Of a stretch of DNA of 55,543 nt, positions 1 through 55,543 are shown one piece after another. The first letter of the stretch is position 1, and every line of letters starts with the position of its first letter. This DNA is from Acidobacteriota bacterium (GTDB lineage Bacteria; Acidobacteriota; Terriglobia; Terriglobales; Acidobacteriaceae), in the NCBI GenBank assembly GCA_003225075.1, contig QIAP01000043.1, forward strand, positions 1 through 55,543. Direction: 5' to 3'. The notes under the pieces were generated by a model that saw only the letters and a list, made by a program, of their open reading frames with translations, searched no databases and was not told where the DNA came from. The position numbers and the translations under genes were made by a program.

Positions 1-197
1 ACGCCCCAGGACAGAAGGAGGTCCGATGGCGTACTACTTCCGATGGCCTACTACTAAGGTGCTCATTGAAGTCTGGTGTGACTGGGACCCCGCGGAGAGC
101 GACCTCAAAGAGTTTGTCGGGCATGTTGCGCTCGGCGAAAACACACTCTGTACTTTTCGGGAAGTCGTCAAGGTCGTGGATCGTCCGCAAGACATCG
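1..197. repeat. Left arm of ~180-bp inverted duplication
   Basis: Reads the same as the reverse complement of 460-638, with about three mismatches and one 18-base insertion (near 38-55) found only in this arm. The insertion is a near-perfect 17-base tandem copy of the start-codon region and is in frame. The arm includes the strong ribosome binding site AAGGAGG and the first ~57 codons of a small gene. It begins at the first base of the window, so it may extend further left. Confidence 0.9.
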
Positions 198-283
198 CTC
201 GCAGACGGCTCCCCACGGTCGAGGTGGACGGTGCCACACCGCTCATTGGCGAACTCGTTTCGCTGAACCGAAATACGCTCTGA
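26..283 (+). CDS. Small hypothetical protein, duplicated copy with altered C-terminus
   Basis: 85 residues, not recognised. The start is clear: AAGGAGG lies 5 bases before the ATG. Residues 11 onward (KVLIEVWCDWDP...) are the same as in the opposite-strand copy at 395-613 except one Leu/Ile, up to RPQDI. After that the two proteins share nothing. An in-frame insertion of six residues (FRWPTT) follows MAYY because of a 17-base tandem duplication. The tail ARRRLPTVEVDG... has no recognisable domain, so this copy is probably a chimera made when the inverted duplication formed, and may be decaying. No signal peptide or membrane segment is visible. Confidence 0.55.
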   Translation: MAYYFRWPTTKVLIEVWCDWDPAESDLKEFVGHVALGENTLCTFREVVKVVDRPQDIARRRLPTVEVDGATPLIGELVSLNRNTL

Positions 284-394
284 GCCTTTTGTGAGCGCAG
301 TTTAAGCCAAATTCTGCCTGCTCACCCACGCAAAATCTGCGATCCAGACCTCCTGAAAAAATTCGCAGACCACCCAAGATGCCCCATCAAGAAT

Positions 395-613
395 CTATCC
401 CTGACTTTCGTCGGCATCGCCCTCTTCTCCCCCAAAGAAGCTCATCGCTTCCACATTCTCGATGTCTTGCGGACGATCCACGACCTTGACGACTTCCCGA
501 AAAGTACAGATTGTATTTTCGCCGAGCGCAACATGCCCGACAAACTCTTTTAGGTCGCTCTCCGCGGGGTCCCAGTCACACCAGACTTCAATGAGCACCT
601 TGTAGTACGCCAT
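395..613 (-). CDS. Small acidic hypothetical protein, likely parental copy
   Basis: 72 residues, no family recognised. It starts at an ATG preceded by the same AAGGAGG site as its partner at 26-283. It lacks the six-residue insertion and has a continuous acidic tail (ENVEAMSFFGGEEGDADES), so it looks like the original form. The protein has a hydrophobic/aromatic N-terminal strand (KVLIEVWCDWD) followed by a charged segment. That would suit a small soluble alpha/beta protein, but no function can be given. The two copies face each other (convergent), separated by about 110 bases with no gene. Confidence 0.6.
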   Translation of the reverse strand: MAYYKVLIEVWCDWDPAESDLKEFVGHVALGENTICTFREVVKVVDRPQDIENVEAMSFFGGEEGDADESQG

Positions 614-638
614 CGGACCTCCTTCTGTCCTGGGGCGT
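460..638. repeat. Right arm of ~180-bp inverted duplication
   Basis: Reverse complement of 1-197. Similarity starts exactly at the base pairing with position 1 and ends abruptly at the codon after RPQDI. The arms are nearly identical, including synonymous positions, so the duplication is recent. Confidence 0.9.
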
Positions 639-754
639 CTTCCCTGCGACTTCCGCTCCCTCGCCCGAGGCGTTTATTTGTTCTTGGACCCTTAACAAAT
701 TCGCAAAATGTCGGCCTCGTTTGCTTTGAATAGAGGGAGTGCTCTAGATTCTAA

Positions 755-1006
755 ATGATGTCTGGTCCACCACCTCAGGTCCCGTGGAGACGTTTCGTCT
801 GCGTCCTCCGGAAACTGGGCTACACTGCCCAAAAGGGCAAGGCCGGTTCAGCACGATCGTTCCTTAACCCGAGCCGCAGCCCGCAAGTTGTTTCATTTCG
901 GGAGCCTCATCCCGGAGAGAACGTGCTCCGACCAATGTTGCACGAGTACCTTCGCAAGCTTCTCCTGACTCCAGAGGAGTTCATACGGTTACTGGAAGAC
1001 TGCTAG
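755..1006 (+). CDS. HicA/YcfA-like small protein lacking the catalytic histidine
   Basis: 83 residues resembling the HicA-type mRNA interferase fold (dsRBD-like). It has an N-terminal W..F...L.KLGY helix, then a KGKAGS turn, a strand pair, a 'PHPGENVLRPML' segment, and a C-terminal helix with the typical LTPEEF.RLL. In active HicA toxins the turn reads GSH, with His as the catalytic residue; here position 33 is Ala (GSA). No HicB antitoxin is next to it. It overlaps the stop of the convergent VOC gene by four bases. Inference: a toxin fold that has lost activity, or an RNA-binding derivative. ATGATG gives two possible starts. Family assignment is from motif pattern only. Confidence 0.5.
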   Translation: MMSGPPPQVPWRRFVCVLRKLGYTAQKGKAGSARSFLNPSRSPQVVSFREPHPGENVLRPMLHEYLRKLLLTPEEFIRLLEDC

Positions 1007-1356
1007 ATCGGAAACGCAAAAGACAACTCATGTCCATCCGGGTCGCTCATATGAAAATATCGCTCGCCCCATGATGCGTCTTGCGGACTCTGTGGATGAA
1101 ATCCCTTCTCCTTCAGGTATACCCACATCGCATCGACATCAGGCACGTAGAAAATCATCCGCCCCCAGCCAGTAACCGAACGACCCTGTTCCAGATTGAG
1201 AATAGGGTATTGTGCATCTTTAGCGCGAAGCGAAGAAAAGTAGGCATCTTCGCCTCCGTAGATAATCTCCATGCCCAAAACATCTCTGTAAAGCCGCACT
1301 GAATCTCTCATATTCACGACCCGAAGAGTTACAGCAGAAATCTTTTCAACGTTCAT
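1003..1356 (-). CDS. VOC superfamily (glyoxalase/bleomycin-resistance-like) protein
   Basis: 117 residues. It shows the vicinal-oxygen-chelate pattern: N-terminal beta strand (ISAVTLRVVNM), helix and 'YRDVLGM' typical of the glyoxalase module, then 'FYVPDVDAMWVYLKEKGF' and a closing 'FHMSDPDGHELSFAF', in which the final Glu and the preceding His positions are usual metal ligands. VOC proteins include glyoxalase I, extradiol dioxygenases and drug-binding proteins; the substrate cannot be told from sequence. The ATG at 1356 is preceded by GGAGGT with 4-base spacing, so it is preferred over the upstream TTG at 1371. Its leader and first five codons recur at 8651-8712. Confidence 0.75.
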   Translation of the reverse strand: MNVEKISAVTLRVVNMRDSVRLYRDVLGMEIIYGGEDAYFSSLRAKDAQYPILNLEQGRSVTGWGRMIFYVPDVDAMWVYLKEKGFHPQSPQDASWGERYFHMSDPDGHELSFAFPI

Positions 1357-1572
1357 CTCTACCTCCGGCAACCTGCGTTAAGGGAACTCGAACTTCTCGC
1401 GACTCATTTGCGGCTTCCCATGCCGCTTTTGCCGCACCGATCCTCGCAAAAATCCCAGACCCACGTTGGCTGTATTTCGCAGAACCCGCACAACAGCGTC
1501 TGAGACAGTCTTGGAGCTTGAATCTTCGCTCGGACAGGAATACCGTGGATTGTTGATAGCGGGAGGTGGCCC

Positions 1573-1896
1573 ATGACATACGTCATTGCCGAACCCTGCA
1601 TCGGGACAAAAGATACGGCCTGCGTCGATGCCTGCCCCGTAGATTGCATCCACCCCAAGAAGAATACGACCTATGACGATGGCCGCGCGGGCTTCGATGA
1701 GGTCCCGCAGCTCTACATTGATCCCGTGGAGTGCATCGATTGTGGGGCCTGCGTACCAGTTTGCCCGGTCTCTGCAATTTTTGCGCTGGATGACCTTCCC
1801 GAAAAGTGGACGAACTACGCGGAACTTAATGCAAGCTACGTCGAGGGCGGCACGTTCAAGAAAGAGGAGTACGCCAAGCACCAAACAGCGAAGTAG
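1573..1896 (+). CDS. fdxA: Seven-iron ferredoxin (3Fe-4S + 4Fe-4S)
   Basis: 107 residues. Cysteines at 9, 17, 21, 25 and 54, 57, 60, 64 give the C-x7-C-x3-CP and C-x2-C-x2-C-x3-CP spacing of Azotobacter-type seven-iron ferredoxins: one 3Fe-4S and one 4Fe-4S cluster, with Cys25 matching the free Cys of the family. It is a soluble low-potential electron carrier. GGGAGGT lies 6 bases before the ATG. The KorAB oxidoreductase about 4 kb away reduces ferredoxin, so this is its plausible partner. The CBS gene follows 24 bases later, so the two are probably co-transcribed and convergent to the transhydrogenase genes. Confidence 0.92.
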   Translation: MTYVIAEPCIGTKDTACVDACPVDCIHPKKNTTYDDGRAGFDEVPQLYIDPVECIDCGACVPVCPVSAIFALDDLPEKWTNYAELNASYVEGGTFKKEEYAKHQTAK

Positions 1897-1920
1897 GCGC
1901 AACCGGAGGATCAAAAAGCC

Positions 1921-2370
1921 ATGAGACTCAATGACACGATTGGCTCGATTTTGAAACAGAAGGAAGGTGAGATCTGGTCGATAACTCCCGATCAGTCAGT
2001 CTACGATGCAATAGAAAAGATGGCAGACAAGGGAGTCGGGGCATTGCTGGTGATTTTCGAGAGCGAGCTAGTGGGCGTCATCTCAGAGCGCGATTACGCC
2101 CGCAAAGTCATTCTCAAGGGAAGGTCCTCAAAGGAGACCCAGGTCAAAGAAATCATGACGAGCCCGGTGATTTTCGTGACTCGGAAGGACACGGTTGATG
2201 AATGCATGACCATCATGACGAACAACCGCATACGTCATCTTCCGGTCGTGGAAAACGAGAAGGTTGTCGGGATGGTCTCGATCGGCGACCTGGTGAAGTG
2301 GATTATCTCAGAGCAGGAAGAGACCATTCAGCAACTGGAGCACTACATCACCGGGAAGTACCCAGCCTAA
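1921..2370 (+). CDS. Tandem CBS-domain protein
   Basis: 149 residues built of two CBS domains (about 8-65 and 77-133), each with the strand-helix pattern and the G(V/M)(I/V)S..D end motif ([23 protein letters not shown]). Stand-alone CBS pairs bind adenine nucleotides such as AMP, ATP or NAD(H) and act as energy sensors. It lies 24 bases behind the ferredoxin and faces the transhydrogenase, so a role in sensing the redox/energy state is a reasonable inference, but no partner can be shown. A C-terminal helix ([15 protein letters not shown]) is typical of this subfamily. Confidence 0.88.
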
Positions 2371-2429
2371 AACGCCTCAACCGCGCGCACCAATCCGAAT
2401 GTCTGGGGACGAGCGATTTTTTGGCGCTC

Positions 2430-4226
2430 CTAGGATTTCAAAGCAGCGAACAGACTGTTGAGGCTCTCCTTCGCATCGCCGAATAGCATCATGCACTTAG
2501 GGTCGTAGTAGAGCTCGTTATCAACTCCGGAAAAGCCTGGGCGGAGGCTACGCTTGAGGACGATGATCGACTTGGCGCGGTCGACTTCCAAGATCGGCAT
2601 GCCGTAGAGCGGACTACTCTTGTTGTTCTTTGCGGCCGGGTTCGTCACATCGTTCGCGCCGACAACCAAGGCAATATCTGCCTCTGGGAAGTACGGGTTG
2701 ATTTGTTCCATCGTGTACAGCTGGTCGTAGGGTATGTTTGCCTCGGCGAGCAGGACGTTCATGTGGCCAGGCATGCGGCCGGCGACCGGGTGAATGGCGT
2801 ATTTCACATCTATGCCGCGCGTGGACAGCAGCTTTGCCAGTTCACCGACACCGTGCTGAGCTTGTGCGACAGCCATCCCATAACCCGGGACGATGATGAC
2901 CGACCTGACGCTGTCGAACAGAACAGTCAGCTCTTCAGGAGTGATGCTGCGGACGGTCCCCATCGCCTCGGCTGCCGCACCGACGTCCTCTTTCTTGATC
3001 TTGCCGAAGGCGCCAAATAGAACGTTCATCGCGGAACGATTCATGGCTCTGCACATCAGCAACGAGAGAAGGAAGCCGGAAGTGCCATCGAGCGAGCCTG
3101 TAATGATCTGGATCTTGTTCATCAACACGAAGCCCATGGAGGCGTCTGCGAGACCACCGTAGGAGTTCAGCAAGGCTATGACGACGGGCATATCGGCCGC
3201 CCCGATGGGAATGACCAGTAGAAAGCCAAACAGTAAAGCCAGACCGACTATCACAAAGAACAGCGTACTGGTCGCCGGTACAAAGACCAGGTAGATGAGC
3301 GTTCCCACCACCGTGGCCAGCAATGTGATGTTGAAAACGTTCTGTCCCCGGTAGGTGATGGGAGATCCCGGGAGGAGTCCCTGCAGTTTCCCCGCGGCCA
3401 TGAGGCTGCCCGTGAAGGTCAGGCTACCGATGACAACCTCCAGACCAATCGTGGTCATCTTCACGCGATCGAGCCCGACAGCGACGTGGCGGACGTACTC
3501 GGAAATTCCTATTAGGCTGGCCGCCAAGGCTCCGAGAGAATGCGAAAGAGCAGTCCTTTGCGGGACAGCCGTCATCGGTATCCGCAGTCCCATGGCGCCC
3601 CCCACGATGCTGCCAGTGAGGAGACCCACGGTGATCCAGCGGTAGTTGACAATTTCAGGGTGGAAGAGCGTGCCCGTGATGGCCATCAGCATGCCGAGTG
3701 CGGCTAGGAGCATACCCTTCCTGGCGTACTTGGGTGAACTCAGACCTTTCAGCCCCAGGATGAACAGAACCGCCGACAGGATGTAGAAGTAGCGCAACGC
3801 CGTCGCGGCGAAAACGGCACCAGACGACTCTGTGTCAGTCCCCGATCGCCTGAACCCATGCATGAGCACCAGCAAAACAATGATGAGAACTGGGAGGGCG
3901 AGCAATAGTTTTGGATTGAACCGGCGATGTTGAATGCCAAACTCTTCCCGCTTCTTGAACATCTTTAGCATCCGGTCGGTAATCAGAAAGCCACCGAACA
4001 CGTTTGTCGAAGAACAGATCACCGCCAGGAAGCCGAGGGTAGTGCTCAACCGGCTGTAATTGGCCCCCGCGACGACCAGTGAACCGATGAGCGAGATCCC
4101 TGAAATTGCATTGGTTGCGGACATCAGGGGTGTGTGCAGCAACGGTGGTACTCGTGTGATGACGTGATAGCCGAGAAAGCCCGCCAGGATGAAGATGTAA
4201 AGCCCGATCTCGAGTTCAGTTGTCAT
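2430..4226 (-). CDS. pntB: NAD(P) transhydrogenase, fused alpha2 (PntAB) and beta (PntB) subunit
   Basis: 598 residues. The first ~95 residues carry the membrane helices of the short alpha2 subunit, recognisable by LAGFLGYHVITRVPPLLHTPLMSATNAIS. They run on without a break into a full beta subunit: about nine further membrane helices, then the soluble NADP(H) domain with GYGMAVAQAQ and a KRS...GFSG segment near the C-terminus. The complete enzyme couples proton flow to hydride transfer from NADH to NADP+. The two parts are separate genes in the three-subunit form. ATG 4226 is preferred over TTG 4235 because GAAGG lies upstream; pntA ends 23 bases earlier. The complex is complete, as both nucleotide-binding domains are encoded. 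Confidence 0.9.
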   Translation of the reverse strand: MTTELEIGLYIFILAGFLGYHVITRVPPLLHTPLMSATNAISGISLIGSLVVAGANYSRLSTTLGFLAVICSSTNVFGGFLITDRMLKMFKKREEFGIQHRRFNPKLLLALPVLIIVLLVLMHGFRRSGTDTESSGAVFAATALRYFYILSAVLFILGLKGLSSPKYARKGMLLAALGMLMAITGTLFHPEIVNYRWITVGLLTGSIVGGAMGLRIPMTAVPQRTALSHSLGALAASLIGISEYVRHVAVGLDRVKMTTIGLEVVIGSLTFTGSLMAAGKLQGLLPGSPITYRGQNVFNITLLATVVGTLIYLVFVPATSTLFFVIVGLALLFGFLLVIPIGAADMPVVIALLNSYGGLADASMGFVLMNKIQIITGSLDGTSGFLLSLLMCRAMNRSAMNVLFGAFGKIKKEDVGAAAEAMGTVRSITPEELTVLFDSVRSVIIVPGYGMAVAQAQHGVGELAKLLSTRGIDVKYAIHPVAGRMPGHMNVLLAEANIPYDQLYTMEQINPYFPEADIALVVGANDVTNPAAKNNKSSPLYGMPILEVDRAKSIIVLKRSLRPGFSGVDNELYYDPKCMMLFGDAKESLNSLFAALKS

Positions 4227-4249
4227 GGTGTTCAACCTTCAAACCCGTT

Positions 4250-5374
4250 TCAGAGCTTGGCCTTGACCACCTCGTGCAAAATCTCTCCCTGATACGTGAC
4301 CAGCGGGCCGCGTGTCAGTTCGTCGTTCAGGTCGAGATGCGGTGTCCCGTCTTTAAGGAGATGAAGGAGGTAACTCGTGACGGTCCTGGCATACATCTCG
4401 CTACCCTGAAACGGCACTGTACTTGGCAGGTTCATAGGACCGATAATGATCACGCCGTGTCTCACGATTTCCTGGCCGGGTTCGGTCAGTGCGCAGTTCC
4501 CGCCCTGCTCCGCCGCAAGGTCCACAATGACGGAGCCTGGTCGCATACCGCGGACCATCTCCTCGGTTATGAGGATGGGAGCCCGTTGCCCGGGAACCAG
4601 CGCCGTCGGGATGACGACATCGGCCGTAGCCACATACTTGGACATCATTTCCTGCTGCTTCTGGTAGAACTCCTCCGACTGCGCCTTGGCGTAACCGCTC
4701 CTATCCTCAGCGTCTTTCGAGGCGAGGCCCAGCTCCGCGAATTTGGCACCGAGGCTCTGTACTTGCTCCTTGACGGCGGGGCGGGTGTCGTACGCCTCCA
4801 CGATCGCGCCGAGCCGCTTTGCAGTGCCGATAGCCTGCAGCCCCGCCACGCCCGCCCCGATGACGAAAACCCGCGCAGGCGTAATTGTGCCAGCGGCGGT
4901 CATGAGCAGCGGGAAGAACTTCGGAAGGCGACTCGCCGCGATTAAGACCGCCTTGTAGCCAGCGATCGTGCTCATGGCGCTGAGGGCATCCATGGCCTGG
5001 GCCCGCGTAATGCGCGGCATGAGTTCCATGGAGAACGCCGTAATCTTGCGGGCCGCGAGCGCATTAATTGCTATGGCGTTCGTGTACGGCTGGAGGAAAC
5101 TGATGAGGATCGAGTCCTCGTTCATGCGGCCGATCTCGTCTATCGTCGGAGGCTGCACCTTGAGGAGGACGTTTGCTTTGTCGAAAACCTCTGTCTCGAG
5201 GTGTGCACCCTTTCCTTCATACTCCGGGTCGAAAAACCCGGCCGACGCGCCTGCACCGAACTGGACAACGACGTCCAATCCGGCCTTTGTGAGTTTCGGA
5301 ACGAGTTCGGGAACAAGCGCCACGCGCTGCTCGCCCGGGACCGCTTCTTTCGGAACGCTGACGATCATAGGCAT
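4250..5374 (-). CDS. pntA: NAD(P) transhydrogenase alpha1 subunit (NAD(H)-binding)
   Basis: 374 residues, the soluble domain I of transhydrogenase. It begins with the conserved VPKE...GEQRVALVPE block shared with alanine dehydrogenase. It contains RITRAQAMDALSAMSTIAGYKAV, the Rossmann motif GAGVAGLQA (173 onward) with an acidic YDTRP end, and AEQGGNCALTEPG. It lacks the C-terminal membrane part of the long E. coli PntA; that part is fused to the next gene. It binds NAD(H) on the cytoplasmic side and exchanges hydride with the beta-subunit domain III. It is followed at 23 bases by the fused pntB, so it forms an operon with it. Confidence 0.93.
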   Translation of the reverse strand: MPMIVSVPKEAVPGEQRVALVPELVPKLTKAGLDVVVQFGAGASAGFFDPEYEGKGAHLETEVFDKANVLLKVQPPTIDEIGRMNEDSILISFLQPYTNAIAINALAARKITAFSMELMPRITRAQAMDALSAMSTIAGYKAVLIAASRLPKFFPLLMTAAGTITPARVFVIGAGVAGLQAIGTAKRLGAIVEAYDTRPAVKEQVQSLGAKFAELGLASKDAEDRSGYAKAQSEEFYQKQQEMMSKYVATADVVIPTALVPGQRAPILITEEMVRGMRPGSVIVDLAAEQGGNCALTEPGQEIVRHGVIIIGPMNLPSTVPFQGSEMYARTVTSYLLHLLKDGTPHLDLNDELTRGPLVTYQGEILHEVVKAKL

Positions 5375-5780
5375 CGGCGTACCTGCGCTGATACTGCAAG
5401 CCCGCTATTCTAATCCCGTGCGTTCAGGGCCTTAAAAACTTCTGCTGCACACAGATCGCCTTTGGGATGGGCCAAAGCTCCGATGCCCGACAATGAATCC
5501 GTTCACATCATGGAGTCAAAGGCTGGCGAAACTAAAAAGAGAAGATGAAAAAGTAAAGGTTCGTCGGTACCGTTTCGCAAGGAGAGCGGCGAAAAGCCGC
5601 CCTTTCTCTACCCTCGATCGTGTCCGGCATATTGCGCCGATCCGCCAATCCGATGTCCTTGCTGTACCGGGAGGCGGGGTTGGACCGCTGAAGCCGGCCC
5701 GATTCCACGAAGTCCGGTCATTCGCATCCATTAAACCTTTGGCTGACACAAAGGCTTCAAGTTTGCACTCCCGTAGCGCG
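5375..5780. other. 406-base gap between korB and pntA, no gene supported
   Basis: The stretch has open frames on both strands (for example 5516-5749 minus) but none has a ribosome binding site or a recognisable domain. It should hold the promoter for the minus-strand pntA-pntB operon. No convincing -35/-10 pair or hairpin was identified. Confidence 0.5.
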
Positions 5781-6677
5781 CTACATCAACTCCTCAATGA
5801 ACGAGCGGGCCACGTCGGGAGGTATCCGCGTGTCACCGTGCACCAGCGGGCCTTTGTTCAGGACTGGCTCGGCACCGTGCAGGGTGAGAATGTCGGTGCG
5901 CTCGAAGAATATTCCGATGGGGATCTCATCACCCCAGAGCAGCGACTTTTCCATAGCAGCCAGCCAGTTGGTGGGATCGTAAGCAGTGTCATCCTCGAGC
6001 TTCTTCACACGCGGACGGAACCACTGGTAACTATTATCGTGATTATAGGTGACACAAGGGCTGAAGACATCCAAGAACGAGAAACCTTTGTGCTCGATGC
6101 CTTGCTTGATCAGTTCTATCAGCTGCTTCTGCTCGCCACTGAAGCCGCGCGCGACGAAGGTGGCCCCGGCAGCCAGGGCGAGCGAAATGGGGTTTACTGG
6201 CGCTTCGATGTTACCGAAAGGCATGCTTTTCGTTTTCATGCCGATGCGGCTGGTGGGCGAGGTCTGACCAGTCGTGAGGCCGTAGATCTGATTGTCCATG
6301 ACGATGTAGAGCAGATCGACGTTGCGGCGCATGGTGTGGACGAAGTGGTTGCCGCCGATACCGAAACCATCGCCGTCACCGCCAGTCACCAGTACGGTCA
6401 GATCGTGATTGGCAAGCTTCACACCGGTCGCCACCGCCAGGGCCCTGCCGTGCAGGGTGTGCATGCCATAGGTATTGATGAAGCCGGGAAAGTTGGACGA
6501 ACAGCCAATGCCACTGATGGTGACTACGTTATGGTTCGGGATCTGCAACTCTACGAGGGCCTTCTCTACCGCCGCAAGCACACCGAAATCGCCGCAGCCA
6601 GGGCACCAGTCGGGATCGACTTTGCCTTTCAGATCGGCCAACGCCAGTTGCTTTGGAGCTGCTAGACTGGTCGCCAT
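5781..6677 (-). CDS. korB: 2-oxoacid:ferredoxin oxidoreductase, beta (TPP) subunit
   Basis: 298 residues. It has WCPGCGD (Cys25, Cys28) for the iron-sulfur site and the thiamine diphosphate/Mg motif GDGDGFGIGGNH (from residue 100), followed by IVMDNQIYGLTTGQTSPTS, typical of the 2-oxoglutarate/pyruvate oxidoreductase beta chain. With KorA it decarboxylates a 2-oxoacid to the acyl-CoA and reduces ferredoxin, reversibly. 2-oxoglutarate is the likely substrate by family, but this is not proven. A very strong GAGGAGAAGAAG ribosome site sits between the korA stop and this ATG, only 12 bases apart, so translation is coupled. Confidence 0.92.
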   Translation of the reverse strand: MATSLAAPKQLALADLKGKVDPDWCPGCGDFGVLAAVEKALVELQIPNHNVVTISGIGCSSNFPGFINTYGMHTLHGRALAVATGVKLANHDLTVLVTGGDGDGFGIGGNHFVHTMRRNVDLLYIVMDNQIYGLTTGQTSPTSRIGMKTKSMPFGNIEAPVNPISLALAAGATFVARGFSGEQKQLIELIKQGIEHKGFSFLDVFSPCVTYNHDNSYQWFRPRVKKLEDDTAYDPTNWLAAMEKSLLWGDEIPIGIFFERTDILTLHGAEPVLNKGPLVHGDTRIPPDVARSFIEELM

Positions 6678-6689
6678 TTCTTCTTCTCC

Positions 6690-8483
6690 TCAAACCATGA
6701 TTTCGTGGGCCGGAACTGAGAGGGTGGTCTTCCCGGTCAGCTGTTCCTTCACCGCCTCTACAATGTGGTGCGGCATGAACGGTTCCCCATCGTACTTGCG
6801 GATGTACCCGTTCGGCACATAGCTGGATTCGCTGCGCAGATAGCGAGCGAACTGGCCGCTGTAGTTGTTCTCTACGATGATCGTGTGTCGCGCGCCTTTC
6901 AGAATTTCGACAATTGCCTCGCCATGCAGCGGGACAAGCCAGCGGATCTGAAGCTGGTTGGCCGAGATTCCTTGCTCGCTGAGGATCTCGCACGCTTCTT
7001 CGATCACACCGCTCGTCGATCCCCAACCGATCAGAGTCACATCCGCATTACGGGGCCCCCACAGGGCGGGCGGGGGAATCGCAGCCTCGATGCCGGTTAC
7101 CTTGCGCATGCGCTTTTCCATCATGGCGCGGCGCTTGACGGTGTTGGTGAACTCGTCGCTGATCAACACGCCGTCTTCATCGTGTTCGTCGGTCGCAGCG
7201 GTGTGGACATGGCCAGGCACGCCAGGAATGGCACGCGGCGATATTCCGCTCTCGGTGATCTCGTAGCGTCTATAGTCCCCGCTGGTGGCAGGACTGGAAG
7301 GCGTTCCGTTGGCCGTAGTGATTAGCTCCCCGCGATCGATTACGGGAGTAAAGCCCAGATCCTTCGGGTCGACACTGAGCCTGCCCTCCGACAGCAAGAG
7401 ATCGCAAAGCACCATGCCGGGACATTGGAAGCGGTCGACGAGGTTGAACATCTCGGGGATGATCTTGAAGCAATCGCCGATGTCGAGTGGGGAGGCAATG
7501 ACCCGCGGGTAATCGCCGAAAGCCGCGCCGAGCATCTGCCAGAGGTCGCCCTGCTCGGTCTTGGTGGGAACTCCCGTAGACGGACCGGCGCGCTGGCAGT
7601 CGATCACTACCACAGGGGTTTCCATCATCGCCGACATCCCCAGGCCTTCGCTCATCAGGGCAAAGCCTCCGCCGGAGGTGGCGCACATAGCGCGCACGCC
7701 GGCGTGGGCTGCGCCGATTGCCATATTGACCACACCGATCTCGTCTTCCACCTGCCGAACCATGATGCCAGCTTTGCGCGCATGCGCCGCCATCCAATGC
7801 AGAACGCCGGTGGAAGGACTCATCGGATAAGCACAGTAGAATTTTACGCCGGCGGCTGCGCCCCCCATGGCCATCGCGATATTGCCGCTGAGCACCGCGT
7901 AACGGTTCTCAGTCATCGGAAGCGGCCAGGCAAAGGGCTTGAACTTCGAGGCGGCATGATCATAGCCGGCCCGCGCAATTCCGACATTTTCAGTCACCAC
8001 GGCCTCGCCCTTCTTCTTGAACTGTTCGGTGAGGGCGTTTTCTAACGCCTGAAAGCTGATGCCCATCATGTTGAGGCCGGCGCCGATCGCAAGCGTGTTC
8101 TGGGCTACTTTGTTCCGCGTGATATCAGCGAGCTTTGAGACCGGAAGCGGGCAAAGCTGCACACCATCCCCGGTGGCGCCTGGCTTAATCGTGTCAGCAT
8201 TGTAGATGCACGCGGCGCCCGTGCTGAGCAGGGCCAGGTGGCGATTCATGCTGTCTTGGTTCAGCGGGATCAGCAAGTCGATACAGTCACCCATATTGGT
8301 GACTTTTTCAGGACCTGCACGGATGGTGAGAAAAGTGTGCCCGCCGCGAATAATCGACTGATAGGCGTTGTAAGCGTTCAGGTGCAGGCCCCGGCGACTG
8401 AAGATCTTCGCGAAAATGTCGCCTGGCGTCGCAACACCTTGACCGGCGGCGCCTCCGATACCGATGGCGAAGGTCTGCCTCAT
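6690..8483 (-). CDS. korA: 2-oxoacid:ferredoxin oxidoreductase, fused gamma-alpha subunit
   Basis: 597 residues. An N-terminal gamma domain (about 1-190, GIGGAAGQGVATPGDIFAKIF and IIRGGHTFLTIR) is joined to the alpha pyrimidine-binding domain (MGGAAAGVKFYCAYPMSPSTG, RQVEDEIGVVNMAIGAAHAG, GPSTGVPTKTEQGDL) and a C-terminal domain II. This is the KorA type of 2-oxoglutarate oxidoreductase. It provides the second half of the TPP site and the CoA-binding part. It is first gene of a korA-korB operon; pnt genes follow in the same direction after 400 bases. With a seven-iron ferredoxin and a transhydrogenase nearby, the set could move electrons between 2-oxoacids, ferredoxin and NADPH (inference). 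Confidence 0.92.
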   Translation of the reverse strand: MRQTFAIGIGGAAGQGVATPGDIFAKIFSRRGLHLNAYNAYQSIIRGGHTFLTIRAGPEKVTNMGDCIDLLIPLNQDSMNRHLALLSTGAACIYNADTIKPGATGDGVQLCPLPVSKLADITRNKVAQNTLAIGAGLNMMGISFQALENALTEQFKKKGEAVVTENVGIARAGYDHAASKFKPFAWPLPMTENRYAVLSGNIAMAMGGAAAGVKFYCAYPMSPSTGVLHWMAAHARKAGIMVRQVEDEIGVVNMAIGAAHAGVRAMCATSGGGFALMSEGLGMSAMMETPVVVIDCQRAGPSTGVPTKTEQGDLWQMLGAAFGDYPRVIASPLDIGDCFKIIPEMFNLVDRFQCPGMVLCDLLLSEGRLSVDPKDLGFTPVIDRGELITTANGTPSSPATSGDYRRYEITESGISPRAIPGVPGHVHTAATDEHDEDGVLISDEFTNTVKRRAMMEKRMRKVTGIEAAIPPPALWGPRNADVTLIGWGSTSGVIEEACEILSEQGISANQLQIRWLVPLHGEAIVEILKGARHTIIVENNYSGQFARYLRSESSYVPNGYIRKYDGEPFMPHHIVEAVKEQLTGKTTLSVPAHEIMV

Positions 8484-8650
8484 GACGTAATCTCCAAGCG
8501 AAAACCGATAGAGCCCCCCGCCCTCACCTCTCAGAAGTAGCTGCGGCCCTTGATCGGCCTTAACAATGCTCGGCCATCCAGCACGCTTTGGTGCTGGACA
8601 GGCTCATATGAAGGTCTGTATTTTATCCGAGAAGCGGCTGAACAGGATCT

Positions 8651-8712
8651 TTATTTCGCCAGCCTGGGTTGCCAGCAAGCATACACCTTTTCAACGTTCA
8701 TCTCTAACCTCC
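8651..8712 (-). pseudogene. Copy of the VOC gene leader and first codons
   Basis: On the minus strand a GGAGGTTAGAG site is followed by ATG and the codons for MNVEK, the same leader and first five codons as the VOC gene at 1356. Similarity reaches about 20 bases further upstream. The frame then diverges and stops after 16 residues. It is a scrap of a second VOC-type gene or of a duplication of that region, and it lies exactly where the next gene has lost its N-terminus. Confidence 0.4.
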
Positions 8713-8730
8713 TGGCACCTACGCTTCTGG

Positions 8731-9165
8731 GGCGACCATTTCAGCGCCTCGGTCGCCAGGCCCGTGGAGATAGATGGCAAGGTGGTCGTGCCCGCAGGAG
8801 CCGAGGCCCGGGGCAGAATCGTTGAAGCCGTGCCGCAGGGCCGCTTCAAGGGCGCCGCCGTGCTCCGCCTCGTCCTCGAGTCCGTAACCATTAACCGCAA
8901 CGCCTACGACGTGAAAACCAGTTCGGTCAGCCACTACCTCAAAGGCAAAGGGAGGCGTACCGCCACACTGATTGGCGGCGGAGCTGGTGGCGGAGCCCTC
9001 ATCGGAGGTCTTGCGGGCGGTGGAAAAGGAGCACTCATCGGGGCGGCATTGGGTGCCGGCGCAGGAACCGCAGGCGCTGCCTACACCGGCGAGAAGGAGA
9101 TTGTCCTACCTGCCGAGTCCACACTGAGCTTTAAACTCGCCGAACCCACGACCGTAAAGATGTAG
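8731..9165 (+). pseudogene. 5'-truncated Gly-zipper surface/envelope protein
   Basis: The remaining ~145 residues start at GDHFSASVARPVEIDGKVVVPAGA and run through a Gly-rich stretch (IGGGAGGGALIGGLAGGGKGALIG..., probable Gly-zipper) to EIVLPAESTLSFKLAEP. Acidobacterial proteins of this type normally have a signal peptide and about 60 further residues that begin 'VPAGTPL.V' and lead to the GD.F motif. Here the upstream frame (from ATG 8566) encodes unrelated residues and no signal peptide. The breakpoint is near 8730, just after the duplicated VOC leader. Probably non-functional, since export would be lost. The family is known to me only as a recurrent hypothetical. Confidence 0.6.
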
Positions 9166-9194
9166 CGGTAGATACCACCGAGCAAGCGAAGCAC

Positions 9195-9224
9195 AAAGCC
9201 GCCTCCCACAAGGCGGCTTTTCCG
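9195..9224. terminator. Rho-independent terminator, usable from both sides
   Basis: Perfect 10-bp stem AAAGCCGCCT / AGGCGGCTTT with a 6-base loop. The A and T tracts at its ends allow termination in both directions, between the truncated gene (+) and the convergent deaminase (-). Confidence 0.8.
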
Positions 9225-9250
9225 TCACAAAAAACTCGAAACGTCCACCT

Positions 9251-9799
9251 CTATTCCATGGGCTCCAGCGTTTTTCCCGCTTCCTCGTAACTGAACAGTT
9301 TTTGGCATTCTTGTCGGAGAAAACCGCCGGCGACGGGGATACGGTGATTGCCCTTCTCGAAGACGAGCCGGCAGGGGATGAGGCAAGCTCGCCACTTGTA
9401 GTCTTCCGTACCGCGCTTGCGGCCATAAGCGGCAATGTCTTCTTGGGAGACGCCATAGACGACCACGCCAATTCTAGCCCACACGCAGGCGCCGGCGCAC
9501 ATGGCGCAGGGCTCGTGCGTGGAGTAGAGCACGAAGTCGGGCAGGTAGCGGCCATAGCCGCTTGATACGTATTTGAGCGTTTCTAACTCCACGTGCTTGA
9601 TGCTTGACCCCGAAGTTTTTACTCGGTTACCGGCACTGGCAATGACCACTTCGCGCCTCCCCATGAGGCGTGTGATGACCGCGCCAATGGGATAGTCGCC
9701 TCGCTCACGGGCGCGCTTTGCCTCCGCGATGGCCAGCTGCATGAACTTCTTTTTCGGTTTGTACCAAGCAGGGATCATGTAGTTAGGAAACTTTTCCAC
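9251..9799 (-). CDS. Nucleoside/nucleobase deaminase (CDA-fold, zinc-dependent)
   Basis: 182 residues. The zinc site of the cytidine/guanine/tRNA-adenosine deaminase family is complete: His69-Val-Glu71 (normally HAE) and PC98AMC101AGAC. These provide His, two Cys and the proton-shuttling Glu. Such enzymes hydrolytically deaminate guanine, cytosine, adenosine or related nucleosides; the substrate is not readable here. It has a longer N-terminus than TadA and a KRGTEDYKW insert. Start is a GTG at 9799; an ATG at 9778 is possible because neither has a good ribosome site. It stands alone and converges on the terminator at 9195. Confidence 0.8.
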   Translation of the reverse strand: MEKFPNYMIPAWYKPKKKFMQLAIAEAKRARERGDYPIGAVITRLMGRREVVIASAGNRVKTSGSSIKHVELETLKYVSSGYGRYLPDFVLYSTHEPCAMCAGACVWARIGVVVYGVSQEDIAAYGRKRGTEDYKWRACLIPCRLVFEKGNHRIPVAGGFLRQECQKLFSYEEAGKTLEPME

Positions 9800-9953
9800 T
9801 GAGGAGGAAAACCTTATTATTTATCCAATAGCGTCCCCGCATATCGCACTTTCGCCAACGATGACTTTCTAGTTGATCGACATCGCCATCCTTTTGCCGT
9901 TTTGCATCTTGTAGCCCGTTCCCTTCACAGTAAGATGTCTTCAATTACGTGCC

Positions 9954-10136
9954 GATGATCCGACAGTGCTGAATAATCTGGCTCAGAGTGTAGCGGATAA
10001 AGGAGATCTCCCTCGGGCGCAGGAACTATTCGAACGGGTCCTCACACTTCGCAAAGCTGCTTTGGGGCTGCAAGATGCCGCCACTGCTCAAAGCATCGTG
10101 GCTGAAGAATCCGACGGAGAACCAGGAGAGCATTAA
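9954..10136 (+). pseudogene. TPR (kinesin-light-chain type) gene remnant
   Basis: One open stretch reads DPTVLNNLAQSVADKGDL then PRAQELFERVLTLRKAALG. This is a textbook TPR unit of the NLA..Y...G....A..L..RAL.I...ALG type. There is no start codon: an in-frame stop lies about 40 bases upstream. The last ~17 residues are antisense to the terminase-like frame. So a fragment of a TPR gene was joined to phage DNA near 10085-10090. Confidence 0.6.
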
Positions 10137-10484
10137 GTCACGCGACTTCTCGATGAAGACGACCGGTTCCGAATGAAAACATTCGACTAGGGGAGGGAAG
10201 TAAGGCTTGTCGGGGAAACTCCGGTAGGGACTGTTGGCACCAGCTTCACGCCAATGGCTGTCCCGTGTCCGCGTGAGGTGCTGCATCCAATAAAGGGGGT
10301 CAGTCATCGCTCGATGATGCTCTGGTGTGAGCTGATGTTCACCATGCTTACGCTCTGCCATGGCCCGTGCCGCGGCTCGTGATTCAACTGAACCAAGTAG
10401 AAAATCGCCAGGTCGAGCTCTTTGACAAGAAGTTCCAGCGAGTTCAGGACGCTGCGGTCCGGTCGCTTCAATCGGGTTATCCAT
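10026..10484 (-). pseudogene. Truncated phage terminase large subunit-like gene
   Basis: The frame encodes LTPEHHRAMTDPLYWMQHLTRT then a FPDKPYF segment and EPVVFIEKSRDLMLSWFSVGFFSHDAL. The KSRD-x-LxSW motif is where large terminase subunits have their nucleotide-binding loop. Similarity then stops and the frame ends 20 residues later, where the TPR remnant begins on the other strand. A large terminase is normally 450-600 residues, so at least three quarters is missing. The ATG at 10484 overlaps the upstream gene's stop codon in ATGGATAA, a coupled start. The true start may instead be Met42. Recognition is by motif and by the small-subunit-like neighbour. Confidence 0.5.
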
Positions 10485-10962
10485 TCTCTGAATCTTTCGC
10501 CCTGTCGTCTTTTATTGCCGCCCCAGTAACGCTCGTGAACCAATCGGGTAGCTTGCCATCGCGGGCATACTCTTCCAGTTCAAGAGAACTTATTCGATTG
10601 AAGAGTTCATTCAGATCGATTCGTTCAGAGCGCTCCACCCATTGACCAGCCGCATTGATACGTGCATAAGCGCTCACCGCGCTGACCACCGCTGTCGCAC
10701 TGACTTCGACCTCGCCGGCTTTCTCGATGATTTTTTCCAGTGCCGCCCGTACGTTCCGCTGCCGCTTCGGGAAAAGGCCTAAAGCATGCGCATGCCGGTA
10801 GACGCTTGCGCGGTTGCGAAGTCCATATTGCTTCGTAATTGAAGCGGGACTTTTCCAATTGATGAAGTCGCGCTCGATTTCCTCTCGCTGGGCGTGCGTG
10901 CAGATCTTGCACACCGCCTCGTGCCGGCCGAGATTGACAGGATTTTTCAATTCAATTTTCAT
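10477..10962 (-). CDS. Phage terminase small subunit-like DNA-binding protein
   Basis: 161 residues. The N-terminus has CKICTHAQREEIERDF then SPASITKQYGLRNRASVYRHAHALGLF, a helix-turn-helix of the kind used by small terminase subunits and related DNA-binding proteins. A long helical middle (RAALEKIIEKAGEVEVSATAVVSAVSAYARIN) suits oligomerisation. It is followed, with an 8-base overlap, by the truncated large-subunit-like frame, the usual packaging gene order. No Shine-Dalgarno is visible before the ATG. Two 9-base direct repeats sit 9 bases upstream. It could equally be a stand-alone regulator; the phage assignment rests on fold and neighbour. Confidence 0.5.
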   Translation of the reverse strand: MKIELKNPVNLGRHEAVCKICTHAQREEIERDFINWKSPASITKQYGLRNRASVYRHAHALGLFPKRQRNVRAALEKIIEKAGEVEVSATAVVSAVSAYARINAAGQWVERSERIDLNELFNRISSLELEEYARDGKLPDWFTSVTGAAIKDDRAKDSENG

Positions 10963-10970
10963 GATCTATT

Positions 10971-10990
10971 TTGTGACGTAATTGTGACGT
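10971..10990. promoter_or_regulatory. Two TTGTGACGT direct repeats one helical turn apart
   Basis: TTGTGACGT occurs at 10971-10979 and again at 10982-10990, an 11-base period, directly upstream of the minus-strand gene starting at 10962. The phasing places both on the same face of DNA, as expected for a cooperative operator. The protein that would bind is unknown. Confidence 0.4.
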
Positions 10991-11113
10991 GAGGTTTCAA
11001 CTCTGTTCCCTCATCCCCAACGTTATCAACACTCCCGAATTTCCTTCCGTGCGGGCGAATTTTTTCGTAAACCATTTCATTGCAAATGGTTTATGCCGTC
11101 TTTCTGACGGAGC

Positions 11114-11168
11114 CGCACACCGATTCGTAATCGGCAGGTCATCGGTTCAAGTCCGATCGTCGGCTCCA
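11114..11168 (+). tRNA. Partial tRNA-Thr(CGT): 3' half only, probable attachment-site scar
   Basis: The anticodon arm (loop TTCGTAA, anticodon CGT = Thr), variable region, a perfect T-arm (ATCGG-TTCAAGT-CCGAT), the 3' acceptor strand CGTCGGC and CCA are all present. The expected 5' acceptor strand (GCCGACG) and D-arm are not. In their place is a hairpin, CCGTC-TTTCT-GACGG (11096-11110), with another (ACCATTT...AAATGGT, 11071-11090) before it. A 3' half without a 5' half is what tRNA-targeted phages and islands leave at the far end of the element. It is not expected to be a functional tRNA. Confidence 0.8.
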
Positions 11169-12301
11169 GCTTCCTCTCGCTGCACTGCCAACTCACTGTG
11201 ATTTCTCCGATCGCGGCGCTCGCGCTCCAACACCATCTGATCAAAGGCGTGCGGCAGCCCTTCGCGGACGGAGTATGGTCCGGGCTTGTAGGCGCGCGAT
11301 TTGATGCCGGCTTGTGAGAGCTGTGAGATTCCCCAGTCTTCCTTGTTGGTCAGATCCCAGAATTTCACTGCGTCGTCGGCCTGGAAGTCGGGCTTGGCCA
11401 TTTCCTGCGGGTGGAAGTGCCACTCGCAGATGATCTCGGTGCGGTCCACGGCGCGCGGCCACAGCGTGTGTGTCATCATGTAATCGGGATGCAAGCTCAA
11501 CAGCAAATTGGGATAGACCGCGTAATACTTGACTTCGGTGCGCTGCGCCTCGGTCAGGCAGGGCAGGTAGTCGCGGCGCAATTTGCCATCCAGGCTCATG
11601 GTTTCGATGCCCGGCTTGAATCCCATGGTGCCGCCGATGTAGCCGCGATGCGGCCTGTCATTGTCGCCGCTCAGGTAGTCGGTCAACTGGTTCAGCGTGG
11701 GATGCAGCACCGGACAGTGCAGGCACTCGTTGTAATTCTGGATGATCAGCTTCCAGTTGGCCTGGGCGTCGTACCTCCGGCGCTGATAGAACCGCAAGTC
11801 CTGCATGCGCCAATTCGCAAACTTCTGCTGCAAATCGTCCAACTGACTGGCCAGCGGCGCGGGACGGGGATCGAGAGTGATAAAGATGTGTCCATCCCAC
11901 AGTTCCGCGCCAACCGGGTTCAACGGATAATCCTCCCGCGGCAAGTTTTCCATGTGAGGCGCGCCGATCAATTTGCCGTCGAGGGCGTAAGTCCAGCCGT
12001 GGTAGGGACACTGAATGCGTCCAGCAAACTTGCCTTCGGCAGCCGTGCAGATGCGCGTGCCGCGATGGCGACATACGTTATAAAACGCGTGCACCTGACC
12101 GCTGTTGTCGCGATTGATGATGATGCTTTCGTCAGCGATTTCCCGCAGAAAGAAGTCGCCTGGATTAGAAATCTGATCGGCGCGTCCGGCGCAGATCCAG
12201 CCCTGGCAGAAAAAACGTTCCAGTTCCTCCGCAAAGATTGCTGGGTCGGTGTAGTAGCGGGCCGGAAGTGTCTCACCGATGCTGTGGACGTGCGTTGCCA
12301 T
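11147..12301 (-). CDS. Rieske non-heme iron aromatic ring-hydroxylating oxygenase, alpha subunit
   Basis: 384 residues. The Rieske 2Fe-2S site is C77-x-H79...C98-x2-H101 (CRHRG, CPYHGW). The mononuclear iron site is in NYNECLHCPVLHP (His195, His200) with a later acidic ligand. These enzymes use electrons from a reductase to insert oxygen in aromatic rings or to demethylate quaternary amines; the fold resembles the carnitine/choline-type group as much as ring dioxygenases, so the substrate is open. GGGAGGA precedes ATG 12301. The last residues (GADDRT, stop) are the antisense of the tRNA-Thr scar, so the natural C-terminus was probably replaced at the integration site. Confidence 0.88.
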   Translation of the reverse strand: MATHVHSIGETLPARYYTDPAIFAEELERFFCQGWICAGRADQISNPGDFFLREIADESIIINRDNSGQVHAFYNVCRHRGTRICTAAEGKFAGRIQCPYHGWTYALDGKLIGAPHMENLPREDYPLNPVGAELWDGHIFITLDPRPAPLASQLDDLQQKFANWRMQDLRFYQRRRYDAQANWKLIIQNYNECLHCPVLHPTLNQLTDYLSGDNDRPHRGYIGGTMGFKPGIETMSLDGKLRRDYLPCLTEAQRTEVKYYAVYPNLLLSLHPDYMMTHTLWPRAVDRTEIICEWHFHPQEMAKPDFQADDAVKFWDLTNKEDWGISQLSQAGIKSRAYKPGPYSVREGLPHAFDQMVLERERRDRRNHSELAVQREEAGADDRT

Positions 12302-12635
12302 CCGAAATCCTCCCCCGACGGTGGGGCGACAGTATATGATACCGCCGAAGGCGCCCGCCTCTTTGCCCCGACTTGTGGAGGGGACGGAACGACATGTCCT
12401 CTTGCATCGGGAACTCACAACTCCCATTTGACTTCCCACCCTTCAGCGGGTGTATAAGTAGCCTCCTGCGCACCGCGTGGGCCCTGCGCAGCGGCTCCTG
12501 ATCGCCCAGCCTTCCTAAACTTTCGAAGACCGGACCTTCACCAGTCCTGTTCCTCGAGTCTTTAGTTTTTGCCCACAACGGCCTGGTTCCGAGATTGCCT
12601 ACGGCGTAACTGACGCCGCACGTCTGAGGTGAGAC
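12302..12635. other. Divergent intergenic region of rieske oxygenase and hypA
   Basis: No gene is supported here. A TATACT element on the minus strand near 12335 could be a -10 box for the oxygenase. A better candidate for the plus strand is listed at 12428-12456. The rest shows no clear structure. Confidence 0.5.
12428..12456 (+). promoter_or_regulatory. Candidate sigma70 promoter for hypA-gdhA
   Basis: TTGACT, 17 bases, then TGTATA(AG). It is a fair match to TTGACA/TATAAT, with 180 bases of leader to the hypA ATG. Pattern match only. Confidence 0.35.
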
Positions 12636-12989
12636 ATGGACGAGCGCGAACTCGCCAATCACGTTCTGGAAATTGTCGATCAAACGGCTTATCGCGTTGC
12701 TGCGCGCCAGGTCATCGGCGTGCATCTGGCAGTCGGAGGCCGTCGCGGCTTCGATCTGGATCTTCTCCACACGGCCTTCAGCGATGTGGTGCGGGGCACG
12801 GTCGCTGACGGCGCGGAGCTTTTTGTGAAGGTTCTACCGGTTCGTCACCACTGTCCAAACTGCCGAACAAACTTCGAGGCCACGAAGGATGACTGCCCGT
12901 GTCCCGAATGCGGCCATCCTCACACCGAAATCATTGGCGGCGAGGAGCTGCGTGTGCTCAACCTGGATATCGATGACACTGCTGCCTGA
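12636..12989 (+). CDS. hypA: HypA-like zinc-ribbon protein without the nickel-binding His
   Basis: 117 residues. It has the alpha/beta fold and the C-terminal zinc ribbon (HC73PNC76 ... C87PC89PEC92G) of HypA, the nickel chaperone for NiFe-hydrogenase and urease maturation. True HypA begins Met-His-Glu, with His2 binding nickel; here it begins Met-Asp-Glu. One ribbon half has an extra Cys (CPCPEC). No other hyp or hydrogenase gene is in the window; the neighbour 30 bases downstream is glutamate dehydrogenase. It may be a zinc-only paralogue with another role. GAGGTGAGAC precedes the ATG. Confidence 0.7.
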   Translation: MDERELANHVLEIVDQTAYRVAARQVIGVHLAVGGRRGFDLDLLHTAFSDVVRGTVADGAELFVKVLPVRHHCPNCRTNFEATKDDCPCPECGHPHTEIIGGEELRVLNLDIDDTAA

Positions 12990-13019
12990 ATGAATTTTCG
13001 AACCAAAGGAGGTTCGTCA

Positions 13020-14303
13020 ATGGCAACTGCCCGAATTCCCATTCCAATAAAACCTGAAGAAGATCTCAATTCGTTTCGTATCGCGATGCGCCAATTCGAT
13101 ACTGCGGCCGAGAAATGCGGCCTGGAGCCCGGTCTGCGCGAAGTGCTGCGCCGGCCACGGCGTTCGTTGTCGCTTTCGTTGCCGGTGAAGATGGACGATG
13201 GCACCATCCGTGTCTTCGATGGCTATCGTGTACAACACTCGAGCGCGCGCGGCCCCTGCAAAGGTGGAATCCGTTACCATCCCAATGTCACGTTTGACGA
13301 GGTGAAGGCGCTGGCCTCATGGATGACGTGGAAATGCGCGATCGTGAATATTCCTTTCGGCGGGGCAAAAGGCGGCATCGTTTGCGATCCGCGACAGCTC
13401 TCTAAAAATGAGCTGGAACACCTGACACGGCGCTACGCTTACGAAATCTCCCCGATTATCGGACCCGACAAGGACATCCCCGCACCCGATGTTTATACCG
13501 ACGCACAGACTATGGCGTGGATCATGGACACCTACAGCATGACTCACGGCAGCAGCGCCCCGGGCGTGGTGACCGGCAAACCACTTTTCCTGGGCGGATC
13601 TTTTGGACGCAATGAGGCGACTGCCCGCGGTTGCCTGTTCGTGATTCGCTCCGCCTGCGAAGTCACAGGGATCAAGCTGAACCGGGCGACCGTGGCGATT
13701 CAAGGGTTCGGCAATGCGGGGAGTATTGCGGCGGAACTGCTGGCGCAGAATGGCGCCACCATTATTGCGGTGAGCGATTCGCGGGGTGGCATTCTCAACC
13801 GCGCGGGACTCAACGTTACCGCGCTGCTTGAACACAAGGCAAAGACTGGTTCGGTCGTCGGCCTGCCCAACTCAGACCCCATCTCAAGTGAGGACGTGCT
13901 CGAGCTGCAGTGCGACATCCTGGTTCCCGCGGCTCTGGAGAATCAAATCACTCTGGAAAATGTGGACCGCATTCAGGCGCGCATCGTGGCGGAAGCCGCC
14001 AATGGTCCGACGACTCCGGACGCGGATATTGTCTTGTATAAGCGCGGGGTGCTGGTGATTCCAGACATTCTGGCCAATGCCGGCGGAGTCACGGTGTCCT
14101 ATTTTGAGTGGGTACAGGATCTGCAGGAGCTCTTCTGGGACGAGGATGACGTGAACCGCCGTCTGGAACGGGTGATGGTGAAGGCGTTCGCCGATGTTCA
14201 CAGCGCGTCCAAGAAGTACGACGTGGATATGCGCACCGGCGCTTATGTGGTGGGCATAGAGCGAGTGGCAAATGCCACGCGCACGCGCGGCATTTGGCCG
14301 TAG
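13020..14303 (+). CDS. gdhA: Glutamate dehydrogenase (Glu/Leu/Phe/Val family)
   Basis: 427 residues, a normal length for hexameric NAD(P)-GDH. Key blocks: KGGIRYHPNV (substrate Lys), MTWKCAIVNIPFGGAKGGI (catalytic Lys region), PAPDVYTD (catalytic Asp), the Rossmann motif GFGNAGSIAAELLAQNGA, and a C-terminal NAGGVTVSYFEWVQ. It interconverts glutamate with 2-oxoglutarate and ammonia in the cytoplasm. Coenzyme choice cannot be fixed from sequence. ATG 13020 is preceded by AAAGGAGG; upstream ATG 12990 has no such site. It follows hypA after 30 bases, probably one transcript. The 2-oxoglutarate link to KorAB is only metabolic inference. Confidence 0.95.
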   Translation: MATARIPIPIKPEEDLNSFRIAMRQFDTAAEKCGLEPGLREVLRRPRRSLSLSLPVKMDDGTIRVFDGYRVQHSSARGPCKGGIRYHPNVTFDEVKALASWMTWKCAIVNIPFGGAKGGIVCDPRQLSKNELEHLTRRYAYEISPIIGPDKDIPAPDVYTDAQTMAWIMDTYSMTHGSSAPGVVTGKPLFLGGSFGRNEATARGCLFVIRSACEVTGIKLNRATVAIQGFGNAGSIAAELLAQNGATIIAVSDSRGGILNRAGLNVTALLEHKAKTGSVVGLPNSDPISSEDVLELQCDILVPAALENQITLENVDRIQARIVAEAANGPTTPDADIVLYKRGVLVIPDILANAGGVTVSYFEWVQDLQELFWDEDDVNRRLERVMVKAFADVHSASKKYDVDMRTGAYVVGIERVANATRTRGIWP

Positions 14304-14334
14304 AGATTCGATTCTGAGCATGGCGAACGCAGGG

Positions 14335-14356
14335 GCAGGACCCGCACGGGTCCTGC
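14335..14356. terminator. Strong hairpin after gdhA
   Basis: GCAGGACCCG and CGGGTCCTGC are exact inverted copies separated by two bases, 31 bases after the gdhA stop. No U-tract follows, so it may act as an mRNA 3'-end stabiliser rather than an intrinsic terminator. Confidence 0.5.
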
Positions 14357-14394
14357 TCGTGCTTAGCATCCGGGGTCAAAATTTGGAGATGTGT

Positions 14395-14877
14395 ATGAGC
14401 CGGATTCTCTCTGTAATAGCGATCATTCTGGTCACTGTGGGAGCCGCCGGTTTTGCTCAGAAACCTGCGAATGAAGCTGCGGAGCGAGCGGCCATTCAAG
14501 CTGTGCTGGACGCGCACGGCGCGGCATGGACTAAGGGAGACGCTAAAGCAGCGGCGGCAGTGATGACTGAAGATGCGGATTGGGTTTCGGGAGATGGTTC
14601 AACCAGTACGGGCCGAGCCGCGATCGAGAATGATCATCGCGAAGCCTTGAGCGGCTTCGCCAAAGGCAGTCGGCACACTCATCCGGGCACGCCCAAGATC
14701 CGCTTTGTTCGCTCCGACGTGGCGATCGTCGATGGAGACAGCTACATGGCCGGCTTGCACGATGAGAATGGCAAGGAAGTGCCGCCTCACGTTTCAAGTT
14801 ATATGGCTGTGCTTGTGAAGGAACACGGCGGCTGGAAAGTAACTGCCTTCCGCTCACTTCCGCAGGTCAAACCGTAA
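14395..14877 (+). CDS. Secreted SnoaL/NTF2-like protein (SgcJ/EcaC type)
   Basis: 160 residues. A signal peptide (MSRILSVIAIILVTVGAAGFAQ) is followed by a single NTF2-like cone domain: helix AAIQAVLDAHGAAWTKGDAKAAAAVMTEDADWVSGDG, then strands ending in the GGWKVTAFRSLP motif. This group contains small isomerases, hydrolases and ligand-binding proteins of uncertain activity, often periplasmic in Acidobacteria. The ATG at 14395 is chosen because TTGGAG lies 6 bases upstream and the signal peptide starts there; an ATG six bases earlier overlaps that site. It is separated from gdhA by a hairpin, so it may be its own unit. Confidence 0.75.
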   Translation: MSRILSVIAIILVTVGAAGFAQKPANEAAERAAIQAVLDAHGAAWTKGDAKAAAAVMTEDADWVSGDGSTSTGRAAIENDHREALSGFAKGSRHTHPGTPKIRFVRSDVAIVDGDSYMAGLHDENGKEVPPHVSSYMAVLVKEHGGWKVTAFRSLPQVKP

Positions 14878-15157
14878 ACGGTAGCGCAATAAAGGGTGCA
14901 CTGACCTTGGCCTGACAACCCTAAGTGCCGGGCAGGGTCAGCCTATGTCTGGCTGCAGTGGCTGGGACGGAGAATTTGCCGAGATTCCCACGCCGCCGCC
15001 CCCGAAAATACGGCCGCTTCTGCCGGTGACAAAATGCGCGGCGTCCAGGATGACTCCTCCGTAGTCGAAACGCAAGTTGGATGCCGCAAGGGGATGTTAG
15101 AAGACCATCACCAATCCGTTTGAATCCGCTTCCTTACTTTGCTACGGTACAAGCAAC
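14878..15157. other. Intergenic, with a coding-like minus-strand stretch
   Basis: Nothing certain. On the minus strand, 14938-15096 is open for 52 codons and reads like protein (RFDYGGVILDAAHFVTGRSG, then a Gly-rich stretch) but has no start codon and a stop just before it. It may be the tail of a lost gene, or chance. Confidence 0.3.
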
Positions 15158-15895
15158 ATGATCGACATTCATTGCCACATCCTGCCTGAAGTGGATGACG
15201 GGCCAAAATCCTGGGACGCAGCCCAGGAAATGTGCCGTATGGCGGTTACGGATGGCATCATGCACATCGTTGCCACGCCGCACGCGAACAACCGCTACCA
15301 CTACGATCGTGATTATCTATCGGGCCTACTGGAGCATCTGCGCGGCCTGGTTGGCGATGCGCCCGAGCTCAGCCTGGGTTGCGATTTCCATCTTTCCTAC
15401 GAGAACCTTCAGGACGTTCTCGCCTCGCCCGAGCGATACGTTATCGGCAACACAAATTATTTGCTGGTCGAACTCAGCAACTACAGCATTCCGGCGCAGA
15501 TCTCGGACTGCTTCATCAAGCTGGGGGATCGGGGAATCACTGCCGTGCTCACCCATCCGGAGCGCAATCCGATCTTGCAGCAATCACCGCAGCGCGTGTT
15601 GGACTGGGTCGAGCAGGGATGCGCGATCCAGGTCACCGCCTCCGCGCTGACCGGGTCTTGGGGAGAGCGAACCCAGGGTGTCGCTAAATGGCTGCTGGAG
15701 CGCGATGCGATGCACATATTGGCCAGCGATGCGCACGACACAAAGCGTCGTGTGCCGGTGCTTTCCGCCGGGCGCGATGCCGCCGCCGAGATTTGCGGCA
15801 TTGAGATAGCCCAGGCGCTAGTCGAGAAGAATCCGTTAGCCGTAATAAGTGGGCAGCCGCTTCCCTATTTCCCAAAACCAGTGATGAAGAGTTGA
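15158..15895 (+). CDS. PHP-family tyrosine phosphatase (CpsB/YwqE type)
   Basis: 245 residues. It starts with MIDIHCHILPEVDDGP, the metal-binding HxH...DDGP signature of CpsB/CapC manganese-dependent protein-tyrosine phosphatases. It continues with ATPHANNRY, the LVEL strand, LTHPERNP and SDAHD, which complete the trinuclear PHP metal site. In Firmicutes these enzymes dephosphorylate the tyrosine kinase that controls capsule/exopolysaccharide chain length. No kinase or polysaccharide cluster is next to it here, so its target is unknown. It appears monocistronic. Confidence 0.85.
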   Translation: MIDIHCHILPEVDDGPKSWDAAQEMCRMAVTDGIMHIVATPHANNRYHYDRDYLSGLLEHLRGLVGDAPELSLGCDFHLSYENLQDVLASPERYVIGNTNYLLVELSNYSIPAQISDCFIKLGDRGITAVLTHPERNPILQQSPQRVLDWVEQGCAIQVTASALTGSWGERTQGVAKWLLERDAMHILASDAHDTKRRVPVLSAGRDAAAEICGIEIAQALVEKNPLAVISGQPLPYFPKPVMKS

Positions 15896-15978
15896 AGAGC
15901 TCTGGGCAAGAGCGAACGCCGGCAAAAAAGGTTCCGCGGACTAAATGCCCCAAGGGCTAAACGCTAAGTGCTTTGGGA

Positions 15979-16467
15979 TTACTGGTGAGGATTCTTGCCG
16001 GGATCAGCCGGTCTGGAAGCGCTGGTGTTTACAGCTTGCGGGGCAGTAGTCATCGCGCTTTCGGGATTCAAGAGATGATCGTGACTGGGGCCAAGTCCCA
16101 GCTTGATGAGGGCGCGTGAATCCGGAACAGTCTTGTTCTGCCAGCCGTTCGCGGCCTGGTAGCGCCGCAGCGCGTTCTGGGTAGCGTCATTCCATTTGCC
16201 GGTGGGCTCACCGCTGAAGTAATGCTCGCGAATCAGGGCTTCCTGAATTTGCCGGGTACGCTCGGCATCGATTTTCTGCTGTCCGCGATGACGCCAGCCG
16301 CGAGCTGTCTTTCCTGATTTTTTGCTTTTGCGGGTGCTGCGCGGAGTAGCGGCACGCGAGCTCGTAGTCTTTTTCTTCGCTGGTGCGATGGTCTGCGCCA
16401 GTGCAATAGCGCACATCAGCAGTACGCCACCTAGCAATTTCCTCGAGAATGAACCCGCAACCTTCAT
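15979..16467 (-). CDS. Secreted peptidoglycan-binding-domain protein
   Basis: 162 residues. A signal peptide (KLLGGVLLMCAIALAQ) is followed by a basic Lys/Arg/Ser/Thr-rich linker (about 28-60) and one PG_binding_1 three-helix domain: RTRQIQEALIREHYFSGEPTGKWNDATQNALRRYQAANGW, then DSRALIKLGLGPS. The C-terminal tail is polar and disordered. Such proteins bind cell-wall peptides in the periplasm; no catalytic domain is present. It lies downstream of htrA on the same strand, separated by a long hairpin. Confidence 0.78.
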   Translation of the reverse strand: MKVAGSFSRKLLGGVLLMCAIALAQTIAPAKKKTTSSRAATPRSTRKSKKSGKTARGWRHRGQQKIDAERTRQIQEALIREHYFSGEPTGKWNDATQNALRRYQAANGWQNKTVPDSRALIKLGLGPSHDHLLNPESAMTTAPQAVNTSASRPADPGKNPHQ

Positions 16468-16487
16468 CTTTTGCTTCCTAAGAAACC

Positions 16488-16524
16488 GGCACTGAGATGA
16501 TCCCTGATTCGGGCTCTCAGTGCC
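16488..16524 (-). terminator. Possible terminator hairpin after htrA
   Basis: GGCACTGAGA and TCTCAGTGCC are exact 10-bp inverted copies with a 17-base loop; on the minus strand a short T-rich GGTTTCTT follows. The large loop makes termination uncertain. Confidence 0.45.
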
Positions 16525-16545
16525 AGTTCCGGTAGGTCAATGCCC

Positions 16546-18129
16546 TTACGGAAGAGTTCCGGCGATGAAGATGGTGCCATCCTGCCGACCAGCACCTCTG
16601 GGGCGCACCAGGAAGACAACATCCTGACCGCTCTTCAGAGAAGACTCGATGCGGGTGAAGTCGTCGGCACTGTTTACGGGTTGCTTGTTGATTTCAAGGA
16701 CAACGTCGCCTCGGTTCAGTCCGATATCTTCGGCGAACGAACCGGGCCTTACGTCCTGCACGATCACGCCTTTCCCTGCGGGAACGTCGAGGCGATCGGC
16801 GATTTCTGGGGTCAGGGCGCGAACCGTTACCCCGAATTTGCTTTCTTTGGGTTTCTCCGCATCGCTATTTTCTTCGTCTTCGCCCAGGCGGGAAGCGAAG
16901 AGTTTGGCACGGTCGGCGATGGTGACGGTGGCATCCTGTTTCTTACCGCCGCGAATGAACGTCAGCTTGGCCTTGCTTCCGGGCTTGCGGTTGGCAATGT
17001 CGGCCACCAGGTCGTCGCCATTTTTGACTTCGCGGCCGTCTACAGCGGTGATGGTGTCACCCACTTTGAGGCCAGCCTGGTCAGCCGGGCTGCCAGCGAC
17101 GACGTCTGCAATCGTCACTCCTGAGTTCACGCCGTAAACCCGAGCGATCGCGGGGACGGCCTGAGCATTAAACTGCACGCCAATCGATCCACGGGAAACG
17201 CGGTGTTCCGGCCCAATCAACTGGTTATAAACCTGCACCACTGTGTTGGACGGCAAGGCGAATCCGACGCCAGCGTAGGCATTTGTGTCGGTAAGAATGG
17301 CGGTGTTGATGCCGATGACCTGGCCTTCCATATTGACCAGTGGTCCACCAGAATTGCCGGGGTTAATGGCAGCGTCGGTCTGAATGAAGGATTGGAACTG
17401 GCGGCCGGGAACGATACTGCGACCTTTGTAGGAAACGATGCCCGCGGTCACCGTCGCATTCAGTCCGAAGGGACTGCCGATGGCCAAGACCCAGTCGCCC
17501 ACTTGCATGCTCTCGGAATTACCTAGCTTGGCGGCGGGCAAAGGCTTATCCATCTCAATCTTGATCACTGCCAGATCTGTTTCCGTGTCAGTGCCAATCA
17601 CCTTGGCATCATGCTGCACGGTGGGCGGATCATCTTGCAAGCGGACCCGCACCCGATCCGCCTTTTCGACTACGTGACGGTTGGTGACGATGTAACCCTT
17701 GGGATCAACGATCACTCCTGATCCGAGTGAGCGCTCACGAATCGCGCCACCATTACCACCGGGGCCACCCTGGCCGCCAAAGAAGCGGTCAAAGAAATCC
17801 TCGAATGGATTCTGATCGTCCGGGTTCGCCGGCTCGCCGGGTCGGGCACGCCGCCGGGTCGGGGCCTTGATCGTCGATTCCGTATTGATATTGACGACGC
17901 TGGGCTCCAATTGCTTGGAGATCTGTGAGAAGGCATTGGAAAGCTGTTGCGGCGCCGGCACGCTGAGCGGGGTGGCGTCGGAGGCTTTCTGGCCCTCCTT
18001 GCCCTTCACCCCATAGGAAATGACAGTGCCAATCAGGATGCCCACTGTTAATGTGGCCAAAATTGTCAGGGTGTAGGCGAAGCGATTCGCTTTCAAACGC
18101 ACCCAGAAAGCGCTTGCGCGCTGATCCAT
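16546..18129 (-). CDS. htrA: Membrane-anchored HtrA/Deg serine protease with two PDZ domains
   Basis: 527 residues. One N-terminal membrane helix (AYTLTILATLTVGILIGTVISYG) anchors it, facing the periplasm. A Gly-rich linker leads to a trypsin-like domain with an intact catalytic triad: His152 (TNRHVV), Asp185 (ETDLAVIKI) and Ser260 (PGNSGGPL). Two PDZ domains (about 310-400 and 430-525) follow. This is the DegP/DegS-like periplasmic quality-control protease. The linker before the protease domain is rich in Pro, Arg and Gly. No sigmaE-type promoter or partner gene is evident. Its neighbour downstream is a peptidoglycan-binding protein, fitting an envelope role. Confidence 0.95.
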   Translation of the reverse strand: MDQRASAFWVRLKANRFAYTLTILATLTVGILIGTVISYGVKGKEGQKASDATPLSVPAPQQLSNAFSQISKQLEPSVVNINTESTIKAPTRRRARPGEPANPDDQNPFEDFFDRFFGGQGGPGGNGGAIRERSLGSGVIVDPKGYIVTNRHVVEKADRVRVRLQDDPPTVQHDAKVIGTDTETDLAVIKIEMDKPLPAAKLGNSESMQVGDWVLAIGSPFGLNATVTAGIVSYKGRSIVPGRQFQSFIQTDAAINPGNSGGPLVNMEGQVIGINTAILTDTNAYAGVGFALPSNTVVQVYNQLIGPEHRVSRGSIGVQFNAQAVPAIARVYGVNSGVTIADVVAGSPADQAGLKVGDTITAVDGREVKNGDDLVADIANRKPGSKAKLTFIRGGKKQDATVTIADRAKLFASRLGEDEENSDAEKPKESKFGVTVRALTPEIADRLDVPAGKGVIVQDVRPGSFAEDIGLNRGDVVLEINKQPVNSADDFTRIESSLKSGQDVVFLVRPRGAGRQDGTIFIAGTLP

Positions 18130-18242
18130 AGCGACTTCCTCCGAGAAAAATGCAAACCTTGATTATACCTGTTCAGCAGTCAGCGGATGGAAACTGCAAA
18201 CAGAAGAATTACTGTTATTAGACGCATCAAACCGGCAAAACG

Positions 18243-19211
18243 TTACCGGGTTCCAACCCCAGCCAGACCCGGCTTCGATTTTGTTTCAAACTCAGGAACG
18301 CCCGCCGGAACTCCGGCGTGGTCGGGGCTGGCAGGCAGGGACTCGACGCTGCCCTTTTCCTCGGAGGTCAAGACTCCCGTCAGGATTAACAATGCACCGA
18401 AGCCGGCGCGGGTCCCTAGCCGCTCTCCAAGAAATAGAAATGACGTCAGCCAGGCGAATACCGGCTCCAGAGAAAAAATCAACGCGGTATGCGTGGCAGG
18501 AGTGAACTGCTGCGCCCAAGCTTGCACGGAAAATGACAGCGCCAGACTGAGGAATCCGGTGATCAGAATTCCAGAAATAACGGTTGGCGACCATACGACG
18601 GCAGCTCTTTCCGCGATGGGGACGGTGATGATCATGAGCAGGGCGGCGGCACTGGTTTGAACGACTGCAATTTGGCGCCAGGAGTGTTTCTCGGTAGCGC
18701 GTCCCATGAAGATAATGTGGAAGGCAAATATCACAGCCGCGCCCAAACTAAGCACATCGCCACGATGAATGCTTTGCAGGTTAGGGGTTGAAGAGGATGG
18801 AACGGTGAGAAGGTATAGGCCTACAAATGCCAGGGCGATGCCCAGCGCGCTCCAACGGTTGATGGCGCGCTTCCAGATCGCAGCCCGGAGCACGAGGACG
18901 AGCATAACCGCAACCCCCGTAAGGAACGCTGACTATGAGGGCGTAATGAATTGAAGCCCGCTAGTCTGAAGTTCATTGCCCATCCACATGCAGGCGCCAA
19001 TTAGCGTGCCATAGGCGATTGCCCCGACAGTGAGATGGCGAAGCTCCTTATGAAAAATCAGGGCAAGTGTCACAGCTGCGAGACTCATACGCACTGCGTT
19101 GAAAAATAGAGGAGTAACGTCCGCCAGAGCGTTCTTGATTACGACAAAAGTCGCGCCCCAAATGAGCGTGATCAGGACCAGGAAAATATGAGCTTTGAGG
19201 GAGCGGGACAC
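18243..19211 (-). pseudogene. EamA/DMT-family transporter interrupted by one amber codon
   Basis: Two frames, 18933-19211 and 18243-18905, lie in the same reading frame and join through a single TAG at 18933-18935. Read through it, the product is ~322 residues with ten membrane helices in two EamA repeats (N-terminal IFLVLITLIWGATFVVIKNAL; second repeat GAAVIFAFHIIFMGRA...). The stop falls in the TPS-x-SAFLTG segment, where the family usually has Lys: AAG to TAG is one base. The rest is well preserved, so the lesion is recent, a sequencing error, or suppressed. Family members export amino acids or metabolites. A downstream ATG at 18905 could start the second half. Confidence 0.85.
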
Positions 19212-19333
19212 CTGGGTAGGGTAGCAGAGGCAGAGCTTGCCAAGCGGGCGGCTTACCCTGAAAACGATTGGATTCTTACGCGATTTTAAACTAAGCTCTC
19301 GCCGTACACCTTAACGATGCAGGGGGTGGAGAA

Positions 19334-19510
19334 ATGTCTTTTGCCCTGTACCTCATCGGCTATCTGATTCTCATCGCCGGACTGGCTTACGGTGCGCACC
19401 TGATGCACGTGCCCCAGCACTGGATCATTGTGGGTCTGGTGGTTCTTTTCGGCCTCGGCATCGCTACCGGCGCGGTCAGGACGCGACAGCGCGATCCCGC
19501 GGAAAAATAA
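19334..19510 (+). CDS. Small two-helix membrane protein
   Basis: 58 residues, starting ATG 19334 (GGTGGAG two bases upstream) and ending at TAA 19508-19510. Residues 4-26 (ALYLIGYLILIAGLAYGAH) and 32-50 (IIVGLVVLFGLGIATGA) are two hydrophobic helices, followed by a basic RTRQR tail that should stay in the cytoplasm. No family is recognised, but codon use and the good ribosome site make it credible. It is divergent from the EamA gene. Confidence 0.65.
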   Translation: MSFALYLIGYLILIAGLAYGAHLMHVPQHWIIVGLVVLFGLGIATGAVRTRQRDPAEK

Positions 19511-19615
19511 GTTGCGAGCGACTTGCCAGTCGTCGCTTACTGCACGTTCAGGATGATGCTTTCCGGAATGGCTGGCCTGGACGGGGAGCTGAAAACGCTG
19601 CAGCCCCTACGAAGC

Positions 19616-21349
19616 TCACTTGGCTTCGTACACGCTCTTCCCCCCAACAATGGTGCGCAGAACTTTGGTCTCCAGAATTTTTGGCGGAGGTATGGCGGTG
19701 ACGTCGCGATCGAGTACGACAACATCCGCCAGCATTCCGGGTGCGATCAGGCCCTTTTCTTTTTCGGCGAATTCTGCGAACGCGGCACCCGTGGTATAGG
19801 CCGCGATCGCCTGGTCAATGGTTAACTTTTCTTCCGGATAGTATTCAGCTTTGCCATTTTCGCTTTTGCGAGTAACGGCTGCGTACAAGCCGCGGAATGG
19901 GGTGACCGGCTCGACGGGATAATCTGTCCCGAAGGCGAGCGTGACACCGTGCTTCAGGAAATCTGCCCAAGCATAAGAGTGTTCCGCGCGGTTGGGTCCG
20001 AGTCGCGCCCTGGCCCAATTCATGTCGGTGAGCAAGTGATTGGGCTGCATGGATGCAATTACCTTTAATTGTTGAAAAAGTGCAATCTGCGCAGGGGTGG
20101 TGACCTGCGCGTGCTCAATGCGCAGGCGGTAGTCTTCGCCCGCGTTCGCTGCCTTCATTCTTTTCTCGCGCGCTTCTTTCTCAGCGCCGGCGAAGGCGTC
20201 CAGCGCCATCTGGACACCTCTATCGCCAATGGCGTGAAAGCCGATCTGGAAGCCCGCGAGCACGCGCTCCTGGGTCATCTCGTTCAGCTTGGCGGGATCG
20301 TACTGCGGCAAGCCCGAATTTTTGGGGTCGTCTGCATAGGGCTCGAGCAGCGCGGCGGTATGGGAGCCGAGCGAGCCATCCATGAAGCCCTTAAGCATGC
20401 CGGTATGCAGCATGTTGTCGGACTGAGGATGCTGCTTGCGCTTAGCCTCGAGTTCGTCGAGCGAAGCATCGAAGGGCAACCACTCGCTGATGCGCGCAGT
20501 CAGCTTGCCCTCGCGCTCGATCTCCTCATAAATCTGAAAGTCTTCCCAACTGGAGTTATCTTGTGCAGAGGTGATGCCCCATTGTGCGAGATCCTGAAGC
20601 GCAGTTTCGATTGACCGGCGCCGTTTGTCGTGAGTCGGCTTGGGAATCACGGATAAAACCGCACCCTTTGCAGTTTCGCGCAGAATGCCATCAGGCTGAC
20701 CGCTTGCGTTACGATCAATTTGTCCACCTTTAGGATCGCGGCTCGCGATCGTGATGCTGGCCAGTTGCAGTGCCCGAGTATTGGCTACAGCGATGTGGCC
20801 ATCCACGCGGTTGAGGAAGACGGGATGGTTGTTTGCAACTTCGTCGACATCCCAACGTGTGGGTGGAGTTTTTACCGGCCAGAGAGTTTCGTCCCAACCA
20901 CCCCCCACGATCCATTCTCCGGGAGTTGCAGTTTCCACACGGGCACGGATGCGACTGCGAAATTCGTCCAGCGATTTGACGCCGAAGAGATTTACATTGA
21001 GCTTTTCAAATCCGGCGCTGGCCAAATGCAGGTGCGCATCGTTAAAGCCGGGCATAACGAAGTGTCCGCTGAGTTCGATGACTTCGGTCTGCGGGCCTTT
21101 CAGCTTCAGAATGTCGCCGTTCGAGCCGACGGCCTGAATGCGGTCGCCGCGAATGGCGATCGCCTCCGCCCGCTTGATCTCGTGGAAGGACGAAGTGCCT
21201 GCAACTCCGGTATAGACATTGCCGTGAAAGAGGATGACGTCCGCCCTCGGCGCTGGTGGCTCTTGAGCGTGGGCGCCTGACGATGAGCCGATCGGAATCA
21301 TACTTGAGAGAAGCACGGACAAAGGCAAGCCAACCGTTTTCAGATTCAT
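19616..21349 (-). CDS. Exported amidohydrolase (YtcJ-like)
   Basis: 577 residues. A signal peptide (LPLSVLLSSMIPIGSSSGAHAQ) precedes an amidohydrolase-3 domain: FVMPGFNDAHLHL supplies the first metal HxH, followed by GFMDGSLGSHTA, FHAIGDRGVQMALDAF, RIEHAQ and FGTDYPVEP with the catalytic Asp. The enzyme hydrolyses C-N bonds in amides or formamides; the substrate is unknown. ATG 21349 overlaps the TGA of the upstream M20 peptidase gene (ATGA), so the two are translationally coupled and should share a transcript. That pairing suggests peptide or acyl-amine salvage (inference). Confidence 0.88.
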   Translation of the reverse strand: MNLKTVGLPLSVLLSSMIPIGSSSGAHAQEPPAPRADVILFHGNVYTGVAGTSSFHEIKRAEAIAIRGDRIQAVGSNGDILKLKGPQTEVIELSGHFVMPGFNDAHLHLASAGFEKLNVNLFGVKSLDEFRSRIRARVETATPGEWIVGGGWDETLWPVKTPPTRWDVDEVANNHPVFLNRVDGHIAVANTRALQLASITIASRDPKGGQIDRNASGQPDGILRETAKGAVLSVIPKPTHDKRRRSIETALQDLAQWGITSAQDNSSWEDFQIYEEIEREGKLTARISEWLPFDASLDELEAKRKQHPQSDNMLHTGMLKGFMDGSLGSHTAALLEPYADDPKNSGLPQYDPAKLNEMTQERVLAGFQIGFHAIGDRGVQMALDAFAGAEKEAREKRMKAANAGEDYRLRIEHAQVTTPAQIALFQQLKVIASMQPNHLLTDMNWARARLGPNRAEHSYAWADFLKHGVTLAFGTDYPVEPVTPFRGLYAAVTRKSENGKAEYYPEEKLTIDQAIAAYTTGAAFAEFAEKEKGLIAPGMLADVVVLDRDVTAIPPPKILETKVLRTIVGGKSVYEAK

Positions 21350-22605
21350 CCTGCAACTCCGGCGAGGGCAAGCAAGGTCAGCAAAATTCGCTTGAGTCCC
21401 AATTCGCGTCCGCTGCAATCGAACCATTCTTGAAGGGTGTGAGCGCCGCCACCCGAGCCGCCGCCACCGATGGCGATGGCTTCGTGGCCGAGCGATAGAG
21501 GAATGTTGGCGTCAGTGGAAGCGCGCTGCACCTGCGCGACGTTTCCGAGTTGCGCGTCCACCGCCCGAATTACATGCAGCATGCGGGCATTGGATTCGAG
21601 TTCCCCGGCGGGGCGATTGCCGATCACCACAAACTCGCAGGTCACTCCAAAGGGCCGGCGCGAAGACGATCTGGTTTCCGCGGCGCGGGTTTCGTCCTCG
21701 ATGGCACGGTCGAGAGCAGCGCGCAGAGCTCGCTCAACACGTTCCATTTCCGATGTCGACGTGGAGCGGATATCCACTCGCATGCTCGCCGATTCAGGAA
21801 TGGAGTTTACGGAGGTGCCGCCGCGGATTACTCCAATATTAAAGGTAGTCTTCGGCGTGGCGGGGACTTGAGTCTCAGCAAAGGCGTGGATGGCACGAGA
21901 CAGCACAACGATGGGATTGGGGGTGCCGAAGTCGCTCCACGAGTGTCCGCCCGGACCGCGAACGATCACTTCGAAGCGGCGGCTGCCGAGGGCTTCCGCA
22001 ACGATGGTGTCCGAGCCGGCTCCGTCGAGCACCAGGATATGGGCGATGGAATCCTTCCAGCGGGGAGCGGAAAAAATGTGGCGCATGCCGCGCAGGTCAC
22101 CCTCCCCCTCTTCACCGACGTTGCCGATAAAAACCAAAGGCAAAGCATGGCGAATGCGGACGGCACGCAGTACCGCCGCAATCGCGAGCATCGCCGTGAC
22201 ACCCGCGCCGTTGTCGGAGACGCCGGGACCGTAGAGACGTGTTCCTTGCTGGCGGACATTGAGCGGGGTGCCGGCTGGAAAAACTGTATCGATGTGCGCG
22301 CTCAGGGCAACGTATCTGCGTCCAAAGCCGGGATGCACGCCGAATATGTTCCCCACATCATCGGTGTGGACGTCGTCCAGCCCCAGTTCCTGAAAGCGTT
22401 CCGCCAGCCATGCCCCTCGCGCGGCTTCCCCAAAGGGAGGCGCCGCTATGCGAGCCATTTCCAGTTGCCAGTGCGCGAGTTGCGGCTCTTGTCCGCGAAA
22501 CCAGTTGTAGCCGGAGCGGATTTCGGGCGATGCGGCCAGACGAGCGATATCCTGCTGAACTTCAGGGAAGGCATCCGAAACTTCGCTTTGCGGGATCGGG
22601 GCCAT
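21346..22605 (-). CDS. M20-family metallopeptidase
   Basis: 419 residues. Metal-binding blocks of M20 are visible: ALSAHIDTVF, YGPGVSDNGAGVTAML, GNVGEEGEGDLRGMRH (catalytic Glu plus metal Glu), a dimerisation domain with RGPGGHSWSDFGTPNPI, and a final GGGGSGGGAHTLQEWF that supplies the last His. It is closest in style to tripeptidase/dipeptidase (PepT/PepD-like) enzymes; no signal peptide is seen, so it is cytoplasmic while its coupled partner is exported. Its C-terminal residues LLTLLALAGVAG overlap the start of the amidohydrolase gene. Confidence 0.85.
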   Translation of the reverse strand: MAPIPQSEVSDAFPEVQQDIARLAASPEIRSGYNWFRGQEPQLAHWQLEMARIAAPPFGEAARGAWLAERFQELGLDDVHTDDVGNIFGVHPGFGRRYVALSAHIDTVFPAGTPLNVRQQGTRLYGPGVSDNGAGVTAMLAIAAVLRAVRIRHALPLVFIGNVGEEGEGDLRGMRHIFSAPRWKDSIAHILVLDGAGSDTIVAEALGSRRFEVIVRGPGGHSWSDFGTPNPIVVLSRAIHAFAETQVPATPKTTFNIGVIRGGTSVNSIPESASMRVDIRSTSTSEMERVERALRAALDRAIEDETRAAETRSSSRRPFGVTCEFVVIGNRPAGELESNARMLHVIRAVDAQLGNVAQVQRASTDANIPLSLGHEAIAIGGGGSGGGAHTLQEWFDCSGRELGLKRILLTLLALAGVAG

Positions 22606-22707
22606 GGGCTTAAGCGAGATTAATGGTCATATTACAACGTGATTGAGTGATGCAGGGTTAGCTTCAGCGGGACGGGTAATTACGGGAGGGCGGTAATAGT
22701 TACTTTG

Positions 22708-23958
22708 CTAATCGTTGGCAGTGCTGATGGGGTGCACGCAGTCCAGAATTTCCGCCTCGCTCAGAGTATGGTCAGAGGCTTTGGCCCGCTTATAAATACG
22801 CTCGACAACATCATCGCTAGCCGGGATGCCGCGCCGCTCCAGCCAGAAGAGCACGTTCGACTTGCCACTCAGGGGGCCGACGTCAATCACCTGCTCCAGG
22901 CCGAACAGATGGGATGGCACTCCGGAATAGACGGCATTCGCCAGTTCGACATCGTTCTTCTTGTACGCTTTAATCACCGCGGAGGCGTGTACGCCGGTTG
23001 CGGTGCGAAAGGCGTCCTCACCGATGACCGGGTAATTTGCGGGGATCGGCACTCCAGTGGCGCGCGAGACAACTTGGCAATAATCTTTCAATTTAGTGAG
23101 ATCCTGGCCGGCCCACGGCGCAATACCCATCAACTTCAGGTTGACTAGCATCTGATCCATCTGCGTGTTGCCAACGCGTTCGCCTATTCCCAGTGCGCAG
23201 GCGTGAACACATGTGGCACCCGCCATGAGTGCTGCAATCGAGTTAGCTATCGCCAGTCCACGGTCGCAATGGCCGTGCCAGTCCACGCGAATCTTTTCAC
23301 CGGAAGGCTTGACCACCTCGTCGATGATGAAGCGCACTAGGGCGAAAGCTCCCATAGGCGTCGCATGCCCCGCAGTATCGCAAATTACAATGGTGCGGGC
23401 GCCGCAATTAATCGCAGTAGCATAGAGTCGCTTCAGCGTCTCGGGGTCGCAGCGGGAAGTGTCCTCGGTGACGTAGATCACCTCAAGCCCGAGGGAGACC
23501 CCGTACTTAACAGCCTTGTCGGTGGTCTGCAGGAGAAAATCTTCGGTCCAGCTCTCGGTATGACGACGAATCGGGCTGGATCCGATAAAGGTGGAGGCTG
23601 CGATTTTGAGGCCGGTTTTCTGCACGATTTCCGCGATCGGACGAATGTCATTCTCGTGAGTGCGGGCGGCACAGTTGGCCTCGATCTTCATTTTGTTGCT
23701 GACGATTTCCTGCGCCAGCGCGCTCACATGTTGCACGGCGCGGAGGCCTGCTCCCGGCAGTCCCAGGTCGAGTGAGTTGATGCCGAGCGCCTCCATCAAG
23801 TGGAGAATTTCGATTTTTTCCGGAATGGATGGATCACGCACAGAGGGTGACTGCAAACCGTCGCGCAAGGTTTCATCGTTGAGGAGAACTGGTCCCAGCG
23901 GCCGCAGCGATGTTGGATAATTCTGGTTCCAGTCGTAGATAAGGTCAGAAGGTTTCAA
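22708..23958 (-). CDS. LeuA-like 2-isopropylmalate/homocitrate synthase-family enzyme
   Basis: 416 residues of the HMGL-like/DRE-TIM family. It shows LLNDETLRDGLQSPSV (metal Asp and catalytic Arg), RVDWHGHCDRGLAIANS with the metal-binding HxH, and ACALGIGERVGNTQMDQML. It lacks the LeuA regulatory domain of ~110 residues, so leucine feedback is unlikely. It should condense acetyl-CoA with a 2-oxoacid or be a related carboxyltransferase. The only available start is TTG 23958, with no ribosome site; that TTG and the next codons belong to a GTTTCAA-type repeat array lying just upstream, so the natural leader may have been replaced. Confidence 0.85.
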   Translation of the reverse strand: MKPSDLIYDWNQNYPTSLRPLGPVLLNDETLRDGLQSPSVRDPSIPEKIEILHLMEALGINSLDLGLPGAGLRAVQHVSALAQEIVSNKMKIEANCAARTHENDIRPIAEIVQKTGLKIAASTFIGSSPIRRHTESWTEDFLLQTTDKAVKYGVSLGLEVIYVTEDTSRCDPETLKRLYATAINCGARTIVICDTAGHATPMGAFALVRFIIDEVVKPSGEKIRVDWHGHCDRGLAIANSIAALMAGATCVHACALGIGERVGNTQMDQMLVNLKLMGIAPWAGQDLTKLKDYCQVVSRATGVPIPANYPVIGEDAFRTATGVHASAVIKAYKKNDVELANAVYSGVPSHLFGLEQVIDVGPLSGKSNVLFWLERRGIPASDDVVERIYKRAKASDHTLSEAEILDCVHPISTAND

Positions 23959-23997
23959 ATTCGACGTTTCAAGGTTTCAAAGTTTCAAGGTTTCACA
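23950..23997. repeat. Degenerate array of GTTTCAA units at a start codon
   Basis: Five to six GTTTCAA/GGTTTCA units follow one another with 1-6 base gaps. The rightmost unit of the gene (TTGAAACC on the minus strand) includes the start codon of the LeuA-like gene. Similar short tandem words occur at 41664-41797. Confidence 0.7.
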
Positions 23998-24014
23998 AAA
24001 CTAAAGCCAAAGCT

Positions 24015-24054
24015 AGCCGAGCGGTGCTCGGCTGGACAGCCGAGGGCGGCTGAT
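24015..24054. repeat. Intergenic palindromic repeat (AGCCGAGC core)
   Basis: AGCCGAGC-GGT-GCTCGGCT is a perfect 8-bp hairpin followed closely by another AGCCGAG copy and GGCGGCT. It looks like a REP-type intergenic element and could also end transcription of the minus-strand gene at 24066. Confidence 0.5.
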
Positions 24055-24065
24055 CCAGCGCGTGC

Positions 24066-24404
24066 TCACTTCTTTGGGGGGAGCGTGAGTCCGAATACCG
24101 AAATTTGTCCTTCCCCGGCGACGTTCATACCGCTCACATCCTGCGGATTCGGCAGGTAGAGCGTTTTGCAATGTTCGCAGCGATAGACTTCCGCATTACG
24201 ACCCCAGGCCTTCTCTACGTCACCACACGCCTGTTCGAGGACGTCGGTTACATAAAACCAGCGCTTCAGATGTCCGCCGCACTGCTTTCCCTTGGCGTCT
24301 TTTTCATTGCAGGCGCGTTGCCCTGGCTTCTTAATTTTTACTTTGTGATGAGGAAGCTGGGGAGGAGTCTGGGCTCCGGAGGTCGCGGTTTCACTTATGG
24401 CCAA
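24066..24404 (-). CDS. Hypothetical protein with two Cys pairs (zinc-ribbon-like)
   Basis: 112 residues. The core has RACNEKDAKGKQCGGHLKRWFYVTD and later VYRCEHCKTLYLPNP: two Cys groups about 50 residues apart, suited to one zinc site. It is soluble, with a disordered Pro/Gln N-terminus. I know the type only as a conserved hypothetical. It starts at TTG 24404, with GAGG 10 bases upstream. No operon partner is apparent. Confidence 0.6.
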   Translation of the reverse strand: MAISETATSGAQTPPQLPHHKVKIKKPGQRACNEKDAKGKQCGGHLKRWFYVTDVLEQACGDVEKAWGRNAEVYRCEHCKTLYLPNPQDVSGMNVAGEGQISVFGLTLPPKK

Positions 24405-24584
24405 AGGATTTATCCTCGTTCACGCGGCGCTGGCCGCTGGATATAAGGCTCAAAACAGGTTCATTTTACTCGAAGCGGGCCCCCGGAAAGCGAGTATCCT
24501 GTCGCAGGGCAGTTACACGCCATGGCGCAGTTGGGAACAAATCAAAGCTAACCGGCGTATGACTACATGAATGGAGATGTGTTT

Positions 24585-24737
24585 ATGAACGGCATTGTGA
24601 TTCGGCCACGACACATGATAATTGCCCTGGCTGCTGCGCCGTTTCTGGCATTTGGAGCCTATATGGCGTGGCTCGTGGTTCCGATTGTCGTACGCGAGGT
24701 GGTGCCTGAAGTGGTGCGAGCAGTGCAGGGCATCTGA
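24585..24737 (+). CDS. Small single-pass membrane protein
   Basis: 50 residues, ATG 24585 to TGA 24735-24737; GGAG lies 8 bases before this ATG, which is preferred over ATG 24567. Residues 11-35 (MIIALAAAPFLAFGAYMAWLVVPIV) form one long membrane helix, preceded by RPRH and followed by an amphipathic VREVVPEVVRAVQGI segment. No family is recognised. It ends 16 bases from the convergent DinB gene. Confidence 0.5.
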   Translation: MNGIVIRPRHMIIALAAAPFLAFGAYMAWLVVPIVVREVVPEVVRAVQGI

Positions 24738-24752
24738 AACTGGCCACTTCAA

Positions 24753-25244
24753 TTAGTCGAATTCTTTATTCGGCTTGGCCTGCTCGGGTCCGACACAGCC
24801 CACCGCCACATTGGCGACGAAGTAACTTTCCCCTCGAATTGGCGCGCCGGCCAGCCGACGAAGCATAGCAATCTGACCGACGTGAGTGAGCGCGTCCGCA
24901 ATCGGTCCTTGGAAAAGTTTCTCGGGCGGGGCGTGCAGGGGCTCTGCCGAAGCCAAACAATCGTCGAAGGATTTTAGCGCAGCGAAAAACCGGTCGACCT
25001 CCTGGTTCCAGGGTAGAGGCACGGAATCCCGCCACGTCTGTTTCCCTTTCGCAATCGACAAACCCCAATCAAAAAGGTCTCCAATGTGCGCGAGAATCTG
25101 AACGGGCGTTCGCACATTGTCTCCTGCGCGGAACTCGGCAAATCCGTCCGGGGCATTGCGGACCGCCTTGCCACCGCGATACGCCAGTGTAGCTAGCGTG
25201 TGACGCAACAGTTCACGGTTTGCATCCGAGGATGACGAAATCAT
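24753..25244 (-). CDS. DinB-family four-helix protein
   Basis: 163 residues. It has the DinB/YfiT metal-binding fold: His in ILAHIGDLFDWGL and the pair around DALTHVGQIAMLRRLAGAPIRGE, three His in total for a divalent metal. DinB-like proteins include thiol-dependent S-transferases such as bacillithiol or mycothiol enzymes, but most have no assigned substrate; they are numerous in Acidobacteria. Single gene, 35 bases before the ALDH gene's stop on the same strand. Confidence 0.82.
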   Translation of the reverse strand: MISSSSDANRELLRHTLATLAYRGGKAVRNAPDGFAEFRAGDNVRTPVQILAHIGDLFDWGLSIAKGKQTWRDSVPLPWNQEVDRFFAALKSFDDCLASAEPLHAPPEKLFQGPIADALTHVGQIAMLRRLAGAPIRGESYFVANVAVGCVGPEQAKPNKEFD

Positions 25245-25278
25245 AAGCGCCTACTCCGGACTCTGGACATGCTTCTGA

Positions 25279-26853
25279 TTAAAGACGCCCTTTGCGGCGA
25301 AGCACGCCCGCTGAGCGCAGCGCTCCGCGCAAGCGGCCGCTCAGTCCACGGGCAAACATCAGATCGAGAAAACCTTCCATCTGCCGGGTGAACAACTCGC
25401 CATACCGGTACCACCAAACTTTTTTTAGACCGGGTAGCCGATCGGAATCCAGGTATTTTATGCGAACCATTTCTTCCAGTCCGAGCCGACCGTGAGTACG
25501 GCCGATGCCGCTTGACTTCACTCCTCCGTGCGGCGCCTCGCTGATGCCAAAGCACGAGATTGCGTCGTTGACCATTACCGTGCCGGCGCTGATGCGTCTG
25601 CCCAGGGCTTCGCCACGAGCTTTGTCTCGTGTCCACACACTGGCTGCAAGTCCGAACTCTGAGTCATTGGCGAGACGAATGGCTTCCTCGTCGTTTTCAA
25701 ACGACATGACGGGCAGTACGGGTCCGAATGTCTCTTCGCGCATAATACGCATTTCATGGGTCACGCCAGCGAGCACGGTTGGCGCGTAGAAATTTGCGCC
25801 CACCTTCGGCAAGCGCGAGCCACCCGTCAAAACGCGAGCGCCGCGGGCACGCGCATCTTCTACATGAGATTCCACAATCTGCACTTGCCGTTCATGGATT
25901 AAGGGACCGAGGTCAATTTCCGGATCGAGTCCGTTGCCCAGGCGAAGGCGCTTTGTCTTAGCGACACACGCTTCTATGAAACCATCATAAAGAGTACGGT
26001 CCACGTAGCAGCGCTCGACCGACAAACAGGCCTGGCCAGCATTCATGAACGCGCCCCAGACGGCGGCGCTTGAGGCAACGTCTACGTCCGCGTCATCGAG
26101 CACCAGCATGGGATCTTTTCCGCCCAACTCAAGCACAACCGGCAATAATCTCGCTGCCGCAACCTGGGCCACACGCTTGCCGGTCGCTACGCTGCCGGTG
26201 AAAACCAGCTTATCAATCTGAGAGCTGATTAAAGCCGCGCCGGTGGTGCTGTCGCCTACCACAACTTGAAAGAGGTCCTTCGGTACGCCCGCAACGTGCA
26301 GCAATGCTTCGAGCTCCAGCGCTACCAGGGAAGTAAGTTCGGACGGCTTCACGACAACCGCGTTTCCTGTAATCAGCGCCGCCAGGGCTTCTACCGCCGG
26401 AATGGAGAATGGGTAATTCCAGGGCGAGATGATTCCGATCACGCCGTAAGGCTCACGCAATATGCGACCCGCCTTGGCCTTCATCACAAGGTTGCGATGC
26501 GGCACCTGCTCTTCGCGCAGGAAGCCGTAGGCATTCTCGATGCAAAAGCGAGCAGCGTCGAGGACGACGAGAACTTCCGTTAGTAGGGCTTCCACGCGAG
26601 GCTTGCCCGCTTCGCGAGTGATCAGGCAGGCGACATCGGATTTCTTCTGGTGGAGTAGCGTCTGAAATTCACGCAGAATGGCGATGCGCTTCTTAACCCC
26701 TAGTTCGTTCCATTGCGGCTGCGCCACTCGTGCCCGAGAAACCGCGGCCCGAACCTTGGATTCACTAGCAGACTCGAACTCACGCAAGACCTCGCCCGTG
26801 GCGGGATTAACTGAGACAACCTTCCGCGTGACGATCTGGACATCGGTGGCCAT
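25279..26853 (-). CDS. NAD(P)-dependent aldehyde dehydrogenase
   Basis: 524 residues. All ALDH blocks are present: ISPWNYPFSIPAVEALAALITGNAVVVKPSE, VFTGSVATGKRVAQ (cofactor loop), LELGGKDPMLV (general-base Glu), NAGQACLSVERCYV (nucleophilic Cys) and EETFGPVLPV. It oxidises an aldehyde to the acid. The ~60-residue tail after the catalytic domain (GLKKVWWYRYGELFTRQMEGFLDLMFARGLSGRLRGALRSAG) is a hydrophobic/amphipathic extension like that of membrane-associated ALDHs acting on long-chain aldehydes. The ATG at 26853 is used; GTG 26865 is an alternative. Confidence 0.92.
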   Translation of the reverse strand: MATDVQIVTRKVVSVNPATGEVLREFESASESKVRAAVSRARVAQPQWNELGVKKRIAILREFQTLLHQKKSDVACLITREAGKPRVEALLTEVLVVLDAARFCIENAYGFLREEQVPHRNLVMKAKAGRILREPYGVIGIISPWNYPFSIPAVEALAALITGNAVVVKPSELTSLVALELEALLHVAGVPKDLFQVVVGDSTTGAALISSQIDKLVFTGSVATGKRVAQVAAARLLPVVLELGGKDPMLVLDDADVDVASSAAVWGAFMNAGQACLSVERCYVDRTLYDGFIEACVAKTKRLRLGNGLDPEIDLGPLIHERQVQIVESHVEDARARGARVLTGGSRLPKVGANFYAPTVLAGVTHEMRIMREETFGPVLPVMSFENDEEAIRLANDSEFGLAASVWTRDKARGEALGRRISAGTVMVNDAISCFGISEAPHGGVKSSGIGRTHGRLGLEEMVRIKYLDSDRLPGLKKVWWYRYGELFTRQMEGFLDLMFARGLSGRLRGALRSAGVLRRKGRL

Positions 26854-26951
26854 GCGCGTCGTCACAGTCTAGATCAAGTTGCTGCGAGACGAAATGATTT
26901 AACTTAGCCTGCGGAAAGAGCTTGCGACAAGGGGTTCACGCCGCACTTGCA

Positions 26952-27704
26952 TCAATACTCGACTCCGACGAGATACAACCCGCTCGCCGCTGCCGTGGCT
27001 CCAGCCGCGGAACGGGCCCGCGCTTCGAGGATGTGTCTGATCTCTTCGGCATGCAATGTTCCTTTGCCCACCAGGACAAATGTCCCTATAAGGTTGCGCA
27101 CCATGTGGTGAAGAAAGCCGCTGCCGCGAATCGTGTACAGCAGTTCCTCTCCCGCCCGCTCCCAGCTAGAGGCAAACACGCGGCGCACATTTGAATGTTC
27201 TTCTCCGTCGCTGCCCTTCTCCGGATCGACCGCGGCAAAGGACGTGAAATCATGCTCGCCGACCACAAACTCTGCCGCCCGCCGCATCGTCCCTTCGTCG
27301 AGAAGATAGGGATAGTGCCAGACATAGCGGGATAGGAATGGCGGACAAATTGGGCCGCGGTACATGCGGTAGCGGTAGGTCTTAGCCTGCGCTGACTTGC
27401 GCGCGTGAAATTCAGCCGGCACCTCCGCCGCCTCCAGGACCCGGATAGCAGCGGGAAGAATATCGTTCAGCGCCTTCAGAAAATTTTCAGTGGGAACCGG
27501 CGAAGCGGTAGTGAAGGTTGCCACCTGGGCTAGCGCGTGCACTCCGGCATCGGTGCGACCCGAACCTTGCGGCAAGACGTTTTCGCCGGTCAGCCGTCCA
27601 ATAGCCGAGGCCAGTGTGCCTTGGATGGTGGCTGCTCCCGGCTGGACCTGCCATCCCGAGAACTCGGAACCGTCATAGGCCAGCACCAGTTTCAGATTGC
27701 GCAT
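26952..27704 (-). CDS. truA: tRNA pseudouridine(38-40) synthase
   Basis: 250 residues, a usual length for TruA. The catalytic Asp52 lies in GSGRTDAGVHALAQ; other blocks are YDGSEFSGWQVQPG at the N-terminus, KTYRYRMYRG and GSGFLHHMVRNLIGTFV near the end. It isomerises uridines 38-40 in the anticodon arm of many tRNAs. It stands alone, in reverse orientation to the outer-membrane channel gene. Confidence 0.96.
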   Translation of the reverse strand: MRNLKLVLAYDGSEFSGWQVQPGAATIQGTLASAIGRLTGENVLPQGSGRTDAGVHALAQVATFTTASPVPTENFLKALNDILPAAIRVLEAAEVPAEFHARKSAQAKTYRYRMYRGPICPPFLSRYVWHYPYLLDEGTMRRAAEFVVGEHDFTSFAAVDPEKGSDGEEHSNVRRVFASSWERAGEELLYTIRGSGFLHHMVRNLIGTFVLVGKGTLHAEEIRHILEARARSAAGATAAASGLYLVGVEY

Positions 27705-28013
27705 GAATATTCCTTCCGAGTCCTACGAACACCGGCGATCATCTAAGCTGTTTACAAAATTTTACAGGGGGTTGGCCAGTTTCAGCGGGTAGAAGCGGCC
27801 AAAGGGCTCGGATCGTCAGCTATACTATTTTACTTCTCGGAAACGGAGCGCCCGGTTGAAGGACGCGAGGTGTTGGCGCCCCGGAGATGCGTTTTCTCTG
27901 CGGCGCGGCACGCCAAGGAACCTTCGTCGCACGTTTTACGTATCAGAAATGCCATTCGGAGAGCTTTCCACTGGCCGCTTACTATACGGCCCCATACATA
28001 CGGAGATGAGCGA
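27705..28013. other. Divergent region of truA and the outer-membrane channel gene
   Basis: Contains a TATACT element at 27821-27826 that could be a -10 box for the plus-strand channel gene, leaving a ~190-base leader. An upstream extension of that frame (27870-28013) is open but lacks a signal peptide. No other structure was found. Confidence 0.4.
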
Positions 28014-30212
28014 ATGCAATTGCCTTGTTTGATTTCTGCCCGGCAGATCGCCGCTGTCATACTGGCGGGTACACTTACGACCAGCGGCTGGGCGCAACAA
28101 CAGTCACAGTCCGCAGTTCCGGCAAAGCCTGAGGCGCCTCAGCCGCAGCAGTTCCGGCTGAAGGACTATTCCAAGCCGCGCTCCCATTTTCCCAATCCCC
28201 TTGGCCCCTATTTGCCGCGTAACGTGTCGCCGCCCAATCTGGCGAACACACCCCGCATTGAGCAGTTAATGCAGAACGGCAAGCTCATGCTCTCGATGGA
28301 CGACGCAATAGCGCTCGCCATGGAGAATAACCTGGATATCGCCATCGCGCGCTACAACCTGAACATTGCCGACACGGACATTCTGCTGGCCAACGCCGGC
28401 CAGGCTACGCGCGGCGTCAATACCGGCGTAGTGCAAGGAACTCCAGGTGGAGGCGTCGGCGGCATCGGCGGTACGTCCACATCCGGCTCTCAGGGCGGCG
28501 GAGCGGGTGGAACTACGACGGGCGCAGGAGGTGCCGGCACGGGCAGTTCAGGGTTGGTGACCTCCACTTTAGGTGTCGGTTCGTCGATTCCTTCGTTCGA
28601 TCCAATCCTGACTGGCACGTTGCAAGTCGATCACGCCAACTCTCCCACCGCAAGCGCATTCGCAGGCGTGCCGGTGATACAGCAGAACACGGGAACGGCT
28701 AACTTCTTTTATCAGCAGGGATTTCATTGGGGCACGAACCTGACGGTTGGATTGAACAACGACCGCATCACGACTAATCAACCGTTCACCACTCTGAGCC
28801 CAACGCTCAACTCCAATTTCCGCTTTACGCTTACCCAGCCATTGCTGCAAGGCTTTGGCTTGTTGCCAACTACACGTTTCATTCGCATCGCGAAGAACAA
28901 TCGTGAAATTTCCGACGTTGCCTTCCGGTTACAGGTGATTACTACGGTGAACCAGGTGGAGAACATCTACTGGGACTTGGTGAACGCTTACGAAAATGTC
29001 AAAGTACAACAAGAATCGCTGGCCTTGGCCCAGAAGACGCTGGCCGACAATAAAAAGCAGGTACAGATCGGCACCCTGGCGCCAATCGAAGTCGTGCGCG
29101 CACAGAGCGTTGTGGCGACAGATCAGCAGACTCTGATCGTGGCTCAGACCAATCTTCAACTTCAGCAACTGCTGATAAAAAACGCGTTAAGCCGCACCCT
29201 GGTTGACCCGGTGCTGGCGGTGGCGGAAGTGATTCCCACCTCGGCGATGCAAATCCCGGCCAATGAATCAGTGGTACCCACAGAAGAATTGATAAATGAC
29301 GCCCTGAGCCATCGCGCCGAGCTGGCCGAGTCCCGCATCGACCTTACAAACCGGGATCTGAACAACAAGTCCGCGAAGAATGCTCTGCTCCCCTCTTTGG
29401 GACTTTTCGCCTACTACGGCGGCACCGGGCTGGGCGGTAGTTTTAATCCGAATGCGCGAGTGTGCAATCCACCTGCGGTGACAACATTCTGCACCGAGCC
29501 CAGCGCGGTTCCTCCAAGCAAGAGTGTCGGCAATACGTTGGGTCAAATGTTTGATTCGACTGCTCCCGATAAAGGAGTGGGCCTGAGCCTGACGATTCCG
29601 CTACGCAACCGGGCCGCCCAGGCAAACCAGGTGCGCGCCGAACTGGAATACCGGCAGTCCCAGATGCGGCTGCAGCAACTCGAGAACCAGGTGCGCATCG
29701 AAGTTCGGAATGCGCAGTTCGCGGTGCAACAGAACCGCGCCAGCGTGGCAGCGGGCCAGGCAGCCGTTGAGCTGGCACGTCAATCGCTGGATGCCGAGCA
29801 GAAGAAATATGCCCTGGGTGCGTCCACGACAACCCTGGTGCTGCAGGCGCAACGGGATCTGGCGCAAGCCGAATCCAATCTCGTATCGGCCACCTCCACT
29901 TACGAAAAGTCGCGGGTTGAATTGGATAGAACCACCGGTCTGACCCTCGACCACAACGGAATTCTGGTAGCCGATGCGGAACGCGGACAGGTGACGAAGA
30001 TGCCGGCGGTGCCGTACGTGGCGCCACGGCAGGAGGTTCAGCCGGGAGTGAATCCGAACCAGCAGCCGGGGCAGCCTCCGCAAACGCAGCAGCCTCAGAC
30101 TCAGACTCCACAGCCCATGCAGCAGCCGTCGGCGGAACCCCCGCAGCAGCAGGCACCACCGCCAGAGCCGCAGATGTCACAACCGCAGACTCAGGACCAA
30201 CCCAAGCAGTAG
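28014..30212 (+). CDS. TolC-family outer-membrane channel with Gly-rich insert and Pro/Gln tail
   Basis: 732 residues, against ~450-500 for TolC. A signal peptide (to GWAQ, residue 27) is followed by an OEP coiled-coil/barrel domain: ALAMENNLDIAIARYNLNIADTDILLANAG, LTQPLLQGFGLL, LDLVNAYENVKVQQESLALAQKTLADNKKQVQIGTLAPIEVVRAQS and a second repeat from KGVGLSLTIPLRNRAAQANQV. The extra length is a Gly/Ser/Thr stretch at about 140-190 and a tail of Pro/Gln repeats after 670. No inner-membrane or adaptor genes accompany it. ATG 28014 has CGGAGATGAGCGA in front. It ends at a strong terminator. Confidence 0.88.
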   Translation: MQLPCLISARQIAAVILAGTLTTSGWAQQQSQSAVPAKPEAPQPQQFRLKDYSKPRSHFPNPLGPYLPRNVSPPNLANTPRIEQLMQNGKLMLSMDDAIALAMENNLDIAIARYNLNIADTDILLANAGQATRGVNTGVVQGTPGGGVGGIGGTSTSGSQGGGAGGTTTGAGGAGTGSSGLVTSTLGVGSSIPSFDPILTGTLQVDHANSPTASAFAGVPVIQQNTGTANFFYQQGFHWGTNLTVGLNNDRITTNQPFTTLSPTLNSNFRFTLTQPLLQGFGLLPTTRFIRIAKNNREISDVAFRLQVITTVNQVENIYWDLVNAYENVKVQQESLALAQKTLADNKKQVQIGTLAPIEVVRAQSVVATDQQTLIVAQTNLQLQQLLIKNALSRTLVDPVLAVAEVIPTSAMQIPANESVVPTEELINDALSHRAELAESRIDLTNRDLNNKSAKNALLPSLGLFAYYGGTGLGGSFNPNARVCNPPAVTTFCTEPSAVPPSKSVGNTLGQMFDSTAPDKGVGLSLTIPLRNRAAQANQVRAELEYRQSQMRLQQLENQVRIEVRNAQFAVQQNRASVAAGQAAVELARQSLDAEQKKYALGASTTTLVLQAQRDLAQAESNLVSATSTYEKSRVELDRTTGLTLDHNGILVADAERGQVTKMPAVPYVAPRQEVQPGVNPNQQPGQPPQTQQPQTQTPQPMQQPSAEPPQQQAPPPEPQMSQPQTQDQPKQ

Positions 30213-30234
30213 TGTTTGGGTGGAATCCGGTTTC

Positions 30235-30265
30235 AGGGCACGAGGTTGATCTCGTGCCCTTTTTA
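30235..30265 (+). terminator. Rho-independent terminator of the channel gene
   Basis: Perfect stem AGGGCACGAG / CTCGTGCCCT (10 bp), 6-base loop, followed by TTTT and AATT, 23 bases after the stop codon. Confidence 0.92.
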
Positions 30266-30372
30266 ATTGTGGACCTCGGGCATTGCGGGCACGAGAAGGA
30301 CAATCCTCGAGTCGATCCTGCCGTATCCGGCACGCCATTCCTGTCGTCGCGCATACGGTTTATCCTCTTCGC

Positions 30373-31254
30373 GTGACGATCTCGGTTGTCATCATTACCT
30401 TCAATGAGGAAGCGAATATCGGGCGCACGCTTGAAAGCGTGATGCCGTTGGTGCGCGATGGCAGGGGAGAGATCATCGTCGTGGACTCAGGCTCAACCGA
30501 CCGAACGGTGAAGATTGCAAACTCTTTTGGCGCAAAGGTTTTTGTCGAGGCGTGGAAAGGTTACGCGGCGCAGAAGAATTCGGCGATAGATAAGGCAAGT
30601 GGGGATTGGGTGCTAAGTTTGGATGCGGATGAGGAGGTGGAGACGGAGCTAATTAACGAAATTGGAGAACACGCTTTGATTCGTTCGGCGAATCCGGACA
30701 TTCGCTCCCGGGAATGGTGTCTGACGATGGAAAATGCGCAGCGCGGCTTTGACACGAGATTGCAAAATCTGAAAGGAAAACCAGCCGGCTACTGGATTCC
30801 TCGGAAGAATTTTTTCCTAGGGCGATGGATGAAGCACGGAGGTTTCTGGCCCGATCCTAAACTGCGGCTCTTCCGGAGAGGTTACGGCCGTTTTAAGGAA
30901 CGTGCTGTACATGAGACGGTGAAGGTGGAAGGACCCACTGCAAAATTCAAACACGCGCTGATCCACCATTCCTATCCATCTCTCGCCGACTACATCGGCC
31001 ATATGAACCGCTACTCTTCCTTAGGTGCGGAGATGGCAGGGGCACAAGGACATCGCGGGTTTAGCGTCGTCAACATCGTTCTGCGGCCGGTCGCCACATT
31101 TGCTAACAACTATTTTTTTCGTTTCGGATTCCTCGATGGGCACGAAGGACTGCTGTTGCATCTCTATCATGCGGCATACGTCTCATGGAAGTACGCAAAA
31201 GCGTGGGAACTGGCGAAAGCAGATTCCTCGCGGACTGAAGTTCGCTCGGAATGA
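30373..31254 (+). CDS. GT2-family glycosyltransferase (WaaE/KdtX-like)
   Basis: 293 residues. N-terminal GT-A domain: ISVVIITFNEEANIGRTLESV, IIVVDSGSTDRTVKIA (nucleotide-binding Asp), GYAAQKNSAIDKASGDWVLSLDADEEV (DxD-type metal motif). This combination is that of LPS core/lipid-A-region sugar transferases such as WaaE, which act at the inner face of the inner membrane. The C-terminal part (FKHALIHHSYPSLADYIGHMNRYSSLGA) also fits that group. Start is GTG 30373, where the domain begins; no ribosome site is visible and the frame is open upstream. It has no sugar-gene neighbours. Confidence 0.85.
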   Translation: MTISVVIITFNEEANIGRTLESVMPLVRDGRGEIIVVDSGSTDRTVKIANSFGAKVFVEAWKGYAAQKNSAIDKASGDWVLSLDADEEVETELINEIGEHALIRSANPDIRSREWCLTMENAQRGFDTRLQNLKGKPAGYWIPRKNFFLGRWMKHGGFWPDPKLRLFRRGYGRFKERAVHETVKVEGPTAKFKHALIHHSYPSLADYIGHMNRYSSLGAEMAGAQGHRGFSVVNIVLRPVATFANNYFFRFGFLDGHEGLLLHLYHAAYVSWKYAKAWELAKADSSRTEVRSE

Positions 31255-31323
31255 CGCTGGGTATGGGCAGGGACAATTTCCGTACTGCTGACCATTGTTT
31301 CGATGACACCACGGCTGTATGCG

Positions 31324-31677
31324 CTATCCCGCTCGAATGCCATCTGGCACCGGGCTTTCCGGAACAGCTAACACCGGTTGCAGAGCGTCGCCATACCCGA
31401 TGTCGAAGAGCATTCCTTCCGACACAATTCCTCGCATCTTACGCGGTTCGAGATTGACTACGAACAGCGCCTGCCTGCTTTCGATCTCCCGCGGATTGGC
31501 ACGCTCGTGTTTCATCCCGGCAACGATAGTTCGTTCGTGGTCGCCAAAGCTGACGCGAAGTTGGACGAGATTGTCGGAATTTGGAACATCGGCCACAGAA
31601 AGAATCGTGCCGACACGGATGGCGATTTGATTCAAGATCTCCGGGGTTATCGCGGATTTAATGGGGGCGGGCGTCAT
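31324..31677 (-). CDS. tRNA-binding OB-fold protein (CsaA/MetG C-terminal type)
   Basis: 117 residues. It is one EMAPII/Arc1p-like OB fold: IAIRVGTILSVADVPNSDNLVQLRVSFGDHERTIVAGM, then FVVNLEPRKMRGIVSEGMLFDIG. This is the C-terminal dimerisation/tRNA-binding domain of methionyl-tRNA synthetase, or free-standing CsaA chaperone. Here it is separate; no metG is in the window. ATG 31677 starts the conserved part. It converges on the glycosyltransferase gene and is divergent from the mutase gene. Confidence 0.82.
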   Translation of the reverse strand: MTPAPIKSAITPEILNQIAIRVGTILSVADVPNSDNLVQLRVSFGDHERTIVAGMKHERANPREIESRQALFVVNLEPRKMRGIVSEGMLFDIGYGDALQPVLAVPESPVPDGIRAG

Positions 31678-31823
31678 GCACAGCATTGTAGGACAAGTAC
31701 CCAAGGGCAGATTCCTTGTGGGGGAAAGTCGCACGGGCGAGGACGCCCGCGCCTACCTTCGCACTTCTCTTGCAGGGTCGCTGTCCCTCCTCTATCATCA
31801 AAGCGGAGAAGCAGTGCGTACCC

Positions 31824-33626
31824 ATGGGCGATAAGAAGCCGCCATCCAAGCCGTCTGTGGCCGAATCCCCTATTGCTGACGTCTTTGAAGGACGTCATCC
31901 CTCTCCGGCGGAAAAAGAATGGGCCGAGAAAACTCTCGCCCCCACTCTGGAGAAAGCTCCCGAAAAACCAATTGGCGCGCCTACTGGCGTGAATGTTGAT
32001 GAGCACGGACATGCCCGGTTTACCACCGTCTCTGGAGTTCCAGTGCGGCGGCTCTATACCGAAGGCGATTTGCCCGCGGATTGGAATTACGACCAGTATC
32101 TCGGATATCCCGGTCAACCGCCCTATACGCGGGGTATTCACACTACCGGTTATCGCGGCAAGCTTTTCACCATGCGGCAATTTTCCGGGTTCGCCTCTCC
32201 GGAAGAAACCAACCAGCGCTACAAATACTTGCTCGAACATGGCGGGAGCGGACTTTCAGTAGCTTTCGATTTGCCAACGTTGATGGGTTATGACTCGGAT
32301 CATCCGGCGAGCGAAGGCGAAGTTGGCAAATGTGGCGTGGCCATCGATTCGCTGGAGGACATGGAAATCCTCTTCAGCGGCATTAACCTCGAGAAAACGA
32401 CAGTATCCATGACCATCAACTCGCCGGCTTCGGTGCTGTGGGCCATGTACCTGGTGGTCGCGGAAAAGCAGGGCGCGGACTGGAAGAAGATTTCCGGCAC
32501 ACTTCAGAACGACATTTTGAAGGAATACATTGCGCAGAAGGAATACATCTACCCGCCTGCGCCTTCGATGCGGTTGGTGGTCGACACATTCGAGTTTGGC
32601 TCGAAGTTCACGCCCCGCTTCAACACCATTTCGATCAGCGGATACCACATCCGCGAGGCCGGCTCGACTGCGTTACAGGAATTAGCGTTCACCCTCTACG
32701 ACGGAGTGGAGTACGTTGAATGGGCACGACGGCGCGCGCTCGACGTGGATGACTTCGGTCCGCGGCTCAGCTTCTTCTTCAATGCGCACAATGATTTTTT
32801 TGAAGAAATTGCCAAGTACCGGGCGGCTCGCAAGATTTGGTACCAGGTGATGAAAGAGCGTTTCGGAGCCAGGAACCAGCGCACTCGTGTGCTGCGATTC
32901 CATACGCAAACGGCAGGTGTATCGCTGCCCGCGCAGCAGCCGATGAACAACATTGCGAGGGTGGCCCTCCAGGCCCTGGCCGCCGTGCTGGGGGGCACGC
33001 AGTCGCTGCATACCGACGCCTACGATGAAGCCTTGGCCCTGCCGACCGAAGAAGCTGCACGCATCGCGCTGCGCACCCAGCAGATCATTGCGTATGAGTC
33101 CGGGGTCACACAAACAGTCGACCCGCTGGGTGGATCGTACTTTCTGGAAAACTTAACCCTGCAAATGGAGAAGGGCGCTTTCGACTATTTCGGCAAGCTC
33201 GACGCCATGGGTGGCATGGTGAAGGCCATTGAGCGCGGCTATCCTCAGAAAGAGATTGCTGAGGCGTCTTACCAATACCAGCGCGCAGTCGAAGCCAGAG
33301 AGAAAGTCATCGTCGGGGTAAATGAATTCGTCATCGAGGAAGAAACGCCCCACACTCTTTACATTGACGAAAGTGTCGCCAGACATCAGTCGGCAAAGCT
33401 GAAGATTTTGCGGGAACGACGTTCGAATGATGAAGTGCGGCGACGACTAGACGCGCTGAAAAAGGCGGCGGCTAAAGATCCCAAGTCGCCTGCCAACGGT
33501 GCCGTCTCCGACGCGAACACGATGCCCTACATCGTGGACGCGGTGCGCGCTTACGCCACCGTGGGTGAGATCTGCGAAGCGCTGCGCGAAGTCTACGGGA
33601 CGTACACGGAAGCGAGCATCACGTAG
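31824..33626 (+). CDS. mcmA: Methylmalonyl-CoA mutase, large (catalytic) subunit
   Basis: 600 residues, the archaeal/two-protein form. After a polar ~65-residue N-terminal extension it has [27 protein letters not shown] (CoA-binding and radical-cage residues), [46 protein letters not shown] and [48 protein letters not shown]. It isomerises (R)-methylmalonyl-CoA and succinyl-CoA using a cobalamin radical. The B12-binding domain is not here but in the gene at 36084. It serves propionate, odd-chain and branched-chain amino-acid breakdown. Three unrelated genes separate the two subunits, an unusual layout. Confidence 0.94.
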
Positions 33627-33660
33627 CCGCAGACCGCGACGCGCCAGTCAGATCAATGCC

Positions 33661-33687
33661 TTTGAGGTCACAAATTGTGACCTCAAA
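33661..33687. promoter_or_regulatory. Perfect 13+1+13 palindrome before the ORF6N gene (probable operator)
   Basis: Arms TTTGAGGTCACAA and TTGTGACCTCAAA are exact inverted copies around one A. The site ends 20 bases before the TTG start of the ORF6N gene. A second palindrome of the same length lies inside that gene and differs by one symmetric base pair. Confidence 0.8.
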
Positions 33688-33707
33688 ACGGCATACTGAG
33701 GTATTCG

Positions 33708-34259
33708 TTGCCTCCGATGTCAAAACGCCAATCAAGACTCACAGTGAGCGTGGAATCGCGGATTTTAGTCCTTCGCCATCATAAGGTCATCCTCGATACG
33801 GACCTCGCTGAACTTTATGGTGTTCCTGTAAGACATCTGAATCAACAGGTCAAACGCAACGTCGAGCGGTTCCCCTCCGACTTCACGTTTCAACTCACGG
33901 CCAAAGAGGATACCGCTTTGAGATCACAATTTGTGATCTCAAAAAAAGGCCGCGGTGGGCGCCGTTATTCCCCCTATGCCTTTACCGAACACGGCGCGAT
34001 CATGGCGGCTACTGTTCTCAACTCCAAGCGAGCCATTCAGATGAGTGTTTTTGTGGTTCGCGCCTTCGTGAGGTTGCGCGAGATGTTGTCCGCCAACCGG
34101 CAGCTCGCGGCCAAAATAGAGGAGTTGGACCATCGTCTGGGAACTCATGACGACGCGATTCAGGAACTCATGGACGCAATTAAAGAGCTCATGATTCCTG
34201 AAGAAAAATCGCGACATAAAATCGGCTTCCAGCTTCCTTCGGCGAAACGAGAGCCGTGA
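33708..34259 (+). CDS. ORF6N-domain DNA-binding protein
   Basis: 183 residues. The N-terminal ORF6N (KilA-N-related) domain reads ILVLRHHKVILDTDLAELYGVPVRHLNQQVKRNVERFPSDFTFQLT...GGRRYSPYAFTEHGAIMAATVLNS. After it come AIQMSVFVVRAFVRLREML and a coiled coil (NRQLAAKIEELDHRLGTHDDAIQELMDAIKELM) for oligomerisation. Such proteins occur in phages and as scattered chromosomal cargo and are thought to be regulators. TTG 33708 is favoured by GAGG six bases upstream; ATG 33717 is the alternative. A palindrome precedes it and a matching one covers codons 70-79. It sits between the two mutase subunit genes. Confidence 0.88.
   Translation: MPPMSKRQSRLTVSVESRILVLRHHKVILDTDLAELYGVPVRHLNQQVKRNVERFPSDFTFQLTAKEDTALRSQFVISKKGRGGRRYSPYAFTEHGAIMAATVLNSKRAIQMSVFVVRAFVRLREMLSANRQLAAKIEELDHRLGTHDDAIQELMDAIKELMIPEEKSRHKIGFQLPSAKREP
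33917..33943. promoter_or_regulatory. Perfect 13+1+13 palindrome inside the ORF6N gene
   Basis: Arms TTTGAGATCACAA and TTGTGATCTCAAA around one T, 256 bases after the first palindrome. It matches the upstream site at 12 of 13 arm positions, and the changed base is changed in both arms, so symmetry is kept. It encodes A-L-R-S-Q-F-V-I-S-K of the protein. Confidence 0.8.
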
Positions 34260-34324
34260 CCGCTGCCGAGCGCCAGAGGAATGGGTCTGCGCTCTTTTCT
34301 GATTTCTGCTAGACTGCTCCGGCC

Positions 34325-35266
34325 TTGCCCCTAGCGACTCGAAGACGCTTCCTCGCACAGTGCGCTACGACGGCCGCCGGGACGTGGCTCGGGCCCAACC
34401 TGGTCGCGGCCGCGTCTGACTCCGGCCCCAGCCTGCATTTCCCTTCGCAGCCTCGCGAGCGGATTGCTATCGCGTCCTATCCCTTCCGGGAATTCGTCGC
34501 GGGTCACGATCACAAAGCGGGCAACCCAACGATCACACTCGAGAACTTTGCGGCGCACGTCATTGAGAAATTCAAGGTCAACAAGATCGAGCCGTGGACA
34601 GGACACTTTCCTTCAACCGATGCGAAGTATCTGAAGCAGTTTCGTACCGCTGTTGAAAAAGCAGGCGGCGCGGTGGTGAACATCGCCGTCGATGGCGAGC
34701 ACAGTCCCTATGCGACGGATCGCGCTGAGCGTGACAAGGCCGTCGCCTTCAGCAGGCAATGGGTAGACGCAGCCGTGGCCATCGGTTCGCCCTGCATTCG
34801 CACCAATCTTCCAGCAGCAAAAGACTCCAAGCCAAAAGTGGAACGTACGGCCGACAGCTTGTCGCGCGTGGTGGAGTACGCTGCCGCAAAAAAGATCGTC
34901 GTCAATCTGGAGAATGACAATCCCCTGAGCGAAGATCCATTCTTCCTGGTCAAAGTCATCGAGAAGGTGAACAGCCCATGGTTGCATGCACTCCCGGATT
35001 TTGCGAACACGCTGGCAAGGTACGACGAGAAGCACGCTTACGAAGGCATCGACGCAATGTTCGCGCACGCCTATTGCATCTCACACGTGAAAGACGGCGA
35101 ACCCGACGAAAAAGGAAAGCTCGTTCACGTAGACATGGCCAAGACCTTCGGTTTCCTGAAGCAGCACGGCTACAAAGGCTACCTCTCGATGGAGTTTGAC
35201 CAACCAGGCGATCCTTATCGCGGGACAGCAGCGTTGATCGAGACGACGGTCAAGTATCTCTCGTAG
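34325..35266 (+). CDS. Tat-exported sugar-phosphate isomerase/epimerase-like TIM barrel
   Basis: 313 residues. It opens with TRRRFLAQCATTAAGTWLG, a twin-arginine signal. Then comes an AP-endonuclease-2/xylose-isomerase-like TIM barrel: RIAIASYPFREFVAGHD, VNKIEPWTGHFPSTD, VVNLENDNP (metal Glu), FAHAYCISHVKDGE and YLSMEFDQPGDPY (metal Glu). Members act on sugars or inositols in the periplasm after folding in the cytoplasm; the substrate is unknown. The start is TTG 34325, since no ATG lies upstream of the twin Arg. It has no neighbours with a related task. Confidence 0.8.
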   Translation: MPLATRRRFLAQCATTAAGTWLGPNLVAAASDSGPSLHFPSQPRERIAIASYPFREFVAGHDHKAGNPTITLENFAAHVIEKFKVNKIEPWTGHFPSTDAKYLKQFRTAVEKAGGAVVNIAVDGEHSPYATDRAERDKAVAFSRQWVDAAVAIGSPCIRTNLPAAKDSKPKVERTADSLSRVVEYAAAKKIVVNLENDNPLSEDPFFLVKVIEKVNSPWLHALPDFANTLARYDEKHAYEGIDAMFAHAYCISHVKDGEPDEKGKLVHVDMAKTFGFLKQHGYKGYLSMEFDQPGDPYRGTAALIETTVKYLS

Positions 35267-35362
35267 CCTCTATCGGCTGCGGTTCCGGCCGAGGCCTTCT
35301 CAGACATATTCTGAACATTTTCTCTGCGTCTTTTGCCGCCACCCGCGAATCAATTATTTCGC

Positions 35363-35962
35363 ATGCGTAAAGCCATTAACCATCTGAAACATTCCGACCC
35401 TGTCTTGTCCGCCATCATTGAACGGGTTGGGGCCTGCCGCATGGAGTATGGCGAGCCAGCGTTCAGCAGTCTGGCTGAGGCAATCATTTATCAGCAGCTC
35501 AACGGCAAAGCTGCGGTCACCATTTTCAATCGATTTGCCGACTTGGCGGGACGGCCGCTGACGCCGCAAGGAATTCTGAAGCTTTCTGTGGAACAGATGC
35601 GCGGAGCCGGGCTCTCCAAACAAAAGCTTTCCTATTTGCGTGACCTCGCGGCAAAAACACAGTCGGGCGAGCTGGATTTTGCGAAGCTGCCCGACCTTTC
35701 TGACGACGAAGCCATCGAGCACTTGACACAGGTGAAAGGCATTGGCGTCTGGACGGCGCATATGTTCCTGATGTTTGCTTTGCGGCGTCCCAATGTGCTG
35801 CCTACCGGCGACTTTGGGGTTCGCATGGCGATCAAGAAGCATTACCGGAAGCGCAAGTTGCCGAAGCCGGAGCAGATGGAGAAGATCGCCAAGTGCTGGG
35901 AGCCGTATCGTAGCGTGGCTTGCTGGTATTTGTGGAAGAGCCTGGATGTGAAGACGATGTAG
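35363..35962 (+). CDS. HhH-GPD DNA glycosylase (3-methyladenine glycosylase II-like)
   Basis: 199 residues. It carries the helix-hairpin-helix LTQVKGIGVWTAHMFLMFAL followed by the catalytic Asp150 in LPTGDFGVR, and IIYQQLNGKAA in the first half. This is the minimal, catalytic-domain form of AlkA, without the N-terminal domain of the E. coli protein, like the small archaeal/Bacillus enzymes. It removes alkylated purines from DNA in base-excision repair. No iron-sulfur Cys cluster is present, which argues against an EndoIII/MutY type. ATG 35363 is used; TTG 35333 is weaker. Confidence 0.9.
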   Translation: MRKAINHLKHSDPVLSAIIERVGACRMEYGEPAFSSLAEAIIYQQLNGKAAVTIFNRFADLAGRPLTPQGILKLSVEQMRGAGLSKQKLSYLRDLAAKTQSGELDFAKLPDLSDDEAIEHLTQVKGIGVWTAHMFLMFALRRPNVLPTGDFGVRMAIKKHYRKRKLPKPEQMEKIAKCWEPYRSVACWYLWKSLDVKTM

Positions 35963-36083
35963 AGAGTGCAGATTTCAGAAGTCACAAGACAGAATCAGCT
36001 TCGGATGTATTGCTGATCGCTTCTCCCTGCTGGTTTTTGGGGCCGCTGTGCGCCCCTCTGACCTCTGTGGTTAAATGAAGTGA

Positions 36084-36500
36084 ATGCCTGAGCAGAAAAT
36101 TCGCGTACTGGTTGCCAAGCCAGGGTTGGATGGGCACGACCGCGGGGCCAAGGTGATTGCTCGGGCATTGCGTGACGCCGGCATGGAAGTCATCTATACC
36201 GGCCTGCGCCAAACGCCCGAGATGATCGTGAACGCCGCGCTTCAGGAAGACGTGAATGTGATCGGCCTGTCCATTCTTTCCGGCGCGCACAATGCCATCG
36301 TCCCCCGCCTGATGGATCTGCTGAAACAGAACAAGATTGATGACGTGCTGGTGTTGGTCGGCGGCATTATTCCCAACCAGGATATGGAAGCTCTGAAGAA
36401 AATCGGGGTGGCCGCCATTTTCCAGCCGGGCACAGCCATGGATGACATCGTCAAATTTATTCGCACGAATGTGAAACCGCGTGGCGTGCCTGCGGGCTGA
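36084..36500 (+). CDS. mcmB: Methylmalonyl-CoA mutase, small (B12-binding) subunit
   Basis: 138 residues, just the cobalamin-binding Rossmann domain. The D16-G-H18-D-R-G motif gives the axial His ligand; SILSGAHN and VGGIIPNQD complete the DxHxxG-SxL-GG signature. It pairs with the large subunit at 31824 to form the enzyme. Its TGA overlaps the ATG of the next gene (TGATG), so they are coupled. Separation from mcmA by three genes suggests insertion of those genes or loss of an operon. Confidence 0.95.
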
Positions 36501-37228
36501 TGGCTGAAATCAGCAGCTCCCGTCTGCGTGACATTCTTGCCCACACCATTGGTCCGACTCCTTGGTATTGGAAAACTTTTCCCGCCCTGAATTCCGCCGC
36601 CGGACAGCGTTTTGTCTGGACTCACCATGGCGACCAAGGCCCCCTCGGTTACCTGGTTTCGCTCGCGCTGGAGCAAGAGCCCGACAAGCCTCGGTTGGCG
36701 TTGAACTCCTATTGCCGTCCATTCCTGGTGCCGCCATCGTACTTAGGCATCTGGTGCCCGGAAGGACGAAGCCTCCGCTTGACATGCTTTGATCCAGACC
36801 AGCTTAAAGCTTTCGATGTTGCCGAGCTTGCAGGTTGGTTCAAACGATCGGCTGATCACATTTACGTTCACACTGCCCCGATTGCCGATTTTCAGGTGCC
36901 GCTCTCACTGCGGCCAGGCACACACAAGATCGAAGTTCCAGCCGAGCTAGCCACAGTTGACGAGTTGATCATCCCCACCAGCTACGCTGCTAAAGCTGCC
37001 GACGATCCTGCGTTTGCTCTGTTTATCTTCTATCCGCAGGCCGGCCTGGTGGAGGTTCTGCCGCAACCGTGGGTCACGGCTAGCCAGTATGAGATCGGAC
37101 GCCAATGGATTACGCGTGCAGCGCGCGATCCGGAATCCCACCGCATATTGGGCGAGTGTTTCGGGGTGGGGCAGCTTTCTGCTGGAAGAGGATGGATGCC
37201 GGTTGCAGCGCTGGCTCGAAAAGAGTAA
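36500..37228 (+). CDS. Conserved hypothetical protein coupled to mcmB
   Basis: 242 residues, not recognised. Soluble, with a Trp/Pro/Tyr-rich N-terminus (IGPTPWYWKTFPALNSAAGQRFVWTHHGDQGPLGYLVSLALEQE), a central FDVAELAGWFKRSADHIYVHTAP and a C-terminal WVTASQYEIGRQWITRAARDPE helix. No membrane helix, signal peptide or metal motif stands out. The start codon overlaps the mcmB stop, so it is made together with the B12 subunit and may act with it, for example in assembly or protection, but this is only positional inference. Confidence 0.7.
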   Translation: MAEISSSRLRDILAHTIGPTPWYWKTFPALNSAAGQRFVWTHHGDQGPLGYLVSLALEQEPDKPRLALNSYCRPFLVPPSYLGIWCPEGRSLRLTCFDPDQLKAFDVAELAGWFKRSADHIYVHTAPIADFQVPLSLRPGTHKIEVPAELATVDELIIPTSYAAKAADDPAFALFIFYPQAGLVEVLPQPWVTASQYEIGRQWITRAARDPESHRILGECFGVGQLSAGRGWMPVAALARKE

Positions 37229-37268
37229 TCCTTAATCCGAACTTACGGGGCGAGTCTCAGTGTGATGC

Positions 37269-37747
37269 CTATTGCAGTGGGTATCCTGCCTCGCCAGAGG
37301 CATACGGCCATCCAGTTTTAGTACTTTCATACTTGGCTTGACGTCCTTAAGATCTGTCAAAGCAATCGCGCCCGGAAAAATCGTCAAGGCTTCCTTCTGC
37401 ATTCCGACAGAAGGAAGGGTGAGGGGTTCGGCCTGGGCTTCTCCACGGAGCACCTGGGAACTCCAGTACTGCTTGTATTCGCTCTCGGACATCCCCAACA
37501 GCTTCAACAGGACGAGCCGCTCATGAGTTCCCGGCGCCCGTACCACCAGCTTCACGACTATACCACCCGCCCAGTAACGCTTTTCTCCGCTAAAGACTTT
37601 TCGCAGTTGTGCCATGGTAATCATACTCACCGAATTACTTTCATTGACAACCACGGCCACGTCGATGTTCTGGGCGACACAGGGAGAAACCCCGGGCACG
37701 GCTAATAGCCAGCTCAGCAACAGGAATGTCACCCATTTCTTTCTCAT
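37269..37747 (-). pseudogene. Periplasmic phosphate-binding-like protein, frameshifted near its end
   Basis: About 159 residues if repaired. A signal peptide (FLLLSWLLAVPGVSPCVAQ) leads to a small PBP-like domain: IDVAVVVNESNSVSMITMAQLRKVFSGEKRYWAGGIVVKLVVR, then YKQYWSSQVLRG and FPGAIALTDLKDVKPSMKVLKLDGRMP. Such short proteins resemble the N-lobe of phosphate-ABC binding proteins. The family ends in SGEAGYPLQ; that sequence is present but one base out of frame after MP (near 37295-37300), with its stop at 37269-37271. The upstream porin, also frameshifted, ends 7 bases earlier and is read into this gene. Confidence 0.75.
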
Positions 37748-37754
37748 AAGATAC

Positions 37755-39034
37755 TCAGAAGGCGAATGCCAATTGCAGTTGCAGGCCGTCCAGATCGGGC
37801 AGGCCTTTGCGAAGTGTGTGGTCCAGTTGCGCCTTGAAGGCAATGCTCTCGTTAAAGTCGTACCGTGCACCAAAGATGGGCCCTGACGCAGGAGAACATC
37901 CTCAAAGATGCTGTGTGGGTTCGCATTTACGTATTGATAGCGAAAAAAGGGACTAATGCTACCGAAGCGTTTGGAGAACTGAGAATAGAATGCGGGCATG
38001 TTAAAGACAGTCCGGCTTTCTTCCAAAGAGTGACGAATGAGGAATCCTTCATTCAGAAACTCAATTCCATGCCGAACGTAGACCACGTGGGCGTTCACGA
38101 TCGCCTGACCAAACCTGATATGTGGTGCTAATACCGGAGCGCTGATTTTGTCGTGATAGTAGGACCCGCCCACTTGTAGTCCGGCAATACCGTCAGGACG
38201 AAGGAACAGACCCAAGCTGATGTGATTGCCACGGTTCTCATCATTCACCAGGTCCGAACCATTGATTTCGGGGCGGATGGTATCGCTGGAGCCATACTCA
38301 ACCAGGTAATTCAATCCGAGGGCGCCCGAGGGGATGAGACCGCTAGCGGAAGCACCTACCGCGTGAGTGGGCAACAGCCCACCGTCGACAGCAAACTCCA
38401 TGACCACGGGCCGGTCCGCTGTCATATGCTGCCATTTTCCACTTTCGAAGGCTCGGTTGTAGTAACCGACGGCGGTATGATACCGGCCAAGCATCAGACT
38501 GAAGTGGTTACCATGATCGTATTTCAAGAACACCCGCCCCAGGTCCACATCAAAAGTCTGTGCATCGCCTTCGCCCAACGCGATTTCAGCGAGGATACCG
38601 GTTCTTTCGTTGATTCTGGACGTAAGCTGCAGATCAAAGTCGCCGGTATAAAAGCTGCCTGCCGAACCGCCCTCGAACCCGAAAGTGCCTAGTTCGGGCG
38701 CTCTTTGGTTAAACACCTTGTAATTGAATTCTGCGAAGCCACGCCACTGGATGCCATGCAAATCATGCATGGCCGGGAAAGCAGTAGGAGTCTGCGCTGT
38801 GCTCACCGCCTCCTCAATGGGCTGTGGCGGGACGGGCTCAGCAGGAGGGGCCTCCGGCGATGCCACTGGCGGAGACCTCTGCTTAGCCCGCAAGGCTTTC
38901 ACACTCTCTTGCAGCTCCTTAACCTGCTCCACCAGCAGACGAATGGTCGCCTGATCACTGGAGCCAACTGTTTGCGACGCACACATCCCGGACAGCAAAC
39001 AGAGCGTAATGACTATCTTGCGGATGTAGGACAT
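37755..39034 (-). pseudogene. Outer-membrane porin with a single-base frameshift near its C-terminus
   Basis: About 426 residues if repaired. Signal peptide (KIVITLCLLSGMCASQ), coiled coil (RLLVEQVKELQESVKALRAKQ), Pro/Glu linker, then a beta-barrel (IQWRGFAEFNYKVF..., FFRYQYVNANPHSIFED). After RQGP the correct ending, IFGARYDFNESIAFKAQLDH through LQLQLAFAF, with the terminal Phe typical of barrels, is one base out of frame at a GGGCCC run (37878-37883). The length (1280 bases) is one short of a multiple of three. Without repair the frame runs into the phosphate-binding-like gene, creating an artificial 600-residue fusion. A lost G explains it. Confidence 0.85.
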
Positions 39035-39180
39035 GCTCGTCCTTCCTTAATTTCGGTCGGCTCAACGCGATGCGAGGAATCACTCATTGATCTTCGGCAC
39101 TGCGGCTGCAAACATCGGGTTACGGAAGTACGTAGCTGGCGGAGATGGTATTTTCGTAAGTACGCCCTTTGGAGCAAGCC

Positions 39181-39799
39181 TTGGCATCGTCCTTCTTCTT
39201 CACTGTGCACGCAGAAGAACCTATTCGCGTCCTGCGTTTGCAATCGCCGGATGGCACCAACCGCCTGACCTCCGCGTGCGTGCTGGCGCTGACCGAAGCG
39301 GTTGGCAAATTGGCCGGTGACGCGCGATCACTCGTCATCACTGGAAATCAGAAATTCTTTTCTGCCGGAGCTGACCTCGCCGAAATTGCCAGCCTCAGCG
39401 GTCCGGCGGCCTACGAGTTTTCCAAGATGGGACAGGGGCCTGATGAAGCTGATCGAACAATTTCCTGCTCCGGTGTACGCCGCCATTTACGGCTACTGCA
39501 TGGGCGGCGGGCTCGATCTCGCGCTGGCTTGTCACCGCCGTATCGCTTCACCGCACGCTGTTTTTGGACATCGTGGCGCAGCTCTTGGATTAATCACTGG
39601 CTGGGGGCGGTACGCAGCGTCTGCCACGACTGATTGGGAAGACGCGGGCCTGCAAATGTTTGTGGCGGCGGAGAAACTTGATGCGACGGAAGCGTTACAA
39701 GTGGGGTTAGTGGATGCCGTGGCCGACGACCCGGTTGCGGAGGCCGTGCGTCGGATAACTTTTTCGCCATCTGAGCGCGAGATGCCGGCCCCGGTCTAA
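39181..39799 (+). pseudogene. Enoyl-CoA hydratase/isomerase-family gene with three single-base indels
   Basis: About 205 residues if repaired. Frames switch after AYEFSKMGQG (extra G near 39434-39438), at GLITGWG (extra G near 39602-39607) and again near LQMF (one C missing near 39650). In the corrected reading the crotonase landmarks appear in order: FFSAGADLAEIASL, FPAPVYAAIYGYCMGGGLDLALACHRRIAS, then GGTQRLPRLIGKTRALQMF. Net length is a multiple of three plus one, as two insertions and one deletion predict. All changes are in G or C runs. Start is TTG 39181 with GGAG upstream. Either decaying or affected by sequencing error. Confidence 0.85.
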
Positions 39800-39959
39800 A
39801 CAGTCACACCCGACCGCCGACACAGCCCAACATAAACAGAAGCACTGATGAGAAATCTCCCTGTCTTCCTGGTGGGTAAGCCTTTTTGGTGACGGGCTGA
39901 CCCTGATTGCGCGCTCCCGCTCCGCTGGTATACCGTAAAGAGTTTTCATAACCCATCTC

Positions 39960-41663
39960 ATGGCTGACCGTAGAGAGTCGACTACATCCACTTCGCAAGC
40001 GAGCCTGCTGCCCTCAAAAGTGGATCCCACTTCGGCGCGCTTTGAAGCCAACATGCGCTTCATGGCTGACCTGGTTTCCCAGATGCGTAATGAAGAAGAA
40101 AAGATCCGCGAAGGCGGCGGGGCCAAAGCCATAGAAAATCAGCATTCCAAACGACGCCTCACGGCCCGCGAACGCATTAGCCTGCTGGCCGACCCGGGCA
40201 CATTCTTTGAACTTGGCATTTACAGTGCATTCGGCATGTACGAAGAGTGGGGCGGAGCGCCATCGGCCGGCGTGATCACTGGGTTGGCACGCGTTCACAC
40301 TCGACTGGTGATGATTATCGCCAACGATGCCACCGTGAAAGCTGGCGCCTTCTTCCCCATGACTGCGAAGAAAGTTATCCGGGCACAGAACATTGCGATG
40401 GAGAATCGCGTGCCCACGATTTATCTGGTCGACTCGGCAGGCGTTTTCCTGCCGCTTCAGGAAGATGTTTTTCCCGACACCGATGACTTTGGCCGTGTCT
40501 TTCGCAATAACGCGGTCATGTCGGCGATGGGCATTCCCCAGATCGCGGCCATTATGGGCATGTGCGTCGCGGGCGGCGGTTATCTGCCGGTCATGTGCGA
40601 CAACGTATTGATGACCGATGGCAGCGGCCTTTTCCTGGCTGGGCCCGCGCTGGTGCAAGCCGCCATCGGGCAAAAGATTTCTGCCGAAGAACTGGGCGGT
40701 GCGGCTATACATTCCGCGGTCAGCGGCACTGTGGATTATCGCGAGCCCACGGATGAAGCCTGCATCGCGCGCATCCGCTCGCTGGTCGAAAAGTGGGGTT
40801 ACCGGCGTCTCTCGCCCTGGGACCGCAAGAAGCCGGAACCGCCGGCGCTCACGCCCGAGGAGATTTATGGCATTTACGATTCCTCGCCCGCGCGTCCTTA
40901 TGACATGAAAGAGATGCTGGCACGAATGGTTGATGGCAGCCGCTTCGATGAGTATAAGGCGGAATTCGGCAAGACCGTCATCTGCGGATATGCGCGCATT
41001 GGCGGATTCGCCGTTGGCATTGTAGCCAATCAGAAAATGCAAGCGCAGCAGACCGACCATGAAGGGCGGAAGCGAGTTGAATTTGGCGGCGTGATTTATA
41101 CCGAGTCGGCAGAGAAGGCAGCGCGCTTCATCATGGACTGCAATCAAAATTTGATCCCGCTGGTCTTTTTCCACGATGTCAACGGCTTCATGGTGGGACG
41201 CGATGCGGAGTGGAGCGGGATTATCAAAGCTGGGGCCAAGATGGTGAATGCGGTGGCGAATTCGGTGGTGCCAAAGATCACCGTGATCGTCGGCGGATCC
41301 TTTGGCGCCGGACACTACGCGATGTGTGGCAAGGCTTACGACCCGCGTTTTGTGTTCGCCTGGCCGACGGCGCGATACGCCGTAATGAGTGGCGACTCCG
41401 CCGCTGGCACACTGGTCGAAATCAAGATCAAGCAGTTGGAACGCAGCGGCAAAATCCTGAGCGAGGAAGACAAGAAAGAATTGTTCGAGTCGGTAAAGCG
41501 TACCTACGACGAGCAAACCGATCCTCGTTATGGAGCGGCGCGGCTGTGGATCGACAAAATTATTGATCCCGTCGAGACCCGCGATGCGATCGTGCAAGCA
41601 CTGGAGGCGGCAGCGCTGAACCCAGATGTGCCAGAATTCAAGGTGGGAGTGCTGCAAACGTAG
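39960..41663 (+). CDS. Acyl-CoA carboxylase carboxyltransferase (beta) subunit
   Basis: 567 residues, complete. N- and C-terminal crotonase-like halves: RLTARERISLLADPGTFFELG, the first oxyanion site around IAAIMGMCVAGGGYLPVMCDNVLM, and the second around GGSFGAGHYAMCGKAYDPRFVFAWP. It transfers carboxyl from biotin to an acyl-CoA (propionyl-, methylcrotonyl- or geranyl-CoA). HMG-CoA lyase and a hydratase follow on the same strand, which favours methylcrotonyl-CoA and leucine catabolism. The biotin carboxylase/BCCP subunit is not within the window, so it must be elsewhere. A short-word repeat array separates it from the lyase gene. Confidence 0.9.
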   Translation: MADRRESTTSTSQASLLPSKVDPTSARFEANMRFMADLVSQMRNEEEKIREGGGAKAIENQHSKRRLTARERISLLADPGTFFELGIYSAFGMYEEWGGAPSAGVITGLARVHTRLVMIIANDATVKAGAFFPMTAKKVIRAQNIAMENRVPTIYLVDSAGVFLPLQEDVFPDTDDFGRVFRNNAVMSAMGIPQIAAIMGMCVAGGGYLPVMCDNVLMTDGSGLFLAGPALVQAAIGQKISAEELGGAAIHSAVSGTVDYREPTDEACIARIRSLVEKWGYRRLSPWDRKKPEPPALTPEEIYGIYDSSPARPYDMKEMLARMVDGSRFDEYKAEFGKTVICGYARIGGFAVGIVANQKMQAQQTDHEGRKRVEFGGVIYTESAEKAARFIMDCNQNLIPLVFFHDVNGFMVGRDAEWSGIIKAGAKMVNAVANSVVPKITVIVGGSFGAGHYAMCGKAYDPRFVFAWPTARYAVMSGDSAAGTLVEIKIKQLERSGKILSEEDKKELFESVKRTYDEQTDPRYGAARLWIDKIIDPVETRDAIVQALEAAALNPDVPEFKVGVLQT

Positions 41664-41797
41664 GAATTGAATCATTGAAACATTGAGTCATTGCGCGATT
41701 GAATCATTGAATCATTTGAGAGCCGTTCGGTTTTAACAATGATTCAATGACTTAATCGCTCAATGATTCAATTTCTCCATGGTTCAATTTCAGGTTT
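41664..41797. repeat. Array of ATTGAATCATT words forming a large inverted repeat
   Basis: Left half: three to four copies of ATTGAATCATTGA-like words (41665-41717). Right half (41736-41773): the same words reversed (AATGATTCAAT). They frame a ~20-base AT-poor loop and could form a long imperfect hairpin between the carboxylase and HMG-CoA lyase genes. No coding potential. Confidence 0.8.
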
Positions 41798-42676
41798 ATG
41801 GCCGATTCCGTCAAACTCATCGAGTGTCCGCGCGATGCCTGGCAGGGGCTGAAGGGCCAGATTCCTGCCTCGATCAAGACAGACTACCTCCGTGCCCTGA
41901 TCAGCGTGGGATTCAAGCACATTGATGCTGTGTCGTTTGTTTCGCCTGAGGCGGTGCCGCAGATGGCAGACTCGGAAGAAGTACTGAAAGACCTCGATCC
42001 GCCAGATGATGTCGAGATCATTGGAATTGTCGTGAACGAGAAAGGCGCGCAGCGGGCCATCAACACCAATTCCGTGCACACTCTGGGATTTCCTTACTCC
42101 ATTTCGCCGACGTTTCTTCGCAACAATCAGCGCCAGATGCTGGATGAGGCTATCGACGAACTGGAGAAAATCAAAGGTAAAGCCGACGAGGCCGGATTGG
42201 ATGTCGTGGTCTATATCTCGATGGCGTTTGGGAATCCTTACGGCGATCTGTGGAATGCGGAGGAGGTGCTCGAGGCGGTCGGGCTGCTCGAATCCTATGG
42301 CGTAAAAACAATTTCCCTGGCCGATACAGTGGGACGCGCCGGACCAGAACAGATTCGCGAACTGGTTTCCGCCGTAATGTCAAAGTATGGCTACCTCGAG
42401 ATCGGGGTACACCTGCACAGCCGCCCGGATCAGGCCGTGGACAAGGTTCTGGCGGCGTATGATGCTGGCTGCCGTCGGCTAGACTCTGCCATTGGCGGAT
42501 TGGGTGGATGTCCTTTTGCGCAAGATGAATTGGTGGGAAACATTCCGACCGAGAAAGTACTGGAAGCACTAGCGCAACGAGGCGTGCAGCCACCGATTGT
42601 GAGATCGCTCGATGCGCTGCTGAAGGCAACAGCGGGAATCGGCGCGAGGTATACCAATTCTTCGGCGGCGGATTGA
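41798..42676 (+). CDS. mvaB: Hydroxymethylglutaryl-CoA lyase
   Basis: 292 residues of the HMGL-like TIM-barrel family. CPRDAWQG (equivalent of the RDG.Q block, altered from PRDGLQ), FKHIDAVSFVSPEAVPQMAD, SLADTVGRAGPEQI, EIGVHLHSRPDQA with the metal HxH, and SAIGGLGGCPFAQDELVGNIPTE with the catalytic Cys. It cleaves HMG-CoA to acetoacetate and acetyl-CoA, the last step of leucine breakdown. The DG to DA change in the first block is worth noting. No ribosome site is clear before ATG 41798; the repeat array ends just upstream. The hydratase gene follows 47 bases later. Confidence 0.9.
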   Translation: MADSVKLIECPRDAWQGLKGQIPASIKTDYLRALISVGFKHIDAVSFVSPEAVPQMADSEEVLKDLDPPDDVEIIGIVVNEKGAQRAINTNSVHTLGFPYSISPTFLRNNQRQMLDEAIDELEKIKGKADEAGLDVVVYISMAFGNPYGDLWNAEEVLEAVGLLESYGVKTISLADTVGRAGPEQIRELVSAVMSKYGYLEIGVHLHSRPDQAVDKVLAAYDAGCRRLDSAIGGLGGCPFAQDELVGNIPTEKVLEALAQRGVQPPIVRSLDALLKATAGIGARYTNSSAAD

Positions 42677-42723
42677 GAATCGCTCTCTCGGGATTAGGCA
42701 AATCTGTTAGTGCCAACGCGACC

Positions 42724-43506
42724 ATGGAATTCAAGACCATCCAACTCGCATTCGACGCAGGCGTTGCGACCATCACGCTGAACCGTCCCGACAAACGCAA
42801 CGCTATCAGCTTCCAACTGATGGACGATTTAATGCGCGCGATGAAGGAAGTCGAAAAATCATCCTCGCAAGTCCTGATTCTGACCGGAGCGGGAAAAGCA
42901 TTCTGCTCGGGAATGGACCTGGATAATCTGAAGGCGCTGCTTGGGCGTTCCGTGGAACAAAACCTCAACGACTCGCAGACCATGGTCACATTGTTCCGCT
43001 CGCTCTATGAATTCCCCAAAGTGACGATTGCAGCAGTGAACGGAGCGGCGATTGCGGGCGGCACAGGCCTGGCCGTGCTTTGTGACTTTACCTTGGCGGT
43101 GCCGGAAGCAAAATTCGGTTACACCGAGGTGCGGATCGGCTTCGTTCCTGCGATTGTCTCGACATTCTTATTGCGGCAAGTGGGCGAAAAGCAGGCGCGC
43201 GACTTGCTGCTCACGGGTCGGATTATTACAGCGGAGGAAGCCCTGCGTATTGGACTGATCAATGAGATCGTGCCGGCAGAAAAGCTGTCGTCCCGGGCAC
43301 GCCAGCTCGCGGCACAGTTAATGGAGAACAGCCCTACGTCGTTGCGCTTCACCAAACGTCTGTTGAACGATCACGCGCGTGCCGAGCTCGATGCACAGCT
43401 CGAAGCGGCGGTGCGGGAGAATGCTGCCGTCCGCTCGACGGCTGATTTCTGCGAGGGCATCACAGCATTTCTTGAAAAACGCAAACCGCACTGGAGCTCC
43501 GAATGA
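42724..43506 (+). CDS. Enoyl-CoA hydratase (methylglutaconyl-CoA hydratase-like)
   Basis: 260 residues, complete crotonase: ATITLNRPDKRNAISFQLM, LILTGAGKAFCSGMDLDNL, IAAVNGAAIAGGTGLAVLCDFTLAVPEAKFGYTEVRIGFVPAIVS with the oxyanion-hole Gly and the Glu of the catalytic site. The neighbouring HMG-CoA lyase and acyl-CoA carboxylase make methylglutaconyl-CoA the probable substrate. ATG 42724 starts the domain. It shares the ATGA overlap (43503) with the thioesterase gene. Confidence 0.88.
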   Translation: MEFKTIQLAFDAGVATITLNRPDKRNAISFQLMDDLMRAMKEVEKSSSQVLILTGAGKAFCSGMDLDNLKALLGRSVEQNLNDSQTMVTLFRSLYEFPKVTIAAVNGAAIAGGTGLAVLCDFTLAVPEAKFGYTEVRIGFVPAIVSTFLLRQVGEKQARDLLLTGRIITAEEALRIGLINEIVPAEKLSSRARQLAAQLMENSPTSLRFTKRLLNDHARAELDAQLEAAVRENAAVRSTADFCEGITAFLEKRKPHWSSE

Positions 43507-43964
43507 CGCCGCCGAAAACTAGCGAAAGCGGCAACAACCATTTGGCGCGGAACGAGAGTCGGCTGCGCGTGCGCTATGCTGAAACCGACCAGATGGGAGT
43601 CGTCTATCATTCCAATCATTTCGTCTGGTTTGAGGTTGGACGCGTGGAATTACTTCGGCAACTGGGTTTTTCCTATCGCGATATGGAACAAATTGACGAC
43701 CGCTTCATAGCCGTAGTGGACGCACGCTGCCGCTATCGCGCTCCCGCACGTTACGATGACGAGATTATTGTGAGGACTCATCTGAAGAATGTGCGCGAAT
43801 CCGTAATTCACTTTGGATATGAATTGGTGCGAGTTGGAGATGGCCTGCTCTTGGCTGAAGGCGAGACCACCCACATTGTGACTAACGCCAAGATGGAGAT
43901 TGCCGCGCTGCCGGACAAATATATGAAAGTATTCCTCTCGGCTATCGGACGAGACGTCATTTGA
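43503..43964 (+). CDS. Hotdog-fold acyl-CoA thioesterase (YbgC/4HBT type)
   Basis: 153 residues. The active-site block YAETDQMGVVYHSNHFVWFEVGRVELLR has the catalytic Asp and the Tyr-His of the 4-hydroxybenzoyl-CoA thioesterase group. It hydrolyses short acyl-CoAs. It starts within the hydratase stop (ATGA), and its own TGA overlaps the TTG start of hutH, so three genes are coupled. It could release acyl groups when CoA is limiting in the catabolic operon (inference). Confidence 0.9.
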   Translation: MTPPKTSESGNNHLARNESRLRVRYAETDQMGVVYHSNHFVWFEVGRVELLRQLGFSYRDMEQIDDRFIAVVDARCRYRAPARYDDEIIVRTHLKNVRESVIHFGYELVRVGDGLLLAEGETTHIVTNAKMEIAALPDKYMKVFLSAIGRDVI

Positions 43965-45523
43965 AAGCGCTTCACATCAACGGGAATGACCTGACGCTGG
44001 AAGCGGTGCGGGAAGTAGTGGTCGAGCATCGTGCGGTACTGCTCGATGCCGATGCGCGCGATGCTGTCGATCGCGCGCGCGCCGTAGTGGACGCGCTGGT
44101 TGCAGGCAATCGCCTGGCATACGCCATCACCACCGGCGTGGGCAAACTGGCTGACGTACGCATTGCCGGTGAGCAGATTCGCGAATTACAGGTCAACCTG
44201 GTGCGCTCGCATGCAGCGGGAGTCGGCGAACCGCTCTCGATTGCTGAAACGCGCGCTATGATGTTGTTGCGCGCGAATTCGCTCGCCAAGGGCTACTCCG
44301 GCGTTCGCGCCGTCGTCATTGACACGCTTTGCGAAATGCTGAATCGCGGTGTGACGCCATTCGTTCCGTCACAGGGCAGCGTCGGTGCAAGTGGCGATCT
44401 CGCGCCGCTGGCGCATCTGGCTCTCGCGCTGACCGGCGAAGGCGAATGTTTCGACGACAAGGGGGCGCGCATTCCTGCCGCAGAAGCCTTGGGTCGCGCC
44501 CAGGTCAAGCCATTGGTGCTCGAAGCCAAAGAAGCGGTCTCGCTCATCAACGGAACCCAGGGGATGCTCGCACTAGGAACATTGGCGTTACTCGCCGCAG
44601 AAACGCTGGTGGATACCGCCGACGTGATTGGAGCCATGACCCTCGACGCCCTGCGTGGCACCGATGTGGCCTTCGACGACCGTATTCACAAAGCTCGTCC
44701 ACACTCCGGGCAAATAAAAACCGCCGAGAACCTGCGCAAGATGCTCGAAGGCAGCGGCATTCGCGAGTCGCATCGTGACTGCGCGCGGGTGCAGGATGCC
44801 TATTCTCTGCGCTGCATGCCGCAAGTGCACGGCGCGGTGCGCGACACCCTCGCCCATTGCCGCGAGGTCATGGAAACTGAGGTCAATTCAGCCGTGGATA
44901 ATCCGCTGGTATTTCCACGGCCGCGCGCCATCGGCGACCGCTCTACCGGCACGGTGATGGCTGTGGCAGAGGGTGACATACTTTCCGGCGGCAACTTTCA
45001 TGGTGAGCCGGTGGCTTTTGTGTTGGATTTTCTTGGCATCGCGCTCAGCGCGCTCGCCGGGATCAGTGAGCGTCGGCTTGAACGACTGGTGAACCCGGCA
45101 CTGAACGAAGGTCTGCCACCATTCCTCGCACCCGGCGCAGGTTTGAACTCGGGTTTCATGATGGCACAGGTGACGGCGGCGGCGCTGGTGAGCGAGAACA
45201 AAGTGCTGGCGCATCCCGCTTCGGTGGATTCGATTACCACGTCAGGAAATAAAGAAGATTACGTTTCCATGGGGATGACGGCATCGCTCAAGTTGAAGCG
45301 GATCGTGGAGAACACACGCAACGCAATGGCGATCGAAGCCATGGCCGCCGCGCAAGCATTGGATTTCCTGGCGCCGCTTAAGACCGGCAAGCGTGGGCAG
45401 CAGGCCCACGCGGCCATTCGCGCGGTGTGTCCGACGATGGAGAAGGACCGGGTGATGTATGGAGACTTCGCCAGGGTTGCCGAAGTGATTGCCAGTGGGA
45501 AGGTGGCAGAGGCATTGCGCTAG
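43961..45523 (+). CDS. hutH: Histidine ammonia-lyase
   Basis: 520 residues. The Ala143-Ser144-Gly145 triad in GSVGASGDLAPLAHL cyclises to the MIO cofactor; other blocks are ITTGVGKLADVRI, RANSLAKGYSGVR and TSGNKEDYVSMGM. It converts histidine to urocanate and ammonia. The first block lacks the usual YGVNTGFG wording, so a related aromatic ammonia-lyase is possible. No hutU, hutI or hutF gene is nearby. TTG start overlapping the thioesterase stop (TTGA). It ends before the parS-like site. Confidence 0.85.
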   Translation: MKALHINGNDLTLEAVREVVVEHRAVLLDADARDAVDRARAVVDALVAGNRLAYAITTGVGKLADVRIAGEQIRELQVNLVRSHAAGVGEPLSIAETRAMMLLRANSLAKGYSGVRAVVIDTLCEMLNRGVTPFVPSQGSVGASGDLAPLAHLALALTGEGECFDDKGARIPAAEALGRAQVKPLVLEAKEAVSLINGTQGMLALGTLALLAAETLVDTADVIGAMTLDALRGTDVAFDDRIHKARPHSGQIKTAENLRKMLEGSGIRESHRDCARVQDAYSLRCMPQVHGAVRDTLAHCREVMETEVNSAVDNPLVFPRPRAIGDRSTGTVMAVAEGDILSGGNFHGEPVAFVLDFLGIALSALAGISERRLERLVNPALNEGLPPFLAPGAGLNSGFMMAQVTAAALVSENKVLAHPASVDSITTSGNKEDYVSMGMTASLKLKRIVENTRNAMAIEAMAAAQALDFLAPLKTGKRGQQAHAAIRAVCPTMEKDRVMYGDFARVAEVIASGKVAEALR

Positions 45524-45544
45524 GTTCTCCCAAAACTGGCGTAG

Positions 45545-45560
45545 TGTTCCACGTGGAACA
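45545..45560. promoter_or_regulatory. parS-like ParB binding site
   Basis: TGTTCCACGTGGAACA is a perfect 16-base palindrome that fits the bacterial parS consensus (TGTTTCACGTGAAACA) with one symmetric substitution; this variant is known in pseudomonads. It lies in a noncoding gap between convergent genes. parS sites cluster near the chromosome origin. Confidence 0.8.
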
Positions 45561-45562
45561 TT

Positions 45563-45580
45563 GTACGGGCTATCCCGTAC
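45563..45580. terminator. Hairpin between convergent hutH and HD gene
   Basis: GTACGGG-CTAT-CCCGTAC, a perfect 7-bp stem two bases after the parS-like site. No T-tract follows, so termination is uncertain. Confidence 0.4.
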
Positions 45581-45632
45581 GTACACTCATGGACGTATAT
45601 TAACCCCAAATGATCGACCCTGAAAAGACTTA

Positions 45633-46214
45633 CTAGCCGCTGATCGTTGCGGTGCGGCCCTCCAATCCAAGGTCTTTCGCGATGCCTTTCATCGCCTCAA
45701 TACAGAAGGCAATGTGCTCTTCCAGATCCACGCCCAGTTCAGGGGCGCCACTGGTAATATCGTTGCGGTTAACACTGCGAGCGAAGGCTTTGTCTTTCAT
45801 CTTTTTTCGGACAGACTTGGCCTCGACTTCGGCGAGAGACTTTCCGGGCTTGACCAGAGCGCAGGCGGTGATGAAACCTGCGAGCTCGTCGCAGGCGAAC
45901 AGCGCTTTTTCCATCGGAGTTTGCCGGGGGACACCGGTGTATTCAGCGTGAGACATGATTGCCTGGCGGATTTCCTCAGCGTAGCCACGCTCTTTCAGAA
46001 TCTCATTTCCCTTGTAGGGATGATCTTCCAGGCTGGGATACTTTTCGTAGTCAAAGTCGTGCAGCAATCCGACCACGCCCCAGAGCTCTTCGTCCGCGGA
46101 GAATTTTCGGGCATAGGCGCGCATGCAGGCCTCGACGGCGAGGGCATGCTTGCGCAAACTTTCGGATTGCGTGAACTCAGTTAGTAAACACCACGCCGAC
46201 TGGCGATCATTCAT
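45633..46214 (-). CDS. HD-domain hydrolase
   Basis: 193 residues. The H...HD...D metal pattern is complete: KHALAVEACMRAYA, GLLHDFDYEKYP, then HPYKGNEILKERGY, SHAEYTG and FACDELAGF. HD-domain proteins of this size hydrolyse phosphate esters or nucleotides; the substrate is unknown. The minus-strand leader contains two GGAGAAAAC repeats. It is divergent from the XRE regulator gene. Confidence 0.85.
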   Translation of the reverse strand: MNDRQSAWCLLTEFTQSESLRKHALAVEACMRAYARKFSADEELWGVVGLLHDFDYEKYPSLEDHPYKGNEILKERGYAEEIRQAIMSHAEYTGVPRQTPMEKALFACDELAGFITACALVKPGKSLAEVEAKSVRKKMKDKAFARSVNRNDITSGAPELGVDLEEHIAFCIEAMKGIAKDLGLEGRTATISG

Positions 46215-46400
46215 GGTCTCTTACCTGTTTTCTCCTGGTTTTCTCCGTCTAACTTTGGTTTTATCACAAGATTATTCATGTTTATTCCGCGATTTCCCTT
46301 GACATCCACAGGGCATCTGCCTCAGATTACGCTGCAGCTTGGAAGCCGCGAAAATTTGGCTTCAGGGGATAGCCGCCGCTCTGGCAACTCCCACAACTCG

Positions 46401-46940
46401 ATGGCCACGACTCTTGCCCCGGTAGATTCTAGGGAAGTCGTCCGTTGCGATCATTGCCTATTGGTTCAATTCCGCACAACTAATGATCTTTGCCGCAGGT
46501 GCCACGCGTCGCTTGACGAGGAGGAACCGGAAATTGTTGCGGCTCCCCCTGCACCCCAGGTCATGCCGAGCCACGGCAATGGCCGCGGACACCTGAACCT
46601 TGCGACCTCCATTCGCTCGCTGCGGTTGCGCAGCGGGCTGAGTCAGCGCCAACTGGCGCTGCGTATGTCGGTGCCTCGCACCTACGTTTCGAAAATCGAA
46701 AACGAAAAGGCGACGCCGACTCTTTCCTCACTGGAGCGACTGGCGAGGGCGCTTGAGGTGACCGTGCCCGATCTGCTCAGCGGCGGCGAACGCACGCGGC
46801 AGGAGGAAGTCCGCGAATTCATGCAGGATGAGTTTATCGCGGAGCTGATGCCCTTCGTCTCGCAACTCAACGGGATGCAGATGTCGAGCGTTCTGACCCA
46901 GGTGCGGGATTTGACCATGCGGCCGCGAAGGAGCGCGTAG
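46401..46940 (+). CDS. XRE-family regulator with N-terminal zinc ribbon
   Basis: 179 residues. Residues 14-38 have C-DHC and C-RRC, a small zinc ribbon (VVRCDHCLLVQF...DLCRRCHASL). After an acidic/Pro linker comes a Cro/C1 helix-turn-helix (SIRSLRLRSGLSQRQLALRMSVPRTYVSKIENEKATPTLSSLERLARAL) and a C-terminal helical region. Targets are unknown. The frame is open back to ATG 46278, but a TTGACA element at 46299-46304 lies inside that extension, so ATG 46401 is preferred. A strong terminator follows at 47084. Confidence 0.75.
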   Translation: MATTLAPVDSREVVRCDHCLLVQFRTTNDLCRRCHASLDEEEPEIVAAPPAPQVMPSHGNGRGHLNLATSIRSLRLRSGLSQRQLALRMSVPRTYVSKIENEKATPTLSSLERLARALEVTVPDLLSGGERTRQEEVREFMQDEFIAELMPFVSQLNGMQMSSVLTQVRDLTMRPRRSA

Positions 46941-47083
46941 CACTGGTTCAGGCTTCGCGGCATGCTTATTATTAGGCAGCGCGATGGCCTTTACGCGCAT
47001 CGAATGAGGGCTAGGGCGATACTGCTTCGACGCGGACGAGCGAGTTGCAGGCCAATTAAAGTTTTATCCGGGCGACCACCAAC

Positions 47084-47117
47084 GGAAAGGCCGGAGCTGA
47101 AAGGCTCCGGCCTTTTT
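47084..47117. terminator. Rho-independent terminator downstream of the XRE gene
   Basis: Perfect 12-bp stem AAAGGCCGGAGC / GCTCCGGCCTTT with a 6-base loop, followed by TTTT on the plus strand. On the minus strand it ends the small membrane-protein gene at 47118. Confidence 0.93.
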
Positions 47118-47330
47118 TTATCTCGGACTCTGGCGACGTGCGGCAAGCAAGAGCAATACGCCTCCGACAAAGGACAGCACGCCGATGACGGCCGCTGCGA
47201 TTATGCCGACCAGGTAGGCAGGCCGATCCGCCAAGTGATGGACGACGGTAGCATGATACAAAATGTGGCAGTAGCCCAGAGTGGTAAGCAAAACTGCCAG
47301 TCCGCTCACGACGAGTAATGGTCGGTTCAT
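47118..47330 (-). CDS. Small two-helix membrane protein
   Basis: 70 residues. Two hydrophobic helices (LLVVSGLAVLLTTLGYCHILYH and YLVGIIAAAVIGVLSFVGGVLLLLA) are separated by a short HHLADRP loop, with a basic RRQSPR end. No family is recognised. An AGGAA element 11-12 bases before ATG 47330 and a terminator on the 3' side support it as a real gene. Confidence 0.6.
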   Translation of the reverse strand: MNRPLLVVSGLAVLLTTLGYCHILYHATVVHHLADRPAYLVGIIAAAVIGVLSFVGGVLLLLAARRQSPR

Positions 47331-47571
47331 ACCACTGATTCCTTCCTGCTGCGCAATGGTGTTCCCGATTTCTTCTGGACTACCCTAACGTGCGACCTGC
47401 AGTTCCCCGGCTGGGGTCGCAGCGTAACATTTGAAGAGCGGCAGAATCGTAGCACAAACTCGCTTATGACTCCCCAGTGGCCGATGACGTTTTCATTTCT
47501 GTGAATGCTAGAATAAAGGTTTGTAATCACCCCAAAATTTGGCCTTGTACATAGAGGCTTTCGCCCGTTTC

Positions 47572-50442
47572 ATGCTGACCGGCTCTCAAATTCGCCGCAA
47601 ATTTCTGGATTATTTCCTCCAGCACGGACACAAAGAGGTCCACTCGTCGTCGCTCGTCCCGGCGAATGATCCCACTCTGCTTTTTACCAACGCGGGGATG
47701 AACCAGTTCAAAGACGTGTTTCTCGGCCTGGAAAAACGCGATTACACGCGGGCCACGAGTTCGCAAAAATGTGTGCGCGCCGGGGGCAAACACAATGATC
47801 TTGAAAACGTCGGCTTTACCAACCGCCACCACACGTTTTTCGAGATGCTGGGGAACTTCAGCTTTGGCGACTACTTCAAAAAAGACGCGATTGCGTACGC
47901 CTGGGAGCTGATCACTTCGCCGCAGTGGTTTGGGATCCCTAACGACAAGCTGTTTGTGACGATTTTCAAGGGCGAAGGCGGGGTGCCGCGCGATACCGAG
48001 GCCTGCGATCTCTGGGTGGCGCAGGGCGTGGCGAAAGAGCGGATTTACGAATTTGGATTGAAAGACAATTTCTGGCAGATGGGCGACACCGGCCCGTGCG
48101 GACCGTGCAGCGAGATTCATTACGACATGGGGCCAGCGGCGTCGGATCAGGGACACACGGATTGCGCATTCGGATGCGACTGTGGGCGGTACGTCGAGAT
48201 TTGGAACCTGGTGTTCATGCAGTTCGACCGCGACGCCAATGGGAAGCTGAATCCATTGCCGAAGCCGTCGATTGATACCGGGGCGGGGTTGGAGCGGCTG
48301 GCAGCGGTGTTGCAGGGGAAGATTTCGAATTACCACACGGATTTGTTTGTGCCGCTGATCAAACGCGCAGCGGAGTTGACGGGGACGTCGCTGACGAAAG
48401 AATTGGAGAAGGAAGCGCACGCGAAGTCAGCGGCTTCCCTGCGCGTGATTGCCGATCACTCGCGGGCGGCGACGTTTCTGATTTCGGATGGAGTGCTGCC
48501 ATCCAATGAAGGTCGTGGCTATGTGCTGCGGAAGATCATTCGGCGGGCGATCCGACACGGACACCTTCTAGGGCAAAGGAAGCCGTTCCTTTACGAAATG
48601 GTTTCGACAGTGCGGGATGAGATGAAAGATGCATATCCGGAACTTGTGGAGAGCGCTGACCGCATCTCGAGAGTGATCGAGTCCGAGGAATCACGTTTTG
48701 CACATACCATTGCACTGGGACTCGAAAAGCTAGAAGAATACCTTGACCGGGGGCGGGCTTGGCTTACTACCCTCTCCGATGAAGATTTGCGTCGACATCT
48801 AGATCAGTTATCGGGCACGCCTACATCGGATCAAGCGTTGAAATATGTCCGGGAGCGCGGGCGTTTCTTATCAGGCGAAGACGCTTTCAAGTTATACGAC
48901 ACATTTGGATTTCCCAGAGACTTTATTGAAGACGCTTGCCGCGATGCTGGCATTCCCTTCGATACCTTAGGATTCGAAAAAGCGCTCGACGCCCAACGAG
49001 AAAGGGCTAAGTCGTCTTGGAGGGGCCCGGCCAAGCAAACGGCAAGTCCGGTGTACCAGCAACTCCCCAAATCCGAATTCGAAGGTTATCGCCAAACTCG
49101 CTCTGACGGAGCGGAAGTCCTAGCCATCATCCGCAACGGCCAAGGCGCACAAGAGCTCAAGCCTGGCGAAGAGGGTGAGGTTATCCTCGACCACACGCCT
49201 TTCTACGCCGAGTCCGGAGGTCAGGTGGGCGATCGCGGCGTGCTTTACAGTGATGAGCTGAACGCCGTGGTCGCTGAGGTGAAGGGATGCTACTACCCGG
49301 TGCAGGGGGTACGCGCCCACCAGGTCATCGTGAAATCCCCACCCTCCGCAAAAAACGCGGGAGGATGGGGCACCCTCCGTACTGGAGGTCCCGAGAACCC
49401 GGGTGGGTGGGCACTTCGCGTGGGCGATAAAGTGGACGCCGTAGTTAACACCGACATCCGTCAGTCCACCATGCGCAATCATACGGCTACGCATCTTCTT
49501 CATGCGGGCCTGCGCGAGGTGCTGGGCAAGCATGTGAAGCAGGCGGGATCGCTTGTGGCGCCGAATCATCTGCGCTTTGACTTCTCGCATTTCACCGCGG
49601 TTGAAGACGAAGAGTTGCAGGACATCGAAGACCTGATCAACAAGGAAGTGCTGCAAAACCAGAAAGTTGAAACCATCGAGAATGTTCCGATCGATGTGGC
49701 CGTCAACGAGTACAAGGCGATGGCGCTGTTTGGCGAGAAGTATGGAGACAAGGTTCGTGTAGTCAAGATCGGCGATTTTTCAACTGAGCTATGCGGCGGC
49801 ACGCATACTGGCACGACCGGCGAGATTGGTCTGATCAAGATATTGAAGGAGAACAGTGTCTCTTCAGGCGTCCGCCGCGTGGAGGCGGTCACCGGCGAAG
49901 GCTCGTTGCAGCATTTCAGGAAAGATCATCAGCTAGAAGGCGTGGTCGCCAGCCTTGCGGCACACTCCGATGCTGCAAATCCAGCGGAGGCTCTCAAGCA
50001 GGAACTCGAGAAGCGCGAAGCTGAAATCAGGCGTCTGACACGCGAACTCGACCAGGCACGCATGAAATCGGCTTCGTCGTCGGTGGCGTCGGTGGGCGAG
50101 AAGATCAAAGAGGTGCGCGGCGTCAAAGTGCTGGCACATCGTGTGGACAATCTGGAGCGGGCGCAGATGCGTACGCTGGTAGACCAGCTTCGCGAGAAGC
50201 TGGGGTCGGGGGTGGTCGTGCTGGGCTCGGCCGCCAACGGCAACGTCGCGCTGATCGTCGGGGTGACCAAGGATCTGACTGCCCGCATTCAGGCCGGCAA
50301 AGTCATCGGGCCGGTGGCGCAGAAGGTTGGAGGCAAAGGCGGGGGGCGACCCGATCTGGCAGAGGCCGGCGGGAAGAATCCGGAGGCGCTGGACTCGGCT
50401 TTGCAAGAGGTGTATACGGTGGTGGATTCGCTGCTTGGCTAG
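47572..50442 (+). CDS. alaS: Alanyl-tRNA synthetase
   Basis: 956 residues, against ~875 for E. coli. The catalytic core ([57 protein letters not shown]), the editing domain with zinc ligands HTATHLLH and CGGTH, and the C-terminal coiled coil and DHHA1 domain ([15 protein letters not shown]) are all present. It charges tRNA-Ala and edits mischarged Ser/Gly. ATG 47572 starts the conserved [15 protein letters not shown]. An unusual Trp/Gly/Pro-rich insertion at residues ~587-616 interrupts the linker before the editing domain (see 49333). Confidence 0.96.
49333..49420. repeat. Palindromic in-frame insertion in alaS
   Basis: Encodes [25 protein letters not shown] between strand VRAHQVIVK and the conserved [11 protein letters not shown], where most AlaS have a few residues. 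The DNA has CCACCCTCCGC and GCGGGAGGATGG (near-inverted) and again GCACCCTCC / GGAGGTCCC, so it folds on itself like a REP or a protein-coding palindromic element. Confidence 0.55.
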
Positions 50443-50468
50443 TGTTATCGAACTCCCGAGGCGGTGAT

Positions 50469-50831
50469 ATGGAAGATCGCATCCGCTCCGTCACTCATAA
50501 GGGCAAGCAGATTTTGCTGGTAGACCTGTCGCACTGCAATGCCATCGAGGTGGGGAAGATTAGCGCTATTGTGCCTTCGTACGTCACTGCGGAACCGCGT
50601 GGGTCAGTGCTGATTCTGGGAGACTTTACCGGCGCTCAGTTCGATCGGGCCGCAATTACCAAACTCAAGGAGAGTGCAGTGTTTGATCGGCCCCATATCA
50701 AGCGCTCCGCCTGGGTGGGGACGGAGAGCTTGCCCAAGGTGTTCTACGAGAATATAAAAACTTTCTCGCAGCGTGATCTGCCTACGTTCAAGACCCGCGA
50801 AGAGGCCATGGATTGGCTGGTGAAAGAGTAA
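50469..50831 (+). CDS. STAS/SpoIIAA-like hypothetical protein
   Basis: 120 residues. Alternating strands and helices (KGKQILLVDLSHCNAIEVGKISAIVPSYVTAE then GSVLILGDFTGAQFDRAAITKLKES) resemble the SpoIIAA-like/STAS fold of Acidobacterial hypotheticals, without an obvious phosphorylatable Ser. It may bind a partner protein; no kinase or sigma factor is close. ATG 50469 has GAGG near the ideal distance. It follows alaS by 26 bases and so is probably in its transcript. Confidence 0.55.
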   Translation: MEDRIRSVTHKGKQILLVDLSHCNAIEVGKISAIVPSYVTAEPRGSVLILGDFTGAQFDRAAITKLKESAVFDRPHIKRSAWVGTESLPKVFYENIKTFSQRDLPTFKTREEAMDWLVKE

Positions 50832-50843
50832 GCTGACTATTCG

Positions 50844-50861
50844 GCACGGCTAAAGCCGTGC
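50844..50861. terminator. Hairpin between convergent genes
   Basis: GCACGGC-TAAA-GCCGTGC, a perfect 7-bp stem with 4-base loop, 12 bases after the STAS-like gene and before the end of the Rieske gene on the other strand. No clear T-tract, but it recurs as an intergenic motif type in related genomes. Confidence 0.5.
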
Positions 50862-50908
50862 TCTTCCCAAGTGCTGCAAGTCTTCAAGGCTAGCTTCGCC
50901 ACTCACGG

Positions 50909-52021
50909 CTAGCTTCTCCACTTCAAAGTAACTGGACCTGTCATCGGGTGCTGCATCTCGACTCCGTTGCGCCGGGCTTCCAGATACGCCTGCTTTAACT
51001 GGAAGTACCACTTGGCGGGGCGGTCGGCATCGTCAATCAGCATTAAATGGGGATTGTGCTTCAGGCCCTCTGACTGCTTTTCCATGGTCTCCTGATCCTG
51101 GCGGACGAACTTGGCGAAAACGAATTTCAGCAACTGCGGGCCGAACGGCATCCAGCGGAAAATGTTCCAGGCAGCCACAACATCAATGCGGCAGTGATCA
51201 CGGGTGATGGGCGTCACCGTGGTCAGACTGGAGAACCAGTACTTGCCGGCGCGAATCGTTTCCACCCGCATATTGGGGAGGACGAAATCAATGGTGGTAG
51301 TGATGGAATCCGCATCGGCATAAAGCCGCAGCAGCTTGTAGGGCGCGCTGTTGGAGCTGGGAGTATGCGCGCTCATGCGGAAGCCATAGGGGATCGGCTC
51401 GAAGTTCTTTTGCTTTTCGTGGATGCTCTGCCGCGAGCGCCACCACCATGCCTGATGGACGAAGGGACCGTGCGCTGGATCCATCAGACCAATGATGCCG
51501 TGGTCCACGCTGCAAGGCAGGTCGGCGGTGAGGTAGGCAATCTTGTATTTTTGACTGAAGGTTGGGACGCGCGGCGCTGGCACTGGTGGTGCGGCCGCCT
51601 TGGTGAAACCTGCACCTGCCGGCGCGGGTTCAGGGATGTACACCCAGATGTAATCGTCGTGTTCTTCGCAGGGAAAGCTACCGGCATATATGCGATCTAC
51701 CCTGAACTTTTGATCAGACGTCAGCGACGGAATGAGTTGGCATTGTCCGGTATGAGCCTCGAATCTCCAGCCGTGATAGCTGCACTCGACCTGCTCACCA
51801 TCGAACCAGCCGAAAGAGAGCGGCATACCACGATGAGGACAGGCATCGCGCAGGGCGAAAGGACGGCGTTGCTTGTCTCGCCCAATGACCAGCGGGACTT
51901 CAAGCAACATGGCTTTCACGAGCTTGCCGCGACCGGCCCGCTCGGACGGCAGGGCACGGTACCAGAAGCCGAAAAGCATCAGAGAGTCGGGAGTTTGCTG
52001 CTGGGGAGATTCGTCGGCCAT
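50909..52021 (-). CDS. Rieske 2Fe-2S oxygenase (pheophorbide-a-oxygenase/PAO-like group)
   Basis: 370 residues. N-terminal Rieske domain with CPHRGMPL and CSYHGWRF (two Cys, two His). The mononuclear iron motif is in ADLPCSVDHGIIGLMDPAHGPFVH (His...Asp/His pattern). The C-terminus (FAKFVRQDQETMEKQSEGL) fits the PAO-type monooxygenases. It is unrelated in detail to the enzyme at 11147, so they are not recent copies. Substrate unknown. It has no reductase next to it and so depends on electrons from another locus. Confidence 0.86.
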   Translation of the reverse strand: MADESPQQQTPDSLMLFGFWYRALPSERAGRGKLVKAMLLEVPLVIGRDKQRRPFALRDACPHRGMPLSFGWFDGEQVECSYHGWRFEAHTGQCQLIPSLTSDQKFRVDRIYAGSFPCEEHDDYIWVYIPEPAPAGAGFTKAAAPPVPAPRVPTFSQKYKIAYLTADLPCSVDHGIIGLMDPAHGPFVHQAWWWRSRQSIHEKQKNFEPIPYGFRMSAHTPSSNSAPYKLLRLYADADSITTTIDFVLPNMRVETIRAGKYWFSSLTTVTPITRDHCRIDVVAAWNIFRWMPFGPQLLKFVFAKFVRQDQETMEKQSEGLKHNPHLMLIDDADRPAKWYFQLKQAYLEARRNGVEMQHPMTGPVTLKWRS

Positions 52022-52164
52022 ATCTGAGACGTTTTGTATTCCTTAGGCCAAAGCGCTGCCGCTGTTTCGGATAAGTGGATACGTGGGCCAGCCTACTACA
52101 GCGAGGTCGGTGGCGGAAAGCGACGAATCAGCGCCAGAACTTCGGCGGGCGCAATTGTCCATTC

Positions 52165-53188
52165 TTATTGCTTTCCCGTGAGCTGCCGGATCAGGTCCAC
52201 CTCGGCCTGACGGTATGGAGTTCCATCGGAGCGCAGCACCTCGTGAAACCACACCGGCGGCTGGTCGCGAACATAGGGGTGCTCCCAGGAGTCCCATGGC
52301 AAGTAGGTTTGGGTCTTGCCAGCGACGAAGCCCCAGTTGATCGCTCCGACCCGCTCCTGCTTGGCAATCGGCAGGACTGTGTCAAACGTGCTGCCCACAG
52401 AGCGCGCCATGTATTCGGTGCAGATCACCGGACGGTTGTACTTCTTCAGCCACGCCACTTGACGTTTGAAGTATTCCGGCCAGCTGTAGTTATGAAAAGT
52501 GATGATGTCGGATTCGCGCAGTTGAATCTGCTGCAGTTCACCAAGGTTGGCTCCGTCGGGCGAAGTGTCGACGGCCCACACTCCGCTGCTCAGCGGCTGC
52601 ATGGGATTGGCTTCTCGCGCCCACACGAACACCTGTGGCAGGAGCGCCGTCACGCGGGTGATCTCCCTGCACATATGCCTTCAGCCGCGGATACTGATTG
52701 GCGTCCGCGAGCGCGGTGGCGCCGGGACTTTGCACCCAGCCTGAGTTGTGAATGCCCGGAATCGGTGGATGCTGCAGGCCCAGATGCGGCAATGGATCCC
52801 AGCAGGAATCGAAGAGTACAAACAGCGGCCGGATGTGGTGGCGTGACGCGATGGTCAGAAACTGGTTGATGCGCTTCTGAAAACCGGCGGCATCCTGCTG
52901 CCATAGCAGGTCGTGTAGAAAGACGCGCATGGTGTTCATGCCCATCGCTTCCGCCCAGGTTAATTCTTTGTCGATCTCGACGGGATCGAAGGTGGCCTCC
53001 TGCCACATCTCCAACTGGTTGATCGCCGACTTGGGAACGTAATTACTTCCCAGCAACCAGGGCTGCTGCGCATACCAGGCGTTGGCCTTCTGCTCGGGCC
53101 AGCGCGCTGTCTGCGCCCACGCTGCACGCGTGCACAAGCCGGCCGCGATCAGCAAAGCACTCACGAAAAGGAGTTTGAGGTCTTTCAT
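52165..53188 (-). pseudogene. GH5-like glycoside hydrolase, internal deletion removes catalytic acid
   Basis: Two frames, 52538-53188 and 52165-52674, make one protein. The first has a signal peptide (LLFVSALLIAAGLCTRAAWAQ) and runs to RLKAYVQG; the second resumes at REITRVTALLPQVFVWARE and includes NRPVICTEYMAR with the nucleophile Glu. Between them family members have about 40 residues with the WNEP proton-donor motif; that motif is absent and the frame is shifted at ~52670-52680. A deletion of roughly 100-140 bases is the simplest cause. The product would be inactive. Confidence 0.8.
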
Positions 53189-53291
53189 GGTGAGCCTCCT
53201 TGCATTTATATGCTCGCGGGTTAGGACTCATCAACGGGTCGAGCTAACGAGTGGCGTTGGCAACAAAACAGGAAAGCGGCATAACCTCGCA

Positions 53292-53768
53292 TTAAGCCAG
53301 CTTGTAGAACGCACCCAGAACCGCGCCAAAAACTGCGTGCGATACAAGCACTGAGATGGGAGTTCGAATCCCATAATTAATTGCCATGAATCCCGGAGGT
53401 TCGAGTTGACGATTGGCTGTGGGACCGTGCTGCTCACTCGCGATTCGGGGATGAATGCCGGGCAACATGGCCATCCCAATCACAAGCACGAACAGGCCAT
53501 GCAACACGCCTATCAAAGAGCCGCGCCACCAGCTCGCGACGCCCCAGGACTGGAACACAAAAACGTACAAAAGGGAAAATACTAAGCCATTCACCAGGTG
53601 CGCAACGAAACCGAAGAGGCGAGCTCTATCTCGATCGGCGGTAAACATTGTCCCGAGCATGTAGGGCATGTTCATCCGCGTGAGGCCCAGCGCCTGTGAG
53701 ACCGCTAACGTTGTCGTCAACAACAGTGTGCTCGCGAAACCCCAAAGCAGCCAACTTGCAACGTTCAC
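53292..53768 (-). CDS. Hypothetical four-helix membrane protein
   Basis: 158 residues. Helices: WLLWGFASTLLLTTTLAVSQAL, FVAHLVNGLVFSLLYVFVF, SLIGVLHGLFVLVIGMAML and ISVLVSHAVFGAVLGAFYKLA. A polar loop HPRIASEQHGPTANRQLEPPGF lies between the last two. Function unknown. It starts at GTG 53768 with AGGTG just upstream, 8 bases after the GH15 stop on the same strand, so it is likely co-translated with that gene. Confidence 0.65.
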   Translation of the reverse strand: MNVASWLLWGFASTLLLTTTLAVSQALGLTRMNMPYMLGTMFTADRDRARLFGFVAHLVNGLVFSLLYVFVFQSWGVASWWRGSLIGVLHGLFVLVIGMAMLPGIHPRIASEQHGPTANRQLEPPGFMAINYGIRTPISVLVSHAVFGAVLGAFYKLA

Positions 53769-53776
53769 TTCGTCAC

Positions 53777-55543
53777 CTATGCTTTCTGATCTTTGGGCGG
53801 TTTTTCCCGATGCGCGAGCGGAAGTCTGCCCTGTTCTCGATCCCGCAGTGAAAGTGCGGCGTTGATAAGGCCAACGTGCGTAAATGCTTGCGGGAAGTTC
53901 CCTAGTGCATCACCCGAGCCCGGGTCAATTTCTTCAGCGAATAGACCGACCTCGTTGGCATAGGATAGTAGCTGTTCGAAGCTGCTGCGCGCCCGCTCCA
54001 GGCTTCCGCCACCGAGGGCTAGATATTCTGCTTCCCAGAAACTGCAAATACCAAAGGCCCCCTCTCCTAGCTCACTCTTGTTGCGATATAAAAGTGCTGG
54101 GCCGGCTTGGAGATTGCGATTGATCGCACGATATGTGCTTACCATTCTTTCCGAAGCGGCATCCTCAAACCCATACCAGGCCAATAACAGCAAGCTGGCA
54201 TCGAGATCACGACCATTGAGCCCGCTGACGTAACTATTCAGCCATTGGTTCCAGCTATTCTGTTGGATGTCTTTCGCAATGGTGTCCCGATGTTTGGCGA
54301 ACAGTTCTGTGGGCGCTCCAGCCAGCACCCCGCTGTTCGCGAGCTTGCATAGTCGATCCAGTGCGGTCCAGCATAGTAACCGCGAGTGAGTATGGTGCTG
54401 GCGTCCATCTCGTGGCTCCCAGATGCCTTCATCCGGCTGATTCCAGTTACCCACCACATATTTTCCCCATTCAATCAGGACTTTTTGCGTAGTGCGATCA
54501 AACCCTCTACCATGAAATGCAAACTGGGCTGCAGCATCGATTACTTCCCCGTATACATCAAGCTGTAGCTGCCCGCGGGCTTGGTTTCCAATTCGAACCG
54601 GACGCGAATCCCAAAACCCTTTCAGATGGGTGAGTTCTCGTTCCCTAGGCGCATTGTCGCCAAATACTGTGTATAGGATTCGAAGTTCTGGCTGGGTCAT
54701 GCTGGTGGCAAGCACTATCCAATCCATGAAGGCCTCGGCTTCGTCCCAATATCCGAGGCTAAGCATGGCACGAACTGTTAGTGAAGCATCGCGCAACCAA
54801 CAGTAGCGATAATCCCAATTAAGACTGGCGCCAATTTTTTCCGGCAGCGAAGTGGTTGGCGCCGCTACCAACGCTCCTGAAGGAGAGTACGTCAGCATCT
54901 TGAGCGCCAGGGCACTCCGAACGATTGCGTCGCGGTACGGACCGTCGTAGTTGGCGCGGAGTGCCCACTGTTGCCACCACTCAAGTGAAATCCGTATGCG
55001 ATCGTGCGCAGCGTCTCCGAGAAGAGGGAGAACTGCGGGAGCATCTTCAGCATAACTGAGGGAAAACTGCGCAGTTTCGCCCCTTCTAAGATGCAAACAT
55101 GCGTATGCTCGCTTCCCATGCACCGACAACGGGAGGTTGCTACGCAACCAGTACAGAGCACGCCCCGCTTCGATCCGCAGGCCAAGTTCGCCAGTGGGCC
55201 GGATACGAGCGGCTTCAGATCCATAATTCGACCTCAGCTCAAATACGACCTCGACGTCCAGCTCGCCCTCGGTGCATTCAATTTGCCGTAAAACTTCATG
55301 GTCACTCACGAGCACGCGTCGCTTGTATTCTTCCGAGGCCACGGGCATGAGGTCCGTGAGCACTGCTCGACTGTCTCCGGTTTCGAATGTAGTCTCCAAA
55401 ACATTCGTCTGACCCACATAGCGCCGGCTGGAACGGTAGGGCGAGACGGGTGCAATGCCCCAGTGGCCTCCTTGCTCAGAGTCCAAAAGTCCAGCAAAGA
55501 TTGCGGGACTGTCGAACTTCGGCCAACACAACCAATCGAGTGA
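53777..55543 (-). CDS. GH15 family glucoamylase/trehalase-like enzyme, N-terminus beyond window
   Basis: At least 588 residues in the window; the start lies past the right edge, as the frame is open at the last base and the family has a few more residues before SLDWLCWPKFDSPAIF. Blocks: DYRYCWLRDASLTVRAML (GH15 signature), FKGFWDSRPVRIGNQARGQLQLDVYGEVIDA and GAFGICSFWEAEYLALGG with a catalytic Glu. It hydrolyses alpha-glucosidic bonds such as trehalose or dextrins in the cytoplasm. The next gene (membrane protein) follows at 8 bases. Confidence 0.9.
   Translation of the reverse strand, partial: SLDWLCWPKFDSPAIFAGLLDSEQGGHWGIAPVSPYRSSRRYVGQTNVLETTFETGDSRAVLTDLMPVASEEYKRRVLVSDHEVLRQIECTEGELDVEVVFELRSNYGSEAARIRPTGELGLRIEAGRALYWLRSNLPLSVHGKRAYACLHLRRGETAQFSLSYAEDAPAVLPLLGDAAHDRIRISLEWWQQWALRANYDGPYRDAIVRSALALKMLTYSPSGALVAAPTTSLPEKIGASLNWDYRYCWLRDASLTVRAMLSLGYWDEAEAFMDWIVLATSMTQPELRILYTVFGDNAPRERELTHLKGFWDSRPVRIGNQARGQLQLDVYGEVIDAAAQFAFHGRGFDRTTQKVLIEWGKYVVGNWNQPDEGIWEPRDGRQHHTHSRLLCWTALDRLCKLANSGVLAGAPTELFAKHRDTIAKDIQQNSWNQWLNSYVSGLNGRDLDASLLLLAWYGFEDAASERMVSTYRAINRNLQAGPALLYRNKSELGEGAFGICSFWEAEYLALGGGSLERARSSFEQLLSYANEVGLFAEEIDPGSGDALGNFPQAFTHVGLINAALSLRDREQGRLPLAHREKPPKDQKA

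Follow-up and report, generated by a model that had tools for sequence, protein, structure and literature searches.

Operators that lie inside coding sequence are known, among them lac O2 in lacZ and the internal gal operator, and they sometimes cooperate with an operator at the promoter. A different arrangement has been described for BstA, a prophage protein of abortive infection with a putative, KilA-N-like DNA-binding domain. Within the bstA locus itself there is a short self-immunity element of DNA, aba, that is specific to the cognate BstA variant (PMC8585504). This element overlaps the start of bstA and bears terminal direct CCCGCC repeats, at -28 and +28. Phage anti-repressors form a third point of reference, with the families ORF6N (PF10543), KilA-N (PF04383), and the PHROG anti-repressor. 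PADLOC includes both ORF6N (as PDC-S05) and KilA-N (as PDC-S22) among its phage defence candidates, and PDC-S05 has been counted in rumen genomes (PMC13356809).

The locus described here is an ORF6N-domain gene of an Acidobacteriota bacterium, located in a window of 55,543 nucleotides (the whole stretch of DNA that was analysed). With lac O2 and the internal gal operator it shares a putative operator placed in coding sequence. Unlike those operators, the ORF6N site is placed within the gene of the regulator itself, occupies the same place in genes from different phyla, co-evolves with the protein, and survives a change of reading frame. With BstA–aba it has in common, by sequence only, a DNA element in the protein's own locus that is cognate to the protein variant, as seen in the correspondence of helix and site set out below. 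In contrast to aba, the ORF6N element is a palindrome at about codon 70, and the bstA gene with 300 bp added contains no palindrome with arms over 7. In addition, no homology between BstA and ORF6N was detected (hhalign probability 0.2), in what is a weak test with a single BstA sequence, and no BstA model was among the PADLOC matches of the window protein. Since the bstA region has no comparable palindrome and BstA no detected homology, ORF6N may work like BstA–aba and is not counted as a member of that system. A search by titles and abstracts, in which subscription journals were thinly covered, found no description of an operator within ORF6N, KilA-N, or anti-repressor genes. Similarly, the papers found there that mention ORF6N had nothing on such a site in their titles and the start of their abstracts, and BstA was the only relevant precedent in this search.

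The ORF6N gene and its two palindromes

The gene extends from 33717 to 34259 on the + strand, with a start at ATG 33717 and an alternative start at TTG 33708, and is flanked by a methylmalonyl-CoA mutase gene (PF01642) on one side and a TIM-barrel gene on the other. Its product belongs to ORF6N (E 2e-30; 105.3 bits against a Pfam gathering score of 27.8) and resembles phage anti-repressor families. It is also a PDC-S05 candidate by annotation, matching three PADLOC models of that system (best E 3e-51). No other ORF6N gene was found in the 4.79-Mb genome. The AlphaFold model of the protein has a mean pLDDT of 76, which rises to about 95 in a helix formed by residues 37–46 (33828–33857, + strand; residue numbering counts from window position 33720). 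A Foldseek comparison with the PDB gave nothing below E 0.3, the weak matches including MarR- and MerR-like proteins, and a sequence search of the PDB gave no relative of the protein. The viral contigs searched contained no relative of the query. Neither a promoter-like sequence on the gene's strand nor a terminator was found.

Two inverted repeats of the form 13+1+13 accompany this gene. The upstream palindrome, at 33661–33687 (TTTGAGGTCACAA-A-TTGTGACCTCAAA, with no strand assigned), lies in the gap 5' of the gene; it starts 34 bp past the methylmalonyl-CoA mutase stop codon and ends 29 bp before ATG 33717. The intragenic palindrome, at 33917–33943 (TTTGAGATCACAA-T-TTGTGATCTCAAA, likewise with no strand), codes for LRSQFVISK, and the two centres are 256 bp apart. 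A sequence-only reading of the window had called both repeats perfect, with one difference mirrored in the two arms, and had placed the inner one at codons 70–79. Comparison of the arms agrees with the first statement: the arms are 100% complementary in both repeats, and the upstream and inner arms differ only at the seventh base from the centre (G versus A), with the change mirrored. The central base is A in the upstream palindrome and T in the inner one. The codon numbers hold when counted from TTG 33708, and become 67–76 from ATG 33717. When the window was shuffled 100 times with its dinucleotides preserved, no match to the palindromes arose, and the 4.79-Mb genome, searched with up to 3 mismatches, contained none beyond these two.

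Symmetry of the inner site in homologous genes

A scan of a genome collection, in which the genomes searched were drawn samples, yielded 79 loci. By record titles, 37 belong to Acidobacteria and the remaining ones to Proteobacteria, Nitrospirae, Planctomycetes, Bacteroidetes, Zixibacteria, and others. These 79 loci were found partly via a peptide pattern that the palindrome itself encodes; the loci added later, to this first set and as a second set, came from the Pfam model alone. When the genes were aligned on the codon that holds the palindrome centre, at least 10 of 13 pairs were present in 79 of 80 loci (window included), the exception being L031 with 8. The mean was 12.29 of 13 pairs, against 4.72 after codon shuffling within the same peptides, and in 78 of the 80 loci at most 1 in 1000 shuffles equalled the observed pairing. 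Pairing falls off at the edge of the site, from 74/80 at position 13 to 30/80 at position 14 and 23/80 at position 15. With the Pfam-only loci added, at least 10 of 12 pairs were found at the same place of the gene in 117 of 119 rows, which contain repeats (105 distinct loci) and for which the count was taken at whichever of several adjacent codon positions paired best. The two exceptions were L031, whose upstream site is perfect, and L097 (6 pairs).

The variable positions change in a compensated manner. Position 4 is paired in 80/80 loci, as GC in 47, AT in 30, and CG in 3, and position 7 is GC in 53 loci, AT in 21, and unpaired in 6. Owing to this compensation, the synonymous choice between AGG and AGA in the left arm largely predicts which amino acid, Thr or Ile, is encoded by the right arm. 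In a control count over the 79 loci, 53 palindromes with 12/12 pairs were present in 39.6 kb of ORF6N genes versus 6 in 316.5 kb of sequence more than 700 bp away, and 2 of these 6 resemble ORF6N-type sites.

The second set comprised 81 ORF6N domains from Bacteroidota, the class of genome G265, further sampled genomes, plasmids, and one phage record. A first pass in the expected frame gave at least 10 of 12 pairs in 58 of 81 domains, and this number reached 70 of 81 when any frame was considered. The automatic choice of sites went wrong in a few rows: it misplaced L190 and the second row of L207, settled in L219 on the first of a pair of in-gene sites, and gave one site to both L224 rows. Twelve domains have the palindrome, with 9 or more of its 12 pairs, in another reading frame, where peptides of the ELVANCDRF type (VANCDHL-like) replace LRSQIATS. 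Symmetry is thus retained although the encoded peptide is entirely different, which indicates that selection acts on the DNA.

These results bear on the view that a conserved peptide, or chance, would account for the palindrome. The peptide LRSQIATS is indeed conserved in the main subfamily, but when codons are shuffled with the peptides unchanged 4.7 of 13 pairs form, and the palindrome persists in another frame, where it encodes VANCDHL-type peptides; this view was rejected, and its probability is negligible. Selection on symmetry, which the sequence-only reading had preferred to chance, is strongly supported by the codon shuffles, the compensated pairs, and the helix–site correspondence. 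The same reading had proposed an alignment of homologues, with matching, co-varying palindromes both within the gene and at the promoter. This expectation stood for the inner position, and the upstream site was present only in part of the loci; the outcome named there as a refutation, homologues that lack the palindrome, did not arise. The idea that the palindrome travels with the gene is borne out insofar as the coding sequence includes the site.

Several genes depart from the arrangement of the window. L066 (around 3205–3250) has two sites in frame, separated by 36 bp, that share their core but not their outer arms, which looks like a duplication within the gene, and L219 has a similar in-gene pair. 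A Segatella ORF6N gene (L202:1423-2379) has a second translated site (ELVANCDQL) near the N-terminus, 222 bp before the inner one. On a Parabacteroides plasmid (L203:1489-3222), three tandem ORF6N genes precede leuS, and the first differs from the others in helix and site. A Treponema plasmid (L199:1465-2361) carries its ORF6N gene between the genes for the methyltransferase and the specificity subunit of a restriction system.

Correspondence between helix residues and site letters

The letters of the inner site follow particular residues of the protein. Mutual information, computed with the site-encoded stretch excluded, peaks for positions 4–5 at columns 42, 39, 43, and 38; the peak for position 7 is at column 38. 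These predictive residues fall outside the palindrome-encoded stretch and within the AlphaFold helix 37–46, the predicted recognition helix. A rule by which residues 39 and 42 predict positions 4–5 of the gene's own inner site was built on the first 105 genes, where it holds in 207/208 half-sites. Tested on 68 later genes, it held in 119/136 half-sites (100/102 where residue 42 is E or Q), which gives 326/344 in all. The parts of the rule that concern K42, R42, and L42 are based on few first-set genes.

Across 173 domains, R39 together with E42 is accompanied by CG at positions 5 and 4 in 70/70 cases, Q42 without R39 by CA in both arms in 70/72, and R39 together with Q42 by TG in 8/8. Domains with K42 follow the rule only partly (TC in 5/8), and the fit is likewise partial for R42, where 3/12 have GC in both arms and the remaining 9 have it in a single arm. 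Similarly, K38 is associated with G at position 7 of both arms in 104/105 cases; R38 is looser at this position and tolerates G, with A/A in 30/53. Residue 82, in the loop after the palindrome that is presumed to form a wing, corresponds to position 10, with G for R82 in 131/132 and A for K82 in 18/19. In the window these presumed wing residues are R82 and Y83 (33963–33968, + strand), which track positions 10 and 8, respectively.

The independence of these associations was tested on a quick tree, for which the columns of the helix and of the site had been removed from the alignment. On this tree there are at least 34 changes of E42 and at least 34 of the CG site, and 7/7 well-supported independent pairs were concordant (p 0.016). 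For R38 and position 7, about 5/6 were concordant with a median p of 0.06, and values below 0.05 were not reached on supported branches. The tree gave no support to R45 as a partner of position 10, and this residue was dropped as the reader of that position in favour of residue 82.

The specificity residues of the window protein are R38, H39, and Q42. H39 and Q42 predict TCAC, which is present in both window sites, and R38 predicts A at position 7, where the inner site has A and the upstream site G. With this helix code it is very likely that the ORF6N protein binds the site inside its own gene, and the earlier proposal of such recognition thereby gains strong support.

The code also bears on explanations based on nucleic acid structure. 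An mRNA hairpin, acting for instance in translational control, would suit the strong predicted RNA folding of both window sites (z -8.0 and -6.7). However, G-U mismatches are not preferred over A-C mismatches, either in the inner sites (7 vs 16), in the other near-gene sites (16 vs 23), or in upstream sites chosen regardless of those letters (14 vs 17); moreover, the site letters track the recognition helix and no Rfam family was matched, and we consider a hairpin function highly improbable. A DNA cruciform had been considered since upstream and inner sites can differ while each is still symmetric (10 of 29 loci with both sites symmetric). It was set aside, given that positions 3 and 6 are invariant in 48 upstream sites and that the letters track the helix.

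Upstream copies, autoregulation and self-recognition

The inner site is near-universal and constant, and the upstream site is optional. An upstream site was found in 48 of 105 distinct loci, 35 of these 234–262 bp from the inner one; among loci with at least 700 bp of upstream sequence, 45/100 have such a copy and 55/100 have none. Of the 78 rows of the second set, 11 have an upstream copy, a count that includes in-gene and neighbour-gene copies, and 67 have none. The upstream sites obey the helix rule in 72/96 half-sites (shuffles: mean 39.1, maximum 63), with agreement favoured by a first selection made partly by likeness to the inner site. After reselection with positions 2, 3, 6, 9, 11, and 12 only, which gave 46 sites, the rule holds in 68/92 half-sites and fails in 24/92 (5000 shuffles: mean 39.4, maximum 61), and the upstream core equals the inner core in 22/46 (shuffles: mean 8.2, maximum 18). 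Agreement at position 7, in 63/86, was attained by some shuffles (mean 43.9, maximum 65).

DNA looping over the 256 bases between the two window sites had also been suggested. Because 67/78 rows of the second set have no upstream site, looping cannot be the general mechanism, and the lack of an upstream copy at many loci likewise means that classical promoter repression is not general. Another genome of the collection (G010:C87, L100) has a broken ORF6N gene downstream of a methylmalonyl-CoA mutase gene, as in the window, and three palindromes remain at that locus.

From the sequence comparisons, the palindrome is conserved, selection acts at the level of the DNA, and protein and site are linked by a code. 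The most likely function would be autoregulation through an operator inside the gene, and we regard this as probable. The gene product would be a winged-helix DNA-binding protein, probably dimeric, whose recognition helix would read positions 4, 5, and 7 of the half-site and whose presumed wing would read positions 8–10. The operator would be the palindrome within the coding sequence, some 210 bp past the start codon, and in many Acidobacteria, the window genome among them, a second copy of this site is present shortly before the gene. The protein would occupy the intragenic operator, form a roadblock there, and probably repress the transcription of its own gene, helped by the upstream copy where there is one. 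With regulator and operator on one stretch of DNA, a horizontally spread gene would keep its own regulation anywhere.

The main alternative is self-recognition of the BstA type, in which the protein would act on foreign or replicating DNA and the in-gene site would mark the carrier, titrating or silencing the cognate protein. The presence of a cognate element within the locus of BstA, a protein with a KilA-N-like domain (PMC8585504), is in line with this, as is the status of both ORF6N and KilA-N as PADLOC defence candidates. The tandem paralogues of the Parabacteroides plasmid, with differing sites that each fit their own helix, point the same way, and a single intragenic site suits a self-mark as well as a roadblock. 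However, aba consists of direct CCCGCC repeats and not of a palindrome, and the alignment of one BstA sequence with ORF6N, weak as this test is, gave no homology. In addition, many ORF6N genes are chromosomal, that of the window sitting between metabolic genes, and upstream copies with matching letters suit regulation. Self-recognition is therefore rather unlikely in our view, and autoregulation remains the preferred reading for ORF6N.

KilA-N (PF04383) genes, taken for comparison, have a different intragenic palindrome, TTTAA.....CGAATTCG.....TTAAA, whose letters co-vary strongly (e.g., L287 around 1684, among L263-L309). In 27 KilA-N genes from Bacteroidota, the class of G265, and phages, a mean of 13.67 of 15 pairs was found; these genes were chosen by a peptide motif that overlaps the encoded stretch, and the sample favours intact sites. 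Position 9 is CG in 13 of the 27, TA in 13, and GC in 1, and in 21 of them the palindrome lies 200–219 bp past the first in-frame ATG. Among 45 KilA-N loci, 23 beat all 20 codon shuffles, and some of the others had a wrongly chosen open frame. None of the 27 genes has a second site within up to 900 bp on each side, and the 9,159 bp of the satellite phage Javan588 contain just one site, inside the KilA-N gene; both observations would also suit self-recognition. Javan97 (15,677 bp) has one perfect site and a weak one (22/30 letters) between genes, at L314:12432-12461. The DNA of one KilA-N gene gave no match in E. coli.

It is possible, and we propose it tentatively, that the bacterial KilA-N superfamily (ORF6N and KilA-N) has one general plan, by which each gene contains the recognition site of its own protein and forms a self-addressed unit that would serve the self-recognition of mobile genes. 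If this is true, BstA–aba would be one case of a much wider rule, in which protein and mark evolve as one piece of DNA, and autoregulation would be linked with self-recognition by mobile genes. One segment of the gene would be read twice: it codes for a peptide, and the encoded protein would bind it. Matched changes of protein and site are seen in relatives across many bacterial phyla, and with so many variants a protein–DNA recognition code becomes readable from sequence and testable letter by letter. This would also provide a concrete handle on a large and little-studied family of listed phage defence candidates.

A further alternative is that the palindromes serve to move or exchange the gene, as sites of recombination or mobility. 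The distribution of the family is patchy: in 249 genomes of the same order, ORF6N is present in 36, the patterned site in 39, and both in 33, with 0 sites for a reversed-pattern control in the same genomes. The three genomes with ORF6N and no patterned site are accounted for by two fragments (G196 and G214) and by G037, whose site falls outside the pattern. A site with no ORF6N match occurs in 6 of the 249 genomes, and no adjacent ORF6N gene was seen at the 14 orphan-site loci inspected, which would fit mobility. However, the helix code is explained by reading of the site and does not require cutting inside the gene. To our knowledge, ORF6N has no recombinase motif, and a recombination or mobility role appears very unlikely. 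The orphan sites may be scars of lost genes, and their letters, judged by eye, match the resident protein in only some cases. In two other genomes (L169 and L174, around 2013 in each), orphan sites lie beside genes that resemble the methylmalonyl-CoA mutase neighbourhood of the window.
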